From: Desulfobacterales bacterium
GTDB lineage: Bacteria > Desulfobacterota > Desulfobacteria > Desulfobacterales > JAFDDL01
Direction: 5' to 3'
Assembly (NCBI GenBank): GCA_034003325.1
Contig: JAVEYW010000003.1
Span: 1-64,000, forward strand
Length of the DNA stretch: 64,000 bases
The translations under genes were made by a program, and so were the position numbers. The notes below the pieces were generated by a model. It saw nothing but the letters and a program-made list of their open reading frames with translations. It was not told the DNA's origin and did not search any database. Below, piece by piece: positions 1 through 64,000 of this stretch (within the stretch, counting starts at the first letter, position 1; every line of letters begins with the position of its first letter).

Positions 1-106
1 TTACCGAGCCCTTTTGCCGCAGTATATCGATAAAGACGCCCTGACCAGCACGCCCTGTTGATCTGCCATTTTTTATTCCAATAATTCGAACCGCATCACC
101 TGACAT
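1..106 (-). CDS. N-terminal 35 residues of an unrecognised protein, cut by the window edge
   Basis: An open frame on the minus strand begins MSGDAVRIIGIKNG and runs off the left edge without a stop. The start is well supported: GGAGG lies seven bases before the ATG (on the plus strand the complement is at about 114-118). The visible part is basic and glycine-rich (NGRSTGRAGQG) and then hydrophobic. I do not recognise the family from so short a piece. It is divergent from the VOC-fold gene at 497, with about 390 bases between the two starts, so both promoters should lie in that gap. Confidence 0.55.
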   Translation of the reverse strand, partial: MSGDAVRIIGIKNGRSTGRAGQGVFIDILRQKGSV

Positions 107-496
107 GATTTGTCCTCCATTCTGGGGACTATCATGCCAGGATTTTTCCAGGCTGTGAAGATGGGGTTTACCGGACGCTTACATTTCAAGCTCGCCGTGA
201 TAAAATAGCAGTGCCCATGCCGAAACCGACCCCAAAATGACCTTGCCACCTCTTCACCGAGAATCGCTGGGAAAAGCGGAGAAGGGTTGACTATACATCG
301 AAATAACGATAGATAACCAAGTTGAAGCGATACAATCATGAAGTACATACGTTATCATAAGCATAAGTAAAAAGATCCCGCACAGATACAGTTGGAAATT
401 GATTTTTAATGCCCCGTACGGAAGCACGAGGTTCTTTACACTGAAAAGAGATTCTTTACTCAGAAAACCGGAAAAAGCCAGAGAAAGGAGACGGGT
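107..496. other. Divergent intergenic region with a 20-bp tandem repeat
   Basis: I find no gene here. It separates two divergent starts (106 minus, 497 plus). Its one clear structure is an imperfect tandem repeat at 431-469 with a 20-base period: GTTCTTTACACTGAAAA followed by ATTCTTTACTCAGAAAA. This sits 28 to 66 bases before the VOC gene start, where an operator or activator site could be. A function for it is inference only. Confidence 0.4.
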
Positions 497-994
497 ATGC
501 AATTTCATCATATGTGCCTCATTGTTAGTGATTTGAGCAAAGCTGTGCGGTTATGGCGGGATGTATTGGGGTTCAAGATCGACATTGAAATAACGATTCC
601 AAATCAACCTGAACCCGGGCCGAACACCCTCATATACCCTCAGGCTATGGACGATGTCTTCGGCCATAGGGCAGCCAGGTCGAATATGGTGCTGCTATCA
701 TCCCCGGAAGGGGCTTTAATAGAATTGCAGCAAACCGTAATACCGGAAGTGAAAAAGACACCGAATGAATATCTGGGGTATGGATATACCGGTATCAGGG
801 AACTCGCCCTTTCGGTTACGGATATTGATTCTTGGTTTAAAAAAGTGAGGGGGGCAGGCTTTGAGACAACGACCGATTATGTCTGGCCTTGTACCACTAT
901 TGGTAGAACTTTCACTTTTTTTGACCAGGATCGAAATGTGATACAGTTGTTCGAGGCTACCGCTGGCGGGTCATCGTGGTCTACCACAGAATGA
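497..994 (+). CDS. VOC-fold (glyoxalase/bleomycin resistance superfamily) protein
   Basis: A 165-residue protein with two VOC half-repeats. The first begins FHHMCLIVSDLSKAVRLWRDVLGF; its HH near residue 4 is the usual first metal ligand position. The second begins around residue 100 (IRELALSVTDIDSWFKKV) and ends with FFDQDRNVIQLFEA, where the E of QLFE is the usual last metal ligand. The family includes glyoxalases, epimerases, extradiol dioxygenases and fosfomycin resistance enzymes, and the sequence alone does not say which. GAAAGGAG lies just before the ATG, so the start is secure. No pathway partner is adjacent: a cut-off gene lies upstream and transposon debris downstream. Confidence 0.8.
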   Translation: MQFHHMCLIVSDLSKAVRLWRDVLGFKIDIEITIPNQPEPGPNTLIYPQAMDDVFGHRAARSNMVLLSSPEGALIELQQTVIPEVKKTPNEYLGYGYTGIRELALSVTDIDSWFKKVRGAGFETTTDYVWPCTTIGRTFTFFDQDRNVIQLFEATAGGSSWSTTE

Positions 995-1142
995 AATGAT
1001 CAGCACATATCATTATATCCCAAAATATGAAGGTTATTACCTGAATTTTGCACATTAAGGCACAAAGAAAGCGGAAACCATCTGGGAATCCTGTTATAAA
1101 GGGAGGTGAGAGCCTCCCACCTTAAAGACAGGAGTTACCCAA

Positions 1143-1362
1143 ATGGTAAAAGAGAGTAAATCAAAAAAGCGGCAAAACCGCAAGGACAAAGGATTCAACA
1201 AAAGTGGCGGCAGGGCCAGAAAAATCAACGTTTCAACGCCACACGAGACGTGCAGCGAGCAGCTAAGCCCATTTGGCGGGCTTTTAGCGATGATCAAATT
1301 TTTTTGATTTGATCGGTTTCAGTCAAATATTTCACGCCATCTATCGAGCACCAACCAGGGAA
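1143..1362 (+). pseudogene. 5' fragment of a transposase, frameshifted and cut by the next element
   Basis: A basic start (MVKESKSKKRQNRKDKGF) preceded by CAGGAG leads into LSPFGGLLAMIKFF and then a stop at 1305. Removing one base from the run of seven T at 1299-1305 lets the frame continue as DLIGFSQIFHAIY up to position 1362, exactly where the 118-bp inverted repeat begins. The segment resembles the N-terminus of DDE transposases of the IS4/IS1380 type; this family call is tentative. The rest of the gene is not found on the far side of the insertion (3827 onward). A small hairpin (1101-1118) precedes it. Probably dead. Confidence 0.5.
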
Positions 1363-1480
1363 TGTTAGCGGCGGCGTGAAAATGTATCAAAAATGGCGGG
1401 TTGAAAATGCCGCCTCGATTTAATACGGGACATAGCAGCCGGAGCCGGTTTTTCCGATTTCGGCTGCTATGCTAAAAGCT
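1363..1480 (+). repeat. Left inverted terminal repeat of the IS21-family remnant
   Basis: 118 bases matching 3709-3826 in inverse orientation with about eight differences and one single-base gap. Within it, 1433-1470 is itself a palindrome (ATAGCAGCCG...CGGCTGCTAT). Confidence 0.85.
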
Positions 1481-3080
1481 CCCAAGATCCGCGATTAACA
1501 GTTATTTTGTGGGGAAATCTATTGAAAAACCTCGTTGATTCAGGTAGATATGTGTTGACAAGACGACATAACAACCGAACCAACGAGGTGAGGCTAATGA
1601 TAAAACAAACCGTGCTCCCATTCAAGCTTGAAGAAACGAAGGATCTGATCACGTCAAATGCCGGCCTGGCGCTTTTAGGGGAATTTGTGGTGGGCTTGGG
1701 ATTGTTAGAAGCCCTGGACAATCATTTGCCGGCGCCGGGCAGTAGCGTTGGATACCGTTCGAGTGAACATATATTTCCACTGATACTGATGCTAAGCGGA
1801 GGTGGCCGAAGCCTGGAAGATTTGCGGCAGATCAGAGATGACAAGGGCTTGCGTGAAGTCATAGGATTGAGACGGATGCCATCATCTGATGCTGCCGGTG
1901 ACTGGCTGCGAAGAAGTGGCACAAACGGTTCTCTTGGAAAGCTTGGCGAGGTCAACCGTAAGGTGATAAAGCGCGGGCTCAAGTACGACGGGATCAAAGG
2001 ATATACGTTGGATATCGATGCAACGGGGATTGAGGCGGAGAAGGAATTGGCCAAGATGACTTACAAAGGATCTTTTGGCTACATGCCCATCGTGGGCCAT
2101 TTGGCGGAAAACGGTCTGGTTATAGGCGATGAATTTCGTGAAGGAAACCAGGCCCCGCAGCCGGGAACCTTGAATTTATAAAATACTGTGAGAAACAATT
2201 ACCCAAGGGCAAACATGTCAAAGCGGTTAGGGCGGATAGCGCAGCTTATCAGGCTGATATAATTAACTATTGCAATTCAAATGATATAGAGTTTGCGATT
2301 GGCGCAGATCTTGATAAGGCGTTGGTAAGTTTGATTAAAAGCCTTGGGGCCAATGATTGGAGGACTTATCAGAATGGATCTATCGCCGAAACGGTGCACT
2401 GCATGAACAAGACCCGGAAGGCGTTTCGCCTGATAGTGATCTGGCGGCCGATCCAGGGCAAATTGTTTGATGAAACCGGGGAAAAGGAAAGATATACTGT
2501 GATAGCGACCAATCGGAGCGAAGATCCTGAGCAGGTAGTGCAGTGGTACAATCAGCGAGGTCAGTGCAGCGAGAATCGGATCAAGGAACTCAAGATCGGC
2601 TTTGGGATGGAAAGGATGCCGTGCGGTCAGTTTGAGGCCAATGCGGTATTTTTTCGCATCGGCGTATTGGCATATAATGTCGGTCGGCTATTTGTTCTGA
2701 AGACATTGGACAAAACTTGGCACCGTCATCAGGTGCAAACGCTGCGTTGGAAATTATACGGAACAGCGGGAAAGATAGTTTTCCATGGACGAGAAGTATG
2801 GCTGAAGGTGAGACGGCGATTGCGAGGCCTATTTTCGCAGATACGGTTGAAAAGTTGGCAGTTTGCAACCGGATAAAGACAAGCCGATATATACACCAGC
2901 AAGTAATCCGGGGGGAAGAGGCTTGTCCAAATGGCGCCATAAATGCGATTTACTAAATGAAGCAAGCTGTTTTTCTGTAAAATAATGGGTACGCAGAGCG
3001 TCAGCAGACCGTTTTGGAAGATTTTTTTACCCAACTCGGCCAAAAAACCACTTCACATAAAGCCAATCGCGGATCTTGGG
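1481..3080 (+). mobile_element. IS1380-like insertion sequence, 1600 bp, 16-bp perfect terminal repeats
   Basis: CCCAAGATCCGCGATT at 1481-1496 is matched exactly in inverse by AATCGCGGATCTTGGG at 3065-3080. The 1.6-kb length and the DDE transposase inside fit the IS1380 family. The element sits in the IS21-family remnant: its left edge touches the outer inverted repeat and its right edge interrupts istB in frame just before YLEKL. Flanking bases (AAGCT left, TATCTT right) are not duplicated, consistent with a deletion on one side. The transposase is frameshifted, so the copy is probably not autonomous. Confidence 0.75.
1597..2876 (+). pseudogene. IS1380-family transposase, broken by one frameshift
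   Basis: Starts at ATG 1597 after GAGGTGAGG (MIKQTVLPFKLEETKD). The first frame runs through YTLDIDATGIEAEKE (DDE-type aspartate strand) to a stop at 2179. The protein continues without interruption one frame over, from EFIKYCEKQLPKGK at 2172, through VRADSAAYQADI and the conserved YNQRGQCSENRIKELK glutamate region, to SQIRLKSWQFATG at 2876. The shift is around 2150-2171 (PQPG / NLEF). Total length over both frames is near 425 residues, normal for the family. No slippery heptamer suggests programmed frameshifting, so decay is the simpler reading. Confidence 0.8.
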
Positions 3081-3705
3081 TATCTTGAAAAGCTTGCCGA
3101 TGGAGAAGCGGCATTGCGCCAAGACCGCGCCACCCGGCATCGGCTCCGCATGGCGCGCTTCCCGGTCATCAAAACCCTGGATCAGTTCAACTGGAGCTGG
3201 CCGAAAAGCATTAATCGTCTCCAGGTTCAAAACCTCTTTCGGCTTCAGTTTGTCCAAGGCAAGTCCAATATTATCTTTCTCGGCGGCGTGGGGCTCGGAA
3301 ACCCACTTGGCCTCAGCCTTGGGCTATAACGCCTGTCTGAAAGGGTATAAGGTTTTATTTACCACGGCCGTTGACATCGTCAACACCCTCGCGGCAGCCC
3401 AAGCTGCCGGACGCATCAAGGAAGCGTTGAAAAAATACACCCAACCGGCACTTCTCGTCATGGACGAGCTTGGTTTTTTACCCATGGACAAGGCCGGCGC
3501 GGATCTTCTCTTCCAGGTAATCAGTCTGCGTTATGAGCGAGGGGCAATGGTAATCACATCCAACCGTGCCTATAACGACCGGCCAGAGATCTTTAACAAC
3601 GACAGCACCCTGACCTCCGCTATCCTGGACAGGTTGTTGCATTACGCTGAAACCGTGCTTGTGGAAGGGAAAAGTTATCGCATGAAAGATAAAATCGAAA
3701 ATTGA
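3081..3705 (+). pseudogene. istB: istB helper ATPase of the IS21-family remnant, 5'-truncated and frameshifted in Walker A
   Basis: IstB is the AAA+ helper that assists IS21-type transposition. The surviving part begins YLEKLADGEAALRQDR straight after the IS1380-like end, continues through FPVIKTLDQFNWSW to FLGGVGLG, and then breaks. The Walker A should read GLGKTHLA, but one A is missing at about 3299-3302, giving GNPLG in this frame. The correct frame resumes as HLASALGYNACLKG and carries Walker B (ALLVMDELGFLP), sensor (VITSNRA) and the family C-terminus (AETVLVEGKSYRMKDKIEN). Roughly the first 40 residues are gone. Confidence 0.88.
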
Positions 3706-3708
3706 AAG

Positions 3709-3826
3709 CAGCTTTTAGCATAGCGCCGGAATCGGGAAAACCGGTTCCGGCTGCTATGTCCCGCATTAAATCGTGGTGGCATTTTCAACCCGCCATTTTT
3801 GATACATTTTCATGCCGCCGCTAACA
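3709..3826 (-). repeat. Right inverted terminal repeat of the IS21-family remnant
   Basis: Inverse partner of 1363-1480. Contains a palindrome at about 3720-3757 equivalent to the one in the left arm, and ends CCGCCGCTAACA at 3826. Confidence 0.85.
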
Positions 3827-4002
3827 ACACACAGGTGATCGTTCATGTTCCTAAACGCATAACCGATCCGGCGGATGCGTGGGGATGGATTCAGGCAATG
3901 GCTTATTCCACTGATCACACACAGTCCGAATTGCAGCGTTACAGGCGAGTGTGCAAGGCGCTTTGCGGCATGTCGGATTGTGAGTGCGGGGTTGTTCGAT
4001 AA
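3799..4002 (+). CDS. Short hypothetical protein, probably a 3' gene remnant
   Basis: An open frame that looks coded (TQVIVHVPKRITDPADAWGWIQAM, then CKALCGMSDCECG). Its first nine codons lie inside the right end of the IS21-family remnant, and the only start there is a TTG with no Shine-Dalgarno. The likeliest reading is that the element landed in this gene and what remains is its C-terminal 58 or so residues. I do not recognise the family. A strong terminator follows at 4053. Confidence 0.35.
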   Translation: MIHFHAAANNTQVIVHVPKRITDPADAWGWIQAMAYSTDHTQSELQRYRRVCKALCGMSDCECGVVR

Positions 4003-4052
4003 TTTGGATCCTAGGGCCCGGATCTTCCCGGGTGTCCGATCTTGAGACAATG

Positions 4053-4077
4053 ACCGCCTCTTCGAGGCGGTTTTTTT
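4053..4077 (+). terminator. Rho-independent terminator
   Basis: ACCGCCTC-TTC-GAGGCGGT hairpin followed by seven T. It closes the plus-strand transcription that comes out of the mobile-element region. Confidence 0.85.
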
Positions 4078-4131
4078 GTTGCCCGATTTTTTTTACTCTG
4101 ATTACAATGTGCTTACACAGTCCAAAAACTT

Positions 4132-4172
4132 AAAAGGGGCTACAGCTTGTTTCCGCTGTAACCCCTTTTTTT
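4132..4172 (-). terminator. Hairpin terminator downstream of tRNA-Leu
   Basis: AAAAGGGG and TACAGC arms pair with GCTGTA and CCCCTTTT around an eight-base loop. T-runs follow on both strands, so it may act in both directions. Its position just 3' of the minus-strand tRNA suggests it terminates that transcript. Confidence 0.75.
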
Positions 4173-4174
4173 TA

Positions 4175-4261
4175 TGGTACCGGAGGTCGGAATCGAACCG
4201 ACATGGAGTTGCCCCCGCGGGATTTTGAGTCCCGTGCGTCTACCAGTTTCACCACTCCGGC
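4175..4261 (-). tRNA. tRNA-Leu (anticodon CAA)
   Basis: On the minus strand the gene starts GCCGGAGTGGTGAAAC and ends CCGGTACCA. It has the long variable arm of class II tRNAs (GCGGGGGCAACTCC region), the T-loop GGTTCGATTCC and an anticodon loop CTCAAAA read as CAA, decoding UUG. The CCA end is encoded. It lies between two mobile-element regions; the ISAs1-like element ends 60 bases upstream of its 5' end. Confidence 0.93.
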
Positions 4262-4308
4262 AATAAAGTTGACCCTCTATATGCCAAGTTGGAAGCGATT
4301 GTCAATAA

Positions 4309-4320
4309 GGAATAGCTGCC
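4309..4320 (+). repeat. 12-bp direct repeat flanking the ISAs1-like element (left copy)
   Basis: GGAATAGCTGCC, identical to 6189-6200. A target-site duplication is the natural explanation. Confidence 0.8.
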
Positions 4321-6189
4321 AACCAGGGTCAGGTCAAAGTTAATCCGGAACGCCGATGAGGCGTAGGACGCCTTGGCCAAGTCTTGCGCAAGCACGCAGG
4401 GCGGGCGCAATGTGGGGGACACCCGCCATACGCAGCAACGAGATGGCTATATTGCGCAAACTGGTCATAATTTGGGCTCCGTTGCCTTTTCGGACTTGAC
4501 TACGGTCCTCGTCAAAGGTGACGTCTCGGACCCAATGCAGGCGGTTTTCGATTGCCCAATGACCACGAGCCAAATTCAATAGGCGCTCCGGCTCGGCACG
4601 ATCAGGGGTAAGACTGGTAACCCCATAGACGGTTTCGGTGTGTTGTTTGCCGTTGACCAATTTTGTGATGTCGCGTTGGATGCAAAAACATTGTGCGACA
4701 TGCGGGAAAGCAAGATAATTATTGAGTTCAGTGTTGGTCCAAACATGGCGCAGCTCCAAGCGGCCATGGGCTTTATAGATGGTGGTGTGTGCAGGGGGGA
4801 AAAGCGCTGAGATTCAGCGTCGCGATGTCATTGCGCAGGGTGGGTTGATTCTCTTTGACAATAAACAGGTAATCGGCCCGCTTTTTTTCTACGATATAAC
4901 GGGCCGTATCGTGCTGAGTGTGCAGCGCATCGGCGGTTACGACCGCACCTTGCAGGGGCAGAGGCGCAAGAAGTTCGGGCAGTTGGGGAATTTCGTTTGT
5001 TTTTTCTTTGACAGCCATTTGGCCGATTACCAGGGCCTCTTGGTGCAAAATGGCGCTGAGCAGGTGGACAGGTCGCTGGCCCGCATCATGGGCTCCGCGC
5101 AGTGTTTTGCCATCAGCGGCCACCGCACGTCCGGCCAAAGGGCAGTGTTGCACTATCCAATTGCCGATTTGGGAGTCCCACAGATCAGCATTCAGAGACT
5201 GTAAAACGCGCCGGATGGTGGGTTCCGAGGGTGGTTTGGGCCGTTTGGAGCCAAGCTTACGCAGCGCCTCACGGCTCAACGTTTCGGCCCATTCAGCGAT
5301 GGCGGTAAAACTGCGTGCTCCGGACAGCGAGGCGCAGATGGCAATTGCCACGACAGTGACTACCGGATGGCGCACTCCGCGTGGCTTTCGGGGGTCGGCC
5401 ACAGTTTTTAGCAGATCCATCAGTCCACCATGACCTTGCAGGGGCAGTTGATTGATGTCGATCATCGCGGTGCACTCCTTTCCAGGTGCGCCAACAGAAG
5501 TCAAAAACGGGGCGCGTAAATGCCGGGAGGCATCGGCCACCAAAGGGCGCACCAATAAAAGCTTTGGTTGGCCGTTATGCCAGTAGCCCTTGTTGCTTTT
5601 GGAATAGCCTTGCGTTGAACCGAGCACTTGCCAACCGGCGGCCCGGTAGCACGTACCGGCAAAGCGGGCACTATCGACAAAGGTTTCTGCCAGCAAAAGG
5701 GGATGCCCATGGTAAAGCTGCCAGTCTTGGCTCAGGCGCTTGAGGTTCAATGCCAATAGGTGTGAGGCCAAATTGGGGATGCGCCAATCGGGCAGGATCA
5801 AAAAACGAACATTGTTGGCAATCAAATGCAACCGTTTGAACTGCAACGCCCGGTCCCATCCAATCCATTGATCCCGGGCAGCACACTTAAGTGCCGCAGA
5901 GCCCCAGCCAAGAAGGGCTACCCATTGGGTTTCATTAGTGGTGGCAACATAGCAAAGGGATTTTCCTACGATCCGCTCAAAGCCGAGATAGTGGTACTGG
6001 CGCATCAATGTACGCCAACGATCCATCTCGTCGCGTCGGACGGGACGTAAAACAAAGCGGGGTGGGCTGGTTGAAGGCGAAATTTTTAAGTTGCTTATAA
6101 AAGCAACTTAACAAATTCGAACTCAAAAAGTCAGCGCTATTTCGTGGCCTTCTGATTTCTTACACTTGCGCGACTTTGACGGAGCCCTG
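4321..6189 (-). mobile_element. ISAs1-like insertion sequence carrying a DruA-domain transposase
   Basis: Both ends read inward as CAGGG then, four bases on, GTCAAAGT: CAGGGTCAGGTCAAAGT at 4324 and, on the other strand from 6189, CAGGGCTCCGTCAAAGT (12 of 16 after the C match). The 12-bp duplication GGAATAGCTGCC lies at both outer edges; three bases (AAC, 4321-4323) sit between the left copy and CAGGG. The payload is one long minus-strand transposase, now split in two by a frameshift. The insertion hit the last codons of tsaC, whose stop codon now comes from the element. Confidence 0.85.
4340..6026 (-). pseudogene. ISAs1-family transposase with N-terminal DruA-like (DUF4338) domain, one frameshift
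   Basis: Residues 1 to about 175 match the DUF4338 fold used by DruA of Druantia systems (MRQYHYLGFERIVGKSLCYVA, GWDRALQFKRLHLIANN, LAETFVDSARFAGTCYRAAGW, STQGYSKSNKGYW). From about 195 a normal ISAs1 transposase follows: VADPRKPRGVRHP, VAADGKTLRGA, VVTADALHTQHDTA. The frame ends at 4773 because of a run of six C (4794-4799 on the minus strand); dropping one C continues PAHTTIYKAHGRLE and joins the rest (HWAIENRLHWVRDVTFDEDRS) ending at 4340. The frame is open upstream of ATG 6026 and still looks homologous (RFVLRPVRRDE), so the true start may be a non-ATG codon or the 5' end may be lost. A perfect 11-bp stem hairpin lies at 6086-6111. Confidence 0.8.
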
Positions 6190-6829
6190 GAATAGCTGCC
6201 ATTATTGCCTTGACTGGAATAATTCCTTCCCGAAGAATGTGTGGCGGCTCAACCGTCACATCAACGACGGTTGAACCGATGCCGCCTTTGAGGCGCCCCG
6301 CATTGATGACAAGATCAGCCGACCGAATAATACTCTGTGAAATCTCTGAAATTTGCTTACAGCCCGGTTCTCCGGATATATTGGCGCTGGTTCCGGTTAT
6401 CGGGCGTCCTGCTTCACGGACCAACTGTTTCGCGACCGGATGAAGCGGCAGTCGAACGCCTATTTTTCCGGTGCCGGCCGTCAAACCGACCGGCAACATA
6501 GAATTGGCCTCAAAAATAATCGTCACGCTGCCGGGCCAAAAAATATCCATTATTCGTTCGGCTGCAGGAGAAATGTGATTCGTGATGTTGAGTAAATCCT
6601 TTCTGCTCGGAATCAAAATCAGAAGCGGACTTTCGAGTGGCCGGCGTTTCAACTTAAACACCTGATCAATAGCATCCGTATTAAAGGCATCCGCTCCCAA
6701 GCCATAAAGGCACTGAGTCGGGAACACAATAACGCCACCGCCGCGAATCTTTTCCGCACCGATTCGAATGTGGTCCGCTTCGGGCCTCTCCGGGTCAATG
6801 GTTATGATGTTGGATTCTGGCATGCGCAC
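6137..6829 (-). CDS. tsaC: L-threonylcarbamoyladenylate synthase (Sua5/YrdC/TsaC family)
   Basis: Makes threonylcarbamoyl-AMP from threonine, bicarbonate and ATP for the t6A modification of ANN-decoding tRNAs. The YrdC signature is visible: GGVIVFPTQCLYGLGADAFN, KRRPLESPLLILI, FWPGSVTIIFEA, GKIGVRLPLHPVAK and PITGTSANISGEP. The length of 230 suits the short form without the Sua5 C-terminal domain. The last 17 or so residues (PGLRQSRASVRNQKATK) and the stop are encoded by the ISAs1-like element; joining the two copies of the 12-bp duplication restores an ending AAIPY-stop. The core is untouched, so it should still work. It follows the purD-purE gene by 22 bases, probably in one operon. Confidence 0.9.
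   Translation of the reverse strand: MRMPESNIITIDPERPEADHIRIGAEKIRGGGVIVFPTQCLYGLGADAFNTDAIDQVFKLKRRPLESPLLILIPSRKDLLNITNHISPAAERIMDIFWPGSVTIIFEANSMLPVGLTAGTGKIGVRLPLHPVAKQLVREAGRPITGTSANISGEPGCKQISEISQSIIRSADLVINAGRLKGGIGSTVVDVTVEPPHILREGIIPVKAIMAAIPGLRQSRASVRNQKATK
6189..6200 (+). repeat. 12-bp direct repeat flanking the ISAs1-like element (right copy)
   Basis: GGAATAGCTGCC, identical to 4309-4320; it lies within the last native codons of tsaC. Confidence 0.8.
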
Positions 6830-6851
6830 CGGTCAGATAAGCGAATTCGGC

Positions 6852-8621
6852 TTAAAAACTCGCCAACGCTGCCGCCTTTTTATTTACGGATTCAGCCATT
6901 TCCAGCTTGAAGCCCACTAATTCCCTAGCGACGGTTTCATCCGCAAGCGATAGAATTTGGGCGGCCAGTATCGCGGCATTTCGTGCCCCCGATTTACCGA
7001 TGGATACGGTTGCAACCGGCACGCCGGGGGGCATCTGGACCGTAGACAAAAGGGAATCGAGCCCCTGAAGGCAAGAGGAGTCGATGGGAACACCGATGAC
7101 GGGCAAGGTAGTGTGCGCTGCCAAGACACCGGCCAAATGAGCCGCGTGTCCGGCGCCGGCGATAATAACCTGAATCCCTCGGCTGCGTGCCGTGGCGGCC
7201 AGCTCCATGGCACGTTCAGGCGTACGGTGCGCCGATGCAACCGTCATTTCAAAGGGAATGTCAAATTTTTTAAGAATGGCGGCCGCCTCATCCATGACCG
7301 GCAGGTCCGAATCACTGCCCATGACGATGCTGATTCTTGGTTTGATGCGCATTCGCAAGCTCGCTTTTTCACCGATATCTTTTCGATAATGCATATCCGG
7401 CCAATTGATTTTAGATACAGCCTGATACGCTTTCTTAATGGCGGATTGAACGGTATCCCCAAGCGCCGTAACCCCCAATACCCTGCCGCCACTGGTCACG
7501 ACAGTTTTCTCCCGTGTGCTGGTGCCCGCATGGAAGACGACCACGTCCTTCATTCGTTTTGCCGCATCGAGTCCGGCTATGGGTGCGCCTTTTTTATAAT
7601 TTCCGGGATAGCCGCCCGAAGCCAGGACCACGCAAACCGAAGCCCGTGGATCAATATCCAGTTTAAGCCGGTCCAGCCGCCCTTCAATGACCGCGTCCAT
7701 GATGTCCACGATATCGCTTTTTAAGCGGATCAGCAGGGGTTGGGCTTCCGGATCTCCGAAGCGCCCGTTAAATTCCAGAACGTTAATCTTATCCTTATCG
7801 ATCATCAACCCCGCATACAAAACGCCTTTATAGGGTCTGCCCTCAGCGGCCATGGCCTTCACCGTGGGGTACATGATTTCTTTCATTATTTTTTCATGCA
7901 ATTGCCTGTCAACGATGGGCGCGGGACTGTACGCGCCCATACCGCCCGTGTTGGGTCCCTCGTCTTGATCAAAAACCGCTTTATGATCTTGTGAAGAGGG
8001 AAGGGGAAGGATCGTTTTGCCGTCCGTAAAAGCTAAAAAAGATGCTTCTTCGCCGGACAGACATTCTTCAATTAAGACTTTTTGACCGGCATCCCCGAAA
8101 GCCTTGTTAACCATAATATCCTGAAGCGCCGCGAGGGCTTCATGAATGGTCTTGCAAACCATGACGCCCTTTCCGGCGGCCAACCCGTCCGCCTTTACGA
8201 CAAGCGGCGCACCGGTGTTACGGACATAGGCTTCCGCCTGTTTGTAGCTGGTAAAGCTGCATCCGGCGGCAGTGGGAATGCCGTATGTTTTCATCAATTC
8301 TTTGGCGAATGATTTGCTGGCCTCGATTTGCGCTGCTTTTTGAGAGGCGCCGAAAATTCTCAATCCTTCGGCTTCAAATGCATCCACAATGCCGGTTGAG
8401 AGCGGTCCCTCCGGTCCGACCACGGTCAGATCGATTTTTTCCTTTTTGGCGAACGCAAGCAACTGGTCATTCTCTTCAGTGCCTATCGGAACACAAACGG
8501 CCAAGGACGCAATTCCGGCATTGCCGGGGGCGCAATAAATTTTTTTTACGCGAGGACTTTGGGATATCTTCCACACCAACGCGTGTTCCCTACCGCCACC
8601 GCCAATAACCAGTACTTTCAT
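6852..8621 (-). CDS. purDE: PurD-PurE fusion: GAR synthetase plus AIR carboxylase/N5-CAIR mutase
   Basis: A single 589-residue chain holding two purine-synthesis enzymes. Residues 1 to about 422 are phosphoribosylamine-glycine ligase with its ATP-grasp core (VIGGGGREHALVWK, VKADGLAAGKGVMV, EGPNTGGMGAYSP, LEFNGRFGDPE) and the usual end MHYRKDIG. After a linker of only about a dozen residues, PurE begins (ISIVMGSDSDLPVM, VASAHRTPER, AGAGHAAHLAGVLA) and runs to 589. PurD catalyses step 2 and PurE step 6, so the partners are not consecutive. GGAGGAGG precedes the ATG. tsaC follows on the same strand. Separate purD and purE genes are the norm. Confidence 0.92.
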   Translation of the reverse strand: MKVLVIGGGGREHALVWKISQSPRVKKIYCAPGNAGIASLAVCVPIGTEENDQLLAFAKKEKIDLTVVGPEGPLSTGIVDAFEAEGLRIFGASQKAAQIEASKSFAKELMKTYGIPTAAGCSFTSYKQAEAYVRNTGAPLVVKADGLAAGKGVMVCKTIHEALAALQDIMVNKAFGDAGQKVLIEECLSGEEASFLAFTDGKTILPLPSSQDHKAVFDQDEGPNTGGMGAYSPAPIVDRQLHEKIMKEIMYPTVKAMAAEGRPYKGVLYAGLMIDKDKINVLEFNGRFGDPEAQPLLIRLKSDIVDIMDAVIEGRLDRLKLDIDPRASVCVVLASGGYPGNYKKGAPIAGLDAAKRMKDVVVFHAGTSTREKTVVTSGGRVLGVTALGDTVQSAIKKAYQAVSKINWPDMHYRKDIGEKASLRMRIKPRISIVMGSDSDLPVMDEAAAILKKFDIPFEMTVASAHRTPERAMELAATARSRGIQVIIAGAGHAAHLAGVLAAHTTLPVIGVPIDSSCLQGLDSLLSTVQMPPGVPVATVSIGKSGARNAAILAAQILSLADETVARELVGFKLEMAESVNKKAAALASF

Positions 8622-8650
8622 GCGCCTCCTCCATGCATTGTTAATTATTC

Positions 8651-8748
8651 TAATCCGGCAAAGCCGGAAGCTTGGCGGCTGGACTGCTTGGCAGCCAACG
8701 ACCTTCTTTGATGATGCACGCTTTTTCGTGCGTGTTTCTGATAAAGGG
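8651..8748 (-). repeat. Dispersed hairpin-ended repeat, copy A
   Basis: Read on the minus strand it starts TATCAGAAACACGCA, forms a GCACG/CGTGC hairpin, has a variable middle rich in CCAAGC and CCAGC words, and ends CCGGCTTTGCCGGATTA. The same design recurs at 40274 and 61692. It fills most of the gap between ddl and purD-purE. Confidence 0.75.
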
Positions 8749-8811
8749 CCTATGGCTGTCCGAGAAAATTCAGTAGACCCTTTCTCCCCCCCCGTTCAAG
8801 CGATACAGTCG

Positions 8812-9753
8812 CTATATTTTTATATGATTTTCAAGACTTAACCTTATTAATTCATCCAATAGATGAGCAAAACTCATGCCCGCAGCACGGGCGGATATCG
8901 GTAACAGGCTTGTAGGGGTCATTCCCGGTATCGTGTTGGTTTCAATAATATAAATCTCCCTATCTTTTAATATCATATCGGTACGGCTGTAGCCCTTGCA
9001 GTATAGTGCGCGATGGGCCATTTTGCCGTATTGTTGCGCCTTTTCCGTCAGCGCGTCATCAATACGAGCCGGGCATATTTCCTGCGTGTGTCCCGGCGTG
9101 TACTTGGCTTCGTAATCAAAAAAGTCGTGCATTTTATCGGGGATGATCTCAACCAGCGGCAAGGCTTTGAGGTCTTCGTTTCCAATGACGGAACAGGTTA
9201 ATTCCACCCCTTTGATAAAGGCTTCCAGCAGAACGGTTCGATCATTGGCAAAAGCCTTGGCGATCGCCTCCGTCAAACCATCCTGTGATTTGACAATGGA
9301 CATGCCGATACTTGAACCGCTGGAAGCGGGTTTCACCACGATCGGCAACCCCAGGCGGCATATCCACGCTTCAACTTGAAGCGGGTCCCCTTTTCTGACA
9401 ACCTCATAGGCGGGAACCAGCAAGCCTGCGAATTCGTACAGTTGCTTGGAAGCGGCCTTGTTCATGGCAAGCGCGCTGCCAAGAACGCCGCTGCCCTGGT
9501 ACGGTATGCCCAGAAGCTCGAGCAAACCCTGAATGGTGCCATCCTCTCCCATCGGGCCGTGCAGGATAATCAGTGCAATATCGATCCGGTGGGCATTCGA
9601 CACCAGTTTGTCCAAATCCGTTTTGGAGTCAAAGCGCAGGATATTATATTTTTCTTTATCCAACGCGTCCTGAACCTGAGCGGCGCTTTTCAGAGAAACC
9701 TGTCGCTCCGTCGAGGTACCGCCGCAGATCAAAGCCAAATTCAACTTGTCCAT
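8812..9753 (-). CDS. ddl: D-alanine--D-alanine ligase
   Basis: Joins two D-Ala with ATP to make the dipeptide used by MurF in peptidoglycan synthesis; cytoplasmic. Visible family features: LALICGGTSTERQVSL at the N-terminus, HGPMGEDGTIQGLLELLGIPYQGSG, VKPASSGSSIGM, and the C-terminal metal/ATP region YIIETNTIPGMTPTSLLP. About 313 residues, standard for Ddl. I placed the start at the ATG giving MDKLNLAL; an in-frame TTG eight codons upstream (9777) is also possible, as neither has a clear Shine-Dalgarno. The usual mur neighbours are absent; upstream on the same strand is a small membrane protein gene. Confidence 0.93.
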   Translation of the reverse strand: MDKLNLALICGGTSTERQVSLKSAAQVQDALDKEKYNILRFDSKTDLDKLVSNAHRIDIALIILHGPMGEDGTIQGLLELLGIPYQGSGVLGSALAMNKAASKQLYEFAGLLVPAYEVVRKGDPLQVEAWICRLGLPIVVKPASSGSSIGMSIVKSQDGLTEAIAKAFANDRTVLLEAFIKGVELTCSVIGNEDLKALPLVEIIPDKMHDFFDYEAKYTPGHTQEICPARIDDALTEKAQQYGKMAHRALYCKGYSRTDMILKDREIYIIETNTIPGMTPTSLLPISARAAGMSFAHLLDELIRLSLENHIKI

Positions 9754-9862
9754 GAAATCGTTATTTCTTTGTGTCAACGCAGGTGGTTGGTTTAAGTGCT
9801 GAAGATGTATGCCGCTGAATTGTCATTGGTGCCGAACCCGTGGCCTATGATGCCTAATGAAC

Positions 9863-10345
9863 TTAAATTTTAAACAAGTTGCGCTTAAAGCGGTTATATT
9901 CATCGGGTGTGATCAAATCCTTTTCAAGCAAATTGGCGAGTTCGGTAAGCTCGCGCAGGCGTGCTGCCGACGGGTCTTCCAATTGCGGGCGGTTGTCACC
10001 GGCTGAAATAACAATGGGTGGATTCGCATCGTGCTGGCCCACTTTGAATGACGCAAGCCCCCCCATAAGACTTATTTCAAATGATTTTCCTTGTAACAAG
10101 GGAGAATTCAGGGTTTCACGCAATGACTTTCCCTGGGCCTTGATTCGTCGGTAAAAATAATAACCGGAGCCAAGAAGGAGGGCGCATCCGCCAATGAAAA
10201 TCCAAGGCATATAGGCTACGATGCCTCGAAAGAATATCACCAGCATTCCCATTGCTGCGATTAAAATAACATGTAAAATCAATATAAAGTAGGCCAGCAT
10301 CACGCCTTTGAACAAGCCGGTCTCCTTTTTTGTTACCGTAGTCAT
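9863..10345 (-). CDS. Small membrane protein with C-terminal SHOCT domain
   Basis: About 160 residues from MTTVTKKETGLFKG. Two hydrophobic segments follow (GVMLAYFILILHVILIAAMG, then IVAYMPWIFIGGCALLLGSG), then a soluble part, and the last 35 residues form a SHOCT motif (LRELTELANLLEKDLITPDEYNRFK), a short helical domain found at the ends of many unrelated proteins. Function unknown. An upstream extension in frame overlaps the next gene and has no start signal, so I use the internal ATG. It lies 50 bases after the DUF1992 gene on the same strand. Confidence 0.6.
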   Translation of the reverse strand: MTTVTKKETGLFKGVMLAYFILILHVILIAAMGMLVIFFRGIVAYMPWIFIGGCALLLGSGYYFYRRIKAQGKSLRETLNSPLLQGKSFEISLMGGLASFKVGQHDANPPIVISAGDNRPQLEDPSAARLRELTELANLLEKDLITPDEYNRFKRNLFKI

Positions 10346-10397
10346 TCTTATTGCCTTTAATACCATCAACCCATGTCGCGTAAAACGGTTTAGCAGC

Positions 10398-10787
10398 CTA
10401 CTTTTTTTCCTTCGCAAGGGAGCCGAATCGCTCGGAGAGCTTTTCCCTATATTGCTGCGGCATTTCAAATTGTGCATTGCCGTTTCGCATCGCGTTGAAT
10501 TTCATGATCAAAAAATTTAATTTTTTCAGTAACCGGTACGCTTGAACCGTGTCTTTCATGCCAGCCAACAGGGTTTCTGTTTGAATAATCTCTTTTTTGG
10601 TTTCGATTTCAGGTGGCGTACAATCCGCATTCTTTAAAATTTTGTATGCCAGTCGTAAATCTTCCGGGATGAATTGGTCATCGGCAAATACAAGCGGTTT
10701 TCCGGCACCCGGCAGGTTGTCAAATTGCCCGGTGCGCTGGGCCTGCATAATTCGTTCTTCAACAATTTTTTCAAAACCTGTAAACAT
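10398..10787 (-). CDS. DUF1992 (DnaJ-homologue subfamily C member 28-like) protein
   Basis: 129 residues with the DUF1992 pattern near the N-terminus: FEKIVEERIMQAQRTGQFDNLPGAGKPL, where the NLPG.GKPL block is the most conserved part of the family, followed by PEDLRLAYKILKNADCTPPEIETKKEI. The biochemical role is not established. In eukaryotes the same module is attached to a J domain, which is not present here. The C-terminal half is lysine-rich and helical. Confidence 0.85.
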   Translation of the reverse strand: MFTGFEKIVEERIMQAQRTGQFDNLPGAGKPLVFADDQFIPEDLRLAYKILKNADCTPPEIETKKEIIQTETLLAGMKDTVQAYRLLKKLNFLIMKFNAMRNGNAQFEMPQQYREKLSERFGSLAKEKK

Positions 10788-11049
10788 ATCTGTTCGTTAT
10801 AAATAATTAGCCATAAAACCATTAAAGCCGTAGTGCTTGACCGATATGTGTCATGTTCATGATATTATACAATTGGCTGTTTGTTTTCAATACCAAAACG
10901 GTTGAAGGTCGATTGAAATAACTTTGGGGGGGATGTTCTGTTGGCGGATATGGGCGTAGTTTAATCGTAAAACGAAGCAAAACGTTGCGCTTGGCCGCAA
11001 AAAGAAGCGCAAAAAAGGTGATAAGGCGGATATTTTTCGTCGGTCACCG

Positions 11050-11691
11050 TTACCGCACGGGATTATTCAGAACGCCCCGCTTAAAAAGATCGAAAGCAAA
11101 ATTGAGTGCTTCTTTGATGTCAATTTTTCTTTCTTCCATGAATTCTTTGCTGGCTTCCCACAGCACTACCCCTGAGAAAAGGCACCAATAGGTGTTTGCC
11201 AATGATTCCGGAGCGGAGTTGATAAAGTATCCGGCGTTAATGCCGTCGCGGAAAATATCGGTAAGCACCCGCATGGATTTTCCGACCAGTTCATGGAATT
11301 CAGACAATAACTGTTCCGATAAGTTTCTTAATGCTTCGCTGGATTGGAGATGAAACATGTTGATGATAGAGGCGGTATCAAAATCATACACATCATACAT
11401 GGCGGATTTGAGGATTTCGAGCCTATCGTTCGAGCTGTTTTCCATTACCGCTTTGACCTCTTCCAGCCGAATGACCAGGTACTGAAGGATCCTCAACGAT
11501 AAGGATGCAAACAATTCCTCCTTGTTTTTGAAATAAAGATACAGCGTGCCGGCGCTCAGTTCAGCTTCATTGGCGATATCCTCAATGGTGGTGCGAGAAA
11601 ACCCTTTGTATAGAAACACTCGCTTTGCTGCCACCAGAATTTGTTGCCTGCGCCGTTCTTTTTCCCGCTCTTTTCTTTGCTGTATTCCCAT
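11050..11691 (-). CDS. TetR/AcrR-family transcriptional regulator
   Basis: A 213-residue one-component repressor type. The N-terminal helix-turn-helix is typical: RRRQQILVAAKRVFLYKGFSRTTIEDIANEAELSAGTLYLYFKNKEELF. The C-terminal ligand and dimer domain is divergent and gives no clue to the effector. These regulators usually control a nearby or divergent gene; the divergent neighbour is the thiamine-binding-like protein at 11952, with a long palindrome (11769-11907) in between, but a regulatory link is a guess. Confidence 0.9.
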   Translation of the reverse strand: MGIQQRKEREKERRRQQILVAAKRVFLYKGFSRTTIEDIANEAELSAGTLYLYFKNKEELFASLSLRILQYLVIRLEEVKAVMENSSNDRLEILKSAMYDVYDFDTASIINMFHLQSSEALRNLSEQLLSEFHELVGKSMRVLTDIFRDGINAGYFINSAPESLANTYWCLFSGVVLWEASKEFMEERKIDIKEALNFAFDLFKRGVLNNPVR

Positions 11692-11768
11692 GTGAATAAC
11701 CTGTCTTTTAGTTGCAGAAGCGTGTTCATATAATGTATTAAGTTCATTCGGTCAAGGCCAAAACGGCC

Positions 11769-11907
11769 TTGATCATCTTTTCGGCCAAGTCCCTACGGTA
11801 GAGAGGCCGCCCCAGGGTGTTTTTAGAAGAGCGGCAGGCTGTTTAAGCGACAGCGAGTTCCTGCCGGTCTGGAAAAAACACCCTGGCGTGGCCGAAACCA
11901 TGATCAT
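11769..11907. repeat. Large imperfect palindrome (about 139 bp)
   Basis: Two nested pairs of arms. Outer: TTGATCATCTTTTCGGCCA (11769-11787) against the inverse of TGGCCGAAACCATGATCA (11889-11906). Inner: CCAGGGTGTTTTT (11812-11824) against AAAAAACACCCTGG (11873-11886), with GGCAGG/CCTGCC closer in. No open frame. It could be a MITE-like repeat, or the folded leader of the gene at 11952. Confidence 0.7.
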
Positions 11908-11951
11908 GGCCGCAAAAACGTATGTTTCGGGGAACGGATAGGAGGTGTGAT

Positions 11952-12245
11952 ATGAGTGTGTTGGTGCATTTTTCGATTTTTCCGATGGATAAAGGTGACC
12001 ATTTGAGCGGATATGTCGCACGGGCGTTGCGTATTATTCAAAAAAGCGGCTTGCCTTACAGGCTCGAAGCCATGGGAACCACCATCGAGGGCGAATGGGA
12101 AGAGATAATAAACGTGGTAACCCGGTGCTATGAAGACCTGAATGCCGATTGCGGCCGGATTTTAATCAATTTGAAAATGGACTGCAAAAGAGGGCAGGGC
12201 GGCCGAATGACGGAAAAGGTGCGAACCGTTGAGGCAAAGCTTTAA
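11952..12245 (+). CDS. Thiamine-binding-like protein, MTH1187/YkoF (UPF0045) family
   Basis: 97 residues starting MSVLVHFSIFPMDKG, after an excellent Shine-Dalgarno (AGGAGGTGTGAT). The family fold is a ferredoxin-like domain that forms tetramers; YkoF-type members bind thiamine or its pyrimidine part. Motifs: VARALRIIQKSGLPYRLEAMGTTIEGEWEE and a C-terminal NLKMDCKRG. No TPP riboswitch or thiamine transporter is nearby, so the ligand is not proven. The 5' flank is a long palindrome and the 3' flank another. Confidence 0.82.
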   Translation: MSVLVHFSIFPMDKGDHLSGYVARALRIIQKSGLPYRLEAMGTTIEGEWEEIINVVTRCYEDLNADCGRILINLKMDCKRGQGGRMTEKVRTVEAKL

Positions 12246-12250
12246 ATAAC

Positions 12251-12394
12251 TGAGCTATTTTCAAAACGTTTCAGTTCGGTCGAGGTCAAGGCGCGCGAAA
12301 ATTTCAACCGGAGGAATACATTAAGTATTTTGAGGATTGAAATTTGAGCGCAACGCAGAGATCGGCCGAAATGGGGCGTTTTGAAACTGGCTCA
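12251..12394. repeat. MITE-like inverted repeat (about 144 bp)
   Basis: TGAGCTATTTTCAAAACG at 12251-12268 pairs with the inverse of CGTTTTGAAACTGGCTCA at 12377-12394 (15 of 18), and inner arms (GTTCGGTCGAGGTC with GAGATCGGCCGAA; AAATTTCAACC with GGATTGAAATTT) extend it almost to the middle. It encodes nothing and lies between convergent genes. Confidence 0.75.
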
Positions 12395-12412
12395 ACTGAA
12401 AACGGTAACCGC

Positions 12413-13093
12413 CTATTGTATTCTACCCATTGAAAGATCCTCGGGAGCGATCTGCATTCGTTTGTTAAAGTCTTTCGTTTCCCAAATGGAGTCTTCCTCC
12501 TGTTTTTTCTTGGATTTCTTTCGGGTGGCAGACGATTTTTTGGATGTGCTCAAAAGCGATTCGCCGGATTGAGCGCCTTGAGCTGGCATCGTCGCGACAT
12601 GCTCCGATCCGGATCCGGGGGATAGTGCGGAGAGCTTTTGAATATAGAGCATTTTATTTCGTTCCGTGTCGGCGACGAGGTTGCTCATCTGTTCCAGCGC
12701 GGCCTTGCTGTTTTGCTTAGATCCTTCGAGAACTTCCAGCTTCAGAATTTCCAGTTCGGCATTTCTGCTGATGATAAACTTTTTTAAATCCATTCGAATT
12801 CGTGCGGCTTCTTCCGATACGGTGGCTGGTAGCTGCCCCTGATGGACCTTCTCTGTCATCTCATTATATTTATTTTCGAAAATATTAAGCAGATATGAAG
12901 CGTCATCCGTTTCTTCAACTACTTGAGCCGTTTCCTCGACATCATCTTCTGACGAATCCTGCGCGTAGAGCGGAGAAAAGGGTGAAAAACAGTATGACAT
13001 GATTATCAGTATAAGAACTAGCAAGGATCGTAGACGTAACACCGAAACCTCCGATTGATGGTTAAAAAGGGCCGGAAATAAAATGACTGACAT
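12413..13093 (-). CDS. Exported helical protein of unknown function
   Basis: 226 residues. After a hydrophobic stretch (LRSLLVLILIIMSYCFSPFSPLYA) there is a signal-peptide-like AQD junction near residue 45, then an acidic segment and long amphipathic helices (LKKFIISRNAELEILKLEVLEGSK), then a lysine/serine-rich linker (KKSSATRKKSKKKQEED). The annotated ATG leaves about 20 residues ahead of the hydrophobic core, so translation may begin later. I do not recognise the family. It is divergent from acsV with 270 bases between; that gap holds a duplicated ATATAAAAAGAAC. Confidence 0.55.
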   Translation of the reverse strand: MSVILFPALFNHQSEVSVLRLRSLLVLILIIMSYCFSPFSPLYAQDSSEDDVEETAQVVEETDDASYLLNIFENKYNEMTEKVHQGQLPATVSEEAARIRMDLKKFIISRNAELEILKLEVLEGSKQNSKAALEQMSNLVADTERNKMLYIQKLSALSPGSGSEHVATMPAQGAQSGESLLSTSKKSSATRKKSKKKQEEDSIWETKDFNKRMQIAPEDLSMGRIQ

Positions 13094-13363
13094 GAAATTT
13101 GGTTGCAGATTATATGATTGGAAATAATTTGTCGATATAAAAAGAACATATAAAAAGAACGTTCACTGCAAGCGGGGGGACGTCCATTATAAAAGGAATG
13201 ATTTTTTATGTTTTAAAATATGGCTATCGCTTGATTCCCATTTTGTCTTCGCATATGATGACACCCAATATTTTGTACGTCGGTGTTGTTTTTTTAAATT
13301 AAACTTTAGTGCGTTTTTGCTGGCGATCGATTAGCGGCGCGGAAGATGATACAGGAGCCGATC

Positions 13364-15313
13364 ATGAATATGCACCATATTTTATTTTTACCGCACAACA
13401 AAACAGTTGAAGTACCCGACGGGGAAAATTTGATTCGCGCCGCCATGGAAGCCGGCGTCCACATCAATGCGTCCTGCGGCGGCGAAGGCGTTTGTGGAAA
13501 ATGTCGCGTTATTATTGAATCCGGAGAGGTGGCAGGCGGTATTACCGCGCATCTGTCCCCGGAGGACCAGGAAAAAGGATATCGTCAGGCTTGTCTGGCA
13601 ACGGTTAAGAGTGATCTGGTCGTTAGAATTCCCATCGAGTCGGAGATTGATGCCAGTGTGCTGAATATGCAAAGCACACCAAGAAAAACCGCTCGCATCA
13701 AGCAGCCGAATTTTGATGACCTGAAAGAGCGGGGGCTGTTTGTTCCTCCCGTCGAAAAAAGATATCTGGTGCTTCCCGCGCCCGACGCACAGGATAACCA
13801 ATCCGATATTTCGCGCATCGTTAATTTTTTAAACATCGAGCATGGCGAGCATCGGCTGGAGGTTGATCTTTCGGTCATTAGGAAAATACCCCAAATTATC
13901 AGAGAGGCCGATTTCAAAGTGACTGTCACTCTAGCCAGGCCGGTCCGGGAAGTCGGCAAAAGCCGCATCATCAATGTGCAGGCAGGGGATACCACCGAAC
14001 GCAACTACGCCATCGCCATGGATATCGGAACAACCACCATCTATGGCCAGTTAATTGATCTGGTTTCCGGAGAGGTTCTGGCCGAATACGGCGATTTTAA
14101 CGGCCAGATCAGTTATGGCGAGGATGTCATCAGCCGAATGGTTTTTGCCGAAAAGCCGGGCGGGTTGGAAAAATTGAGCGATGTCGTTAATGAAACCATG
14201 AATAATGTGATTTATAAAATTGTCAGAAAGGCAAAGGTGGACAAGGACGATATTTCCACCATCACGCTATCCGGCAATACGACCATGACGCAGTTGTGGT
14301 TAAAGGTGGATACTCGGTATATACGGCGCTCACCCTATGTTCCGGCGACGGCGCTATACCCGCCTTTCAATGCTTCGGAATTGGGCCTTGACCTGGGAGA
14401 TCATGTCACGGCACTTGTCTATCCTCAGGTTTCCAGTTATGTGGGCGGTGATATCGTGGCCGGCGTGATGGGTTCGGGCATGTACTTATCCGATGCCATT
14501 ACCCTCTATATGGATATCGGAACCAATGCCGAGATTGTGATTGGAAACAAGGACTGGTTAGCCTGTGCTGCCTGCTCGGCCGGCCCGGCCTTTGAAGGGG
14601 GGGGGATCAAACTCGGTATGCGGGCGACAAAAGGGGCTATCGAAGACTTTTCCATTGATCCGGTCACCCTGGAGCCCATGAACATTACCATTGGTCGCGT
14701 GCGGCCCAAGGGCATCTGCGGCTCGGGGTTGATTATCATTGTCGCTACCCTTTTTGAAGTCGGGGTTATCGACAACCGGGGGAAATTCAACCGCGATCTG
14801 AATACGCCGAGAATACGCGAAAAAGAGGGGATTTATGAATATGTGCTGGCATGGGCGGCTGAAAGCCAGATTGACCGGGATGTGGTGCTGACCGAGCCGG
14901 ATATTGATAACCTGATTCGCGCCAAAGGCGCCATGTACTCGGGGTGCCAGACATTATTGGAGGAGGTCGGGCTGCGAATGGAGGATATTGATCATATTAT
15001 TCTCGCCGGTGGCTTCGGCAGTTATGTGGATTTGGAAAAAGCCATGACCATCGGCTTGTTGCCCGAAACGGACCCGGAGAAAGTGACCTTCATCGGCAAC
15101 GGCTCGCTCATGGGGGCCCGTATGAGTTCATTGACCAATCGAATCCGCAAGGATGTTTCCGGCGTGCGAAACAAGATGACCAATTTTGAATTGTCGGAAA
15201 CACGGTCCTTCATGGATCACTATATTGCGGCGCTTTTTTTGCCGCATACGGATATCAATCTTTTCCCCAGATTGAAAAAACGGCTGGATTTGCGACGATC
15301 CTTTCAAAGCTGA
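13364..15313 (+). CDS. acsV: RACo-type corrinoid protein reactivator (AcsV, DUF4445 ASKHA family)
   Basis: Reduces the inactive Co(II) corrinoid of the CFeSP back to Co(I) at the cost of ATP. The N-terminal [2Fe-2S] ferredoxin domain is clear: ASCGGEGVCGKCRV with a distal QACLATV cysteine. A linker follows, then an ASKHA ATPase with phosphate loops AMDIGTTTIYG and YMDIGTNAEIVIG, GPAFEGGGIKLGM, ICGSGLI and ILAGGFGSYVD. About 649 residues, normal for RACo. I use the ATG at 13364 because CAGGAG lies seven bases before it; an in-frame ATG at 13346 has weaker signals. It precedes the acs operon by 570 bases. Confidence 0.93.
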   Translation: MNMHHILFLPHNKTVEVPDGENLIRAAMEAGVHINASCGGEGVCGKCRVIIESGEVAGGITAHLSPEDQEKGYRQACLATVKSDLVVRIPIESEIDASVLNMQSTPRKTARIKQPNFDDLKERGLFVPPVEKRYLVLPAPDAQDNQSDISRIVNFLNIEHGEHRLEVDLSVIRKIPQIIREADFKVTVTLARPVREVGKSRIINVQAGDTTERNYAIAMDIGTTTIYGQLIDLVSGEVLAEYGDFNGQISYGEDVISRMVFAEKPGGLEKLSDVVNETMNNVIYKIVRKAKVDKDDISTITLSGNTTMTQLWLKVDTRYIRRSPYVPATALYPPFNASELGLDLGDHVTALVYPQVSSYVGGDIVAGVMGSGMYLSDAITLYMDIGTNAEIVIGNKDWLACAACSAGPAFEGGGIKLGMRATKGAIEDFSIDPVTLEPMNITIGRVRPKGICGSGLIIIVATLFEVGVIDNRGKFNRDLNTPRIREKEGIYEYVLAWAAESQIDRDVVLTEPDIDNLIRAKGAMYSGCQTLLEEVGLRMEDIDHIILAGGFGSYVDLEKAMTIGLLPETDPEKVTFIGNGSLMGARMSSLTNRIRKDVSGVRNKMTNFELSETRSFMDHYIAALFLPHTDINLFPRLKKRLDLRRSFQS

Positions 15314-15710
15314 TTCGATTCCTACCTTTTTAGAATAGTATCCGCCTCTTGCGACCGAGACCATCCAAAAAGGTGCATGCGCGGAGGCGGTGTTGTTTTA
15401 CAAGGGGCACCCCTTCGGTTGGCAATAGCATATATCCATTTGTTATTACAATGAATCGGATTCGGTAAGCCGAACCGGTTCGGGCGAAATGACCACTTTG
15501 CCTTCGTCATTCCTATTTAGCACCTAAGCTGGCTATTTTTTTTAGGTTCTCATCTATTGACAAAGCCAGTTTGATCAGATAAGGATTTTTTTTCTGCTAA
15601 TATACGCACATCCCGGTCATTTGGCCTTGCCGGGAGAACCCGGCGGCCGATGCCCCGTTTCGGTTCAAAAGATTAATGATTCTATCAGATTTGCTGCGCG
15701 GAGGCAGCTG
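15314..15710. other. Long leader/intergenic region ahead of the acs operon
   Basis: No gene of normal size. It contains a TTGACA at about 15558, T-runs (15535-15542, 15586-15593), and several GC-rich hairpins such as CCGGTCATTTGGCCTTGCCGG. I looked for cobalamin, THF, glycine, SAM and GEMM riboswitch consensus elements and saw none. The region ends in the tiny frame at 15711. Confidence 0.4.
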
Positions 15711-15788
15711 ATGACACCAAGTGAGCAAACTACTGCGGTAGAAGATTATAAAAAAACATATCAGAAGGGAGGGATTGATCATCTTTAG
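15711..15788 (+). CDS. Candidate 25-residue leader peptide upstream of acsD
   Basis: ATG at 15711 is preceded by GCGGAGG with good spacing and encodes MTPSEQTTAVEDYKKTYQKG plus GIDHL, then TAG. It ends at the foot of two mutually exclusive hairpins (15787-15836), in front of the acsD Shine-Dalgarno. The arrangement resembles a transcription attenuator, but the peptide has no run of one regulatory amino acid (two T, two K). It may also be chance. Confidence 0.35.
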   Translation: MTPSEQTTAVEDYKKTYQKGGIDHL

Positions 15789-15836
15789 GGGATACAGGCC
15801 GGCCCCCTTTTTTGTTGGGGAATGCCGGCGGTTTAT
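15787..15836 (+). promoter_or_regulatory. Possible attenuator: two competing hairpins
   Basis: AGGGG (15787-15791) can pair with CCCCT followed by six T (terminator form). Alternatively GCCGGCCCCC can pair with GGGGAATGCCGGC a few bases on, which uses the same C-run and would undo the terminator. Which form wins could depend on translation of the preceding 25-codon frame. Confidence 0.35.
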
Positions 15837-15883
15837 TTCTGACACCTCAGCTTATTAACGGGTTTTATTCAAAGGAGGTAAAA

Positions 15884-17440
15884 TTGGGCTTTGAAATTTT
15901 CAAGGAATCCTATGCGGGCGGCATAAAGGAGATATCCATCGGACAAGGGGAAAAAGCCGTCACGATTGGCGGCGAGTCATGCTACCCCTTTTATCAATTT
16001 GAAGGGAGCATGCCGAATAAACCCAGAATCGCTATGGAAGTTTGGGACATGGACCCCGGGGAAGAATGGCCGGAATCCGCCAAGGCGCCTTTTAAGGACG
16101 TGCTGGGCGATGCGGCTGCCTGGGCTAAAAAATGCGTGGATCAGTACGGCGCACAAATGATCGTTTTACAACTCAAAAGCACGGACCCGAACGGCAAAGA
16201 CGCCAGCGCTGATGACGCCGCGGCAACGATTCAAAAAGTCTTAGCCGCCGTCAAGGTGCCGTTGATCATCTGGGGGTCTGCGAACACCAAAAAAGATGAA
16301 GTCGTTTTAAAAGCACTTGCCGAGAAGTTTGATGGAAAAAAATTGGTGCTGGGACCGGTGGAAGACAAAAACCACAAAGCCATCGGTGCTGCGGCCATGG
16401 GCTATGGCCACACGGTCATTTCCTCCTCACCGATCGATGTAAACCTTGCCAAACAGGTGAATATTCTGTTGGAAAACCTCGGTATGCCGCTGGATCGTAT
16501 GATTGTCGATCCCACGACCGGCGGTTTGGGTTATGGCCTTGAGTATTCCTATTCGGTCATGGAACGACTCAGAATGGCGGCACTGGCACAAGGGGACGAC
16601 AAGTTGCAGCTGCCGCTGATCAATAACGTGGCCAACGAGGTTTGGAAGTGCAAGGAAGTCAAACAGACCGTGCAAGACGCCCCGTCCCTGGGTGACCCGG
16701 AAAAACGAGGTATTCTGATGGAGTCCGTTGCGGCGGTCAGTTACCTGATGGCCGGATCCAATATTTTGATTATGCGTCATCCGGAAGCGATTCGGATGGT
16801 CCGTTCATTCATCGACCTGGTATCGGATGGTGGCAGTGCGTTGAGCGTGGCAGGGGCCAAAAAACAGTTGGATGATGTGGATATCGACTTTGCCGTATTG
16901 GCACCGGCGCCGGATTTGACGATTGCCGAAGATAAAAAGGCGGCGCCTGCTAAAAAAGAAGCCCCGGCGGCACCCAAAGCAGCCGAAGCGCCCAAGAAGG
17001 AAGCCCCCAAGGCTGCAGCCCCGGCACCTAAAGCGGAAGTAAAGGCAGCACCCGCGCCAGTCGTGGAAGCCAAGCCTGCTGCTGTTCCTGTCGTCGACAA
17101 GGCCGCTGAAGAGGCCGCCGCCAAAGCTGCCGCTGATGCCAAGGCAAAAGCGGAGGCGGACGCCAAAGCCAAAGCCGAAGCGGATGCCAAGGCAAAAGCG
17201 GCTGCCGAGGCAAAAGCCAAAGCGGAGGCGGAAGCCAAAGCCGCCGCAGACGTTAAGGCCAAATTGGACGCCGAAGAAAATGCCGTCCGCGAAAAACGCG
17301 CCAAAGAACGTGATGAACGGATGGCTCAACGGCAACCCGGCGAGAAGAAGGCTGTGTCCTTGACGGCTGCAGCGCAGCAACAATCAGAACTGGATAAAAT
17401 TCTTGCCAGGCTCGATCGCGTTCACCGACGCGTTGCATAG
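15884..17440 (+). CDS. acsD: Corrinoid Fe-S protein small subunit (AcsD/CdhD) with long Ala/Lys-rich tail
   Basis: Partner of AcsC; together they carry the methyl-cobamide that passes the methyl group to acetyl-CoA synthase. A TTG start at 15884 follows AAAGGAGG and gives 518 residues beginning GFEIFKESYAGGIKE. Residues 1 to about 340 form the TIM barrel expected for the family (GGESCYPFYQFEG, VKVPLIIWGSAN, LIINNVAN region, MIVDPTTGGLGYGLEYS, ILIMRHPEAI). From about 345 the chain becomes an Ala/Pro/Lys linker and then a repeating KAKAEADAKAKAE helix, ending with a basic region (REKRAKERDERMAQ) and a short helix. AcsD proteins normally stop near residue 320, so the tail of about 175 residues is unusual. 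Confidence 0.92.
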   Translation: MGFEIFKESYAGGIKEISIGQGEKAVTIGGESCYPFYQFEGSMPNKPRIAMEVWDMDPGEEWPESAKAPFKDVLGDAAAWAKKCVDQYGAQMIVLQLKSTDPNGKDASADDAAATIQKVLAAVKVPLIIWGSANTKKDEVVLKALAEKFDGKKLVLGPVEDKNHKAIGAAAMGYGHTVISSSPIDVNLAKQVNILLENLGMPLDRMIVDPTTGGLGYGLEYSYSVMERLRMAALAQGDDKLQLPLINNVANEVWKCKEVKQTVQDAPSLGDPEKRGILMESVAAVSYLMAGSNILIMRHPEAIRMVRSFIDLVSDGGSALSVAGAKKQLDDVDIDFAVLAPAPDLTIAEDKKAAPAKKEAPAAPKAAEAPKKEAPKAAAPAPKAEVKAAPAPVVEAKPAAVPVVDKAAEEAAAKAAADAKAKAEADAKAKAEADAKAKAAAEAKAKAEAEAKAAADVKAKLDAEENAVREKRAKERDERMAQRQPGEKKAVSLTAAAQQQSELDKILARLDRVHRRVA

Positions 17441-17547
17441 GGCTTATGGACCCCATGTGGCAAAGACGACAGCCGGTAATAGCCGGGCCGCCTTTGCGAC
17501 ATTTATGATATGAGATAATGACACACAAACATGTGGAGGAACCACAA

Positions 17548-19581
17548 GTGACAGATAAAATTGAAAAAAAGGCTGAAAAAGAAGCCAAGAAAGCCGATCC
17601 GGTAAAGGCTTCTATGGATCTTGCGACCCAGATTATGATCGCACGCGCTCAGGAACTCGGTGTTGAAACCGTTTTTGACAGAGCTGAAAGCATGAAGCCC
17701 TGTAACATTGGGGTTCAGGGCACCTGCTGCAAAAATTGTTCAATGGGTCCCTGCCGGTTGCCCTTAACCAAATCCGTCGGAGACGGGCCGGATGAACGCA
17801 AAGGCCTCTGCGGCGCAACAGCGAACACCATTGCCGCAAGAAACTTTGCCCGCATGGTGGCCGGCGGCGCCTCCGCACACTCGGATCATGGCCGTTGCGT
17901 GGCCGAAGTATTTATGGCTGTGGCGCGAAAAGAGTCCGCGGATTATAAGATCAAAGACACGCAGAAACTTCTGGCGGTAGCTGAGGCCTTGGGCGTTGCC
18001 ATCACAGTGAAAACTGATGACGGTACCGAAGCGGATCGGGATATGGATGAGATCGCTTTGGAAGTAGCCGAAATAGCGCTGGCCGAATGGGGCAAACCGG
18101 AAGGCGAGTTGCTTTATATGAAACGGGCACCGCAACCGCTTTACGAAAAATGGAAAAAAGCCGGCGTTCTTCCCCGAAATATCGATCGGGAAATCGTTGA
18201 AATCATGCATCGCACCCATATGGGGGTTGATCAGGATTATAAGAATATCGTCAAGCAGTGTACGCGCGCCGCGCTGGCGGATGGATGGGGTGGCTCCATG
18301 CTGGCGACCGACCTTCAGGATGTTTTGTTCGGAACCCCGTATCCGATACAGTCCGAAGCGAACCTGGGCATCATGAAGGAAGATCATGTCAACATTATCA
18401 TTCATGGTCATGAGCCGGTTCTTTCCGAGATGATCGTGGCTGCTGCTCAATCCAAGGAAATGGTTGATTACGCCAAGAGCATGGGGGCCAAGGGCATTCA
18501 GTTGGGCGGCATCTGTTGTACTGGAAACGAAATGTTGCAGCGCCACGGCGTGCCGCCGGCAGGCACCTTCCTTCAGCAGGAACTTGCCATCATCACCGGC
18601 GCCTGCGATGCCATGGTGGTCGATATTCAGTGTATTTTTCAGAACCTGGCCAATGTCGCTAAATGCTTCCACACCAAATTGATCACCACGCATCCCATTG
18701 CCCGTATGGAGCAGGACAATGTGATTCATATTGAATTTGATGAGCATCATGCCATGGATGACGCCAAGCGGATCGTCCGCATGTCCATCGAAAATTTTAA
18801 AAACCGCCGCACAGAGGTCATGATTCCCCGCCAGAAAGCGACACAGATTGCTGGGTTTGGGGTTGAATCCATTAAATACCATCTGGGTGGCACCTTCAGG
18901 GGTAGCTATTACACGCTCAATGACAATATTATCAACGGCCGGATTCGCGGCATTGCCGGTGTTGTCGGTTGCAACAACGCCAGAACCCGTCATAATGAGG
19001 GGCATATTCTGGTGGTCAAGGAATTGATCAAAAATGACGTCGTTGTTCTCACCACGGGATGCAACGGCATTGCCTGCGCCATGGAAGGACTGTTGACGCC
19101 GGAAACCGCTGCGGTATTCTGTGGCCCTGGTCTGAGAGAAGTCTGCGAGACCGTCGGCATTCCGCCGGTTCTGCACATGGGCTCCTGTGTGGATAACAGC
19201 CGAATTCTGCTGGCGGCAACCGAAGTGGTGAAGGCGGGCGGTCTTGGAAAAGACATATCCGATCTACCGGTGGCCGGCAGCGCGCCGGAGTGGATGAGTG
19301 AAAAAGCCATTTCCATCGGACATTATTTTGTCACCTCAGGCGTCTATACCGTATTCGGCGTCACCTTCCCGAGTAGCGGCGCTCCCGTCTTTGAAAACTA
19401 TCTGTTCAAAGACCTGGAAAAGACTTATGGCGGCATGTGGGATTTTGAAATTGACCCGATCAAACATGCACACAAGATGATCGCCCATATCGACAAAAAG
19501 CGTAAAGCCCTCGGCATCGACAAAGCCAGAGAGCGCGTTCTGATGGATATGGCCGACCGGCAAAAATTGGAGGCAATATAA
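17548..19581 (+). CDS. acsA: Anaerobic Ni-Fe-S carbon monoxide dehydrogenase, catalytic subunit
   Basis: Interconverts CO2 and CO at the C-cluster and, with AcsB, supplies CO for acetyl-CoA. The N-terminal cluster region is NIGVQGTCCKNCSMGPCRLP followed by KGLCGATANTIAARNF and AHSDHGR. C-cluster ligands and conserved blocks include GAKGIQLGGICCTGNE, VVDIQCIFQNL, GVVGCNNART, TTGCNGIACAMEG, LHMGSCVDNSR and FGVTFPSSGAP. I chose GTG 17548 (677 residues) because GGAGGA lies ten bases before it; ATG 17518 has no Shine-Dalgarno. No cooC nickel-insertion gene or ferredoxin accompanies it. It sits between acsD and acsB. Confidence 0.96.
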   Translation: MTDKIEKKAEKEAKKADPVKASMDLATQIMIARAQELGVETVFDRAESMKPCNIGVQGTCCKNCSMGPCRLPLTKSVGDGPDERKGLCGATANTIAARNFARMVAGGASAHSDHGRCVAEVFMAVARKESADYKIKDTQKLLAVAEALGVAITVKTDDGTEADRDMDEIALEVAEIALAEWGKPEGELLYMKRAPQPLYEKWKKAGVLPRNIDREIVEIMHRTHMGVDQDYKNIVKQCTRAALADGWGGSMLATDLQDVLFGTPYPIQSEANLGIMKEDHVNIIIHGHEPVLSEMIVAAAQSKEMVDYAKSMGAKGIQLGGICCTGNEMLQRHGVPPAGTFLQQELAIITGACDAMVVDIQCIFQNLANVAKCFHTKLITTHPIARMEQDNVIHIEFDEHHAMDDAKRIVRMSIENFKNRRTEVMIPRQKATQIAGFGVESIKYHLGGTFRGSYYTLNDNIINGRIRGIAGVVGCNNARTRHNEGHILVVKELIKNDVVVLTTGCNGIACAMEGLLTPETAAVFCGPGLREVCETVGIPPVLHMGSCVDNSRILLAATEVVKAGGLGKDISDLPVAGSAPEWMSEKAISIGHYFVTSGVYTVFGVTFPSSGAPVFENYLFKDLEKTYGGMWDFEIDPIKHAHKMIAHIDKKRKALGIDKARERVLMDMADRQKLEAI

Positions 19582-19651
19582 TTTCGGCTGGAAGCCGTTA
19601 ATTGTCTTTGACTGAACACTGAATCATCAATCCTCAACGAAGGAGGAAAAA

Positions 19652-21862
19652 ATGTCCAAATTAGTCGCATTTGCCGCTATACAAGGTGGCTACAATATCG
19701 TTTCCAAAGTCGAAGGAGAATACCAGAAAGCCCTGGAGACCTTTGACGCCTCCACAAAAGTCGGGTTTCCCAACACCGCTTATTATCTGCCGGTGATTTA
19801 CTCCCTTCTGGGAATTAAAGTTGAAACCCTGGAAGACATGAAAAAGCCGTTGGAATTTGCCCGCAAGCTGTTACCGCCCCATGTTAAAGGCGCCAATCAC
19901 CTGCCGTACCTCGGCCCCCTTTTGGATGCCGGTATGGCGGCATTGCTGGCTTTTGAAATCAAGGAAGCCATCCGGTATCTGAACCAACCGGATTTTTATC
20001 TCCACTCGGAAGATATCGATGAAGACGCCGGCAAAATCTGGCTGGGCGCTGCGGACGATACGGTTTTCCGTAAACGCGGCGTGGAATTTGTCGATGGCTC
20101 GGCCCCCGGGTTTGCCGCGATTGTTGGAGCAGCACCGAATCCCGAAATCGCCAAATTGATTGTTGAAGACTATCAGAAACGAAGCCTTTACATCTTTCTG
20201 GCAGCCAATCATAACGGCACCACAGTTGCTCAGCAGTTGCTGGAAGCCGGCGTTCAAATCGGCTGGAATACCCGTATTGTTCCCTTTGGCCCGGATATCT
20301 CCTCCGCCATTTTCGCGCTCGGGTTCGCCAACCGCGCCGCCATGGCCTTTGGTGGTGTGCAGCCGGGTGATTACAAAAAAATGCTGCTATATAATAAGGA
20401 CAGAATCTTTGCCTTTGTAAACGCGTTGGGTGATGTAGGCACCGAATGGGGCGCTGCGGCAGCCGGTTGTGTGAACTGGGGCTTTCCGACGCTCGCGGAT
20501 ACGGATATTCCCGAGATTCTTCCTACGGGTATCTGTACCTATGAACATGTGGTCGCCAATGTTCCGCATGCTGAAATGTGCCAGCGCTCGGTCGAGGTTC
20601 GCGGTCTAAAGGTCACGGTATCTCAGATCGACATTCCGCTGGCGTTCGGCCCCGCCTATGAAGGGGAACGGGTTCGCGGCAAGGATCTGTATGCGCAATG
20701 CGGCAGCAAGACCCAGTGTACGGAGCTTGCGAAGATGGCCGAAATGAATGAAATCGAGGACGGCAAGGTGGAGATCATCGGACCCGATGTTACGGAACTT
20801 AAAGAGGGCGCCACCTTCCCGATGGGTATCTACGTTCAGATCGCGGGCCGGGAATTTCAGACGGATTTCGAACCGATTCTCGAACGTCAGATTCACCACC
20901 TGGTCAACTACATTCAGGGCGTCATGCATGCCGGTCAGCGCGATATCTCCTGGATTCGGATTAGTAAATCTGCCATGGAAAAAGGATTCAGCCTGAAACA
21001 TATCGGTAAGGTGCTGCATGCCAAATTCCATCAGGATTTCCAGAAGATCGTCGACAAAGTACAGGTCACGCTCTTCACAAAACAAGAGGATGTGGACAAA
21101 CTAACCGCCAGGGCCCGCGGGGAATATAAGCTGCGGGATGAGCGGGTGGAAAAGATGACGGACGAGGATGTCGAGACTTATTATTCTTGTACGCTGTGCC
21201 AGTCCTTTGCGCCGAGCCATGTTTGTTCGGTCAGTCCCGAGCGGACCGGTCTTTGCGGTGCCTATAACTGGATGGACTGCAAGGCCTCTTTCGAAATCAA
21301 TCCGACCGGCCCGAACCAGCCCATTGAAAAGGGTGAATGTATCGATCCGAAACTCGGCCAGTGGAAAGGTGTTAATGACTTTATTCAAAAAGCCTCCCGC
21401 GGCGCTGTTACGCATTATAATTTCTACTCCATGGTTGTTGATCCCATGACGACCTGTGGGTGTTGTGAATGTATCGCGGCCATGCTGCCGTCCTGTAATG
21501 GCGTTATGACCGTCAGCCGTGATTATGCCGGCGAAACGCCCTGCGGGATGAAGTTTACGACGCTGGCCGGTGTTATGGGCGGCGGGGCCTCTTCTCCCGG
21601 GTTCGTGGGCCACTCAAAATACAATATCACGCAGCGGAAGTTTATCATCGGAGACGGCGGATTGCTGCGCATGGTCTGGATGCCCAAAATCCTTAAAGAC
21701 GAGCTTAAAGACCGCTTGATTAAACGCGGAGAAGAAATGGGTGTTCCGGATCTGTTCGACAAAATTGCGGATGAAACGGTCGGAACGACAGAGGAAGAAG
21801 TGTTGGCGTTCCTGCAGGAAAAGGGACATCCCGCACTTTCCATGCCTTCGATCATCGGTTAA
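19652..21862 (+). CDS. acsB: Acetyl-CoA synthase (CODH/ACS subunit beta)
   Basis: Condenses CO, a methyl group from CFeSP and CoA at the Ni-Ni-[4Fe-4S] A-cluster. The A-cluster motif is intact: YSCTLCQSFAPSHVC and GLCGAY (about residues 513-535) provide the Fe-S cysteines, and TTCGCCECIAA gives the C-G-C distal nickel site at residues 602-604. At 736 residues it is the long bacterial form, with an N-terminal CODH-interacting domain (absent from archaeal CdhC) starting SKLVAFAAIQGGYN. AAGGAGG precedes the ATG. acsC follows after 168 bases that include a strong hairpin. Confidence 0.96.
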   Translation: MSKLVAFAAIQGGYNIVSKVEGEYQKALETFDASTKVGFPNTAYYLPVIYSLLGIKVETLEDMKKPLEFARKLLPPHVKGANHLPYLGPLLDAGMAALLAFEIKEAIRYLNQPDFYLHSEDIDEDAGKIWLGAADDTVFRKRGVEFVDGSAPGFAAIVGAAPNPEIAKLIVEDYQKRSLYIFLAANHNGTTVAQQLLEAGVQIGWNTRIVPFGPDISSAIFALGFANRAAMAFGGVQPGDYKKMLLYNKDRIFAFVNALGDVGTEWGAAAAGCVNWGFPTLADTDIPEILPTGICTYEHVVANVPHAEMCQRSVEVRGLKVTVSQIDIPLAFGPAYEGERVRGKDLYAQCGSKTQCTELAKMAEMNEIEDGKVEIIGPDVTELKEGATFPMGIYVQIAGREFQTDFEPILERQIHHLVNYIQGVMHAGQRDISWIRISKSAMEKGFSLKHIGKVLHAKFHQDFQKIVDKVQVTLFTKQEDVDKLTARARGEYKLRDERVEKMTDEDVETYYSCTLCQSFAPSHVCSVSPERTGLCGAYNWMDCKASFEINPTGPNQPIEKGECIDPKLGQWKGVNDFIQKASRGAVTHYNFYSMVVDPMTTCGCCECIAAMLPSCNGVMTVSRDYAGETPCGMKFTTLAGVMGGGASSPGFVGHSKYNITQRKFIIGDGGLLRMVWMPKILKDELKDRLIKRGEEMGVPDLFDKIADETVGTTEEEVLAFLQEKGHPALSMPSIIG

Positions 21863-21965
21863 TCGGCCGGCACGGGCAAGCGGACGGTCCTTCGCGCCAG
21901 CCCACTGCGTGGAAATTGACGGATGATGTATAAGGACTTAACAACAAACGCGGGCATATAAAAAA

Positions 21966-21997
21966 CACCGCCGGATGCGCTTACCGGTCCGGCGGTG
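21966..21997 (+). promoter_or_regulatory. Strong intergenic hairpin between acsB and acsC
   Basis: CACCGCCGGA at 21966-21975 pairs perfectly with TCCGGCGGTG at 21988-21997. There is no T-run, so it is more likely an mRNA processing or stability element than a terminator, and could set different amounts of the upstream and downstream subunits. Confidence 0.6.
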
Positions 21998-22030
21998 ATA
22001 CGCTGCGCGTAACAATATAAGGAGACAAAA

Positions 22031-23371
22031 ATGGCATTAACCGGAATTCAGATATTCAAACTCCTGCCGAAAACAAATTGCAAGGAATGCGGCGTTCCCA
22101 CATGTCTGGCCTTTGCCATGAACCTGGCATCCGGCAAGGCGGAGCTGGACAGCTGCCCTTACGTATCTGACGAGGCCCGGGCTCAACTGGCGGAAGCCGC
22201 CGCCCCGCCGATCCGACCCGTTGCAATCGGAAAAGGGGTTCGGGCGTTTACCGCCGGCGGAGAAACCGTATTATATCGCCATGAAAAAACCTTTTTCAAC
22301 CCGACGGCTTTGGCTGCTACGGTACCCTCCGACATTGCGGCCGATGCGCTGAAAGCAAAACTTACCGCATGGAACGCGTTGCAGTATGAGCGCGTGGGGC
22401 TCAACCTGAGACCCGAACTCGTGGCGGTAAAGGATGTGAACGGCGATGCCGCGGCCTTTGCCAAAACAGCCAAAACAGTGGCGGAGACCTCGGAATTCAA
22501 TGTGATTCTGATGACTCAGGACGCTGCCGTAATGAAGGCCGGTATTGAAGCAGCCGGCTTTAAGAAACCGTTGATGTATACAGCCACCGCAGCCAACGTG
22601 GATGCGTTCGGCGCCCTGGCCAAAGAAAATAATCTGCCGTTGGCTGTCAAAGCGGACAGTGTGGAAGCGCTCATTCCGCTGACCGATAAACTGACCGGCC
22701 TGGGGCTAAAAGATCTCGTCATTGATTCAGGTGCTAGAGAAATCAAGAAAAACCTGGAAGACAATATTGTCATTCGACGGGCGGCCCTTAAATCGGCAAA
22801 TCGTGCACTGGGCTTTCCGACCATTAATTTCGCAAGTGAAATGGCCTCCAACTTGGACATGGAAACGCTCATCGCCAGCATGCAGATTGCCAAGTACGGC
22901 GGCATTATCGTCATGTCCGATTTCGCAGCGGAAGGGGTTTTCCCGTTGCTTCTGGAACGGCTCAATATTTTCACCGATCCTCAGCGGCCCATGACCGTAA
23001 CGGAAGGCATTTACGAGATCGGGAATCCGAATGAGAACTCACCGGTGCTTGTCACCACGAATTTCGCCTTGACGTATTTTATCGTTTCCGGTGAAATTGA
23101 AGGCAGCAAAGTTCCCGCATGGTTGCTCATAAAGGATTCCGAGGGGCTGAGCGTTTTGACGGCGTGGGCGGCCGGCAAATTTTCCGGCGATGATGTGGGT
23201 GCGTTTGTGAAAAAGTCCGGCATCATGGACAAGGTTAAACATAAAGAGCTGATTATTCCGGGCTATGCAGCGGCGATCGCCGGCGATGTGGAAGAAGAAC
23301 TCCCCGGATGGACTATCACGGTCGGACCGCGCGAAGCCGCGCATCTTCCGGCATTTCTTAAATCAAGATAA
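22031..23371 (+). CDS. acsC: Corrinoid Fe-S protein large subunit
   Basis: Carries the low-potential [4Fe-4S] cluster and holds the cobamide. The N-terminal cluster motif is CKECGVPTCLAFAMNLASGK with a fourth cysteine in ELDSCP, all within the first 45 residues. A central TIM barrel and a C-terminal Rossmann-like B12-contacting domain follow (ending LPGWTITVGPREAAHLPAFL). 446 residues, as expected. AAGGAGAC lies before the ATG. It works with AcsD, coded two genes upstream, and receives methyl from AcsE, coded next. Confidence 0.95.
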   Translation: MALTGIQIFKLLPKTNCKECGVPTCLAFAMNLASGKAELDSCPYVSDEARAQLAEAAAPPIRPVAIGKGVRAFTAGGETVLYRHEKTFFNPTALAATVPSDIAADALKAKLTAWNALQYERVGLNLRPELVAVKDVNGDAAAFAKTAKTVAETSEFNVILMTQDAAVMKAGIEAAGFKKPLMYTATAANVDAFGALAKENNLPLAVKADSVEALIPLTDKLTGLGLKDLVIDSGAREIKKNLEDNIVIRRAALKSANRALGFPTINFASEMASNLDMETLIASMQIAKYGGIIVMSDFAAEGVFPLLLERLNIFTDPQRPMTVTEGIYEIGNPNENSPVLVTTNFALTYFIVSGEIEGSKVPAWLLIKDSEGLSVLTAWAAGKFSGDDVGAFVKKSGIMDKVKHKELIIPGYAAAIAGDVEEELPGWTITVGPREAAHLPAFLKSR

Positions 23372-23398
23372 GCGCTGAGCTTGCTGTAATCTCGTTTT

Positions 23399-23432
23399 TC
23401 AGGGCCTCTTTTTTCAATGCAAGAGGTCCTGA
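23399..23432 (+). promoter_or_regulatory. Hairpin between acsC and acsE
   Basis: TCAGGGCCTCTT (23399-23410) pairs with AAGAGGTCCTGA (23421-23432) with one mismatch. No T-run follows, so it is probably a processing or stability hairpin like that at 21966. Confidence 0.5.
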
Positions 23433-23492
23433 GAACCTTTCGATCGGTGGGGGCACCTGCCGAGGCGCTTAATGTTCATTGAAGGAGGAAAT

Positions 23493-24383
23493 ATGTTACT
23501 CATCGGCGAAAGTTTGAACGTAATTTCAAAGAAAATAGGGAAGGCGTTCAAAGAAAGAGATCCGAAACCGATCCAGGAAGAAGCACTGTTTCAAAAACAA
23601 AAAGGGATGGATTACATTGACATCAACCTGGGGCCGGCCAAAAAAGACGGCCATGAATTGATGCCCTGGGTGGTGCAGGTGGTGCAGGAAGTCGTTTCCG
23701 ATATTCCGTTGGTCCTGGATACTTCCAATATCGCTGCCATCGAAGCGGCGCTGAAAGTTGTCAAGCCCTGTGGCACCCCGCACATGATCAACTCCATTAT
23801 GTGTCGTCCGGAACGCTATGAGAAAATGGTTCCCATGGCTGCGGAATACAATGCCGATTTTATCGCCCTGATGTGGGGCCCCGAGGGCTTGCCCCGGGAT
23901 GAAAACGAGCGGGCCGCGCTCTGTGTCGAATTGCTCTATTTTGCCAATGAAGCCGGCATTCCCAATGAAAAAATCTGGGTGGACGGTATCGTTACCCCCG
24001 TTAACATTCAGCAACCCCAGGCTATCAGTCTGATGAACTTTCAGTCGATGATTCCGGAGATGGCTCCGGGCGCGCGCAGCACCTGTGGACTCTCCAATAT
24101 TTCCAACGGCGCGCCGGATCACCTGCGCCCGATTATCAACCAGACCTACATGGTCATGCTGCAAAAGCACGGCATGCAGTCGGTGATTGCCGATCCGCTC
24201 GATGACCGTCTGATCGCCATCGCAAAAGGCCAACGTCAGGACATCGTGGATCTTATCTACGGCATGATGGATGGCGTGGATCCGAATATGGCCGGCCTGA
24301 CCAAGGAAATGCAGGATTTTGCCAAAACCGTCAATATTATTACGGGGAAAGCCCTGTACTCCGATTCATGGCTTGATATTTAA
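23493..24383 (+). CDS. acsE: Methyl-THF:corrinoid Fe-S protein methyltransferase
   Basis: Transfers the methyl group from 5-methyltetrahydrofolate to Co(I) of the CFeSP, joining the methyl and carbonyl branches. A pterin-binding TIM barrel of 296 residues: LLIGESLNVISKKIG, QKGMDYIDINLGPAKKDG, PLVLDTSNIAAIEAAL, GTPHMINSI, STCGLSNISNGAP and a C-terminal MAGLTKEMQDFAK. I use the ATG after GAAGGAGGAAAT rather than the in-frame ATG seven codons earlier. The operon ends here: a terminator follows at 24406. Confidence 0.94.
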   Translation: MLLIGESLNVISKKIGKAFKERDPKPIQEEALFQKQKGMDYIDINLGPAKKDGHELMPWVVQVVQEVVSDIPLVLDTSNIAAIEAALKVVKPCGTPHMINSIMCRPERYEKMVPMAAEYNADFIALMWGPEGLPRDENERAALCVELLYFANEAGIPNEKIWVDGIVTPVNIQQPQAISLMNFQSMIPEMAPGARSTCGLSNISNGAPDHLRPIINQTYMVMLQKHGMQSVIADPLDDRLIAIAKGQRQDIVDLIYGMMDGVDPNMAGLTKEMQDFAKTVNIITGKALYSDSWLDI

Positions 24384-24405
24384 TCGGTTTCCGGTTTAAA
24401 GTCAA

Positions 24406-24437
24406 AGCCTCCTCTGTTTTAAGGGGAGGCTTTTTTT
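24406..24437 (+). terminator. Rho-independent terminator of the acs operon
   Basis: AAGCCTCCTCTG...AAGGGGAGGCTT hairpin followed by seven T. Confidence 0.88.
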
Positions 24438-24478
24438 GTTTTTTAAGAACGTTAACGCATTATTGCCACGGAGGGCAC

Positions 24479-24727
24479 ATGCTGGTACTGACACGGAAGG
24501 TCGGTGAGAAATTGCTGATCGGCGATGATATCATCGTTCAGGTGATAGAGGTGAATCGCGGGAACATTCGCCTCGGTATTGAAGCGCCGGGACACGTTTC
24601 CATCATGCGCTTTGAGGTGTACGAACGAATCCGGGAAGAGAATGTGAAGGCTGCTAGCCCAAAAGCCGCTATGGATATTCAACGGGTGGCTGATCTTTGG
24701 AAAAAAAATAAAGGGGAAAACCATTGA
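24479..24727 (+). CDS. csrA: Carbon storage regulator CsrA
   Basis: Small homodimeric RNA-binding protein that blocks translation by covering GGA-containing leaders. All hallmarks are present: MLVLTRKVGEKLLIGDDIIV, the RGNIRLGIEAPGHVSIMR core with the conserved R, and a VYERIREEN C-terminal helix. 82 residues. Its stop overlaps the start of fliW (TTGA), so the two are translationally coupled. FliW-type systems use CsrA chiefly on flagellin mRNA, and the flagellin gene lies 4 kb away. Confidence 0.97.
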   Translation: MLVLTRKVGEKLLIGDDIIVQVIEVNRGNIRLGIEAPGHVSIMRFEVYERIREENVKAASPKAAMDIQRVADLWKKNKGENH

Positions 24728-25155
24728 AGATTGAAACAAGGCAGTTCGGTACGATGGTCATTGAGCCGGAAAAAATATACACCATGCCGGGGGGCATGCC
24801 GGGGTTTCCGGGCATGAAGCGGTTTGTGATCCTCAAGCGAGAGGAGATATGGCCGTTTTACTGTTTGCAATGTATCGATGATTCGGAATTGTGTTTTTAT
24901 ATTATGGACCCCATTTTGTTTAAAGCGGATTATGCCATCAATTTGTCCCAAACGGCCAAAGAGGCCGGCTGGGAAGGGGATTTGGAAGCCATTAAACTCT
25001 ACGTGATCGTTAATACGTCCGCCGGGGTTCCGGAAAAGATAACCGCCAATCTTCTTGGGCCGCTTTTGATCCATATCAAGCGGTTCGAAGCGGTGCAACT
25101 CGTCCTTCACGACAGCAACTATTCTCACCAGCACCCGATTTTTGAAACACGATAA
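24724..25155 (+). CDS. fliW: FliW flagellar assembly factor, CsrA antagonist
   Basis: Binds flagellin and, when free, CsrA, so that flagellin translation follows secretion. 143 residues with the family pattern: TMVIEPEKIYTMPGGMPGFPGMKRFVIL, WPFYCLQCIDDSELCFYIMDP, VIVNTSAGVPEKITANLLGPLLIH. It starts with TTG overlapping the csrA stop; the csrA tail supplies AAGGGGAAAA as Shine-Dalgarno. It converges on flaG, with only three bases between their stops. Confidence 0.95.
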   Translation: MKIETRQFGTMVIEPEKIYTMPGGMPGFPGMKRFVILKREEIWPFYCLQCIDDSELCFYIMDPILFKADYAINLSQTAKEAGWEGDLEAIKLYVIVNTSAGVPEKITANLLGPLLIHIKRFEAVQLVLHDSNYSHQHPIFETR

Positions 25156-25158
25156 CGT

Positions 25159-25554
25159 CTACACCTTTTTATCGAACAAGATGCCGATCATCTCTTCAAT
25201 TTTAGCGGCCAGGTTCAGCACCTCTTCGGACGGAATTTCCCGTATCAATTTTTCGGTGGTTTTATCCATAATTTTGATCATGGTCCGGCCGGTTTTATCA
25301 TGCATTGAAAACTGAATCCTGATATTATGAATGGATTCGATGTCCTGCTCAAGCGCTGCCAGCATTTTCTGTGTAACTTTGCTTGCCTTCTCCTCTGCCT
25401 CAACGGGAATCGCCTGCTCTGGAGGGAGTTTCGCGGAACTGTTCGTGCTCGGCATTTCGGCCGTTGCTGCGGCTTTTACCGGAACAACGTGGGGGGGGGG
25501 CAACTCCCCTCCGTTTTGCACTTTCGACGCAGTCTGCGTGATGGTTTCAAACAT
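25159..25554 (-). CDS. flaG: FlaG-family flagellar protein, with a ten-base G/C tract
   Basis: 131 residues. The C-terminal half is the conserved FlaG domain (IHNIRIQFSMHDKTGRTMIK, KTTEKLIREIPSEEVLNLA); the N-terminal half is low-complexity and proline/alanine-rich. FlaG affects filament length or stability. Ten consecutive G (C on the coding strand) at 25491-25500 lie at codons 18 to 21; slippage there would truncate the protein. It is the last gene of the minus-strand flagellar block. Confidence 0.85.
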   Translation of the reverse strand: MFETITQTASKVQNGGELPPPHVVPVKAAATAEMPSTNSSAKLPPEQAIPVEAEEKASKVTQKMLAALEQDIESIHNIRIQFSMHDKTGRTMIKIMDKTTEKLIREIPSEEVLNLAAKIEEMIGILFDKKV

Positions 25555-25590
25555 GGTATCACCCCACTTTCCTTGTCATACTAAACCGTA

Positions 25591-26133
25591 TTAAGCGTTA
25601 GCGGCCCATTCATCCAACCTTGTCATGACCGCATCAAAGGTTTTTCCGGAAATTTCCGGCAGCGTGCCGCCCAATGCTTCCCTGGCCTGATCAAATCCTT
25701 TTGAAACGGCTTCCTTTATCCGATCCAGCGTGCCGGCGTCCCTTCCGGCTGAGGCAATCGCAAAGGTAACGATACGGTCTGATGTTTGATCAACCCCCCA
25801 AAAGCCGTCATCGGCAATTAACGCTTGGGCTTCGGCCTGTGTTTCATCGTCTATTTCAACCGGCGCTCCAGCCATTGCCGCTTCCCAGGTGACCCCCTGG
25901 CGTTCAAGAAGCCTTACCACCAGATCCCGCAGGTCGGTTACGCCGGTAATATCCGAATCGTTGTCGATTTTACCGGAACGCGTATAGGTGACAGCTGCCA
26001 ATGTTTCTTCTTGAAAAGACACGGAATAGTCTGACTGGAGGTTTGATTTGGCGCTGTTGATTTTTCCTTTTTCCGGTTCTTGGAGCGGAAAAGCCTTTTG
26101 AATATCGCCGGCACCGTCGATTCGGTTAATCAT
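25591..26133 (-). CDS. Unknown protein of the flagellar block
   Basis: 180 acidic residues starting MINRIDGAGDIQKAF after GAGGTGCAAG. The C-terminal half is regular and looks folded: LIADDGFWGVDQTSDRIVTFAIASAGRD, then KEAVSKGFDQAREALGGTLPEISGKTFDAVMTRLDEW. The N-terminal half is probably disordered. I do not recognise a named family. It lies between flaG and the fliT-like gene on one strand with short gaps, so a role in filament assembly or export is suggested by position only. Confidence 0.75.
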   Translation of the reverse strand: MINRIDGAGDIQKAFPLQEPEKGKINSAKSNLQSDYSVSFQEETLAAVTYTRSGKIDNDSDITGVTDLRDLVVRLLERQGVTWEAAMAGAPVEIDDETQAEAQALIADDGFWGVDQTSDRIVTFAIASAGRDAGTLDRIKEAVSKGFDQAREALGGTLPEISGKTFDAVMTRLDEWAANA

Positions 26134-26151
26134 CTTGCACCTCGGTTTTGA

Positions 26152-26463
26152 TTACCGCGGCCCATAGGCCGTTGCCAATTTTCGTTTATTTTTTGAAACT
26201 TGTATTTTTTCAATATAATGCTCTTTTTTAAGTTCAAGTTCCTGAACGACGGTATCCACGCCGGACTTGATCTTTTGCAGCAACGGCAGCAGTGACGGGT
26301 CATGGCAGTCACCAGCGCCGGCGAGTTGATTCATAATCTCTTGATGCACCGCCATCATGGAAGCCACGGCGCCATCATCGATCTCGCCACTCAGCGCCGT
26401 CATCATCTGCGTGGTTATGTCATTAAGCCGAAGAAAAAGTGTTTCATGAATGTCAGATGGCAC
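26152..26463 (-). CDS. Small helical flagellar protein, FliT-like chaperone by position
   Basis: 103 residues from a GTG at 26463, preceded by GGAGAGGTTAGCT-type Shine-Dalgarno, overlapping the end of fliS by 11 bases. Predicted helical throughout (IHETLFLRLNDITTQMMTAL, LLPLLQKIKSGVDTVVQELELKKEHYIEKI). FliT caps FliD and is often coded right after fliS; size, helix content and location agree but I see no diagnostic motif, so the name is not asserted. A longer upstream reading of this frame has no start signal. Confidence 0.6.
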   Translation of the reverse strand: MPSDIHETLFLRLNDITTQMMTALSGEIDDGAVASMMAVHQEIMNQLAGAGDCHDPSLLPLLQKIKSGVDTVVQELELKKEHYIEKIQVSKNKRKLATAYGPR

Positions 26464-26905
26464 AGCTAACCCTCTCCATGGGACGATGCATTTCAAGCCC
26501 GGGCGTTTGCACCGACGCGCTGATCGTATTTTTTTGCTGTTGAAGGGCTGCTTCAAACCCCTCTTTCAAGGTCAGCAGAATAGTTTCCGCACGGTCCAAC
26601 GACTTCAAATCATTATGAATGTTTCCGCTTGTGAGCTGCGCCATCACATACCGGTATAAGCCTCTTAATTGCAGGGATAGTGCGCCGCCCTTGTCCATGT
26701 CCAGTGCGCAATCGAGTTCGGTAATAATCGCCATGACTTTGGAGATATTTTCACCGCGAATTTTGGGAGAGTTTTCAATAAGTCCCCGCTTGGCGTTGGC
26801 GATAAATTTAAGCGTACCGTTATACAATTTTAAAAGGACCACGCGGTTATCTTCGATCGTATTGCCTGCTGATTGCCTGTATGCGTTGCATCCCGTCTGG
26901 TACAT
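26453..26905 (-). CDS. fliS: FliS flagellin export chaperone
   Basis: 150 residues, helical, with the family opening MYQTGCNAYRQSAGNTI, then VVLLKLYNGTLKFIANAKRG and LDMDKGGALSLQLRGLYRYVMAQLTSGN. FliS binds the C-terminal helices of newly made flagellin and keeps it from polymerising in the cytoplasm. GGGAGGGG precedes the ATG at 26905. It sits between fliD and the fliT-like gene. Confidence 0.92.
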   Translation of the reverse strand: MYQTGCNAYRQSAGNTIEDNRVVLLKLYNGTLKFIANAKRGLIENSPKIRGENISKVMAIITELDCALDMDKGGALSLQLRGLYRYVMAQLTSGNIHNDLKSLDRAETILLTLKEGFEAALQQQKNTISASVQTPGLEMHRPMERVSCAI

Positions 26906-27000
26906 CAAACCCCTCCCTTTCTATATGCTATCAAATGCCACTTACTATCAAAGTCCCGCTTGTTTTATGTCGGCCTGCCGACTGGCGACTGTATTTCAGA

Positions 27001-28422
27001 CTATCTATTCGCAATGGACGTGTTCAGGTTTTGCAGGCTGGTGATCTGTTGGGTCAGATAGTTGCCGGTCGTCTGATACTCGCTCAGCAGCAATTCAAGT
27101 GCGTTGAACTGCGCCCGGATACGCGATTCTGAAGCGGTAACACGCGTTTCTATCCGATCAACGTCCTCCTGAATCCCATCGATACTGTTCTGGATTCCTT
27201 TTTGCCGGGCCGTTATGGACCCATTAATGGAATTGAGCATCGAATCCAGCTCGTCACGCATTCGTACCGAAAAGCCTTCCTCACCATCGCTGGTATGGGA
27301 GAAAAACTGGACAACGCCGTTAAAATTTTCTTTCAATGCGCCAGTCAACGTAGCGGTGGTCATTTTCAGTTTACCATCCACGTCCCGGCTGATGCCCAGA
27401 TCTGCAAGCCTGCCGACCGAATCCATGCCGGTGCTATTCGAATTGAGAACGGCACTGAGGCGTCTCTGGATCAGCTTGGCCGTCGCGTCCCCCAATAGCG
27501 GTCCGCCGGTGCCGCTGGTTTTATCAAAGCGCTGGTTTGTCGTAAAAAAATCGACCAATTCGTTATAGGCCGAAATAAAGGCGTCAACCGACGACACAAC
27601 AGCAGCACTATTACGGCCGATCGAGAGTTGCGTTGATTCGGTGTCCGGGTCGTCGTGGGCGTTTACCAGCTCGATCGTAACGCCGGTAATCACGTCATTC
27701 AGCGTATTGGAAGCCCGCTTGATACCGGAAACCCCGTCCACATCAATGGTGGCATCAAGGGCCGCCTGGTTTTCAATGAGATTTTCCGTCACGCCCTTTT
27801 CATAGGCTAATCGCGACAGGCCGCTATCGTTCGTATGGTTGCTGTCGCCGGTGTCATCAACGGTTACCTTGATCACATTCGCTTCGCCGGTTTTGGCAGT
27901 CGTCAGCGAAAGAAAATAATGGGTGCCGTCATAAATAACGCCGGCCGTCACGTCTCCTTCTTTGGCATTGACGGCATCGGCCACATCCTGGATGGTGCTG
28001 CCGTCTGCCACATCAACCATCATTTCGGCGCCGGCGCCCACTTGGATGGTCAGTGTTCCCTCACCGACGCTTTCTTCCTCTTCAAAGCCGGTGCTGGTCA
28101 GTTTATGCACCTGGGCCAGGTTGTGGACGGTGATGTTGAAAGAACCGGTAATCGCATCGCTGGAGGCTGAAACCGTGAAGATGTCGGTGTTCGCGGAAGA
28201 CGCTGAAAATTTCGTGAAATCTTCTGCCTTATCGAGTCCGTTAAGGGCCGAGTCGAGACTGCTCAATGCACTCCGAAGGCTCCCGTAGGCGGAAAGCTTG
28301 AGCTGAAAGTCTGCTTCTTTGCTCTGAAGCTGAAGAATCGGGCGGCGTTCTATGGTTACGAGCTGCTCGATAATGCTGTCGGTGTCCAGGCCCGACATCA
28401 GACCGCCAACGGAAATCGACAT
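27001..28422 (-). CDS. fliD: FliD flagellar filament cap
   Basis: 473 residues. N-terminal FliD domain (SVGGLMSGLDTDSIIEQLVTIERRPILQLQ), a central part with flagellin-IN/hook motifs (ITVHNLAQVHKLTSTGF), and the C-terminal coiled coil (VDRIETRVTASESRIRAQFNALELLLSEYQ). FliD forms the cap under which flagellin folds as the filament grows. GAGGAG precedes the ATG. fliS follows after 95 bases. Confidence 0.95.
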   Translation of the reverse strand: MSISVGGLMSGLDTDSIIEQLVTIERRPILQLQSKEADFQLKLSAYGSLRSALSSLDSALNGLDKAEDFTKFSASSANTDIFTVSASSDAITGSFNITVHNLAQVHKLTSTGFEEEESVGEGTLTIQVGAGAEMMVDVADGSTIQDVADAVNAKEGDVTAGVIYDGTHYFLSLTTAKTGEANVIKVTVDDTGDSNHTNDSGLSRLAYEKGVTENLIENQAALDATIDVDGVSGIKRASNTLNDVITGVTIELVNAHDDPDTESTQLSIGRNSAAVVSSVDAFISAYNELVDFFTTNQRFDKTSGTGGPLLGDATAKLIQRRLSAVLNSNSTGMDSVGRLADLGISRDVDGKLKMTTATLTGALKENFNGVVQFFSHTSDGEEGFSVRMRDELDSMLNSINGSITARQKGIQNSIDGIQEDVDRIETRVTASESRIRAQFNALELLLSEYQTTGNYLTQQITSLQNLNTSIANR

Positions 28423-28742
28423 GACGAAAACTCCTCTTAAAAAAGGTTGTGAGTGACCAATCGTGAGTCCCGGGTTTATTGCGATGATCTTGTCTTATTT
28501 ATCAACAAAATCCGTTGAACTCGATTAACGCAATAAACTTAATTTGTTTCTATAAAAATTAAGCAATATGTGTGCCAAGTTAATGTTGATTGCGACTTTC
28601 TTTTCCTGGCTTTTTATAGAGGCTTACGATTCGCCACGCACAACTTTTTTCCCATCGCGGTTTCTGATTCCCGATGCTTGCTCAAATCGGGTGGGGAGTA
28701 GGAATAAAATTCCTACTCCCCTGAAACACGATTCTCTTTCGA
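28423..28742. other. Gap between flagellin and fliD
   Basis: 320 bases with no gene. It is AT-rich and contains the fliD leader. A perfect hairpin at 28693-28721 (GGGGAGTAGGAAT against ATTCCTACTCCCC) follows the flagellin stop by about 22 bases. It lacks a T-run on the minus strand, so it may stabilise the flagellin mRNA 3' end or terminate only partly. I found no convincing sigma-28 promoter for fliD. Confidence 0.55.
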
Positions 28743-30575
28743 TTACTGAAGCAGACTCAACGCGGCCTGGGGCAGTTGGTTGGCCTGTGCCAGCATGGCA
28801 ATACCTGCCTGTTGCAGGATTTGCCCTTTGGTCAGGTTTGCGGTTTCAAGTGCAAAGTCCGCATCCAGAACCCGGGAACGGGCAGCGGAGATGTTCTCCG
28901 AGACGCTTTGCAGATTGGCGATGGTGGATTCAAAACGGCTCTGAATGGCACCAAGATCGCCACGGATGCTGCCTACCTGGCTAATCGCCCCGTCAATGAC
29001 GGAAATGGCGGCATTGGAACCTTCGACCGTGGAGATATCAACTGAGTTCATCTGACTCAGGGCGGGAGAAACGCTGCTTACGCCACCATAGGCCAGATCC
29101 GCACCACCCAGCGTGTAGTTTTCCGCGGAGCTCAGGGTCAGTGTGCCGCGGGTGGTTACGCCGTCGCCATCTGCCGCGGCAGTGCCTCCAGCGGCTGCTC
29201 CAGCTGCAAGTGCGCCGGCGTTGGTTGCTGCAGGTTCGCTAATTCCCAAAGTGCCTGTTCCTACAAGCGTTGATGTCAGGACAAGGGTAGTTGCGGTTTT
29301 TGCTCCGGTATCCACCGTGGTATTTCCCGCTGCTCTCTGGGTATCAATTGCCCCTTCCAATGCGGTTATCGAATCTGCCGCAGCTCCGCCGGCGACAATC
29401 ACTACAGCGACGTTCCCGGCGGCTTCGACAGCAGCTTGGCCTGCAGCGTCAGTAAATTCGTATGTGAGGTTGTCAATTTTGACCTGGTCGGTTATTGTGA
29501 GACCGGTCCCTGAGCCTTCGACAGCGGCATCAAAGGTTAACGTACTAGATTCATTTCCACTGGCATTCCCAGCAGCAGAAACATCCAGACCGATCGCATT
29601 CTGAATCTTCTGAGCGGTGGCAGAATCCACGGTGCCTGCTGTCAAAGCAATATCGCGGCCATCTGAAGTGGACAGGGTCAATGCGCCGGTTGATGCGCTG
29701 GCGGTTGCCGTAACGCCCGTCTGATTGGAGATGGCGTTGATGGCATCGGCAGCCGTGCGGCCCTGGGTGACGGCACTGGTACTTTTGGCGATGGATCCCA
29801 CCGCGATACCATTAATTAGCAGATCCCCATTAGCCAGGCCGATCCCTGCATTCGGGGCGGCACCGGTTAGTGAGTTACTTGCTGTGGCGGTGACACCGGT
29901 CTGGTCGAAAACACTATTGATGGCAGTGGCTTTCGCGGTGGCGCTGCCGGCGGTGACACCTGCGGCACTCGTAGCCGCCGAGACGCCCACTTCTACCCCA
30001 TTGATGGTAAATCCATCGCCATCAAATGCAGACGCAGTTACCGCCGTTCCCGTGGCCTGATAAGAACCGAGATCACTTGTTCTCGCCCCCGTGATTCCAA
30101 AGGAAATGGTTTGATTTGCATCGGCACCGACCTGGAACTGGGCGGTCGAAAAGGAGCCGTTCAGAAGGCCCTTGCCGTTGAACTTCGTGGTTTCAGCGAT
30201 TCGGTCCATCTCTGAAATCAACTGGCTCGCTTCTGCCTGTAGCGCCTGGCGGTCAGAGGAGCTGTTGGTGTCGTTTGCGGACTGGATCGACAATTCGCGT
30301 AATCGTTGCAGAATATTGGTGGTTTCCTGCAGGGCGCCTTCCGCCGTCTGGGCAAGAGAAATGCCGTCATTGGCATTTCTGGCAGCCTGATTCAAGCCGC
30401 GGACCTGAGAGGTCATCCGGTTTGTGATCGCAAGGCCGGCAGCGTCGTCTTTAGCGCTGTTGATGCGAAGACCGGAAGATAACCGCTTCAGTGAAGTGTT
30501 TAGCATGCCCTGGGAACTGTTGAGGTTTCTCTGTGCGTTCAATGAAGCGATGTTGGTATTGACTGATAGTGTCAT
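28743..30575 (-). CDS. fliC: Flagellin
   Basis: 610 residues. The conserved D0/D1 ends are canonical: [20 protein letters not shown] at the start and [20 protein letters not shown] with [23 protein letters not shown] at the end. The middle is long and Ala/Thr/Gly-rich, and holds two related flagellin-IN segments (FTINGVEVG...TGVTATAS and LLINGIAVG...TGVTATAS), probably surface-exposed domains. It is transcribed from a sigma-28 type promoter (30724-30750) with an untranslated leader of about 140 bases containing several GGA motifs, including the Shine-Dalgarno GGAGGA, as expected for CsrA control. Confidence 0.96.
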
Positions 30576-30723
30576 AATGTTTTTCCTCCATGAAATTAAG
30601 ATGTGTTTGGTTTCGGCGTCCTTGCCGTGGGTTAGTTGTTATTACGCTGAACCGAATCTTTGCTGCTTTTTCTTTTTTTGTCCCGACCTCCTTTCCGATT
30701 CGAGTTTTTCACGTTTAATCCCC

Positions 30724-30750
30724 TTATCGGAGTCGGCCTGGTTTTCTTTA
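30724..30750 (-). promoter_or_regulatory. Sigma-28 (FliA) promoter of flagellin
   Basis: On the minus strand: TAAA, exactly 15 bases, TCCGATAA. The consensus is TAAA-N15-GCCGATAA, so one mismatch. It places the transcript start about 140 bases before the flagellin ATG. Confidence 0.85.
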
Positions 30751-30770
30751 GCGGTTTTTTTCAAGAAATA

Positions 30771-30923
30771 ACGTAACTACTCAGGAATACAGAATTCAGG
30801 AGCCAGAATTCGAAATAATGCACTAACCACCTGAATCTTCATTCAACTATATTAATCCAGCTGCTTTCAGTTGTTTTAATTCTGAATTCTGGATTCTGTC
30901 TCCTGGCTACTGAGCAGTTACGA
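30771..30923. repeat. MITE-like inverted repeat (about 150 bp) upstream of flagellin
   Basis: ACGTAACTACTCAG at the left pairs with CTGAGCAGTTACG at the right; inner arms AGAATTCAGGAGCCAGAATTC and GAATTCTGGATTCTGTCTCCTGG also pair. Both outer edges are flanked by GAAATAAC, which may be a target duplication. No open frame of note. Confidence 0.7.
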
Positions 30924-31187
30924 AATAACATTCTCATAAAAAGGTTGAGACGGCTTGATATTGTGCCCCTTACAGCGAAGATGTCACTCATTGACGGATT
31001 TTCTTGAACATAGCGGCGAGTCTGATAATTACGAATCAGCAGATGCGATTGAGAAGGCAGGGTAGGGGCCACTAAGTCAGGTTGCGAATATCCCGCCATT
31101 CAAAATTATATTTGCAAATTGGGTAACAAGCCCTCAATTTGTAAAAAAAAGCAGGGATACGCAGGCCGGTAGTGGAAAGGAACCAGG

Positions 31188-32195
31188 TTGGGACGGGAAA
31201 TTGAATTAAAACTGTTGGTCCATGACGATTGGAAGGACCGGATATCAAATCATCCGCTGGTAAAGCGCTTTGCCGTGGGAAAAGCGAGCTGGCACCAGCT
31301 GTTCAATATTTATTATGATACGCCCGATTTTCAGCTGTATTCCCGGGGAATGGCCCTGCGCGTTCGAAAAGAAGAGGGGGGGCAACTTGTCCAAACCCTG
31401 AAGACCGCAGGCGAGGTCGTCGGGGGAATGAGCCATCGCGGCGAATGGGAATGGCCGTTGCCGAATGACACCCTGCAACCGGATTTAATTCCGCATCAGT
31501 TATGGCCCCCGGGGGTGGTAAAGGGTGGTGCGGACATACCGATTCCTTTGTTTCACACGGACTTTGAGCGGTCAAGGCAATTGCTGTACATACCTGCCGG
31601 TGCGTTGACATCGAATCAGGCCGAGGCGAAAATAGAACTGGCCTTTGACCGCGGGCTGGTGCGGGCCATCATATCAGACGAAAAGCGCACGGATAAGATT
31701 TTTGAAATCGAGATGGAATTAATGCTCGGGAAGCCAGAGACGCTTTTTGATCTCGCGTTGCTCCTCACTGCTGGTTTTCCGGTTCAGCCCTGCGATATCA
31801 GCAAGGCCGAGCGGGGGTACCGGTTGCTGGGGGCGCAACGGTTTTCGAAGGATGAGTATCCTGACAGGTTGCCGCTGATGAATGCGCCGGTTGAAACCGG
31901 CTTTTTCGACGAAATGACCTGGTCATTCGGGGTTTGGGTTCAACGGCTTGAATATTTTCAGTATTCCGGGAATCCGGCCCATCTTGCCGCTGCCGGACGC
32001 GCCATCGAGCGCATGGGCATGCTGATGACTTTTTTTAATTCGATGTTACCGGAATCGCAGACACGGCAGTGGCAAGAGATTCTGGCTACGGTAGCGGAAC
32101 AATGCCGCAAGAAAGTGATTCCCGATGGAACCGGCGCGGTCATGCTGGCCTTAGCCAAGTGGATTTATTGCCGAGAGTGGCTGAATCAACAGTAG
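31188..32195 (+). CDS. CYTH-CHAD domain protein (triphosphatase family)
   Basis: 335 residues starting at TTG 31188 after GGAAAGGAACCAGG. The N-terminal CYTH domain starts with the signature GREIELKLLV (ExExK) and includes YYDTPDFQLYSRGMALRVRKEEGG, KTAGEVVGGMSHRGEWEW and FEIEMEL, the acidic and basic residues that line the tunnel for triphosphate. The C-terminal part (from about 235) looks like a shortened CHAD domain. Members hydrolyse inorganic tripolyphosphate or bind polyphosphate. It stands alone, with non-coding repeats on both sides. Confidence 0.85.
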   Translation: MGREIELKLLVHDDWKDRISNHPLVKRFAVGKASWHQLFNIYYDTPDFQLYSRGMALRVRKEEGGQLVQTLKTAGEVVGGMSHRGEWEWPLPNDTLQPDLIPHQLWPPGVVKGGADIPIPLFHTDFERSRQLLYIPAGALTSNQAEAKIELAFDRGLVRAIISDEKRTDKIFEIEMELMLGKPETLFDLALLLTAGFPVQPCDISKAERGYRLLGAQRFSKDEYPDRLPLMNAPVETGFFDEMTWSFGVWVQRLEYFQYSGNPAHLAAAGRAIERMGMLMTFFNSMLPESQTRQWQEILATVAEQCRKKVIPDGTGAVMLALAKWIYCREWLNQQ

Positions 32196-32226
32196 GGGCG
32201 AACCTGTGCGCGCGCCTATTGCCGTT

Positions 32227-32256
32227 GTAGGGGCGGACCTGTGTGTCCGCCCCTAC
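32227..32256. repeat. REP-like palindrome
   Basis: GTAGGGGCGGAC and GTCCGCCCCTAC form a perfect 12-bp stem around CTGTGT. A degraded half copy (AGTAGGGGCGAACCTGTG) lies just before it at about 32192. Such TAGGGGCG hairpins are common scattered repeats in several phyla. Confidence 0.75.
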
Positions 32257-32367
32257 GGTGATTGCGACGCCATGGATGTTGTTTTCATTAACAAACCGGT
32301 AATGCGCCCCAACAAACCGCTAATACGCCCCGTTAATCTTAGATGATATGACGTCTGATAAGATATA

Positions 32368-32643
32368 TTATGTAAACTTTAAATTTTGGCTGGCGATATA
32401 TTCCCTGACCTTCGGTACGACAAAAATGGTGTCGATGGGAAGCTGGCCCAGAAACGCCGCCAGAACCTGATTCTTTTTTGAAATGGGCAAATGTTTATCA
32501 ATAATGAATCGTTGCTGGCCGTTAACTTTGCAAAAGCCGCTTTTAACATGAATTCCGGTGGCCTTGAAATTCTGTTCGGATATCTTAATATCCAACTTTT
32601 CAGCCAGGTCCTTTAATTGCTGAAATAATTGTTCGGGATTCAT
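32368..32643 (-). CDS. Conserved-looking hypothetical protein
   Basis: 91 residues: an N-terminal helix (PEQLFQQLKDLAEKLDIKISEQ), then strand-rich sequence (SGFCKVNGQQRFIIDKHLPISKKNQVLAAFLGQLP) and VPKVREYIASQ. Codon use looks normal and the composition is that of a small folded cytoplasmic protein. I do not recognise a named family. It is divergent from the BI-1 family gene. Confidence 0.6.
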   Translation of the reverse strand: MNPEQLFQQLKDLAEKLDIKISEQNFKATGIHVKSGFCKVNGQQRFIIDKHLPISKKNQVLAAFLGQLPIDTIFVVPKVREYIASQNLKFT

Positions 32644-32730
32644 GGCCGGTTCGCTTTTCGTTGACAGTTTGGGGCTCTCTTGATATTTACCCGATACGTA
32701 TTATGTTAAAATGAAATCGAATTCATCAAG

Positions 32731-32835
32731 TTATATAAGTTCTCAGTTTATATAAGTTCTCAGTGTTAAGTGTTAAGATTGCAAAAACGGGAACACACCC
32801 ATTCCTTAACACTTAAAACTTAAAACTTAAAACTT
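32731..32835. repeat. Short direct repeats ahead of the BI-1 gene
   Basis: TTATATAAGTTCTCAGT occurs twice in tandem near 32733-32765. GTGTTAAGTGTTAAG then CTTAAAACTTAAAACTTAAA follow, with an inverse relation (GTTAAGTGTTAAG against CTTAACACTTAA). Probably slippage-derived or a regulatory array; no known motif. Confidence 0.5.
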
Positions 32836-32848
32836 TCAGGAGGAAAAA

Positions 32849-33553
32849 ATGCAGACGGTATCTTACCAAGGCACTCAGGCGCAGGTTCGGGTCAATGAAT
32901 TTGTCCGCAGTGTTTATAACTGGATGATGGTCGGATTGGCGTTGACCGGATTTGTAGCGTATTTTACAGCCCATAACGAATCCTTGCTACAGTTGATTTA
33001 TCAAAATCGTCTCGTGTTTTTTGCGCTGATCATCGCAGAACTCGGATTGGTATTTTATATCAGCGCTCGAATCAATCGATTGGCCGCCTCTACAGCCACG
33101 GGGCTTTTTGTGCTCTATTCCGCGTTAAACGGGTTGACCCTCTCGTTTATTTTTCTTGTTTATACGAGTTCATCCATCACCTCAACTTTTTTTATCTGTG
33201 CAGCCACCTTCGGCGCATGTAGCATTTATGGATGGATGACCAAACGGGATCTGACATCGATGGGTGGATTTATGACCATGGGCTTGATCGGCATCATCAT
33301 TGCCTCCGTGGTCAATATGTTTTTACAAAGCAGCGGAATGGCCATGATTATTAGCTATATCGGTGTGCTGGTCTTTGTCGGCTTAACTGCTTATGATACA
33401 CAGAAAATCAAAACCATGGCCATGAGCCAACCGGTTGGCGCTGAGGCCGGGGTTATACGGAAAGCTGCTATTTTGGGCGCGCTTTCACTATATCTTGATT
33501 TTATCAATCTTTTCTTGATGCTCCTTCGTATTTTCGGTGGCAGCAGAGAATAA
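32849..33553 (+). CDS. Bax inhibitor-1/YccA (TMBIM) family membrane protein
   Basis: 234 residues with seven hydrophobic segments, opening VNEFVRSVYNWMMVGLALTGFVAYFTAH and ending with the family signature LYLDFINLFLMLLRIFGG. The conserved YDTQKIK motif near residue 190 supplies the aspartate used for calcium or proton gating in relatives. In bacteria, family members act as calcium leak channels or protect membrane protein quality control. CAGGAGGAAAAA precedes the ATG. A terminator follows at 33602. Confidence 0.92.
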   Translation: MQTVSYQGTQAQVRVNEFVRSVYNWMMVGLALTGFVAYFTAHNESLLQLIYQNRLVFFALIIAELGLVFYISARINRLAASTATGLFVLYSALNGLTLSFIFLVYTSSSITSTFFICAATFGACSIYGWMTKRDLTSMGGFMTMGLIGIIIASVVNMFLQSSGMAMIISYIGVLVFVGLTAYDTQKIKTMAMSQPVGAEAGVIRKAAILGALSLYLDFINLFLMLLRIFGGSRE

Positions 33554-33601
33554 GATGTTGACATAAAATTGACCGAATTCATTAAAAAAAGGCCCTATCA
33601 C

Positions 33602-33627
33602 AGCCGTTGATAGCGGCTTTTTTTTAT
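33602..33627 (+). terminator. Rho-independent terminator after the BI-1 gene
   Basis: AGCCG-TTGATAG-CGGCT hairpin followed by a T-run. Confidence 0.8.
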
Positions 33628-33758
33628 TTATAAGAACATACACTATCTTGTGGCTATATATCGGTTGACACCCAAGATGGTCTGAATTATGCTGCTGCAG
33701 TCAAACAGGCTGCTAAAAAAAGACTAAGAGTAAACGATCACGGAAAGGATGACACATC

Positions 33759-34952
33759 TTGAAAAAAGTGCTTATTTGCTTATTCCTTGTTTTGGTTATG
33801 GCATCGCAAACACTAGCGAGAGAGACTAGAAAGCCCCGGAAAACAACTCCTCAAAAGGCCGCTTCAGCACAAAAAGCGTCGCCTCAAAATCAACCTCCTT
33901 TTAAGGCCTTAATGGTAATGGAGGCGAGCACCGGCAAGGTGCTTGAAGAAATTAATCCGCATCTGAAACATCCTTTAGCCAGCGTCACCAAACTGATGCT
34001 TGCCAGTGTCGTCATGGAAAAACTGCAATCCGGAGCGATTCAGCTTACAGAGATCGTTACTACCTCAGCGGAATCCGCCCGAATGGGCGGCAGTCAGGTA
34101 TATTTAAAAGAGGGCGAGCGCTTCACACTTGAAGAAATGATGAAGGCCGTCATGATTGCTTCCGGCAACGATGCGGCTCATGCGGTCGCCGAACACATTT
34201 CCGGTACGCAAGAGGCTTTTGCGGAAGAAATGAATAAAAAGGCGCAAAAGCTGGGTATGAATGATTCCGAGTTTCACAGCGCCCATGGATTGCCGCCCGG
34301 TCCCGGTCAAAGTGAAGACATCAGTTCCTGCCACGATCTGGTGCTGTTGGCAAGGGATCTGCTCAACTATCCGAAGCTTCTTGAATGGACCGCCGTTCGG
34401 AGCGAACCGTTCAGAGACGGCGCTTTTATCATGCACAACCACAATAAGATCATTGCCAAACTGCCCGGTACGGACGGGTTTAAGACGGGATTCTATTCAA
34501 AAGCAGGATTTAATGTCGTGGCAACCGCTCAAAAAGACGGACTCAGGCTGATCGTCGTGGTTTTGGGCGGTCCGAGCGCCAAAATCAGAGACGCCGTGGC
34601 TATTGAAAAGTTTAAAAAATACATGGCAAAATACCGTATGGCGGCACTTGTTAAAAAAGGCCAGGATCTTGGAGACGCTGTTTCTCTTCCCGATGGCGAA
34701 ACGCAATCAATACAGGCCGTCACCGCTTCTGATTTTTCCTATCCCGTTATAAAGGAAAAAATAGCCGATATTAAAAAGGAAATTCATTTGCCCAAAGAAA
34801 TTGAAGGGGGCGTTGAGGCGGGTCAAAAACTTGGGGAAATTGTCTTTATGCTGGAAAAAGAGATGTTAGGCAAAGTGGATCTCATTTCTCCGGCGCGCAT
34901 AGGAGAGGCCGGTTTCTTCACCAAGGTTCTCAGGCGGGTCGGTTTCGATTAA
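33759..34952 (+). CDS. D-alanyl-D-alanine carboxypeptidase (DacA/PBP5-like)
   Basis: Trims the terminal D-Ala of peptidoglycan stem peptides in the periplasm. 397 residues with a signal peptide (KKVLICLFLVLVMASQTLA), then a lysine/proline linker. The penicillin-binding motifs are intact: S75-V-T-K78 (ASVTKLML), SGN (IASGNDAAH) and KTG (GFKTGFY). After the catalytic domain a C-terminal extension follows (KEIHLPKEIEGGVEAGQKLGEIV) as in PBP5 domain II, without an obvious membrane-anchor helix. The class A PBP gene begins 29 bases downstream, so the two are probably co-transcribed. Confidence 0.92.
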   Translation: MKKVLICLFLVLVMASQTLARETRKPRKTTPQKAASAQKASPQNQPPFKALMVMEASTGKVLEEINPHLKHPLASVTKLMLASVVMEKLQSGAIQLTEIVTTSAESARMGGSQVYLKEGERFTLEEMMKAVMIASGNDAAHAVAEHISGTQEAFAEEMNKKAQKLGMNDSEFHSAHGLPPGPGQSEDISSCHDLVLLARDLLNYPKLLEWTAVRSEPFRDGAFIMHNHNKIIAKLPGTDGFKTGFYSKAGFNVVATAQKDGLRLIVVVLGGPSAKIRDAVAIEKFKKYMAKYRMAALVKKGQDLGDAVSLPDGETQSIQAVTASDFSYPVIKEKIADIKKEIHLPKEIEGGVEAGQKLGEIVFMLEKEMLGKVDLISPARIGEAGFFTKVLRRVGFD

Positions 34953-34981
34953 ATGTCCCTTTATCCTTAGTAAATCAGAAA

Positions 34982-37900
34982 ATGCCTATGTGCCCGGTAA
35001 AGAGAATCAAAACAAAGACAAGGAGAATATGGCCCATAGTCTTGCTCTTTTTGCTGGTCGTCGGTCTATGCGTTTGGGGCGGGGTCCTTGCCCTCGATGA
35101 GATTAATACCTATAAGGGCCAGGCGCGCATTTTATCGCAAATGGCCTCGCGGATGCAATTTGAACTTGCCGATGGCCCCTCTTCCCGCCCGCTTTCAGCG
35201 CCTGCTGGCCCGTACGATATGCGCTTTGGGTATACGCGCTTACCCGATATAAAAAGCAGAATGGAAAAAAGCGGCTATGTCATTTCAAGAGAGGTTCGAC
35301 CGTCTGATTCCATGCTGAAATGGAGCCAATGGGGGGGCTTCCCGATTTTTCATGAAAAAACAGTATCAGGGCTGACGCTATTGGATCGGATGGGGGAGGA
35401 AATCTATGCCAGAAAGTACCCCCGGAACACCTTTTCATCGTTTTCCGAAATTCCGCCGGTGCTGGTGGAGATGCTTCTTTTTATCGAAAATAGAGATCTT
35501 CTCGATCCGCAAAAGCCCTTGATGAATCCCGCAGTGGCATGGGAAAGGTTGGCAAAGGCGTTATTTGATAACGCCCTTCAGCTTATTGTTCCCAGCCATT
35601 CCGCGGCGGGTGGAAGTACACTTGCCACTCAAACTGAAAAGTTCAGGCATTCCCCTGAAGGCGTTACGCATACAGCAAGGGATAAGCTTTACCAGATGGC
35701 CTCCGCCTCACTCAGAGGCTATCTGGATGGTGAAAATACACTTCAAGCCCGCAAGAATATCGTCCTTAATTATATTAATTCCATTCCGCTGGCCGCTCAG
35801 CCGGATTATGGGGAAGTCAACGGGTTGGGAGATGGTTTGTGGGCCTGGTTCGGGGCCGACTTAAACCGAGTGGCGACACTGTTCAGGGATCTCGATGCCA
35901 CTTCAAACGGATACTCGATCAACAAAAAAGCCTTGGCGGTCAAGCAGGTGTTGAGCCTCTTTTTGGCCCATAGGCGTCCCAGCCACTATCTGATCGGAAA
36001 GCGAGATGATTTGGAAGCGCTTTGCGAGACATACCTTGATCTTCTTTCCAGTCAAGGGATTCTTTCAAAAGCTATTTGCAGTTCGGCTTATGGCCAGTCG
36101 CTGCCGTGGCGTTCGAGCCCACCGCCATCTCCTGCCATGACTCAGGTCGAAAAAAAAGCATCGAATACCAATCGAATTCAACTTCTTTCGCTTCTCGGGG
36201 TGAAAAAACTCTATGAGCTTGACCGCATGGATTTGACAGCCAAAAGTACCCTTGATTTAACTGTTCAGACTGCGGTGAGCGAAGAAATCATGCGCCTGCA
36301 TGACCCCGCCTATTTGACGGAAAAAGGGCTTTACGGGTATCGCCTGTTGGGAAAAGGTGACCCCAAAAAAATCACCTACGGTTTCACCTTGTACGAAAAA
36401 ACACCGCGGGGAAATGTCCTGCGGGTCCAAACCGACAATTATGATCAAGCCTTGAATATTAATGAAGGGGTTAAAATGGAGCTGGGCTCGACCGCCAAGC
36501 TGAGAACCCTGGTCACCTATCTAGAGATTGTGTCCACCCTGTTTGACCGTTACAGCCAAATGGCGCGCTATGATTTACTCGCCGTGGAAATACCGCCAAG
36601 AGACACCCTGACCGCCTGGGCTATTTCATATCTGATCGGTACTCAGGAGCGAAATCGGCTGCACATGCTCAATGCCGCCATGCAGCGCACCTACTCGGCC
36701 TCCCCGGCTGAGGGATTTTTCACCGGCGGCGGGCTGCACAGCTTTGAAAACTTTAACCCGCAAGACAATTATCGTACTGTGACCGTTATCGAAGGGCTTC
36801 GATATTCCATCAACATGGTTTTTATCCGCTTGATGCGCGATATCGTGCGGTACTATATTTACAATCCGGTAAATGGCCCTGGCGCGCATCTGCGTGACCC
36901 CCTCAATCCGCAGCGGCGGGCCTACCTTGAAAAGTTTGCCGATCTTGAGGGAACCAAATTCGTCAGAATGTTTTATCGGAAATACGCCGGAAAATCTCAG
37001 TCGCAAATTTTATCCACAGCGCTTCAGTCGGTTTCACCGGTCCCCGCGCGCCTCGCCTATGTGTGCCGTTTTTTGGCGCCGGAAATGGAATTGGATGAAT
37101 TTGCGGAAGAGGTAAAGGCCCATCTTCCCAAGTTCACCTTAACCGACGACTTGGTTCAAAAGCTTTACTGGCAATCCGACCCGGACCGTTTTACCCTGTC
37201 AGACCGTGGGTATCTTTCCAGAATGCATCCGCTTGAACTCTGGGTGGCGGACTTTCTGCGAAATAAACGCGAGGCAAGCTTGCAGGAAATTCTAACGGAA
37301 AACGCATCGGTCCGGCAGGAAGTATATAAATGGCTGTTCCGATCTTCTCAAAAAAGAGCCCAAGACCAGCGCATCTACACCATGCTGGAAATTGAAGCCT
37401 TTGTTCAGATTCATCAAGCCTGGAAACAAGTCGGCTATCCCTTCGGAAGCCTGGTTCCCTCCCTGGCGACCGCGATCGGTTCCTCCGGAGACCGGCCTGC
37501 CGCGCTGGCGGAGCTGATGGGGGTTATCGTCAACCGGGGAATTCGCATGCCGCTTTACCGGATTGAAACATTAGTGTTCGCGGCCGGGACGCCTTATGAG
37601 GTTCACTTCGAGCGCGGCGCACCGGTGGCGCCGGAGAAAATCTTGGAACCCGATATCGCCGATGTGCTGAAAGATGCGCTTAGCCAGGTCGTTGAAAGCG
37701 GCACGGCACAAAGAGCCTTCAGATCATTTGTGGATCCGGACGGCACCGTCATTCCCCTTGGCGGCAAAACCGGAACGGGGGATAACCGATACGAAAAATT
37801 CGGGCGCGGTGGAAATATTATTTCATCAAAGGTGTTAAACCGTTCTTCCACCTTTGTGTTTTTTCTGGGAGATCGATTTTTCGGGGTTGTTTTGGCTTAT

Positions 37901-38002
37901 GTGGACGGGCCCAACGTGGCTGCTTACGATTTCACCAGTGCGCTTCCGGTGACCTTGCTAAAGATCCTTGTCCCTCGAATAATGCCGTTATTTCACTTAT
38001 GA
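34982..38002 (+). CDS. Large divergent class A penicillin-binding protein (GT51 plus transpeptidase)
   Basis: 1006 residues with one N-terminal membrane helix (IWPIVLLFLLVVGLCVWGGVL). The glycosyltransferase 51 part is recognisable but divergent: FIENRDLLDP around residue 165 holds the catalytic glutamate, then GGSTLATQTEKF, ARKNIVLNYINSIPLA and GLGDGLWAWFG. The transpeptidase keeps all three motifs: S503-T-A-K506 (ELGSTAKLRT), SIN near 610 and KTGT near 929 (GGKTGTGDNRY). It exceeds usual PBP1 length by 150 to 250 residues, mostly in the segment between SIN and KTGT. Lies directly after the carboxypeptidase gene. Confidence 0.85.
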   Translation: MPMCPVKRIKTKTRRIWPIVLLFLLVVGLCVWGGVLALDEINTYKGQARILSQMASRMQFELADGPSSRPLSAPAGPYDMRFGYTRLPDIKSRMEKSGYVISREVRPSDSMLKWSQWGGFPIFHEKTVSGLTLLDRMGEEIYARKYPRNTFSSFSEIPPVLVEMLLFIENRDLLDPQKPLMNPAVAWERLAKALFDNALQLIVPSHSAAGGSTLATQTEKFRHSPEGVTHTARDKLYQMASASLRGYLDGENTLQARKNIVLNYINSIPLAAQPDYGEVNGLGDGLWAWFGADLNRVATLFRDLDATSNGYSINKKALAVKQVLSLFLAHRRPSHYLIGKRDDLEALCETYLDLLSSQGILSKAICSSAYGQSLPWRSSPPPSPAMTQVEKKASNTNRIQLLSLLGVKKLYELDRMDLTAKSTLDLTVQTAVSEEIMRLHDPAYLTEKGLYGYRLLGKGDPKKITYGFTLYEKTPRGNVLRVQTDNYDQALNINEGVKMELGSTAKLRTLVTYLEIVSTLFDRYSQMARYDLLAVEIPPRDTLTAWAISYLIGTQERNRLHMLNAAMQRTYSASPAEGFFTGGGLHSFENFNPQDNYRTVTVIEGLRYSINMVFIRLMRDIVRYYIYNPVNGPGAHLRDPLNPQRRAYLEKFADLEGTKFVRMFYRKYAGKSQSQILSTALQSVSPVPARLAYVCRFLAPEMELDEFAEEVKAHLPKFTLTDDLVQKLYWQSDPDRFTLSDRGYLSRMHPLELWVADFLRNKREASLQEILTENASVRQEVYKWLFRSSQKRAQDQRIYTMLEIEAFVQIHQAWKQVGYPFGSLVPSLATAIGSSGDRPAALAELMGVIVNRGIRMPLYRIETLVFAAGTPYEVHFERGAPVAPEKILEPDIADVLKDALSQVVESGTAQRAFRSFVDPDGTVIPLGGKTGTGDNRYEKFGRGGNIISSKVLNRSSTFVFFLGDRFFGVVLAYVDGPNVAAYDFTSALPVTLLKILVPRIMPLFHL

Positions 38003-38043
38003 GGCATTTCCCCAAGCAGGCAATCGAATGGATGGATTTAAAC

Positions 38044-38073
38044 AAAAAAAACCTGCCAAGGGTTCGGCAGGTT
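38044..38073 (-). terminator. Terminator of tRNA-Ala
   Basis: On the minus strand AAACCTGCC and GGCAGGTTT form a stem followed by a run of T. It lies 15 bases after the tRNA 3' end and may also stop plus-strand transcription from the PBP gene. Confidence 0.75.
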
Positions 38074-38087
38074 TATGGTAAGGATGG

Positions 38088-38163
38088 TGGTGGAGATGAG
38101 GGGGATCGAACCCCTGACCTCAGCATTGCGAACGCTGCGCTCTCCCAACTGAGCTACATCCCC
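38088..38163 (-). tRNA. tRNA-Ala (anticodon CGC)
   Basis: Minus strand GGGGATGTAGCTCAG at the 5' end, D-arm GTTGGGAGAGCG, anticodon loop TTCGCAA read as CGC (codon GCG), T-arm GGGGTTCGATCCCC, 3' end with encoded CCA. 76 bases. Confidence 0.95.
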
Positions 38164-38260
38164 ACGAAGTGAGCCGGTATATAGCAAATTGTTCGGACGG
38201 GGTCAATTTAAAAACGTGTCAACGGTTGATAAAAGCAAATTATTTTGAAAAGGTTTTTAT

Positions 38261-40003
38261 ATGAACAATATCTTAATATTAAATGATGCAATCAAAGGTT
38301 TTACATTAGATCAGGACAAGATCATAACCCCCGAAGAAACCGTCCGAAGGCTCAAAACCAAATTATCGCAACTAAATCTCGATATTCTCGACCGCGCTGA
38401 ACGAATCGACAACGGGCGCTTGGACATTCCGGTCTATTTCAGTGTATGCGGGAAAGACGCGCTTTCCATTATCGGAACCAAAAAGCAGATGGGAAAAGGC
38501 GCAACCCTGCAGCAAGCAGAAGCCAGTGCGGTAATGGAGCTGGCCGAGCGCTTCAGCTTTTTCAGTTTTTGCAAGCAGCCAAATAATTTCGTTACAGCAT
38601 GCTATAAAGCTATCAGGGACAAGGCCATTTCTTTTGACCTTATCGCCCGATCCGTTCATGACGACACCGGCGAGCTTGACATCACCCGTGGTTTTTTTGA
38701 AACCCTGCCCCTTCAATGGACCCGGGCATATAATTTAACCAAACAAGAAGAAGTGCTTATCCCTTTTACCTGGTTTTATGCCATCAACGAATTCAATGGC
38801 CCGTCCGCCGGTAATTGCCGGGAAGAAGCATTGATGCAGGGGATATCTGAAGTTATGGAGCGCCATGTCTCATCCCTTATCAGTCAAAACCGGCTGAGGG
38901 TGCCATCCATTCGGCCCGAATCGGTTACCGATCCGATCGTGCTTGACATGTTCCGTAAATATCGGCAAGCCGGAATTCAACTCTTTCTATCGGATTTTTC
39001 GCTCGATACCGGCATCCCTACGGTGGGGGTTCTGGCGTATGATCCGGCCACCTTTCCAAAATCAAGTGAAATCGTCTGGACTGCCGGAACAACCCCTGAT
39101 CCACAAAAAGCGCTTAGCCGGGCATTGACGGAGGTCGCCCAGTTGGCCGGGGACTTTAATACCGCCGCCAATTACGTGGCTTCGGGCTTGCCCAAGTTTT
39201 CAACCCTTGCGGAAGCCGATTATGTCATGAATCCCGGAAAAGAAGTCGATATTCAAGACCTTCCCGATATCTCAAACCCCAATATTCGGATAGAGATTGA
39301 AAACTGCATTGCGGCCCTGGCCGATAACGGCATGGAGATTATCGTGATAGATACCATGCATTCGGAATTGAAGGTGCCGGCCTTTTACACCATTATTCCC
39401 GGCGCTCATTTCAGGGAACGGGCACGGGGTACCAGTGTCGGCATGTTTTGTGCTAAAATTGTCCATGAAAACGCTCAGCCGGCGCTCGCATTAAAAACGC
39501 TCAGGGAAATGGATAACAAATTACCGGGAAAATATTTCATTCAATTTTATATGGGAAGTTGCCTGCTGAACCTGGGTGATCCGCGGGCCGCCCTGCCCTA
39601 TTTTAAAAAAGCGCTTTCGCTCCAACCGAACGAGCAGGATATCCCCAGTATATATTCTTATATTGGTGTTTGTTTGAAAGAAATGGGCCTGTACCGGGAA
39701 GCCATCAGCGTGCTTCAACAGGGAGAAACTTTTGATCAGGAACGTACCGACATATATAATCTCATGGGTTTTTGTCATTTCATGCTCAAAGAACATGAGG
39801 CGGCTATTTTAAATTTCAAGAAGGTGCTCGCGCTGAACCCCTCCTCGGCCATTGATTACGCCAACATTGCCTCAAATTACCGGGATATGGGCCATACCGA
39901 CAATGCCATCCAGTATTATGAACTTGCGCTGGAATTGGATGCGGGAATTGATTTCGCCCGCATCAATCTGGAAAAATTGAGGGGCCAAAAGACATTCGTT
40001 TGA
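38261..40003 (+). CDS. YcaO-domain protein with C-terminal TPR repeats
   Basis: 580 residues. Residues 1 to about 395 are a YcaO ATP-grasp-like domain: the glutamate clusters that bind Mg-ATP are visible in QQAEASAVMELAERFSFF, REEALMQGISEVMERH and SRALTEVAQLAGDFNT. Residues about 405 to 570 are TPR repeats (YFIQFYMGSCLLNLGDPRAALPYFKKALSL; AILNFKKVLALNPSSAIDYANIA). YcaO enzymes activate amide bonds, either making azolines or thioamides in peptides or modifying proteins such as ribosomal S12. No dehydrogenase, E1-like partner or TfuA gene is adjacent, so a protein-modifying role is as likely as a peptide product. Confidence 0.88.
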   Translation: MNNILILNDAIKGFTLDQDKIITPEETVRRLKTKLSQLNLDILDRAERIDNGRLDIPVYFSVCGKDALSIIGTKKQMGKGATLQQAEASAVMELAERFSFFSFCKQPNNFVTACYKAIRDKAISFDLIARSVHDDTGELDITRGFFETLPLQWTRAYNLTKQEEVLIPFTWFYAINEFNGPSAGNCREEALMQGISEVMERHVSSLISQNRLRVPSIRPESVTDPIVLDMFRKYRQAGIQLFLSDFSLDTGIPTVGVLAYDPATFPKSSEIVWTAGTTPDPQKALSRALTEVAQLAGDFNTAANYVASGLPKFSTLAEADYVMNPGKEVDIQDLPDISNPNIRIEIENCIAALADNGMEIIVIDTMHSELKVPAFYTIIPGAHFRERARGTSVGMFCAKIVHENAQPALALKTLREMDNKLPGKYFIQFYMGSCLLNLGDPRAALPYFKKALSLQPNEQDIPSIYSYIGVCLKEMGLYREAISVLQQGETFDQERTDIYNLMGFCHFMLKEHEAAILNFKKVLALNPSSAIDYANIASNYRDMGHTDNAIQYYELALELDAGIDFARINLEKLRGQKTFV

Positions 40004-40057
40004 CCGCGTGGCTTTTAGTATTATCTTAAGGGGCAAGCACGGTGAAAGGAAAATGCC

Positions 40058-40267
40058 ATGACCAAATCAATTATCACCATTCCCAATATTTCTTGCGGAC
40101 ACTGTGTTCATGCCATTCAAAGCGAGCTCGTTGAAATGAAGGGAATCATCAGCGTATCCGGTGATCCTGCGAACAAAAAGATTGAGGTGCAATGGTCCGC
40201 GCCGGCCTCCTTAGAGGCGATTAAAATGCTGCTTAAAAAAATAAACTACCCGGCGGCAGCTGATTAG
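40058..40267 (+). CDS. Copper chaperone-like HMA-domain protein
   Basis: 69 residues forming one heavy-metal-associated ferredoxin-like domain. The metal motif is ISCGHCVHAI (CxxC, here C-G-H-C) followed by the usual LVEMKGIISVSGDPANKKIEVQW. Such proteins carry Cu(I) to P-type ATPases; the copA gene follows 140 bases later, separated by repeat copy B. AAGGAAA precedes the ATG. Confidence 0.9.
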   Translation: MTKSIITIPNISCGHCVHAIQSELVEMKGIISVSGDPANKKIEVQWSAPASLEAIKMLLKKINYPAAAD

Positions 40268-40273
40268 ACCCGC

Positions 40274-40374
40274 TATCAGAAACACGCATGAAAGCGCGTG
40301 CTTCATCGGAGAAGGTTCTTAGCTTCCAAGCGTCCCAGCATTCCAGCCGCCCAGCTTCCGGCTTTGCCGGATTA
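40274..40374 (+). repeat. Dispersed hairpin-ended repeat, copy B
   Basis: Starts TATCAGAAACACGCATGAAA with a CACGC/GCGTG hairpin, has a middle built from CCAAGCGTCCCAGCATTCC-like words, and ends CCGGCTTTGCCGGATTA. Lies between the chaperone gene and copA. Confidence 0.75.
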
Positions 40375-40405
40375 AGGCGATACGGAATTTTCCAGGCAGG
40401 TACCT

Positions 40406-42646
40406 ATGGCGGATCAAAAACTTACCCTACCGATCAGCGGCATGACATGCGCGAATTGTGCCGCCAATATTGAGCGGAACATCCATAAGTTGCCAGGCAT
40501 AACGGCCGCGACGGTTAATTTCGCCGTTGAAACAGCGACCGTAAGATATATATCGTCCCTCACGACACCGGAAGAAATTGTGGCCGTCATTCAACGCGCC
40601 GGTTTTGGCGCCCATATACCAAGGGAGGGCGCCGTCGCAGGGACGGACAATGACGAAGCACTTTACAAAAAAGCGGAGATTCGCGAGCAGACCATTAAAT
40701 TGACGGTCGGTATCGTGTTTACCCTTCCCCTTTTTTTGCTGAGCATGGGGCGGGATTTCGGCCTGACCGGTATCTGGGCGCACGCCGCCTGGGTCAACTG
40801 GCTCTTCTGGATTCTTGCCACACCGGTCCAGTTTTATACGGGATGGGATTATTATGTTAACGGATTTAAAAGCCTGCGAAATGCCGGCGCCAATATGGAT
40901 GTATTGGTGGCAATGGGCTCATCCGCCGCCTATTTTTATTCGATGACCGTTTTGATTTTCCCGGCAATGGGAACCCATGTCTATTTTGAAACATCCGCCG
41001 TTATCATCACGCTGATCAAGCTTGGCAAACTTCTGGAGGTCAGAACCAAGGGGAAAACCGGTCAGGCGATTCGCAACCTGATGGATCTCGCGCCCAAAAC
41101 AGCCCGAAGGCTGGTGGACGGAAAAGAAAAAGAGGTGCCGGTTGAACAAATCCAAAAAGGGGATTTTCTTTTTATTCGACCCGGCGAAAGAATTCCGGTA
41201 GATGCCGTCGTATCGGCCGGATCATCCGCGGTGGATGAATCCATGCTGACCGGAGAATCGATGCCGATCGATAAAATGAGGGGAGATTCGGTGGTTGGCG
41301 GCACCATGAACCTTAACGGCGCGCTCACCGTGACAGCGACCCGGATCGGCCGGGATACCGTCTTGGCACAAATTATTCAATTGGTCCAGGATGCCCAGGG
41401 CAGTAAGGCCCCGATTCAATCCATCGCGGATCGCGTGGCATCGATTTTTGTGCCCGTCATCATTCTGATCGCCTTGGCTACCTTTGGTATTTGGTGGGTC
41501 GCCGGCGGCCTTTTGGTTCCCGCCATGATTCGTTTTGTGGCGGTGCTGGTCATCGCGTGTCCCTGTGCCCTCGGGCTTGCCACCCCCACCGCCATCATGG
41601 CCGGCACCGGGAAGGCAGCGGAAATGGGCATACTGTTTAAGAACGCTCGGGCGCTTGAGCTTGCGGCCGGCATTGACACCATCGTGCTGGATAAAACAGG
41701 AACCCTTACCGTCGGAAAACCCAAGGTCACCGATGTGGTTACCGTTCCGTCATCCGGCATTTCAAAAGAAGCCCTGATCATTCTGTCGGCTTCAGTTGAG
41801 AAAGGCTCCGAGCATCCCTTGGGAAAAGCGATTACCGCCGAAGCCGAAGATGCCGGCGATGGGCTTTTACCGGTTACGGACTTTAAGGCCCATGGCGGAT
41901 TCGGTGTGGAAGGCTGGATAGAAGGAAGTCATATTCGAATCGGCCGGCCCGGCTGGTTTGATGAGACGGCGATTTCTTTAGGTTCTCTTAACGAGCAAAT
42001 TGATACCCTTCAGCATCAGGGAAAAACCGTCATGGTCGTGGTTCGGGAGAATGCCCTTGCCGGCCTGATCGCGGTTTCGGATGTATTGAAACCCGATTCC
42101 CAAGAAGCGGTGAAAGAATACAAGCGATACGGGTTACAGGTTCTCATGCTGACCGGTGACAATATGGCCGCAGCGCAGGCGATCGGAAAGGAAATCGGCG
42201 TTGATCAGGTCTTCGCGGAAATAAGGCCGGATCAAAAAGCACTCCAAATAAAAACCTTGCAGAATACAGGCCGAAAAGTCGCGATGGTGGGCGACGGCAT
42301 TAATGATGCACCCGCCCTTGCACAGGCGGATGTCGGAATTGCCATCGGCACCGGAACGGATATCGCTATGGATACGGCCGATGTTATCCTGTCAAGCGGC
42401 AGCTTGATGAATGTAACCAAAGTTATCTCGTTGAGTCACGCAACCATGCGAACCATTCGACAAAATCTTTTCTGGGCTTTTTTTTATAATCTGTTGCTGA
42501 TTCCCCTGGCTGCCGGTGTGTTGAATCCTTTTGAAGGATTGCCGCTTTTTTTAAGACAGCTTCACCCGATACTGGCCGCACTGGCCATGGCATTCAGCAG
42601 TGTTTCCGTTGTCACAAATAGTTTATTGTTATACAAAAAGAAATAA
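40406..42646 (+). CDS. copA: Copper-exporting P1B-type ATPase
   Basis: 746 residues. N-terminal HMA domain with GMTCANC (C15, C18); transmembrane metal site CPC in [15 protein letters not shown]; phosphorylation site [14 protein letters not shown] in the actuator ([11 protein letters not shown]); ATP-binding HP (GSEHPLGKA) and hinge [16 protein letters not shown]. The CPC and the C-terminal [14 protein letters not shown] / [15 protein letters not shown] signatures are those of Cu(I) exporters. It protects the cytoplasm from copper, together with the chaperone upstream. The Shine-Dalgarno is unclear (CAGGTACCT). Confidence 0.95.
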
Positions 42647-42692
42647 TCCCGCCCGGTTCCAATGGGGACGGAAGTTGGTGGCGGTTATTTTT

Positions 42693-43478
42693 TTATGCCC
42701 TCGTTTTTTTAAGAATCTCCTCCGCCAGGCAATGATAATCCTGTGATCCGATACTGGATGGTCGATAAAACACCACCGGTTTGCGCACATCCGCACTTTC
42801 TGCGATGGTGACATTATTTCGAATGACGGTGTCAAACATGAGCGCTTGGTAGGGAGGTGTCTCCTTCAGTCTTTCAGCTATTTTCCGGCTGATTCGGGTG
42901 CGTTGGTCGTAAAAAGTGGCCACAATACCCGTTATGGATAAGGCCGGGTTTATATCTTCCCGAATGGCGGAAATGGTTTCGAAAAGATCCGCCAAGGCCT
43001 CATAGGCGTACGGCTGTGTTTGACAAGGAACCACCACTTCATCGGCATAGGCGAACACGTTGACAGTAAGCAGTGATAAGGTGGGCGGAGTATCCAGCAA
43101 AATAAAATCATAAGCACCGTTGAGCTCGGCAAGACCTTCTTTAAGCCGATTTTCACGCCCCTCTTCTTCCACCAGCTCCAGTTCGGCGCCAGCCAGGTCG
43201 ACATGGGCGGGGATCAGATCAAGACCTTCCCATCCGGTATGAATGACAGCCATGGTGGCAGACGGTTTCCCGTTTTGAAGCAGGTCATAGGTTGTGAGCA
43301 TTCCTTCTCCAACTGTTACGCCCAGTCCCTGGGTGGCGTTAAATTGCGGATCCATATCCACAATCAACACCTTTTTCCCCGTTCGCGCCAAGGCGGCCCC
43401 GAGATTGATCACCGTTACGGTTTTCCCCACGCCGCCTTTTTCGTTTGCCACGGCTATAATTCTGCACTTACGATTCAT
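42693..43478 (-). CDS. ParA-family ATPase
   Basis: 261 residues with the deviant Walker A of the ParA/MinD class (ANEKGGVGKTVTVINLG), the switch VDMDPQFNATQGLG and Walker B YDFILLDTPPTLSLLTVNVF. Members position chromosomes, plasmids or protein assemblies by dynamic ATP-dependent binding. No parB or parS-like gene is adjacent. Instead it overlaps by four bases the end of a dynamin-like GTPase gene, so the two products are made together and may act together. Alternatively it could be a chromosomal Soj-like protein. Confidence 0.9.
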   Translation of the reverse strand: MNRKCRIIAVANEKGGVGKTVTVINLGAALARTGKKVLIVDMDPQFNATQGLGVTVGEGMLTTYDLLQNGKPSATMAVIHTGWEGLDLIPAHVDLAGAELELVEEEGRENRLKEGLAELNGAYDFILLDTPPTLSLLTVNVFAYADEVVVPCQTQPYAYEALADLFETISAIREDINPALSITGIVATFYDQRTRISRKIAERLKETPPYQALMFDTVIRNNVTIAESADVRKPVVFYRPSSIGSQDYHCLAEEILKKTRA

Positions 43479-45748
43479 GCCACCCCTCCTTTGCCCACAG
43501 CCGTAACGGCTGGGCCAAGTTGTTCCCGCATCGTAAACAGTCCGGCTTCTATTTCTTCCGTACGAACCGACATTTCAGCCAGAATGCTGGCTGCATGCAC
43601 CTCGTCCAGTTGCTTATTGCTCACAAGCGACCGCATTTGCAGCAAGCTGTCCATATAGGATTGAAAGCGATTTAGCAGGGTTTCCTTGACCGAACGGGAC
43701 ATCGCGTCCGCCAATTTGATGAGATATTGAAACTTTAAATTTTCCTTATAATCAATGAAATGATAAGAAATCGTTTTTTCGGTCTCGGACCGCATTCGCC
43801 GAACGCCATCTGAAAGGGCGCTGAGTTCTTTTTCCTTTTCGCTACGCAGCGGTTTTTTCAAAACCTGTTTCACGAATGTCAACACCGTATAAAAACCGAG
43901 ACGAAAAATCGCCTCCGTTTTTATTTTGGCCGAATAATGCAAGGTGACCATCGCGGAAGGAAAGGATATGCCGGCGACACGCTTTGTTGTGCCGGCGTCA
44001 GGGAGCAAGACAATGGAGGTCATGTTGCTTCCGGGGGGGGAAATGTCCAATTCCGCCATGCTGCGACTGAATTCAGCCATGGCGTCTTGAATCATCACAT
44101 CATAGGGGTTGGAAACCGAAAACAGTTCCTTTTCAATGTATTTTTCCATTTCGCGGACATAACCGAGAATTTGAGGCGTGATGCTCTCCGCCATAAAGGT
44201 GTCGATCGCTTGTCTGAAATCCTGAAAAATCTGATACATTGCAGCGTTGAAGCCCCGTGTGGACAGATCGTCAACATAGCGGTTCACCCCGACATCATAG
44301 GATTTAATATAGTGAATCACCGCAGCGATGACACCATCGGATTTCCCGCCGAAAAATTGATCCGCTCGAGATTTTATTTCTTTTTTAATCTGATTGAGCG
44401 CCCCATCCAGCGTGTTATTCATCATGGCGCGGATTTGATTCATTCGTGCCTGATATTGTTGAATCCTATCCGCGATTTGAGAGGCGCTCTGTTCATCCTG
44501 TGAGATCATTTTTCCGTTGATATTCAGCCAGTGTTTCATACCGGAAACGATACGCTCCAACCTCTCCAGATGATTTCTCCATAAAACGGATTGCCGTTCT
44601 TCCGTTATAATGGATCGAAAGGTTGAAATAAAATCGTTACTATTTCTATCGGAATATTCCCTCATCTCCTTTTCAGATTGCCATTGGGAGAGCCGATATT
44701 TATCTTTTTCAGGCAGCGTTGTCTCAATTTTCATAAACAGATTGAATAATGCCGATAGCGCAAAAACCTTCGGATTCGGCTTGATTAAAGCAAGTTCCCC
44801 TACTGTTTTGTTGACGAGCGCCGATAGATCGTCAAGCGAGCCATGCTCGTTGAAATCGAAGTTGATGACAAACAGAATATTGTCCATAATGCCCATCTTC
44901 TTGATCATGGACAGAAAACGAATGTCCGCCCGTCTCACGCCGGTGCGGCTGCTGATTACATAAATAATCAGATGGGTCTGATTTAAATAATCCTGAATCA
45001 TCGCCAAATGAAGCGGATTCGACGAATCACTGCCTTGACAATCCGCTATTTCAAGCTGTTCATCCATGAAATCCGATTTGATTTCTAACTCAATATCCGT
45101 CAAATAGACGGCAAGCGCATCATCGCCCACAAAGGCCCGATGCGTATTAAACGCGTCCGCGTCATAGACCTGTGTCACCGGATCAGCGGAAATAAGCTGA
45201 TGAATCTGATCGTAGCCTTTTAAATAGGAATTCAGCAATACCGAGTTTGCGTTTCTGCTATCGTGTGTAATCAATTGTTCCGGGCCCAAGGTTTCAAGGG
45301 CGCCGCAAAGCGCTTTTCGATCGGCGCTGCGACGAATATCAAACCTGTCATCTTTCTGTGAAAGCATAAAGTTGGGCAATAATACCAGCGCCTCCGCTAT
45401 ATCCTGATTCACCTGGTCCCAAGACTTGAAAAAAAGCGTCGCTTTCAGGGCATTGCCGGGTCTGGTTCTAGTGACAATGGAGGTCACCACCCCCGCACCG
45501 CGTTTGAGATAATCTCCGAAAAGCAAGGAGTTGATAAAGGTACTTTTGCCGGATTTGATGGCGCCGACAACCGCCACACGAATCAACTCCTCGGTGAGTT
45601 GGCAGGAAATCATTTCACAGACGTTTTTCCATTCGGAAAAAGCATTTACAGTAATGCCCCTGAGCTGCTGCGGCAGAGCAAAAAGTAAAGAAAGTTGCCG
45701 AATGGCTTCCAGTAATCCTTTTTTAATCTTTGTGTGATTAGGTGTCAT
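43475..45748 (-). CDS. Bacterial dynamin-like GTPase
   Basis: 757 residues. The GTPase P-loop is GAIKSGKSTFINSLL (G62 to S69 for GxxxxGKS), followed by a threonine-rich switch I (GAGVVTSIVTRTR), G3 DCQGSDSS near residue 240 and a weak G4 (FVINFDF in place of NKxD). The rest is mostly long helices (RIQQYQARMNQIRAMMNNTLDGALNQIKKEIKSRAD), the stalk-like part, with a less polar segment (FRLGFYTVLTFVKQVLKK) that may touch membrane. Relatives remodel or repair membranes. It overlaps parA by four bases. Confidence 0.8.
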   Translation of the reverse strand: MTPNHTKIKKGLLEAIRQLSLLFALPQQLRGITVNAFSEWKNVCEMISCQLTEELIRVAVVGAIKSGKSTFINSLLFGDYLKRGAGVVTSIVTRTRPGNALKATLFFKSWDQVNQDIAEALVLLPNFMLSQKDDRFDIRRSADRKALCGALETLGPEQLITHDSRNANSVLLNSYLKGYDQIHQLISADPVTQVYDADAFNTHRAFVGDDALAVYLTDIELEIKSDFMDEQLEIADCQGSDSSNPLHLAMIQDYLNQTHLIIYVISSRTGVRRADIRFLSMIKKMGIMDNILFVINFDFNEHGSLDDLSALVNKTVGELALIKPNPKVFALSALFNLFMKIETTLPEKDKYRLSQWQSEKEMREYSDRNSNDFISTFRSIITEERQSVLWRNHLERLERIVSGMKHWLNINGKMISQDEQSASQIADRIQQYQARMNQIRAMMNNTLDGALNQIKKEIKSRADQFFGGKSDGVIAAVIHYIKSYDVGVNRYVDDLSTRGFNAAMYQIFQDFRQAIDTFMAESITPQILGYVREMEKYIEKELFSVSNPYDVMIQDAMAEFSRSMAELDISPPGSNMTSIVLLPDAGTTKRVAGISFPSAMVTLHYSAKIKTEAIFRLGFYTVLTFVKQVLKKPLRSEKEKELSALSDGVRRMRSETEKTISYHFIDYKENLKFQYLIKLADAMSRSVKETLLNRFQSYMDSLLQMRSLVSNKQLDEVHAASILAEMSVRTEEIEAGLFTMREQLGPAVTAVGKGGVA

Positions 45749-46216
45749 GTCAATTGATTGATTCTGTACCGAGCTTGCCGGTGGATACGGGTTTTTGCTT
45801 TATCCAATAAATAGTTCCCTCACTGGATAACATTGACCGGACGGTTTTTATTACATGTTCCCGCGGGAATGTCAAAACCATAATGGGAGAGACATATCTT
45901 CGAACATCCATAATTTCAGGGGAATAGATGCGATACACCCGAATCGGAAACACACTGTTATCCCATGAGGTTCGACACTTGCGGGGGAAAGGGGCGTTGT
46001 AAATTGCCTCCTCAGAAAAAGATATTACATAATGCCTTGTAAAAGCAAGGGTTTTATGATACCGTAACCGCATACGTTTTTTTATCGAAGCAAGGCCGAT
46101 TATTTTCTATCTAAATGCGAGGTGACTTTTCGCAAACCGGTGCCTTGAGTGCTTGCATTATTTGCATGAATCTTCGTTTTTCGCCGATAAAAAAATCTGA
46201 AGAGGAAAAGAGCGTT
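45749..46216. other. Gap with one doubtful reading frame
   Basis: No convincing gene. A minus-strand frame of 107 codons (46073 to 45750) ends two bases before the dynamin-like gene's ATG, which lacks its own Shine-Dalgarno, so translational coupling is conceivable. But the frame has no ribosome site and an unconvincing composition (FTRHYVISFSEEAIYNAPFP). On the plus strand the region leads into the small cysteine protein at 46217. Confidence 0.3.
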
Positions 46217-46387
46217 ATGTCTGAAAAACATCCTGAATGTCCCTTATATAATCCCTCAAACTGCAAAGAGTACTACAATCCAAAGCTCTGCGCCTTTGTT
46301 CGAAAGGATAAGATATGCCTTAAAAAGAAAAAGCCGAAAGCAAAAGAAAAGGACGAATTGAACACCCAACTGGAGAAAACAGGATAA
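46217..46387 (+). CDS. 56-residue four-cysteine basic protein
   Basis: Begins MSEKHPECPLYNPSNCKEYY after AGAGGAAAAG and ends in a lysine-rich tail (LKKKKPKAKEKDE). Four cysteines at 8, 16, 25 and 34 have near-regular spacing (CX7CX8CX8C), suggesting a bound zinc or iron-sulfur cluster or two disulfides. An in-frame upstream extension of 34 codons has no start signal. Family not recognised. It converges with yqgE. Confidence 0.6.
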   Translation: MSEKHPECPLYNPSNCKEYYNPKLCAFVRKDKICLKKKKPKAKEKDELNTQLEKTG

Positions 46388-46452
46388 CGCATCAGTGGCA
46401 AAGCGTTTTTTTGTATTCGCCGTCCCCTATGTTTAACATGTGATTCTCACTT

Positions 46453-47022
46453 CTACGCATGCCCCGGCTTATTGGAAAGCAAATTCGGATCAACCCCCAT
46501 TTTGTTCATCGCGGTTTCCCACCGCTTTTCCGCTGGAATCTCAAATACAAGCTGCGGCGTGGCAGGACACGTCAACCAGGCATTATGCCTTAGCTCGGCT
46601 TCCAATTGGCCTTCGCCCCATCCGGCGCACCCCAATGAAATTTGAAAGGCTCTGGGGCCGGCCTCGCCGGCAATTGCCGTCAATAAATCCATCGTGTTGC
46701 TCAGCGCTATGGAAGGCGTGACCATCAGGCATCCTTCCCAAAAAAAAGGCGGGCCATGGACGACAAAGATTTCATCAACATGAACCGGACCCCCGTGATG
46801 GATCGGTATTTTCGACATGAGCGGTTCATGCGGAATATTGAGTTCTTCAAAAATATCGCTCGCATACAACCCGATATGGACACGATCGAGAATGACGCCC
46901 ATGGCACCGGATGCGTTATGTTCGCAAATCAATGTGAGCGATTGCGAGAAATTAAAATCCATCATTCCCGGCATGGCCATCAGCAAATGCCCTTTGAAGC
47001 TGCCTTGCCACAGACTCTCCAT
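46453..47022 (-). CDS. YqgE/AlgH (UPF0301) family protein
   Basis: 189 residues with the family layout: FKGHLLMAMPGMMDFNFSQSLTLICEHNASGAMGVILDR, then PIHHGGPVHVDEIFVVHG and a C-terminal QISLGCAGWGEGQLEAELRHNAWL. The function is unsettled; AlgH was linked to alginate regulation, but most species simply carry it as a housekeeping gene. GGAGGCAAT precedes the ATG. It follows gcvPB by 36 bases and may share its transcript. Confidence 0.92.
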   Translation of the reverse strand: MESLWQGSFKGHLLMAMPGMMDFNFSQSLTLICEHNASGAMGVILDRVHIGLYASDIFEELNIPHEPLMSKIPIHHGGPVHVDEIFVVHGPPFFWEGCLMVTPSIALSNTMDLLTAIAGEAGPRAFQISLGCAGWGEGQLEAELRHNAWLTCPATPQLVFEIPAEKRWETAMNKMGVDPNLLSNKPGHA

Positions 47023-47058
47023 GATTGCCTCCTTTGGTCTATCTGACCCCCCTGCCGC

Positions 47059-48519
47059 TCACCCGCATAAGCACGGTTTTCGCGCGGCTCCGGTTTCATC
47101 CAGCCTTCGAACCTTTGTGATTTCCGGTGCCTGATGAAGCCGGGCCGGGGTTTCACGGGCCTCGGCTGCAATACACCGCATGGCATCGATAAACTGGTCT
47201 ATGGTTTCTTTGTTTTCCGTTTCCGTCGGTTCCACCATGATAGCACCCGGCACCACCTGCGGAAAATATATGGTCGGCGGGTGAAACCCGTATTCCATCA
47301 GGCGTTTGACGATATCGAGCGTGGTAACCTTATGGGCTGATTGGAGTTTGTCTGAAAAAACGCATTCATGCATACAGGCGCTGTCATACGGCAGATCGTA
47401 TTCCGATTTAAGGTTTTCTTTAATGTAGTTGGCATTTAACACGGCCAATTGACTTGCTTTTTTAAGATGTTCCGCGCCCATGCTGCGGATATAACTATAG
47501 GCGCGAACCAGTATTCCGAAATTACCGTAAAAGGCATGAACCTTCCCAATCGCGCTCGAATTATTTTCACTCAGGCAAAAGGAGCCATCCTCTTGTTTGA
47601 TCACGCGCGGATTGGGCAGAAAAGGGGCCAATTCGTTGCTAACACAAACCGGTCCGCTGCCCGGCCCGCCGCCGCCGTGAGGCGTGGAAAACGTTTTATG
47701 AAGATTGAGATGAAGAATATCGATGCCGATTCTGGCGATATCAACGATTCCCATCACCGCATTCATGTTGGCACCGTCCCCGTAGACCAGCCCGCCTTTT
47801 TCATGGACGATTCCGGTGATTTTTTTAATTTCTGTTTCAAAAAAACCCAGCGTGTTGGGGTTTGTGATCATGATGCCGGCCGTATCTTCATCCATAAGCG
47901 CCGCCACGGCTTCAGCCGGCAATATGCCGCGATGGTCGGACTTTACCGTTATCGGTTTAAAGCCGCAAAGGGCCGCACTGGCCGGATTGGTGCCGTGAGC
48001 TGTGTCCGGAATGATGATCTTATGCCGCACCCGGCCTTTTTTCGCATGATAAGCATGAAAGATAAGCATTCCCGTCAATTCTCCGTGAGCGCCTGCCGCC
48101 GGTTGAAGACTCACCGCAGGCATTCCCGTGATGGTGGACAGATATCGCTCCAGATAATAGAGAATATGAAGCGCTCCCTGGGACAAGCTGGCCGGCAATA
48201 AGGGGTGTGCGCTGCTAAAACCGGAAAGCGCGGCTTGACGGTCGTTGGTTTTGGGGTTGTATTTCATGGTGCAGGAACCCAACGGGTACATGCTGCTATC
48301 CACACTGATATTCCATTGAGACAGCCGGGTAAAATGCCGAACCACTTCGAGTTCACTCAAATCGGGGAAATCCGGTCCTTTTCCGGCGAGCGTCTCATCC
48401 AAAACGTGTCTCTCCACATCGCTTGCCGGCAGGGAAAAAGCGCATCTGCCTTTCGCCCCTTGTTCCCAGAGCAGCGGCTCGTTGAATTGCAATCCGATAG
48501 TGCCGATGCGCGTTTTCAT
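47059..48519 (-). CDS. gcvPB: Glycine dehydrogenase (decarboxylating) subunit 2
   Basis: C-terminal half of the split P-protein. With GcvPA it decarboxylates glycine and loads the aminomethyl group onto the H-protein lipoyl arm. 486 residues; the PLP lysine is in LNLHKTFSTPHGGGGPGSGP, the conserved SMYPLGSCTMKYNPK and AGAHGELTG motifs are present, and the end shows the usual EPTETENKETIDQFI. It overlaps the end of gcvPA by four bases (48516-48519). The gene for the H-protein is not in this window. Confidence 0.95.
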   Translation of the reverse strand: MKTRIGTIGLQFNEPLLWEQGAKGRCAFSLPASDVERHVLDETLAGKGPDFPDLSELEVVRHFTRLSQWNISVDSSMYPLGSCTMKYNPKTNDRQAALSGFSSAHPLLPASLSQGALHILYYLERYLSTITGMPAVSLQPAAGAHGELTGMLIFHAYHAKKGRVRHKIIIPDTAHGTNPASAALCGFKPITVKSDHRGILPAEAVAALMDEDTAGIMITNPNTLGFFETEIKKITGIVHEKGGLVYGDGANMNAVMGIVDIARIGIDILHLNLHKTFSTPHGGGGPGSGPVCVSNELAPFLPNPRVIKQEDGSFCLSENNSSAIGKVHAFYGNFGILVRAYSYIRSMGAEHLKKASQLAVLNANYIKENLKSEYDLPYDSACMHECVFSDKLQSAHKVTTLDIVKRLMEYGFHPPTIYFPQVVPGAIMVEPTETENKETIDQFIDAMRCIAAEARETPARLHQAPEITKVRRLDETGAARKPCLCG

Positions 48520-49850
48520 GATTGCACCTCTCTAACCAATAAATCCATATCCTCGCGACTCGTTGTTTCCGTGACGCAAAACAAATAGTGATTAGTCAAT
48601 TCGGGATAAAATCGTTTCAACGGAATGCCGGCAACAATTTTTTTGTGAAGCAGCGCATTATAGGTCGCCTCAAAGCCACTCGGAAATAATGCCACGAATT
48701 CATTAAACGTGGGGCTGTCAAAAGCGATGCCAACTCCGATTTTTCTGAACGCATTTTTAAGATACGCCGCCTTGTCATAATTTAAATGCGCCAGTTCGCG
48801 AATACCGGAGCCCCCGAGAGACGCCATGTACATGACCGAAGCCGTCGCACATAATCCCTGATTGGAGCAAATGTTGGAGGTGGCCCGCTCGCGGCGAATA
48901 TGTTGCTCCCGAGTGGCCAGTGTCAGAACAAATCCGCGTTGTCCATTCCGGTCCGTTGTTTTGCCGACGAGTCTTCCCGGCAAATTTCGTATATTCGCCG
49001 TTTTCGTGGCGAACATGCCGAGGCCAGGCCCCCCGAAGCATTGCGGAATCCCAAGGCTTTGCCCTTCCCCGCAGGCAATGTCCGCGCCCGAATCACCTGG
49101 ATTTTTGATCAGGCCGTATGCCAAAGGCTCGGCAAAGGCGGTCACAAAAAGGGTCTGAGGGTCTGTATGAATACAGACGCCTATTTGTGTTAAGTCCTCG
49201 ATGCATCCGAAAAAGTTGGGAGACTGAATTGCAACGGCAGCCAGGGCGTACAGATTCGTTAGCGCGGAAAGATCCGTTCGGCCATCCGGTTGATAGGGCA
49301 GCCTCACGATATGATAACCAGCAGGCGCCAAATAAGTTTGAACGACTTGCCGGTAGAGGGGATGAATCGCATCGGAGATGGCGACCGCTTGTCGTTTGGT
49401 GATGCGAATCGCCATGAGCAGTGCTTCTGCAAGCGCGGAAGCCCCGTCATACATGGAGGCATTGGCGACATCCATTCCGAGTAAGCGCGTGACATAGGTT
49501 TGATATTCATAAATGGCTTGCAATGTTCCTTGACTGATTTCGGGCTGATAAGGGGTGTACGCGGTTGAGAACTCACCGCGACCGATTAAAGTGGTCACCG
49601 TCTCGGGAATAAAATGATGATAGGAACCGGCACCGGCAAAAATCTTATAGCCGGATGAAGTGGCATTCATGCTTGCCAGACGATTCATGTGATCATTTAA
49701 TTCCCATTCGGAAAAAGGCGCCGGCAGATCTACGGGGGTGAGTCGTTTGCAGTCTTCGGGAATCAAGGAAAATAGATCATCCAGGTGCTTTGCGCCGATG
49801 GCTTTAAGCATCGCATCAATATCTTCATCGGTATGGGGTAAATATCGCAT
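48516..49850 (-). CDS. gcvPA: Glycine dehydrogenase (decarboxylating) subunit 1
   Basis: N-terminal half of the split P-protein, 444 residues, without the PLP lysine. Recognised by RYLPHTDEDIDAMLKAIGAKHLDDLFS, FAGAGSYHHFIPETVTTLIGRGEFSTAYTPYQPEISQGTLQ and NASMYDGASALAEA, and by IACGEGQSLGIPQCFGGPGLG. Its start lies 66 bases after the end of the Lrp-type regulator gene and its end overlaps gcvPB, so an lrp-gcvPA-gcvPB operon is likely. Confidence 0.95.
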   Translation of the reverse strand: MRYLPHTDEDIDAMLKAIGAKHLDDLFSLIPEDCKRLTPVDLPAPFSEWELNDHMNRLASMNATSSGYKIFAGAGSYHHFIPETVTTLIGRGEFSTAYTPYQPEISQGTLQAIYEYQTYVTRLLGMDVANASMYDGASALAEALLMAIRITKRQAVAISDAIHPLYRQVVQTYLAPAGYHIVRLPYQPDGRTDLSALTNLYALAAVAIQSPNFFGCIEDLTQIGVCIHTDPQTLFVTAFAEPLAYGLIKNPGDSGADIACGEGQSLGIPQCFGGPGLGMFATKTANIRNLPGRLVGKTTDRNGQRGFVLTLATREQHIRRERATSNICSNQGLCATASVMYMASLGGSGIRELAHLNYDKAAYLKNAFRKIGVGIAFDSPTFNEFVALFPSGFEATYNALLHKKIVAGIPLKRFYPELTNHYLFCVTETTSREDMDLLVREVQS

Positions 49851-49916
49851 GGGGCGGTCCTTGGGTTCTTTTAGTTCTGTTGAGTTCGTTGCGACTGTCG
49901 GCTTGTTTTGTAGGAT

Positions 49917-50360
49917 TCAATGGATGTAGGGCACCTTTAAATTATAGCCTTTGTACACAACGAAGGTTTCCACGGATTGCACATCTTTAATCTTGGACAT
50001 CTCCTGTGTGTAAAACTCAAGAAGGCCAAAGCCTTCCTTAAAAAGAACCGTTAATAATAAATCAAAGCGGCCGGTTACGACCCCAACGGAAACCACCCCC
50101 TTGAGTTTGCTGAATTCAGCCCCTTTCTTAACCAGTTCCATGGTATCGAGTTTGACACCCACAAAGACCACCTGGTGGCGCGGTACGGTCTCCGGATCTA
50201 CTAGCCCCGCGATCTCCAACAAGCCGTCTTCCTCCATTTTTCTCACCCGGGCCCGAACCGTATTTTCCGTGACGGACAATTCATCCGCGATTTTCTTAAA
50301 GGACTTTCTTCCTTCTCGAAGATGCCGGATAATCGCAATGCTGTTCTCATCAAGTTTCAT
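49917..50360 (-). CDS. Lrp/AsnC-family regulator
   Basis: 147 residues: N-terminal helix-turn-helix (IIRHLREGRKSFKKIADELSVTENTVRARVRKMEEDGLL) and C-terminal RAM ligand domain (VVSVGVVTGRFDLLLTVLFKEG). Divergent from the gcvT-SHMT gene and upstream of gcvPA, so it probably controls both in response to an amino acid, glycine being the natural candidate. The ligand is inferred from context only. Confidence 0.9.
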   Translation of the reverse strand: MKLDENSIAIIRHLREGRKSFKKIADELSVTENTVRARVRKMEEDGLLEIAGLVDPETVPRHQVVFVGVKLDTMELVKKGAEFSKLKGVVSVGVVTGRFDLLLTVLFKEGFGLLEFYTQEMSKIKDVQSVETFVVYKGYNLKVPYIH

Positions 50361-50532
50361 AACGGCAAGAATTCCTTATCGACTTTGGTTGTATTTATCC
50401 GTTATATATAATAACTTCATTGAATCCGCAAAATAAAATTTATAAATCAATGCGTTATTGTCGCGATGGGTTGATGACAACCGGGCATGTCGTTGATGCC
50501 CGCCGTTTTTGAGAATGAAGGGGGTGACATTC
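50361..50532. promoter_or_regulatory. Divergent control region of the glycine genes
   Basis: Holds both promoters of the Lrp-gcvP and gcvT-SHMT units. Near the Lrp start is an AT-rich near-palindrome (TTATATATAATAA, about 50402-50414), the kind of flexible site Lrp proteins favour. Close to the gcvT start a hairpin GGGCAT-GTCGTTG-ATGCCC (50483-50501) is followed by CGCCGTTTTT and could attenuate transcription. No glycine riboswitch consensus is present. Confidence 0.45.
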
Positions 50533-53184
50533 ATGAACCTCAATAAAACGCCTTTATACGAGTTACACAAAGGGGCCGGGGCAACGATGGTCTCTTTTGG
50601 GGGATGGGAAATGCCGGTTCATTATGCCACCGGCATTTTACAGGAACATTTGGCCACGCGCAAAACAGCCGGACTTTTTGACGTATCCCATATGGGCAGA
50701 TTTACCGTGTCCGGACAGGATTCGCTTGCGTTTTTACAACATGTGCTTTCAAACAACGCGGCGGCCCTTCAAGTTCTTGAATCCCAATATACGTTTATTC
50801 CGACTGAATCCGGTGGCGCCGTGGATGACGCCTATCTATACCGGTTTATAGAAGAGGAGTATTTTCTGGTAGTAAACGCAGGCAATCGGGAAAAGGATTG
50901 GGTTCATTTTCAAGGTTTCAGCACGCAATTCCCGAATCTGAACTTGGTCGATCAAACGAAGGATATCGCCATGCTCAGCCTTCAGGGGCCGGCGTCCAAG
51001 GACATGTTACGCAACATTCTGGAGGACGGCGACTTGCCTGAGCCATTGCGAAATCAGCTATCCATAGCGACCATCGCCGGCACTGAAGTTCGTATTGCGC
51101 GAACCGGATATACCGGGGAGCCGATTGGATTTGAACTCTTCTTTCCCGCCGGCAATGCGGTACGCATCTGGAATCTACTTGAGACACTAGGGGCGACGCC
51201 GGTTGGATTGGGCGCTAGAGACACCCTGCGCTTAGAAGCAGCCCTTCCTCTCTATGGCCATGAACTCGGAATGGATGCTGAAAACCGGGAGATTCCTGTT
51301 TTTGCGCTCTCAATAGCCAGAGTTGCAGTCAGCCTGTCCCCGTTAAAGTTTGAATTTATAGGTAAAAATGCGTTGACCCGTCAGTTTCATGCCATGCAAA
51401 AAATAATTAACCGGGACTATACATCTGTAAATGATCTTCCCAAAATGATTCGACCCGTTGAAATTACCGGCAAGGGGATCGCACGAGCAGGGGACAAGGT
51501 CTTTGCCGGAAAAAGCTTGGCTGGATACATTACCAGCGGCACCATGGTGCCCTATTGGATGTTCGATAAGCAGGGGATTTACGGACGTCCGCTTCCGCAA
51601 CAAGCCAAACGGGCCATAGGCCTTGCCTTGGTGAGCAGTCAATTGCAGGATGGTGATGAAATCCAAGTCGAAGTCAGGGGAAAGCGCATTGGCGCGCGAA
51701 TCGTGCCCTTTCACTTGAGAACCGAAGCGCCGCCTTACGCCCGGCCTATCACCTGTCATGATTTTTCCCCTATCGGTCCCGTCGGTTATTCCAAAGCAAC
51801 CCCCTTGCCTGGTACCGTCACCGCGCTGATGCGAAAAGCCATTGAAAACACGCGTTGGCGGCAGCAGGACTGCATCAACCTGATTCCGTCTGAAATGACG
51901 TCATCCGATTGCGTGCGAATGTTGTCCATCATGGATCCGGCCGGCCGGTATGCGGAGCACAAACCGTTAAAGGCTTTTTGTGATGCGGAGGTGTTTTATT
52001 ACCAGGGAACTGATTTTATAGCTGAAATCGAGGCGCTTTTAATTAAAGAATTTCGAAAATATTTAGAATGTGCAGAAGTGGAACCCCGAGTGCTCTCCGG
52101 CCAAATGGCCAATGCCACCGTATTTAGCGCGATAGTCGATTTTTTAAATCGGTCAGACAGAAAGAGCGAGCAACGCCGCATTCGCAGCATAATGAACCAT
52201 CACATCATTAAAGGCGGGCATTTGAGTTCGCAACCCATGGGGGCTTTGCGGGATTTTGTTGCCAGAGATCCCGAAACGGAAAGGCCGGCTGTTGTTAATT
52301 TTCCGGTATTGCCGGATAATCCCTATCAAACGGATATCGCTGCCACCCGCATGCTCATCGACAGATACAAGCCTGAACTCATTATTTTCGGAAAAAGCAT
52401 GGTGCTTCACAAGGAGCCGGTTTCCGAAATCAGGGATTTTATCACCGACATGGAAATAGATTGCCTTCTCATGTATGATATGGCCCATGTACTGGGACTG
52501 GTCGGCCCTTATTTTCAGCAGCCCTTTCAGGAAGGCGCGCATATCGTCACCGGCTCGACCCATAAAACCTTTTTCGGCACGCAACGCGGCATGATCGCCG
52601 CAAATTACCAAAAAGATATGCTGGGTTGGCAGTTGTGGGAAGCCATTCAACGACGGTCCTTTCCCGGCAGCACCAGCAATCATCATCTGGGAACCTTATT
52701 GGGGTTGTTGATGGCCGCCTATGAGATGAACGCATTTAAAGACGAGTATCAACAAAATGTTATATCAAACGCCAAAGCCTTTGCTAAGGCCCTGAAGGCC
52801 TGCGGGCTAAACGTGGCGGGTGATCCCGATATCGGTTTTACGCAGACTCACCAGGTTGTCGTAAACGTGGGGTATGCCAAGGCGCCTGAAATCGCCAAGC
52901 GCCTTGAAGAAAATAACATTATTCTCAACTACCAGGCCACCCCGGAGGAAGAGGGGTTTACCGTGTCCGGTGCCTTGCGAATGGGTGTTGCGGAAATGAC
53001 TCGATTCGGCATGGCGCCTGCGGATTTCAAGCAGCTTGCCGAATGGATGTATGATGTTATCGTAAAGGACTTGCCGTTAAAGGACAAGGTGGCCGGTTTT
53101 CGAAAACGGTTCTTAAAAATGAACTATTGTTTTAGAGGCGATCAACTGGATGAATTGCTGCAACAAGTACATGGTATGTTGTAA
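50533..53184 (+). CDS. GcvT-SHMT fusion: aminomethyltransferase plus serine hydroxymethyltransferase-like domain
   Basis: One 883-residue chain. Residues 1 to about 400 are glycine-cleavage T-protein: TPLYELHKGAGATMVSFGGWEMPVHY, LFDVSHMGRFTVSG, GGAVDDAYLYR, RTGYTGEPIGFELFFP, LRLEAALPLYGHEL, GYITSGTMVP. From about 430 to 883 the chain is a divergent SHMT: CINLIPSEMTSSDCV, GRYAEHKPLKAF, MYDMAHVLGLVG, and the PLP lysine K678 in GSTHKTFFGTQRG. T-protein releases ammonia and forms 5,10-methylene-THF; SHMT uses it to turn glycine into serine, so the product of one half is the substrate of the other. Start at ATG after AAGGGGG. Divergent from the Lrp gene. Confidence 0.92.
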   Translation: MNLNKTPLYELHKGAGATMVSFGGWEMPVHYATGILQEHLATRKTAGLFDVSHMGRFTVSGQDSLAFLQHVLSNNAAALQVLESQYTFIPTESGGAVDDAYLYRFIEEEYFLVVNAGNREKDWVHFQGFSTQFPNLNLVDQTKDIAMLSLQGPASKDMLRNILEDGDLPEPLRNQLSIATIAGTEVRIARTGYTGEPIGFELFFPAGNAVRIWNLLETLGATPVGLGARDTLRLEAALPLYGHELGMDAENREIPVFALSIARVAVSLSPLKFEFIGKNALTRQFHAMQKIINRDYTSVNDLPKMIRPVEITGKGIARAGDKVFAGKSLAGYITSGTMVPYWMFDKQGIYGRPLPQQAKRAIGLALVSSQLQDGDEIQVEVRGKRIGARIVPFHLRTEAPPYARPITCHDFSPIGPVGYSKATPLPGTVTALMRKAIENTRWRQQDCINLIPSEMTSSDCVRMLSIMDPAGRYAEHKPLKAFCDAEVFYYQGTDFIAEIEALLIKEFRKYLECAEVEPRVLSGQMANATVFSAIVDFLNRSDRKSEQRRIRSIMNHHIIKGGHLSSQPMGALRDFVARDPETERPAVVNFPVLPDNPYQTDIAATRMLIDRYKPELIIFGKSMVLHKEPVSEIRDFITDMEIDCLLMYDMAHVLGLVGPYFQQPFQEGAHIVTGSTHKTFFGTQRGMIAANYQKDMLGWQLWEAIQRRSFPGSTSNHHLGTLLGLLMAAYEMNAFKDEYQQNVISNAKAFAKALKACGLNVAGDPDIGFTQTHQVVVNVGYAKAPEIAKRLEENNIILNYQATPEEEGFTVSGALRMGVAEMTRFGMAPADFKQLAEWMYDVIVKDLPLKDKVAGFRKRFLKMNYCFRGDQLDELLQQVHGML

Positions 53185-53248
53185 CACGATACCCCTCCCC
53201 TCTTTTTTTTTTATATGCAAGAATTTGTAACTTTCACCCTTAAAAACA

Positions 53249-54649
53249 CTATCGCGCCTCAATAGGCACATATGTTTTATTAAAATCACCGAGACAAAGC
53301 CCGCGGGGCCGGAAAATGCGGTTGTTCGCCATGTATTCCAAAACCCTTGCGGTCCACCCGGCCACACGACTGGCAGCAAACATGGGGGTGAAAAGTTCAT
53401 CATCAAATCCGAGGGCGCTATATACCAAGCCGGAATAAAAATCAACATTCGGGAAAATTTTTTTCGTTTTGCCAAGCGTATTGAGTACGGTACTCTCAAG
53501 CGTTTTAGCAATGCCATACAACGCCTTTAATTCAGGCTTTCCCTCAATAAGTACCCCTGCCAAAGGCCCTAATATGCGCGCCCGCGGGTCATAGGCCTTA
53601 TAAACCCGATGGCCAAATCCGCTGACCTTGTTTTTTTGGGCCAACTTTTTTTCAAGCCAGCCCGTTACATTCGATGCATCGCCGATTTGCCGGAGGTTTC
53701 GCATGACCTCTTCATTGGCGCCGCCGTGCAAAGGACCGCTAAGAGCGGCGATTCCTGCGCCGACGCTGAAATAAATATCCGCGAGTGTGGAGGCAACCAC
53801 CATGGTCGCAAAGGTGCTGGCATTCAAGCCATGATCCGCGTGAAGGATTAAGGAGATATCCAAAACCCGTTCTTCGATGGGTGTGGGTTCGCGGCCGGTA
53901 ATCATATAAATCAGGTTTCCGGCATGACTTAGACCCGGTTGAGGCTCCAAGGGAAGCTTATTATTATGAATACGAGATGTCGCGGCGGCAATACATGAAA
54001 TACCGGCAATCAAATGATAACTGCTTTCAATGCCGGACATCTTATTAAAACCACGATTTCCCTGATCGGTTTTACGTCTGGTTGGCATCTTGAATTCAAA
54101 GACGGCGTGATTTTCACCGATCGGGCTGGTTTCCATCGCGATGGAATCTTCATCCGCACCAATCGCATCTGCCGACGAAGGGCGAGCAACAACCAAATCA
54201 AAGTCACTGTATTGGCTGCGAAGCAAATTGCTCCCGAGCCGCAACGCACCCATGACGCTCATTCTTTCGATCGGAAATCCCATTAACTGCCTGAGAACAT
54301 CATTGATCCGCGTGTAGTTGAAAAGATCCGCCTTGAATTCTTTTAATTCCGTCATCGAGGGCATTTTGCCGTGAATGAGCAGATAGGCAGTTTCCTCATA
54401 AGTGGAATAAGCGCAAAGATCGAAAATGTTGTAGCCACGATAGACCAACCACCCTTTTGCGCCGTTGACGTAACCCACCTTGCTCTCGCAGGCGATGGCA
54501 CCCTCAAGCCCGGGGCCGACCGTGCATTTTATCGGCCATTTTTGTTTTTTGGGAGATTCAGGTTCAGGCTCATGAGCGGTTTCCTCCCGCGCTTCTTCAG
54601 CGGCTTTCAGGATCAGTGATTTTATGGATTCCAATTGGTTTTTTATCAT
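53249..54649 (-). CDS. Citrate synthase family protein
   Basis: 466 residues beginning MIKNQLESIKSLILKAAEEA after GAGGAAATA. An N-terminal acidic/lysine stretch (EETAHEPEPESPKKQ) precedes the citrate synthase core: YRGYNIFDLCAYSTYEETAYLLIHG, the catalytic regions LILHADHGLNASTF and LSGPLHGGANEEVM, and the histidine/aspartate signature GFGHRVYKAYDPRARI. The last motif marks the catalytic Asp loop. A methylcitrate synthase activity cannot be excluded. It stands alone, convergent with gcvT-SHMT. Confidence 0.9.
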   Translation of the reverse strand: MIKNQLESIKSLILKAAEEAREETAHEPEPESPKKQKWPIKCTVGPGLEGAIACESKVGYVNGAKGWLVYRGYNIFDLCAYSTYEETAYLLIHGKMPSMTELKEFKADLFNYTRINDVLRQLMGFPIERMSVMGALRLGSNLLRSQYSDFDLVVARPSSADAIGADEDSIAMETSPIGENHAVFEFKMPTRRKTDQGNRGFNKMSGIESSYHLIAGISCIAAATSRIHNNKLPLEPQPGLSHAGNLIYMITGREPTPIEERVLDISLILHADHGLNASTFATMVVASTLADIYFSVGAGIAALSGPLHGGANEEVMRNLRQIGDASNVTGWLEKKLAQKNKVSGFGHRVYKAYDPRARILGPLAGVLIEGKPELKALYGIAKTLESTVLNTLGKTKKIFPNVDFYSGLVYSALGFDDELFTPMFAASRVAGWTARVLEYMANNRIFRPRGLCLGDFNKTYVPIEAR

Positions 54650-54892
54650 TATTTCCTCGGGGCGCTCCAATCTTATTGTTTGGTTAAAGTTGCAGGTGTT
54701 GTTTATATACTATAAAGCCGTCCGTGAGACAACCACTACATAATATTCTTGAATTTCATGACCGTTTTTATGATTGAAAACGCCGACACACCGGATAGTG
54801 AAAAAAATGATCCTTTGACAGACCCTGTTGACGATAGTAACAAACGCTATGGTAAACAAGCGAGAATGTGAATATTCATATGGAGAAAATAA

Positions 54893-55789
54893 ATGCCATT
54901 GACGTTTTCACCAGTTTCAGATCAAGGGAATTTTGACCTACAACATGATTACAGGAAGATTCTCTCCGCGTGCCCGCAAATCGCTTCGGATTACAGCTTC
55001 ATCAACATTTGGGGATGGGCCGAAGCCTATGGGTTGGAATGGGCATGGGGAAAAGAGTTTGTATGGCTTCGGCAAACGTTGCCTGAAACAAGGTATTGGG
55101 CGCCTATCGGTCCTTGGGACAAAGTTGCGAACTGGTACGCTACACTGAGCGCCCTCTTCCCGAATGGTGCCGATTTCACTAGAGTCCCCGATCAGCTTTT
55201 AAATATTTGGACTCGGACTTTCGGTCTTCAGCTTGAGATCGGGGAAGCGCGCGGGCATTGGGATTATATTTATTCCGTTCCCGATCTGGTAGCGCTAAAA
55301 GGAAATCGATTTCATAAAAAAAAGAACCTGTTGAACCAGTTTATAAAGAAGTTTGATTATTCGTTCAGCGCGTTTGATTCAGCGTTGGTTACGCAGGCGC
55401 TTTCCATGCAAACCGATTGGTGCGAGTGGCGGGATTGCGAATCTTCCGAAACCCTGGCAGCTGAAAACAGAGCGATCGAGCGAATCCTGACCCATTGGGA
55501 CGCACTGAATGGACTGATCGGCGGCGCCATTGTTATCGATACAAAATTAGCAGCTTACACCGTTGCTGAACCGTTGACGGAAACCTCAGTGGTGATTCAT
55601 TTTGAAAAAGGCAGCCCCGATATAACGGGCATTTATCAGGCAATTAATCAGATGTTTCTGAAAAGCCAGGGGAATCGGTTCTTAACCGTTAACCGGGAAC
55701 AGGACATTGACGACCCCGGGCTTCGAAAGGCAAAGCTTTCTTACCATCCATCCGAATATCTCAAGAAGTATTCGGTCAGGATAAGATAG
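54893..55789 (+). CDS. DUF2156 (GNAT-fold, LPG-synthase C-terminal-like) protein
   Basis: 298 residues resembling the lysyl-phosphatidylglycerol synthetase C-terminal fold without the membrane half: SDYSFINIWGWAEAYGLEWAW near the N-terminus, GNRFHKKKNLLNQFIKKFDY in the middle (substrate loop), HFEKGSPDITGIYQAINQMF and VNREQDIDDPGLRKAKLSYHPSEYLKKY at the end. The substrate is not known; related proteins transfer aminoacyl or acyl groups. GGAGAAAA precedes the ATG. A doubtful 37-codon frame (54758-54871) lies upstream. Confidence 0.85.
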   Translation: MPLTFSPVSDQGNFDLQHDYRKILSACPQIASDYSFINIWGWAEAYGLEWAWGKEFVWLRQTLPETRYWAPIGPWDKVANWYATLSALFPNGADFTRVPDQLLNIWTRTFGLQLEIGEARGHWDYIYSVPDLVALKGNRFHKKKNLLNQFIKKFDYSFSAFDSALVTQALSMQTDWCEWRDCESSETLAAENRAIERILTHWDALNGLIGGAIVIDTKLAAYTVAEPLTETSVVIHFEKGSPDITGIYQAINQMFLKSQGNRFLTVNREQDIDDPGLRKAKLSYHPSEYLKKYSVRIR

Positions 55790-55839
55790 GTGCCCATCCG
55801 TGGCCACCCTCGCCAGGCGGTTGTTGATCAACGAACATG

Positions 55840-56607
55840 CTATTTTAACTGAAAGGTTATCGGCAGCCTTACAATGCTTTTTACGGGGGTGTTTCCGTGC
55901 TTTCCCGGTTCAAACTCCCAGGATTTCACTGCGGAAAGCGCTGCGTTGTCCAATATGGCATGCCCGCTGGACAAATCCACTCGGGCATTCACCACTTCCC
56001 CCTTTTCATTCACTATTGCCAGAATGATCACCGTTCCTTGTAAATTTCTCTTTCTGGCCACTTGTGGATAATGCGGGTGCGGGTTTTTTTTATACAAGGG
56101 GGTGGCATTCGATAGTTCCTCGGGGGGGTTCGGGGATGGTGAGATGCCGTCATTAACTCGAAGGGTCTGCTCGCTGTTCGCAGCAGCAGAAACCGCTTGG
56201 GCGTTTTTTGAATTCGACGGTCCATTTGAAACTGAGGATATACTTTGAAGTGTTTCCGTCAACACCGGCGCCGGTTTCGGTGTTATTACAGACGTTGAAT
56301 CGGTTGTTAGTATTTTTTTCTTATATAAAACCGGTTTTTTAAGAATCGGCTGTTTATCCACCTTTTTCACGGGCGGCTTTGGAATCGGTGCTGCAATGGG
56401 TTCCGGTTTTGTTGGCGCCGGTTGAATGGCTTTGGTCTGGGGAACCGGCGGTTGTTGAGACACTGTGATTTCTCGTGTCAGCGTCACATCGATGGTTTTC
56501 AGATCGAGAACTTTTTCCGGCGTTATTTTATTCCAAGAAATGTTCACGCATAATAGAACCGCATGAATCGCGATCGCAATGAGCGCTGCCGGCAGCAGTC
56601 GTTTCAC
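55840..56607 (-). CDS. tonB: TonB-family energy transducer
   Basis: 255 residues: an N-terminal anchor helix (LLPAALIAIAIHAVLLCVNI), a proline/lysine-rich periplasmic spacer (KPEPIAAPIPKPPVKKVDKQ), and the C-terminal TonB domain (NPHPHYPQVARKRNLQGTVIILAIVNEKGEVV, LDNAALSAVKSWEFEPGK). It carries proton-motive energy from ExbB/ExbD to outer-membrane receptors. Its start overlaps the end of exbD by four bases. The BtuB-like receptor upstream is the likely client. Confidence 0.92.
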   Translation of the reverse strand: MKRLLPAALIAIAIHAVLLCVNISWNKITPEKVLDLKTIDVTLTREITVSQQPPVPQTKAIQPAPTKPEPIAAPIPKPPVKKVDKQPILKKPVLYKKKILTTDSTSVITPKPAPVLTETLQSISSVSNGPSNSKNAQAVSAAANSEQTLRVNDGISPSPNPPEELSNATPLYKKNPHPHYPQVARKRNLQGTVIILAIVNEKGEVVNARVDLSSGHAILDNAALSAVKSWEFEPGKHGNTPVKSIVRLPITFQLK

Positions 56608-57014
56608 GGTTCGTCCGAAACCTTTGCCTGAAGTGAAATTCTTTCGAGCCCGGCTTGTTGAATCAGATCCAACACATTGAATAATTGCTGGTAGGAGATG
56701 CTTTTATCCGCAAACAGGAGCACCCCGGTGTCTTGTTGTGCCGTTGCCTTCGCTTTCAACGCCTCAGCCAGGTTCGTCATCGTGATCGGCATCTTGTCCA
56801 GGAAAATTTTTCCGTCTGCTTTAATGGATACGGATAGAACAAGCTTTTGATCGATCACGGTGCAATCCGAACTCGGCAGGCTCAGCGAAACCCCCCGATG
56901 CACCGCCATGGACAGCATGGCATAGATAAAAAAAACAAGCAGCAGAAAAATAATGTCAATCATGGGCACCATCTCAATGCGAGGCTTTTTTGCGGCCGGC
57001 ATTTTGATTTTCAT
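56604..57014 (-). CDS. exbD: ExbD/TolR-family protein
   Basis: 136 residues with one N-terminal membrane helix that contains the proton-carrying aspartate: EMVPMIDIIFLLLVFFIYAM. A small periplasmic domain follows (LVLSVSIKADGKIFLDKMPITM, VLLFADKSISYQQLFNVLDLIQQAG). Overlaps exbB and tonB by four bases on either side, so the three are translationally coupled. Confidence 0.94.
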   Translation of the reverse strand: MKIKMPAAKKPRIEMVPMIDIIFLLLVFFIYAMLSMAVHRGVSLSLPSSDCTVIDQKLVLSVSIKADGKIFLDKMPITMTNLAEALKAKATAQQDTGVLLFADKSISYQQLFNVLDLIQQAGLERISLQAKVSDEP

Positions 57015-57643
57015 TCGTTTTTCCCTTCCTGCCCATTACGGCCCTGGACGCGCTTCTCATATACAATCTCAAGACTGGTCGTGTATTTTTCAATGATAAA
57101 AACAGCGTTATCAATGGACGAATTAAAATAATTATAGGGGAATAAGGTCAAAATGGCGATGCTGAGACCAGCTGCCGTTGTGATGAGGGCCTGAGCAATG
57201 CCCGCGGTCACCGCCTGCGGATGTTCGATGCCGCTCGTTCCGAGCGCTTGAAAAGACATGATAATGCCCACGACGGTTCCCAAGATTCCCAGCAACGGGG
57301 CAACCGTGATGAGGGTGTCGAGAACCCCCATGAACCGCCGCATGCGTTGAATTTCATCGCCGGCAGAGGCTTCCATGGCTTTTGTCATGGAAAACTCCCG
57401 ATGTAAAATCCCGCTTACCAGAATCCGGATGACGCTGTTTTTCGATCCGGTCACAATGGCCCGAATTCCTTCCCAATCACCGTGTCGGCAAAGATCAAGC
57501 ACTTCATCGGCCATCGGAAGGCTTTTTTTTATGTCCACCCGTAACCAAAAGATGGATCGTTCAATAATGACGGTGAGGGATAAAATGGAACATACCAGCA
57601 AGGGGTACATGACCGGGCCGCCGTTTATGAAAATTTCTAACAT
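57011..57643 (-). CDS. exbB: ExbB/TolQ-family proton channel protein
   Basis: About 210 residues with three membrane segments: MYPLLVCSILSLTVIIERSIFW, LITVAPLLGILGTVVGIIMSF and TAGIAQALITTAAGLSIAILTLFPY. The second and third carry the family pore motifs (PLLGLLGTV-like and the TAAGL stretch). Two ATGs are in frame (57649 and 57643); AGGTGA fits the second. It forms the pentamer around the ExbD dimer. The BtuB-like gene ends about 210 bases upstream. Confidence 0.93.
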   Translation of the reverse strand: MLEIFINGGPVMYPLLVCSILSLTVIIERSIFWLRVDIKKSLPMADEVLDLCRHGDWEGIRAIVTGSKNSVIRILVSGILHREFSMTKAMEASAGDEIQRMRRFMGVLDTLITVAPLLGILGTVVGIIMSFQALGTSGIEHPQAVTAGIAQALITTAAGLSIAILTLFPYNYFNSSIDNAVFIIEKYTTSLEIVYEKRVQGRNGQEGKNE

Positions 57644-57702
57644 AATCATTCACCTAGTTTAGGTTGCGCTGTTTGGTAACAAAAACTGCATCCGTTTCGC
57701 GC

Positions 57703-57757
57703 TCTTCGTGTCCCTGTGGAAAAAAAGCGAATAAGCTTAACCACAAAGATCACGAAG
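57703..57757. repeat. Inverted repeat between the receptor and exbB
   Basis: CTTCGTGTCCCTGTGG at 57703-57718 pairs with the inverse of CCACAAAGATCACGAAG ending at 57757. It could be a processing hairpin between the riboswitch-led receptor gene and exbB, or a scattered repeat. Confidence 0.55.
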
Positions 57758-57857
57758 GGCACAATACTGAGAGGAAAGCATCGCTGTCCATGCGGCACGC
57801 AATTCTCTCCGTACCAGGTTGAGTCAGAATAGGCGCCACTTTGATTTGAACTTTTGT

Positions 57858-59843
57858 CTAGTAACCTAATTTCATACCAACATAGGCAGAACGGCCCGGA
57901 GTAGCATAGCTCCAGACTTCCTCATAAAACTCGTCAAACAGATTGTCAACACGACCATATACTTTAACATGCTTATTAATATCATATTGCGCTGAAAGAT
58001 TGACCAGCGAGTAGGAATCCAGTTGAGTGACAGGGCTGCCGGTGATATCGTTTCCGAAAATTTCATCTCGATCATCCACCCAATGAATATCTAGATTCGT
58101 TTTAACTTTTTCCATAAAACTGTATCCCAAATTAAGGGAAATTTTATTTAACGGCCGATAAGGGCGTCTTGCCCCGTCCGGATCTTCCGTATCCGTATAA
58201 GTATAATTCAACAAGATACTAAACGTCGACATCGGCGCCCATTGAATGAAAGATTCAATGCCTTTTGTTTTGGTTTTTCCTTTGAGGTTTATATAGGTTG
58301 ATTGATAGGTAACCGAATCAAAATAATATTCAATTCGATCTTCAAAAACCATATTAAAATACGAGACTCCGAATTTGAGCTTATCATCCATCAATTGCTG
58401 CTCAAAACCAACGTCCCAACCGTCACTCTCTTCCGGGTCTAAATTTTCATTACCTCCTGCAAATGAATAAGCTGGAATTGGGTCGGCAAAGAGTTCGAAA
58501 AGGGAAGGTGCACGAAATCCGGTGCCATAGCTGGCTTTGATCGTTGTCTCTGTTTTTTGAATGGTATAAGCAGGCGCCATTCGATAGGTCATTTCAGAGC
58601 CAAACTGATCATGATCATCGACCCTGACACCGGCAACAATATCAAGACCGTCCATAAGCAACAGTTGATCTTGAGCCCAATAAGATTTTGTAATCGCATC
58701 TTTTTCATCTATTTCTGCCGTGTCATAGTATTCCTGGAAATAAGCACCGCCAAAACTGAGAAGATGGGTATCAAAACTCAACCCGCCCTGCCATCCAATT
58801 TCATTGGACCGACCGTCTGAAACGGTCAGGTTATTTTCATTGTCATATATATTTTTTTCGTTTTTAGCTGTTTGATAATAGAACGAAGAGCTAACAAACC
58901 GATCAAAAAAATGGTTATTTATTTCTATCCTTCCCGAATATTCATCTGTGTCCTGTCTGGCAATTTTAGCGCCGTTAGGATCTGGCAACACGGGCTCCCA
59001 CCAATTTACGGGAAAAATGAATCGATCTCCGGTATATCCTCCCAGTCCATCATAATCATCATTATCCGCCTGAGATTCACCATATCGCAACACCGCTGTA
59101 ATATTGAAGGTTGAATTAAATTCATAGCCGAATTTACCGGAAAGTGTTGTGTTGTCCCACCCATCATCTTCTGCTGTGTTTCCTGCGTGTGGAATGCCGT
59201 CATTATCATCATTTGCGATTGAAAAACCGTCTGTTTCTATTCGCGCGCCATTCATGGAAAAGTTGAACTTGTCGATTTCTCCTGAAGTTCCGCCGTATGC
59301 CTTCCATGTATTATACGATCCGGCCTCAAACCCTGCATAAACCGACGGTTTCCCATGGCCTTTTTTGGTTATTATATTAACGACCCCTGCCGTTGCATTG
59401 GTCCCATAAAGAGCACTCAAAGGGCCTCGAACAATTTCGATTCGCTCAATATTATCTGTGGTTAAATTGGCGATATCGGCACTTCGATTGGGTGATGAAG
59501 CGTCATTTACCATAACACCATCGATTAAAATAAGGGTATTTTTTGCCTCCGCTCCCCTTAAGAACACGTATGTCTTGGTTCCGGGGCCACCGTTAGAAGC
59601 CACATCAAGCCCGGGAACCCCCTTAAGGATTTCCTCTACCGATTCAGCCTTCTTGGCTTCGATATCCTTTTCCGTGATGGCCGTAACACTACTGCCACCA
59701 ATCTTATCGACATTCGTTTCACCGCGTGTCGCTGTTACAACGACCCTTTCCATTTCATAGGCTGTGTCAGAGGCAAATAAGGGGCCTTGGGTGCCCATCA
59801 TTGCCAATACAAAGACAAATCCGTATACTACTTTTTTATTCAT
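57858..59843 (-). CDS. btuB: TonB-dependent cobalamin receptor (BtuB-like)
   Basis: 661 residues: signal peptide (VVYGFVFVLAMMGTQGPLFA), a TonB box region (MERVVVTATRGE), a plug domain (VEEILKGVPGLDVASNGGPGTKTYVFLRGAEAKNTLILIDGVMVND, RIEIVRGPLSALYGTNATAGVVNI) and a 22-strand barrel ending YVGMKLGY with aromatic terminal residue. It is preceded by a cobalamin riboswitch with terminator, so the substrate is very probably a corrinoid. AGGAGATAATGG precedes the ATG. Aspartate-rich loops (DDNDGIP, DNDDYDG) suggest calcium-assisted binding as in BtuB. Confidence 0.92.
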   Translation of the reverse strand: MNKKVVYGFVFVLAMMGTQGPLFASDTAYEMERVVVTATRGETNVDKIGGSSVTAITEKDIEAKKAESVEEILKGVPGLDVASNGGPGTKTYVFLRGAEAKNTLILIDGVMVNDASSPNRSADIANLTTDNIERIEIVRGPLSALYGTNATAGVVNIITKKGHGKPSVYAGFEAGSYNTWKAYGGTSGEIDKFNFSMNGARIETDGFSIANDDNDGIPHAGNTAEDDGWDNTTLSGKFGYEFNSTFNITAVLRYGESQADNDDYDGLGGYTGDRFIFPVNWWEPVLPDPNGAKIARQDTDEYSGRIEINNHFFDRFVSSSFYYQTAKNEKNIYDNENNLTVSDGRSNEIGWQGGLSFDTHLLSFGGAYFQEYYDTAEIDEKDAITKSYWAQDQLLLMDGLDIVAGVRVDDHDQFGSEMTYRMAPAYTIQKTETTIKASYGTGFRAPSLFELFADPIPAYSFAGGNENLDPEESDGWDVGFEQQLMDDKLKFGVSYFNMVFEDRIEYYFDSVTYQSTYINLKGKTKTKGIESFIQWAPMSTFSILLNYTYTDTEDPDGARRPYRPLNKISLNLGYSFMEKVKTNLDIHWVDDRDEIFGNDITGSPVTQLDSYSLVNLSAQYDINKHVKVYGRVDNLFDEFYEEVWSYATPGRSAYVGMKLGY

Positions 59844-59875
59844 CCATTATCTCCTTTTTTAAGCAACACATCATT

Positions 59876-59916
59876 CAAAAAAAATCCCCAAACCCGATTT
59901 TATCGGATTTGGGGAT
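59876..59916 (-). terminator. Terminator of the cobalamin riboswitch
   Basis: On the minus strand GCATCCCCAAATCCGAT pairs with ATCGGGTTTGGGGAT and is followed by a run of T. It lies between the B12 box and the btuB start, so it is the likely expression platform: corrinoid binding favours termination. Confidence 0.85.
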
Positions 59917-59964
59917 GCCGTTTTTCATCCGCAATTATAGAATGATCGCCACCAACACCCGAGG

Positions 59965-60146
59965 ACGATATCCGTGTGCTACATCGGGCAGGTCTTCTGA
60001 CTTCCCCGCCTTTTCAGCCGCCTTCCCACCCGCTGTTATCGAGCAGTGGCATATTATCCGCTAAAAAGGTTCCCAGGAGGGTAATTCTCATGGGCGGGGT
60101 TACAGCGGCGGGTCCGTTCCCGATTTTCACGGGATTCCCTTTTAAA
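59965..60146 (-). ncRNA. Cobalamin riboswitch
   Basis: Minus strand. Conserved parts in order: AAAGGGAATCCCGTG at the 5' end, GAACGGACCCGCCGCTGTAA (the GC.G.CCCGC..CTGTAA core), variable stems around CCGCCCATGAG and ATGCCACTGC, then the B12 box AGTCAGAAGACCTGCC near 59986-60001. The order and spacing match the adenosylcobalamin riboswitch class. A terminator follows and then the BtuB-like receptor. Confidence 0.93.
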
Positions 60147-60358
60147 CTTACTGTACCCGAACATTCAGGGATTTAAATAATCGGGGCTCATATGTCAAGG
60201 AAAATTCAAATCTATTTCGGCCTGTTGCCAGATCAGCAAAATAAGCTGCGTGATCGATGAAACGCTCGGCCGCTTTCGCCTCGGTCTCCGTCCGCACCAG
60301 GCCACCTGGGGATAGGTGCAAACAACAGCCAGAATCGCGCGGTCATCAAAAGCCTCCT
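60147..60358 (-). pseudogene. Degenerate coding fragment upstream of the riboswitch
   Basis: Two frames on the minus strand read like one damaged protein: KEAFDDRAILAVVCTYPQVA (60358 down to about 60299) and, one frame over, VRTETEAKAAERFIDHAAYF and FADLATGRNRFEFSLTYEP ending at a stop at 60147. A good AAAGGAGG precedes an ATG at 60346, but that ATG's own frame gives an unlikely peptide. The family is not recognised. It might simply be non-coding. Confidence 0.3.
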
Positions 60359-60480
60359 TTGTTTAGGGATTAACGGCTTTAAAAATTAGGTTTAATGGTT
60401 ATTGTTTTAAGTAAAGACGGCGTACCGCATATCGGTTAAAAACCATCGGGGTTTAAGCGAGAAGAATTTTCTAAGGATGG

Positions 60481-60888
60481 ATGCCTATGAAATCGAACCT
60501 GATCGTGAAGGCTTTAACATTGAGTGAAAAGCTGAGGCATGTTTTTATCGCAACAGCGGATGGCACCGGACTGCCTCATATGGCAGCGGCAGGCAAAATC
60601 AAGCGCATTTCCGATGATCGAATTTCTATAGAGGCCTGGTTTTGCCCGGGTACCGTCGAAAATTTAAATCAGAATAATCGAATTTCCATTGTCGTCTGGG
60701 AACCTGATCCGGATCAAGGATATCAGTTGACAGGCAAGGTGGAAAAAGTCGAGGAGTTGGCGATTTTAAACGGGTTTTCTCATGGAATTGAATCAATGCA
60801 CCCTATTCCGCAGGTGGAAAGAAAACTGATCGTACACGTTGAAAAAACCTTCTCCTTTACCCATGCGCCGCACAACGATTTTGAATAA
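60481..60888 (+). CDS. Pyridoxamine 5'-phosphate oxidase-like FMN-binding split-barrel protein
   Basis: 135 residues: SEKLRHVFIATADGTGLPHMAAAGKIKRISDDRISIEAWFCPGTVENLNQNNRISIVVW is the typical first part of the split barrel (strand, LPH, then the PGTxxNL FMN-contact loop), followed by DQGYQLTGKVEKVEEL. Family members bind FMN or F420 or heme; the substrate is unknown. AAGGATGG precedes the ATG. Two small cysteine-rich genes follow on the same strand. Confidence 0.85.
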   Translation: MPMKSNLIVKALTLSEKLRHVFIATADGTGLPHMAAAGKIKRISDDRISIEAWFCPGTVENLNQNNRISIVVWEPDPDQGYQLTGKVEKVEELAILNGFSHGIESMHPIPQVERKLIVHVEKTFSFTHAPHNDFE

Positions 60889-60927
60889 CGACAGAATCGA
60901 TTCCCAGTTCTGTCAAAGGGGGTGGAT

Positions 60928-61071
60928 ATGGATAATATGGAATTTTCAGATTCGAATGAACTTCGGTGCGAGGAACACTGCGTCTATGAATGGGTCGATT
61001 GCGTGGAAGAGTTGCAAGGAGCCGCCATTTGCAAGACCCGGGAGCGCAATTGCTTCGGTGAGTGCGCGTGA
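60928..61071 (+). CDS. 47-residue protein with mirror-symmetric cysteines
   Basis: ATG after AAAGGGGGTGGAT. Six cysteines at 14, 18, 25, 35, 42 and 46 follow CX3C-X6-C-X9-C-X6-CX3C, which reads the same in both directions. Between them the sequence is helical and acidic (CEEHCVYEWVDCVEELQG, then ICKTRERNCFGECA). The pattern fits a helical hairpin in which C14/C46, C18/C42 and C25/C35 face each other, holding disulfides or a metal. No family recognised. It ends 36 bases before the next small cysteine gene, probably in one transcript with it. Confidence 0.65.
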   Translation: MDNMEFSDSNELRCEEHCVYEWVDCVEELQGAAICKTRERNCFGECA

Positions 61072-61107
61072 TGGTGGTGAATTCAACTAAACACAGGAGG
61101 GCTAACA

Positions 61108-61284
61108 ATGAAAAATCAAGTACCCACATCAGCTCGAAATTGTTGCACTTTAGAAAACCAGCGACTGGTGGAAGCAATCAGAGCGTGCGACTATTGTTCA
61201 ACGAGTTTTAAGCGGCACTTGGCATGCTATCGTCGTGCTGCAAAGGAAAGCGGGCAGCGCTCACATAGTTGCATGATCTTGTAG
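61108..61284 (+). CDS. 58-residue six-cysteine basic protein
   Basis: ATG after ACAGGAGGGCTAACA, an excellent ribosome site. Cysteines at 12, 13, 27, 30, 40 and 55: NCCTLENQRL, CDYCSTSFKRHLAC and SHSC. C27-X2-C30 with H37 and C40 resembles a small zinc-ribbon or zinc-knuckle arrangement. Basic overall. Family not recognised. It is the second of two small cysteine-rich genes after the flavin-barrel gene; a terminator lies 68 bases after its stop. Confidence 0.65.
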   Translation: MKNQVPTSARNCCTLENQRLVEAIRACDYCSTSFKRHLACYRRAAKESGQRSHSCMIL

Positions 61285-61351
61285 CGCCGGAGTACCGTTA
61301 TTGGCTGTTTTTCAAATTTTAATAAATGATTACCGTAGCGCAAAGCTATAT

Positions 61352-61387
61352 AACAAAGCCCGGAATGAATCGCCGGGCTTTGTTTTT
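61352..61387 (+). terminator. Rho-independent terminator after the small cysteine genes
   Basis: AACAAAGCCCGG pairs with CCGGGCTTTGTT and is followed by TTTTC. Confidence 0.85.
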
Positions 61388-61445
61388 CACTGCGGTGTTG
61401 TAATTACTCAATGAAGAGAGTGCATAAAGTATGAACAGAAAAGGA

Positions 61446-61607
61446 TCAACAACAACAGGAACTGACATAACACCCGCAAGGATCAACAGCGCACCCACAA
61501 GCATCAACTACATAACAACAGCGGTTTTCAGATTCCGATTTCTTCTCTTTTTTATCGACATCCTCTTCTTTTTTATCATATTTTTTAATATTTTCATCTG
61601 AATCCAT
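61446..61607 (-). CDS. 53-residue peptide: charged N-terminus and Cys/Gly-rich C-terminal core
   Basis: Starts at ATG 61607 after an ideal Shine-Dalgarno (AAAGGAGGTGATC). Residues 1-29 are highly charged (MDSDENIKKYDKKEEDVDKK, then EKKSESENR). Residues 30-53 hold ten cysteines with repeating units of Cys-Gly-Cys and Asp: CCYVVDACGC, AVDPCGC, YVSSCCC, then stop. The layout of leader plus small-residue/cysteine core is like a ribosomally made, modified peptide precursor, or a metal-binding peptide. The ribosome site lies in the 3' arm of a small hairpin (CTCCT-TAAA-AGGAG). It is 84 bases after the membrane glycosyltransferase gene on the same strand. I do not recognise a named family. Confidence 0.7.
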   Translation of the reverse strand: MDSDENIKKYDKKEEDVDKKEKKSESENRCCYVVDACGCAVDPCGCYVSSCCC

Positions 61608-61690
61608 TAAGATCACCTCCTTTTAAGGAGTCACAACTATTTTGGAATTCTTAGTGATTTGATCCCCCCATATTTGGAGGTTCAGGCCCT

Positions 61691-63445
61691 TTACCAGAAA
61701 CATGCACGCTTTTGCGTGTATATTCGCCGAAGGTGAAGGATGGCTTTTATGCATCCCAGCATCCCAGCATCCGGCTTTGCCGGATTAGGCAAAAAATAAT
61801 CATAAATTTGCGGCCGGCAATGGTTCATTAACAGCGCATGCCTGACCCGTTTGAAAAATAGCCCTTTCCGGATGGTACGATACGAAAGCGACAGGCGCGT
61901 ATAAGGCGTTTGCTTCGAGTGCAGCTGGTGCAATATCAGGCTGACAACCTCGTGTGAACCCATTTGCACCAACTTGACCTGATATCCCCCCTGATGTGCC
62001 GGACTGGGAGGCACCTGACGGGTTAGCCATCCGGACTGATGCGGTGTAAACAGCGAATAGGGGGTGATCCAGAAAAGGCCTGCAAAACAGAAAAAGCCGT
62101 ACGCATACGCCCAGAGACAATCGAAATTGCGGTAACGCCATGCATACAGCCCTGCGCTGAGGCTGGCGGAAAACACGATCCCGGTTATAACATTTAAACT
62201 AATGACACCGGGGTACTGAAAGATCAGAACCCATGTTGCCAAGAGCAAAAGCTGTGCTTTCGTCAAGTTCAGCCAACTCAACAGCAGATTGATTCGCGCA
62301 CCGAGCATCGACCCTTCACGAAAAGGTCGAAACGCAAACCGGCTCATGGCGATGGTTTCCCGAACGTTGCTGCGCGCCCACCGCAGTAACATTTTGCATA
62401 AGGTGCCATAGTCGGTAGGCACATTTGTAAAAACCCGGGCATTATCCTGATACAGCACATGAAAACCTTCCCGCAGGATCAAATTGGTCATGGCGCGGTC
62501 TTCTCCGATATTTGCCGGTCGGCCGCAGAAGGTTTGATTCCGCCATTCCGGCAGAACCCGCATGACGATATCCCGGCGATAAGCGGAGAGGGCGCCTGGC
62601 GTGCACATAACGGTGTTAACCATGCTCTGAGAGGCACGAATAAAGTCAAAACTGAAAGTAAAAACAACATCCAGCATTCTCGGAATAACCCCCTGACGTC
62701 GATTGAGGACCCGAACACAGCCGGCGACAGCACCGACTCGCGAGGATACGGCAAATGGACTGACAAGGCACCGAAGCGTTTCTGGTTCGACAATGGAATC
62801 ACTGTCCACCGTTACGAACACATCGCCCATAGCGTTTAAAAACCCGACATGAAGTGCATGGCGCTTCCCCTTGTTACTCGGCAATTTGATCGTCATGATC
62901 CGATCGCCAAGTGTTTTTTTGGCGGTCTTAATCCACTGCCAAGTGTCATCCGCGCTGCCGTCGTCCACTGCTATAATTTCCAGTTTTTCAGGTGGATAAT
63001 CGCTGTTGGCGAGACTTTCCAGTGTTTTTAAAACCAGCGCGCCTTCATTGTAAGCCGGCACAACCACAGTGCACCTTGGCAATTCAGCGTTTTTATAAGG
63101 GGGATTCGATCGATACATCTTAAATAACACGATCCGCCAGATCAGCACCAGGGCATTGACCAGCATAAATACCACGGCTGACCACAGAATCAGGTTTCCC
63201 CAGAAATGCTGCTGAATGGCGGTCCGAATCAACGCCACTTTTTCCCAATTGGCACTGGTAAGCCATACCGCCAAACCCGCAATTGCCAGTATCCCCAGCA
63301 AGGGAATCAATAATTCCCGATCCACGCTCCCGATTCCACTTTTCTCTTTCCTCTCGGTAAATCGAACAATCAACAGACGAAAAACAGAGCTGATATATTT
63401 TTTTGTTTTGATAAATGCCGATACTGTGCTCATAGAGTAATTCAT
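61691..63445 (-). CDS. Membrane-bound family 2 glycosyltransferase
   Basis: 584 residues. After two membrane helices (LLIPLLGILAIAGLAVWL; LILWSAVVFMLVNALVLIWR), a GT2 domain: CTVVVPAYNEGALVLKTLESL, IIAVDDGSADDTW, VFVTVDSDSIVEPETL (DxD), GEDRAMTNLIL and the acceptor-site motif LLRWARSN (QxxRW type). More membrane helices follow. The domain order is that of processive synthases such as hyaluronan, poly-GlcNAc or cellulose-type enzymes. The last 30 residues (PAKPDAGMLGCIKAILHLRR and on) and the stop are encoded by dispersed repeat copy C, so the native end has been replaced. No accessory polysaccharide genes are in view. Confidence 0.85.
   Translation of the reverse strand: MNYSMSTVSAFIKTKKYISSVFRLLIVRFTERKEKSGIGSVDRELLIPLLGILAIAGLAVWLTSANWEKVALIRTAIQQHFWGNLILWSAVVFMLVNALVLIWRIVLFKMYRSNPPYKNAELPRCTVVVPAYNEGALVLKTLESLANSDYPPEKLEIIAVDDGSADDTWQWIKTAKKTLGDRIMTIKLPSNKGKRHALHVGFLNAMGDVFVTVDSDSIVEPETLRCLVSPFAVSSRVGAVAGCVRVLNRRQGVIPRMLDVVFTFSFDFIRASQSMVNTVMCTPGALSAYRRDIVMRVLPEWRNQTFCGRPANIGEDRAMTNLILREGFHVLYQDNARVFTNVPTDYGTLCKMLLRWARSNVRETIAMSRFAFRPFREGSMLGARINLLLSWLNLTKAQLLLLATWVLIFQYPGVISLNVITGIVFSASLSAGLYAWRYRNFDCLWAYAYGFFCFAGLFWITPYSLFTPHQSGWLTRQVPPSPAHQGGYQVKLVQMGSHEVVSLILHQLHSKQTPYTRLSLSYRTIRKGLFFKRVRHALLMNHCRPQIYDYFLPNPAKPDAGMLGCIKAILHLRRIYTQKRACFW
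61692..61788 (+). repeat. Dispersed hairpin-ended repeat, copy C
   Basis: Starts TACCAGAAACATGCACGC with a GCACGC/GCGTGT hairpin; the middle has CATCCCAGCATCCCAGCATC; the end is CCGGCTTTGCCGGATTA. It overlaps the 3' end of the glycosyltransferase gene on the other strand. Confidence 0.75.
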
Positions 63446-64000
63446 TAATAGTTGCCTCTTTTATGGGTTAATAATTTTTTCGCTATCTTATTAATATATT
63501 GAGTGACAATTACAGCTTTATGTATGCTTATGTTTTTTTGAAAATATAAATGAGCAACAGTTGTGCCATCGGCAGCATCGTCCAGGCTAACTACCTTTAA
63601 TAACATTTAATTTATCTTATGAACGATTCGGATGAAAAATAATTTGTGGCGGATAAACCCTACATGAAGGCATCAACATCCCGAGTATATTTTTCAATCC
63701 CCTGTTTTTTTAAAACATTATGATGCATGGATATCCATACACCATGGGTCAGATTAACGGATTTTGACAGAAGCCGCGGGAACAGGCCGCTGCGACCCCG
63801 TCGTCATCACGGGTTTCGTCCTCGTTCCGGCCTGTTAAAAGGCGTTGGTGATCAATTTCACGGCAGGTTCCAAGCGCCGAAGGCGCACCTTTCGTACAAG
63901 GTCCAGGCGAATCAAATACCAAATAGACCCCATGGTAAAAAAATCGACAGGGTGGTATATTAAATATAATTTTAGGTAATCGCTTACCGATTCAGGCTCA
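63446..64000. other. Right-hand end of the window, no gene identified
   Basis: The first 200 bases are AT-rich and should contain the glycosyltransferase promoter. At 63783-63834 AACAGGCCG and GGCCTGTT form an inverted pair. A plus-strand frame at 63727-63963 has an arginine-rich, unlike-protein composition and no ribosome site, and I do not accept it. Nothing recognisable reaches the right edge. Confidence 0.4.

Follow-up and report, generated by a model that had tools for sequence, protein, structure and literature searches.

A small poly-cysteine peptide family of Desulfobacterales and its possible role as an unmodified thiolate peptide

Close to the end of the window, the 64,000-nucleotide stretch of Desulfobacterales DNA analyzed here, lies an open reading frame of 53 codons with an extreme cysteine content, raising the questions of whether it is a genuine gene and, if so, what its product might do. 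An earlier note, made from the letters alone, had read it either as the precursor of a modified peptide or as a redox or metal peptide. The frame is indeed found at positions 61446-61607, on the minus strand (the note had given no strand), ends in TGA and encodes MDSDENIKKYDKKEEDVDKKEKKSESENRCCYVVDACGCAVDPCGCYVSSCCC. The translation also bears out the proposed layout, with a charged 29-residue leader followed by a 24-residue core (residues 30-53) spaced as CC-x5-CGC-x4-CGC, except that the core holds nine cysteines on recounting, not ten. It is the single 24-residue stretch in the window to reach at least nine cysteines, and none arose in ten first-order Markov randomizations of the window. 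The window's genome carries one copy of the gene.

That this frame is more than a chance occurrence was decisively settled by its homologs, which at E <= 3e-7 are present in 26 of 389 genomes sampled from the same order. These came from a 13-sequence profile run against the 389 genomes and against 395 genomes of the phylum; some carriers are multi-copy, with G585 holding the most copies. An initial search of 96 same-order genomes had returned relatives with E values from 3e-11 to 6e-4, and a scan of GTDB contigs yielded 11 loci labeled Desulfobacteraceae, Deltaproteobacteria, Desulfosarcina or Olavius algarvensis Delta 4 symbiont. In the 395-genome phylum sample, no true relative was found in other orders; apart from the window's own genome, the sole match was in G282, and it was rejected on inspecting its translation. 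The search across Desulfobacterota that had been proposed for this peptide recovered a family, which in our sample is confined to its own order. G563, G657, G702, G703 and G705 are near-complete genomes.

Selection on the protein sequence is strong and purifying. Across three close pairs of relatives, dN/dS for the whole peptide was 0.11, 0.08 and 0.07, far below the value near one that the earlier note had named as the mark of an unconserved cysteine core, indicating that the peptide functions as a protein. Its two parts evolve at different rates, with values of 0-0.08 in the slow core (one pair being saturated at silent core sites) and about 0.2 in the fast leader. Every cysteine is kept in all three pairs, two of which show silent TGT/TGC swaps. 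On the basis of reading frame, homologs and dN/dS, we regard the poly-cysteine peptides as a real, hitherto undescribed Desulfobacterales gene family.

Throughout the family, the core is composed of two to five seven-residue units C-G-C-Y-V-D-P (VDPCGC(Y)-type). V-D-x-C-G-C and V-D-P-C-x-C are near-invariant while the repeat number varies, and the non-cysteine core residues V, D, P and G are about as conserved as cysteine itself. The core is usually entered through CC and almost always closes in a cysteine run at the C-terminal extremity, giving 7-12 thiols (mostly 8-12 cysteines), in odd as well as even numbers. The N-terminal tail, in turn, is charged, poor in hydrophobic residues, weakly conserved and difficult to align. 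The main form can be distinguished from a CGCFQVVDACGCRVVDPCGCYVSQCCC form (G566, G669 and G696; similar in G657, G703 and G705). Two outgroups, B (L039, L038, L115) and C (L107, L114, L117, L118), follow the same design of charged tail and cysteine core with different cores, namely CCYHVVDGCGCVVGTYCC.GPDMSNC in B and NLCCCYxxxxDGxYxDPCxxPxxxCC in C. Relatives stop at TGA, TAA or TAG, which rules out selenocysteine at the TGA codon.

The profile libraries we searched miss the family entirely, probably owing to its shortness. Thirteen members scanned against Pfam gave no family match and no metallothionein match at E <= 1, and all 13 matched zero families among the curated NCBIfam models, which include SCIFF and similar cysteine-rich peptides. 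PHROGs returned no match to the peptide and IMG/VR no confirmed viral relative, on which grounds a viral origin as a phage-encoded small protein was rejected. The PDB held no credible solved-structure relative, and the AlphaFold model (pLDDT 54, pTM 0.23) was not interpretable. Neither the motif VDPCGC nor a description of the peptide was found in the papers searched.

We then considered the signals flanking the gene. Its Shine-Dalgarno sequence, described before as ideal, turned out to be a 12-nt complement to the 16S 3' end, AAGGAGGTGATC (61611-61622, minus strand), followed by the spacer TTA and the ATG, and is the sole copy on both strands of the 64 kb. Matches of at least 9 nt precede 18 of 41 relatives versus 1 of 379 background genes, the latter being neighbor genes of the family loci, scored at the best of all their starts. 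The same site had been suggested to act as a folding switch via CTCCT-TAAA-AGGAG (61617-61630, minus strand). This sequence is present, but the mini-hairpin is neither unusual nor conserved: folding of the region was unremarkable against shuffles (z -0.71; 43 of 200 at least as stable), the 5' arm is missing from the relatives inspected, and the switch was rejected on both counts. Beyond the stop codon, a GC-rich, terminator-like hairpin, AACAAAGCCCGG...CCGGGCTTTGTT, with a T-run on the plus side (61352-61386), separates two convergent genes, and most family members are followed by a stable 3' hairpin (median z of 3' folding -3.2). From the long Shine-Dalgarno sequence and the 3' hairpin, we infer a small gene geared to high levels of translation and, likewise, of expression. 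E. coli ribosomes may differ from those of other bacteria in their use of extended Shine-Dalgarno sequences (PMC13009471).

Numerous cysteine codons followed by a hairpin could alternatively mark a cysteine-responsive attenuator, in which translation of these codons would control a terminator and the gene behind it; a precedent, the mycobacterial polycysteine sORFs (Canestrari 2020), is cited in PMC9094748. However, 17 of the 41 downstream genes nearest to a peptide gene are convergent with it, an arrangement that speaks against attenuation as a general role. Moreover, downstream genes are unrelated between genomes, with no co-directional, regulated cysteine or sulfur gene among them, and conserving V, D, P and G about as well as cysteine would be needless for a leader that merely counts codons. 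Lacking a suitable downstream gene, the attenuator was rejected and seems to us very improbable.

Comparison of about 40 gene neighborhoods, also proposed at the outset, revealed no conserved enzyme neighbor. Most copies are solitary units, and no gene family was common to the loci beyond close kin, apart from broad ones such as two-component regulators. The nearest neighbors are unrelated (Hsp90, NlpC/P60, YdjM, MFS, GNAT, Zn-dehydrogenase, heavy-metal P-type ATPase, thioredoxin, radical SAM and others), and those related to metals or thiols are few and not conserved. An HMA P-type ATPase, recognized by Pfam, is convergent with the peptide in G692, as is a related ORF of the same blast cluster in G499, the two genomes representing two genera of one family (ATPase-type ORFs at L086 2055-4442 and L103 6178-8730). 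In G625 and G661, a peptide variant is followed 80 bp further on by a thioredoxin-2-like gene (L109 121-576, L110 8466-8921); Pfam supports the call for L110, which the L109 ORF resembles in length and position. An ORF of 126-141 aa follows the peptide in G669, G566 and G702 (L083 9286-9666, L084 9346-9771, L094 8504-8884); it had no Pfam match where tested and may be a small conserved neighbor within one family.

These neighborhoods bear directly on the view that the peptide is a RiPP precursor, given thioether, thiazole or similar modifications by an enzyme with its gene at another site in the genome, as its leader-core layout and its repeat-unit core of variable length would suggest. The maturase classes searched were YcaO, MNIO and SPASM radical SAM. 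The YcaO gene of the window (38489-39406) is about 22 kb away and, as stated before, unlinked; YcaO is near-ubiquitous (86 of 96 same-order genomes) yet absent from the carrier G094 (95% complete), and the link was rejected accordingly. An MNIO/bufferin-type enzyme was likewise rejected, with MNIO present in none of 12 carriers tested. Several SPASM radical-SAM proteins occur in each of 12 carriers tested, which could favor a RiPP precursor, but their presence is uninformative, since at least some of these proteins presumably represent the heme-pathway pair, and SPASM was dropped as a pointer to the maturase. Furthermore, the leader, which evolves faster than the core and aligns poorly, is hydrophilic and appears unstructured in the low-confidence model. 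Without a shared enzyme neighbor, with YcaO unassociated and MNIO absent, the modified-peptide branch of the earlier note is weakened and strikes us as unlikely, whereas its metal/redox branch survives on composition and context.

Part of this context is a second small cysteine protein, encoded just beyond the hairpin at 61108-61284 on the plus strand. This 58-aa partner (CCxxExxRLVxxLxxCDxCSTS...CYRxxAKESGxRSxxC) has no Pfam or NCBIfam match and forms a conserved family present in 10 of 96 same-order genomes. Among genomes carrying the peptide, 12 of 26 also encode the partner, compared with 6 of 90 genomes without the peptide (Fisher p about 1e-5); leaving out the window's genome, the figures are 11 of 25 versus 6 of 90 (p about 3e-5). 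Both tests ignore kinship, and the two groups were drawn partly from different samples. In five genomes the two genes are close together: in G000, G585 and G702 no more than about 1.2 kb separates the partner from a group A poly-cysteine peptide, and in G565 and G678 the partner immediately follows one of group C. An adjacency test that set aside the window's genome and two genomes found through adjacency still yielded 2 of 13 genomes (G585 and G702) against 0.011 expected (p about 6e-5).

A third small cysteine protein of 47 aa (CX3C...ICKTRERNCFxxC) is encoded upstream of the partner at 60928-61071, again on the plus strand. It is conserved in G042 and G087, occurs in G585 and G565 as well, and is close to the partner three times: it lies upstream of it in the window and in G585, and the G565 locus has all three genes. 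Orientation varies between loci, and the association is therefore one of repeated proximity and not of a single frozen operon. The trio of the window sits between a TonB-dependent receptor gene and CobQ/CobU/CobS genes (window 57858-59843; contig beyond 64000, L032), and that of G565 adjoins a CobA/BtuR corrinoid adenosyltransferase gene (L118 2636-3286); no corrinoid gene was recognized at the other loci with adjacent partner and peptide.

Partner and trio lift the peptide above a mere orphan. One could go further and propose that the three tiny, independently conserved proteins (53-aa poly-CGC, 58-aa CC/CDxC, 47-aa CX3C) constitute a Desulfobacterales thiolate system for metal or sulfane sulfur, with a chemistry unlike that of known metallothioneins and the partner loading or unloading the repeat core, but we consider this proposal speculative and rather unlikely to hold in full.

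What, then, would the peptide do? It might have a structural or signaling role without any metal, as a component of the surface, of aggregates or of inclusions, or as an anti-competitor peptide. An orphan gene with patchy distribution, present more than once in some genomes and several times in G585, would suit such a role; the peptide, however, lacks a secretion signal, and neither an exporter nor an immunity gene is conserved near its copies, making this reading quite improbable. A disulfide-rich or redox-relay peptide, whose cysteine pairs would alternate between thiol and disulfide states or bear persulfide while the core forms no metal site, agrees with the CC, CGC and CCC clusters, with the thioredoxin gene behind the variant in G661 (and the similar ORF in G625) and with a host group of sulfidic lifestyle. 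Against it stand the odd and variable cysteine number, unsuited to a fixed set of disulfides, the missing signal peptide for an oxidizing compartment and the lack of a conserved redox neighbor at the loci examined; we deem it unlikely, though it ranks second, ahead of the RiPP precursor with an unlinked enzyme.

The contrast between slow core and fast leader, the strong translation signal and the failure to find a maturase or an exporter are together best fitted by an unmodified intracellular thiolate peptide. Our leading, still tentative explanation is thus a cytosolic, metallothionein-like peptide serving as a buffer for soft metal ions or sulfane sulfur, a reading we rate somewhat short of an even chance. 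A stand-alone gene would give rise to a ribosomally made, highly translated peptide, probably cytosolic since it has no signal-like hydrophobic segment, whose disordered, charged N-terminal tail would keep the compact core soluble. In the repeated CGC-Y-V-D-P units, 7-12 thiols, most likely unmodified, would act together as a thiolate cluster in sulfide-producing cells, possibly in a loose functional group with the 58-aa and 47-aa proteins. Ligation of metal or sulfur and cooperation with the partner are suggested by composition and gene context, and buffering appears to be the most economical function for so many thiols packed together in a sulfidogenic bacterium. In the habitats of sulfate reducers, sulfide removes metals from solution, and to our knowledge little is known of how these cells buffer reactive sulfur and soft metals internally. 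A poly-thiol peptide that is conserved, apparently translated at a high level and joined by a conserved companion offers a concrete genetic handle on the question.

By kind, the product is a small cysteine-rich peptide, and three known systems invite comparison. With the mycobacterial polycysteine regulatory sORFs, leaderless according to the title of Canestrari 2020 as cited in PMC9094748, it shares a short ORF rich in cysteine codons and followed by a hairpin, but differs in its strong Shine-Dalgarno sequence, its conserved non-cysteine residues and the lack of a controlled cysteine gene downstream. RiPP precursors of the YcaO, MNIO/bufferin and SPASM radical-SAM classes likewise combine a leader with a repetitive cysteine core; here, no enzyme is linked, MNIO is absent, YcaO is unassociated and the leader is less conserved than the core. 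The bacterial metallothioneins (SmtA/BmtA, Pfam Metallothio_Pro) have in common with it a small size, 9-12 cysteines in about 50 aa, CxC and CC motifs and a probably cytosolic location. The peptide has no match to a PF02069-like profile. Its Tyr and Val are conserved, which is unusual in a metallothionein, and it is by these residues, the CGC-YVDP repeat, the CC/CCC runs and the long charged leader that the poly-cysteine peptide stands apart.
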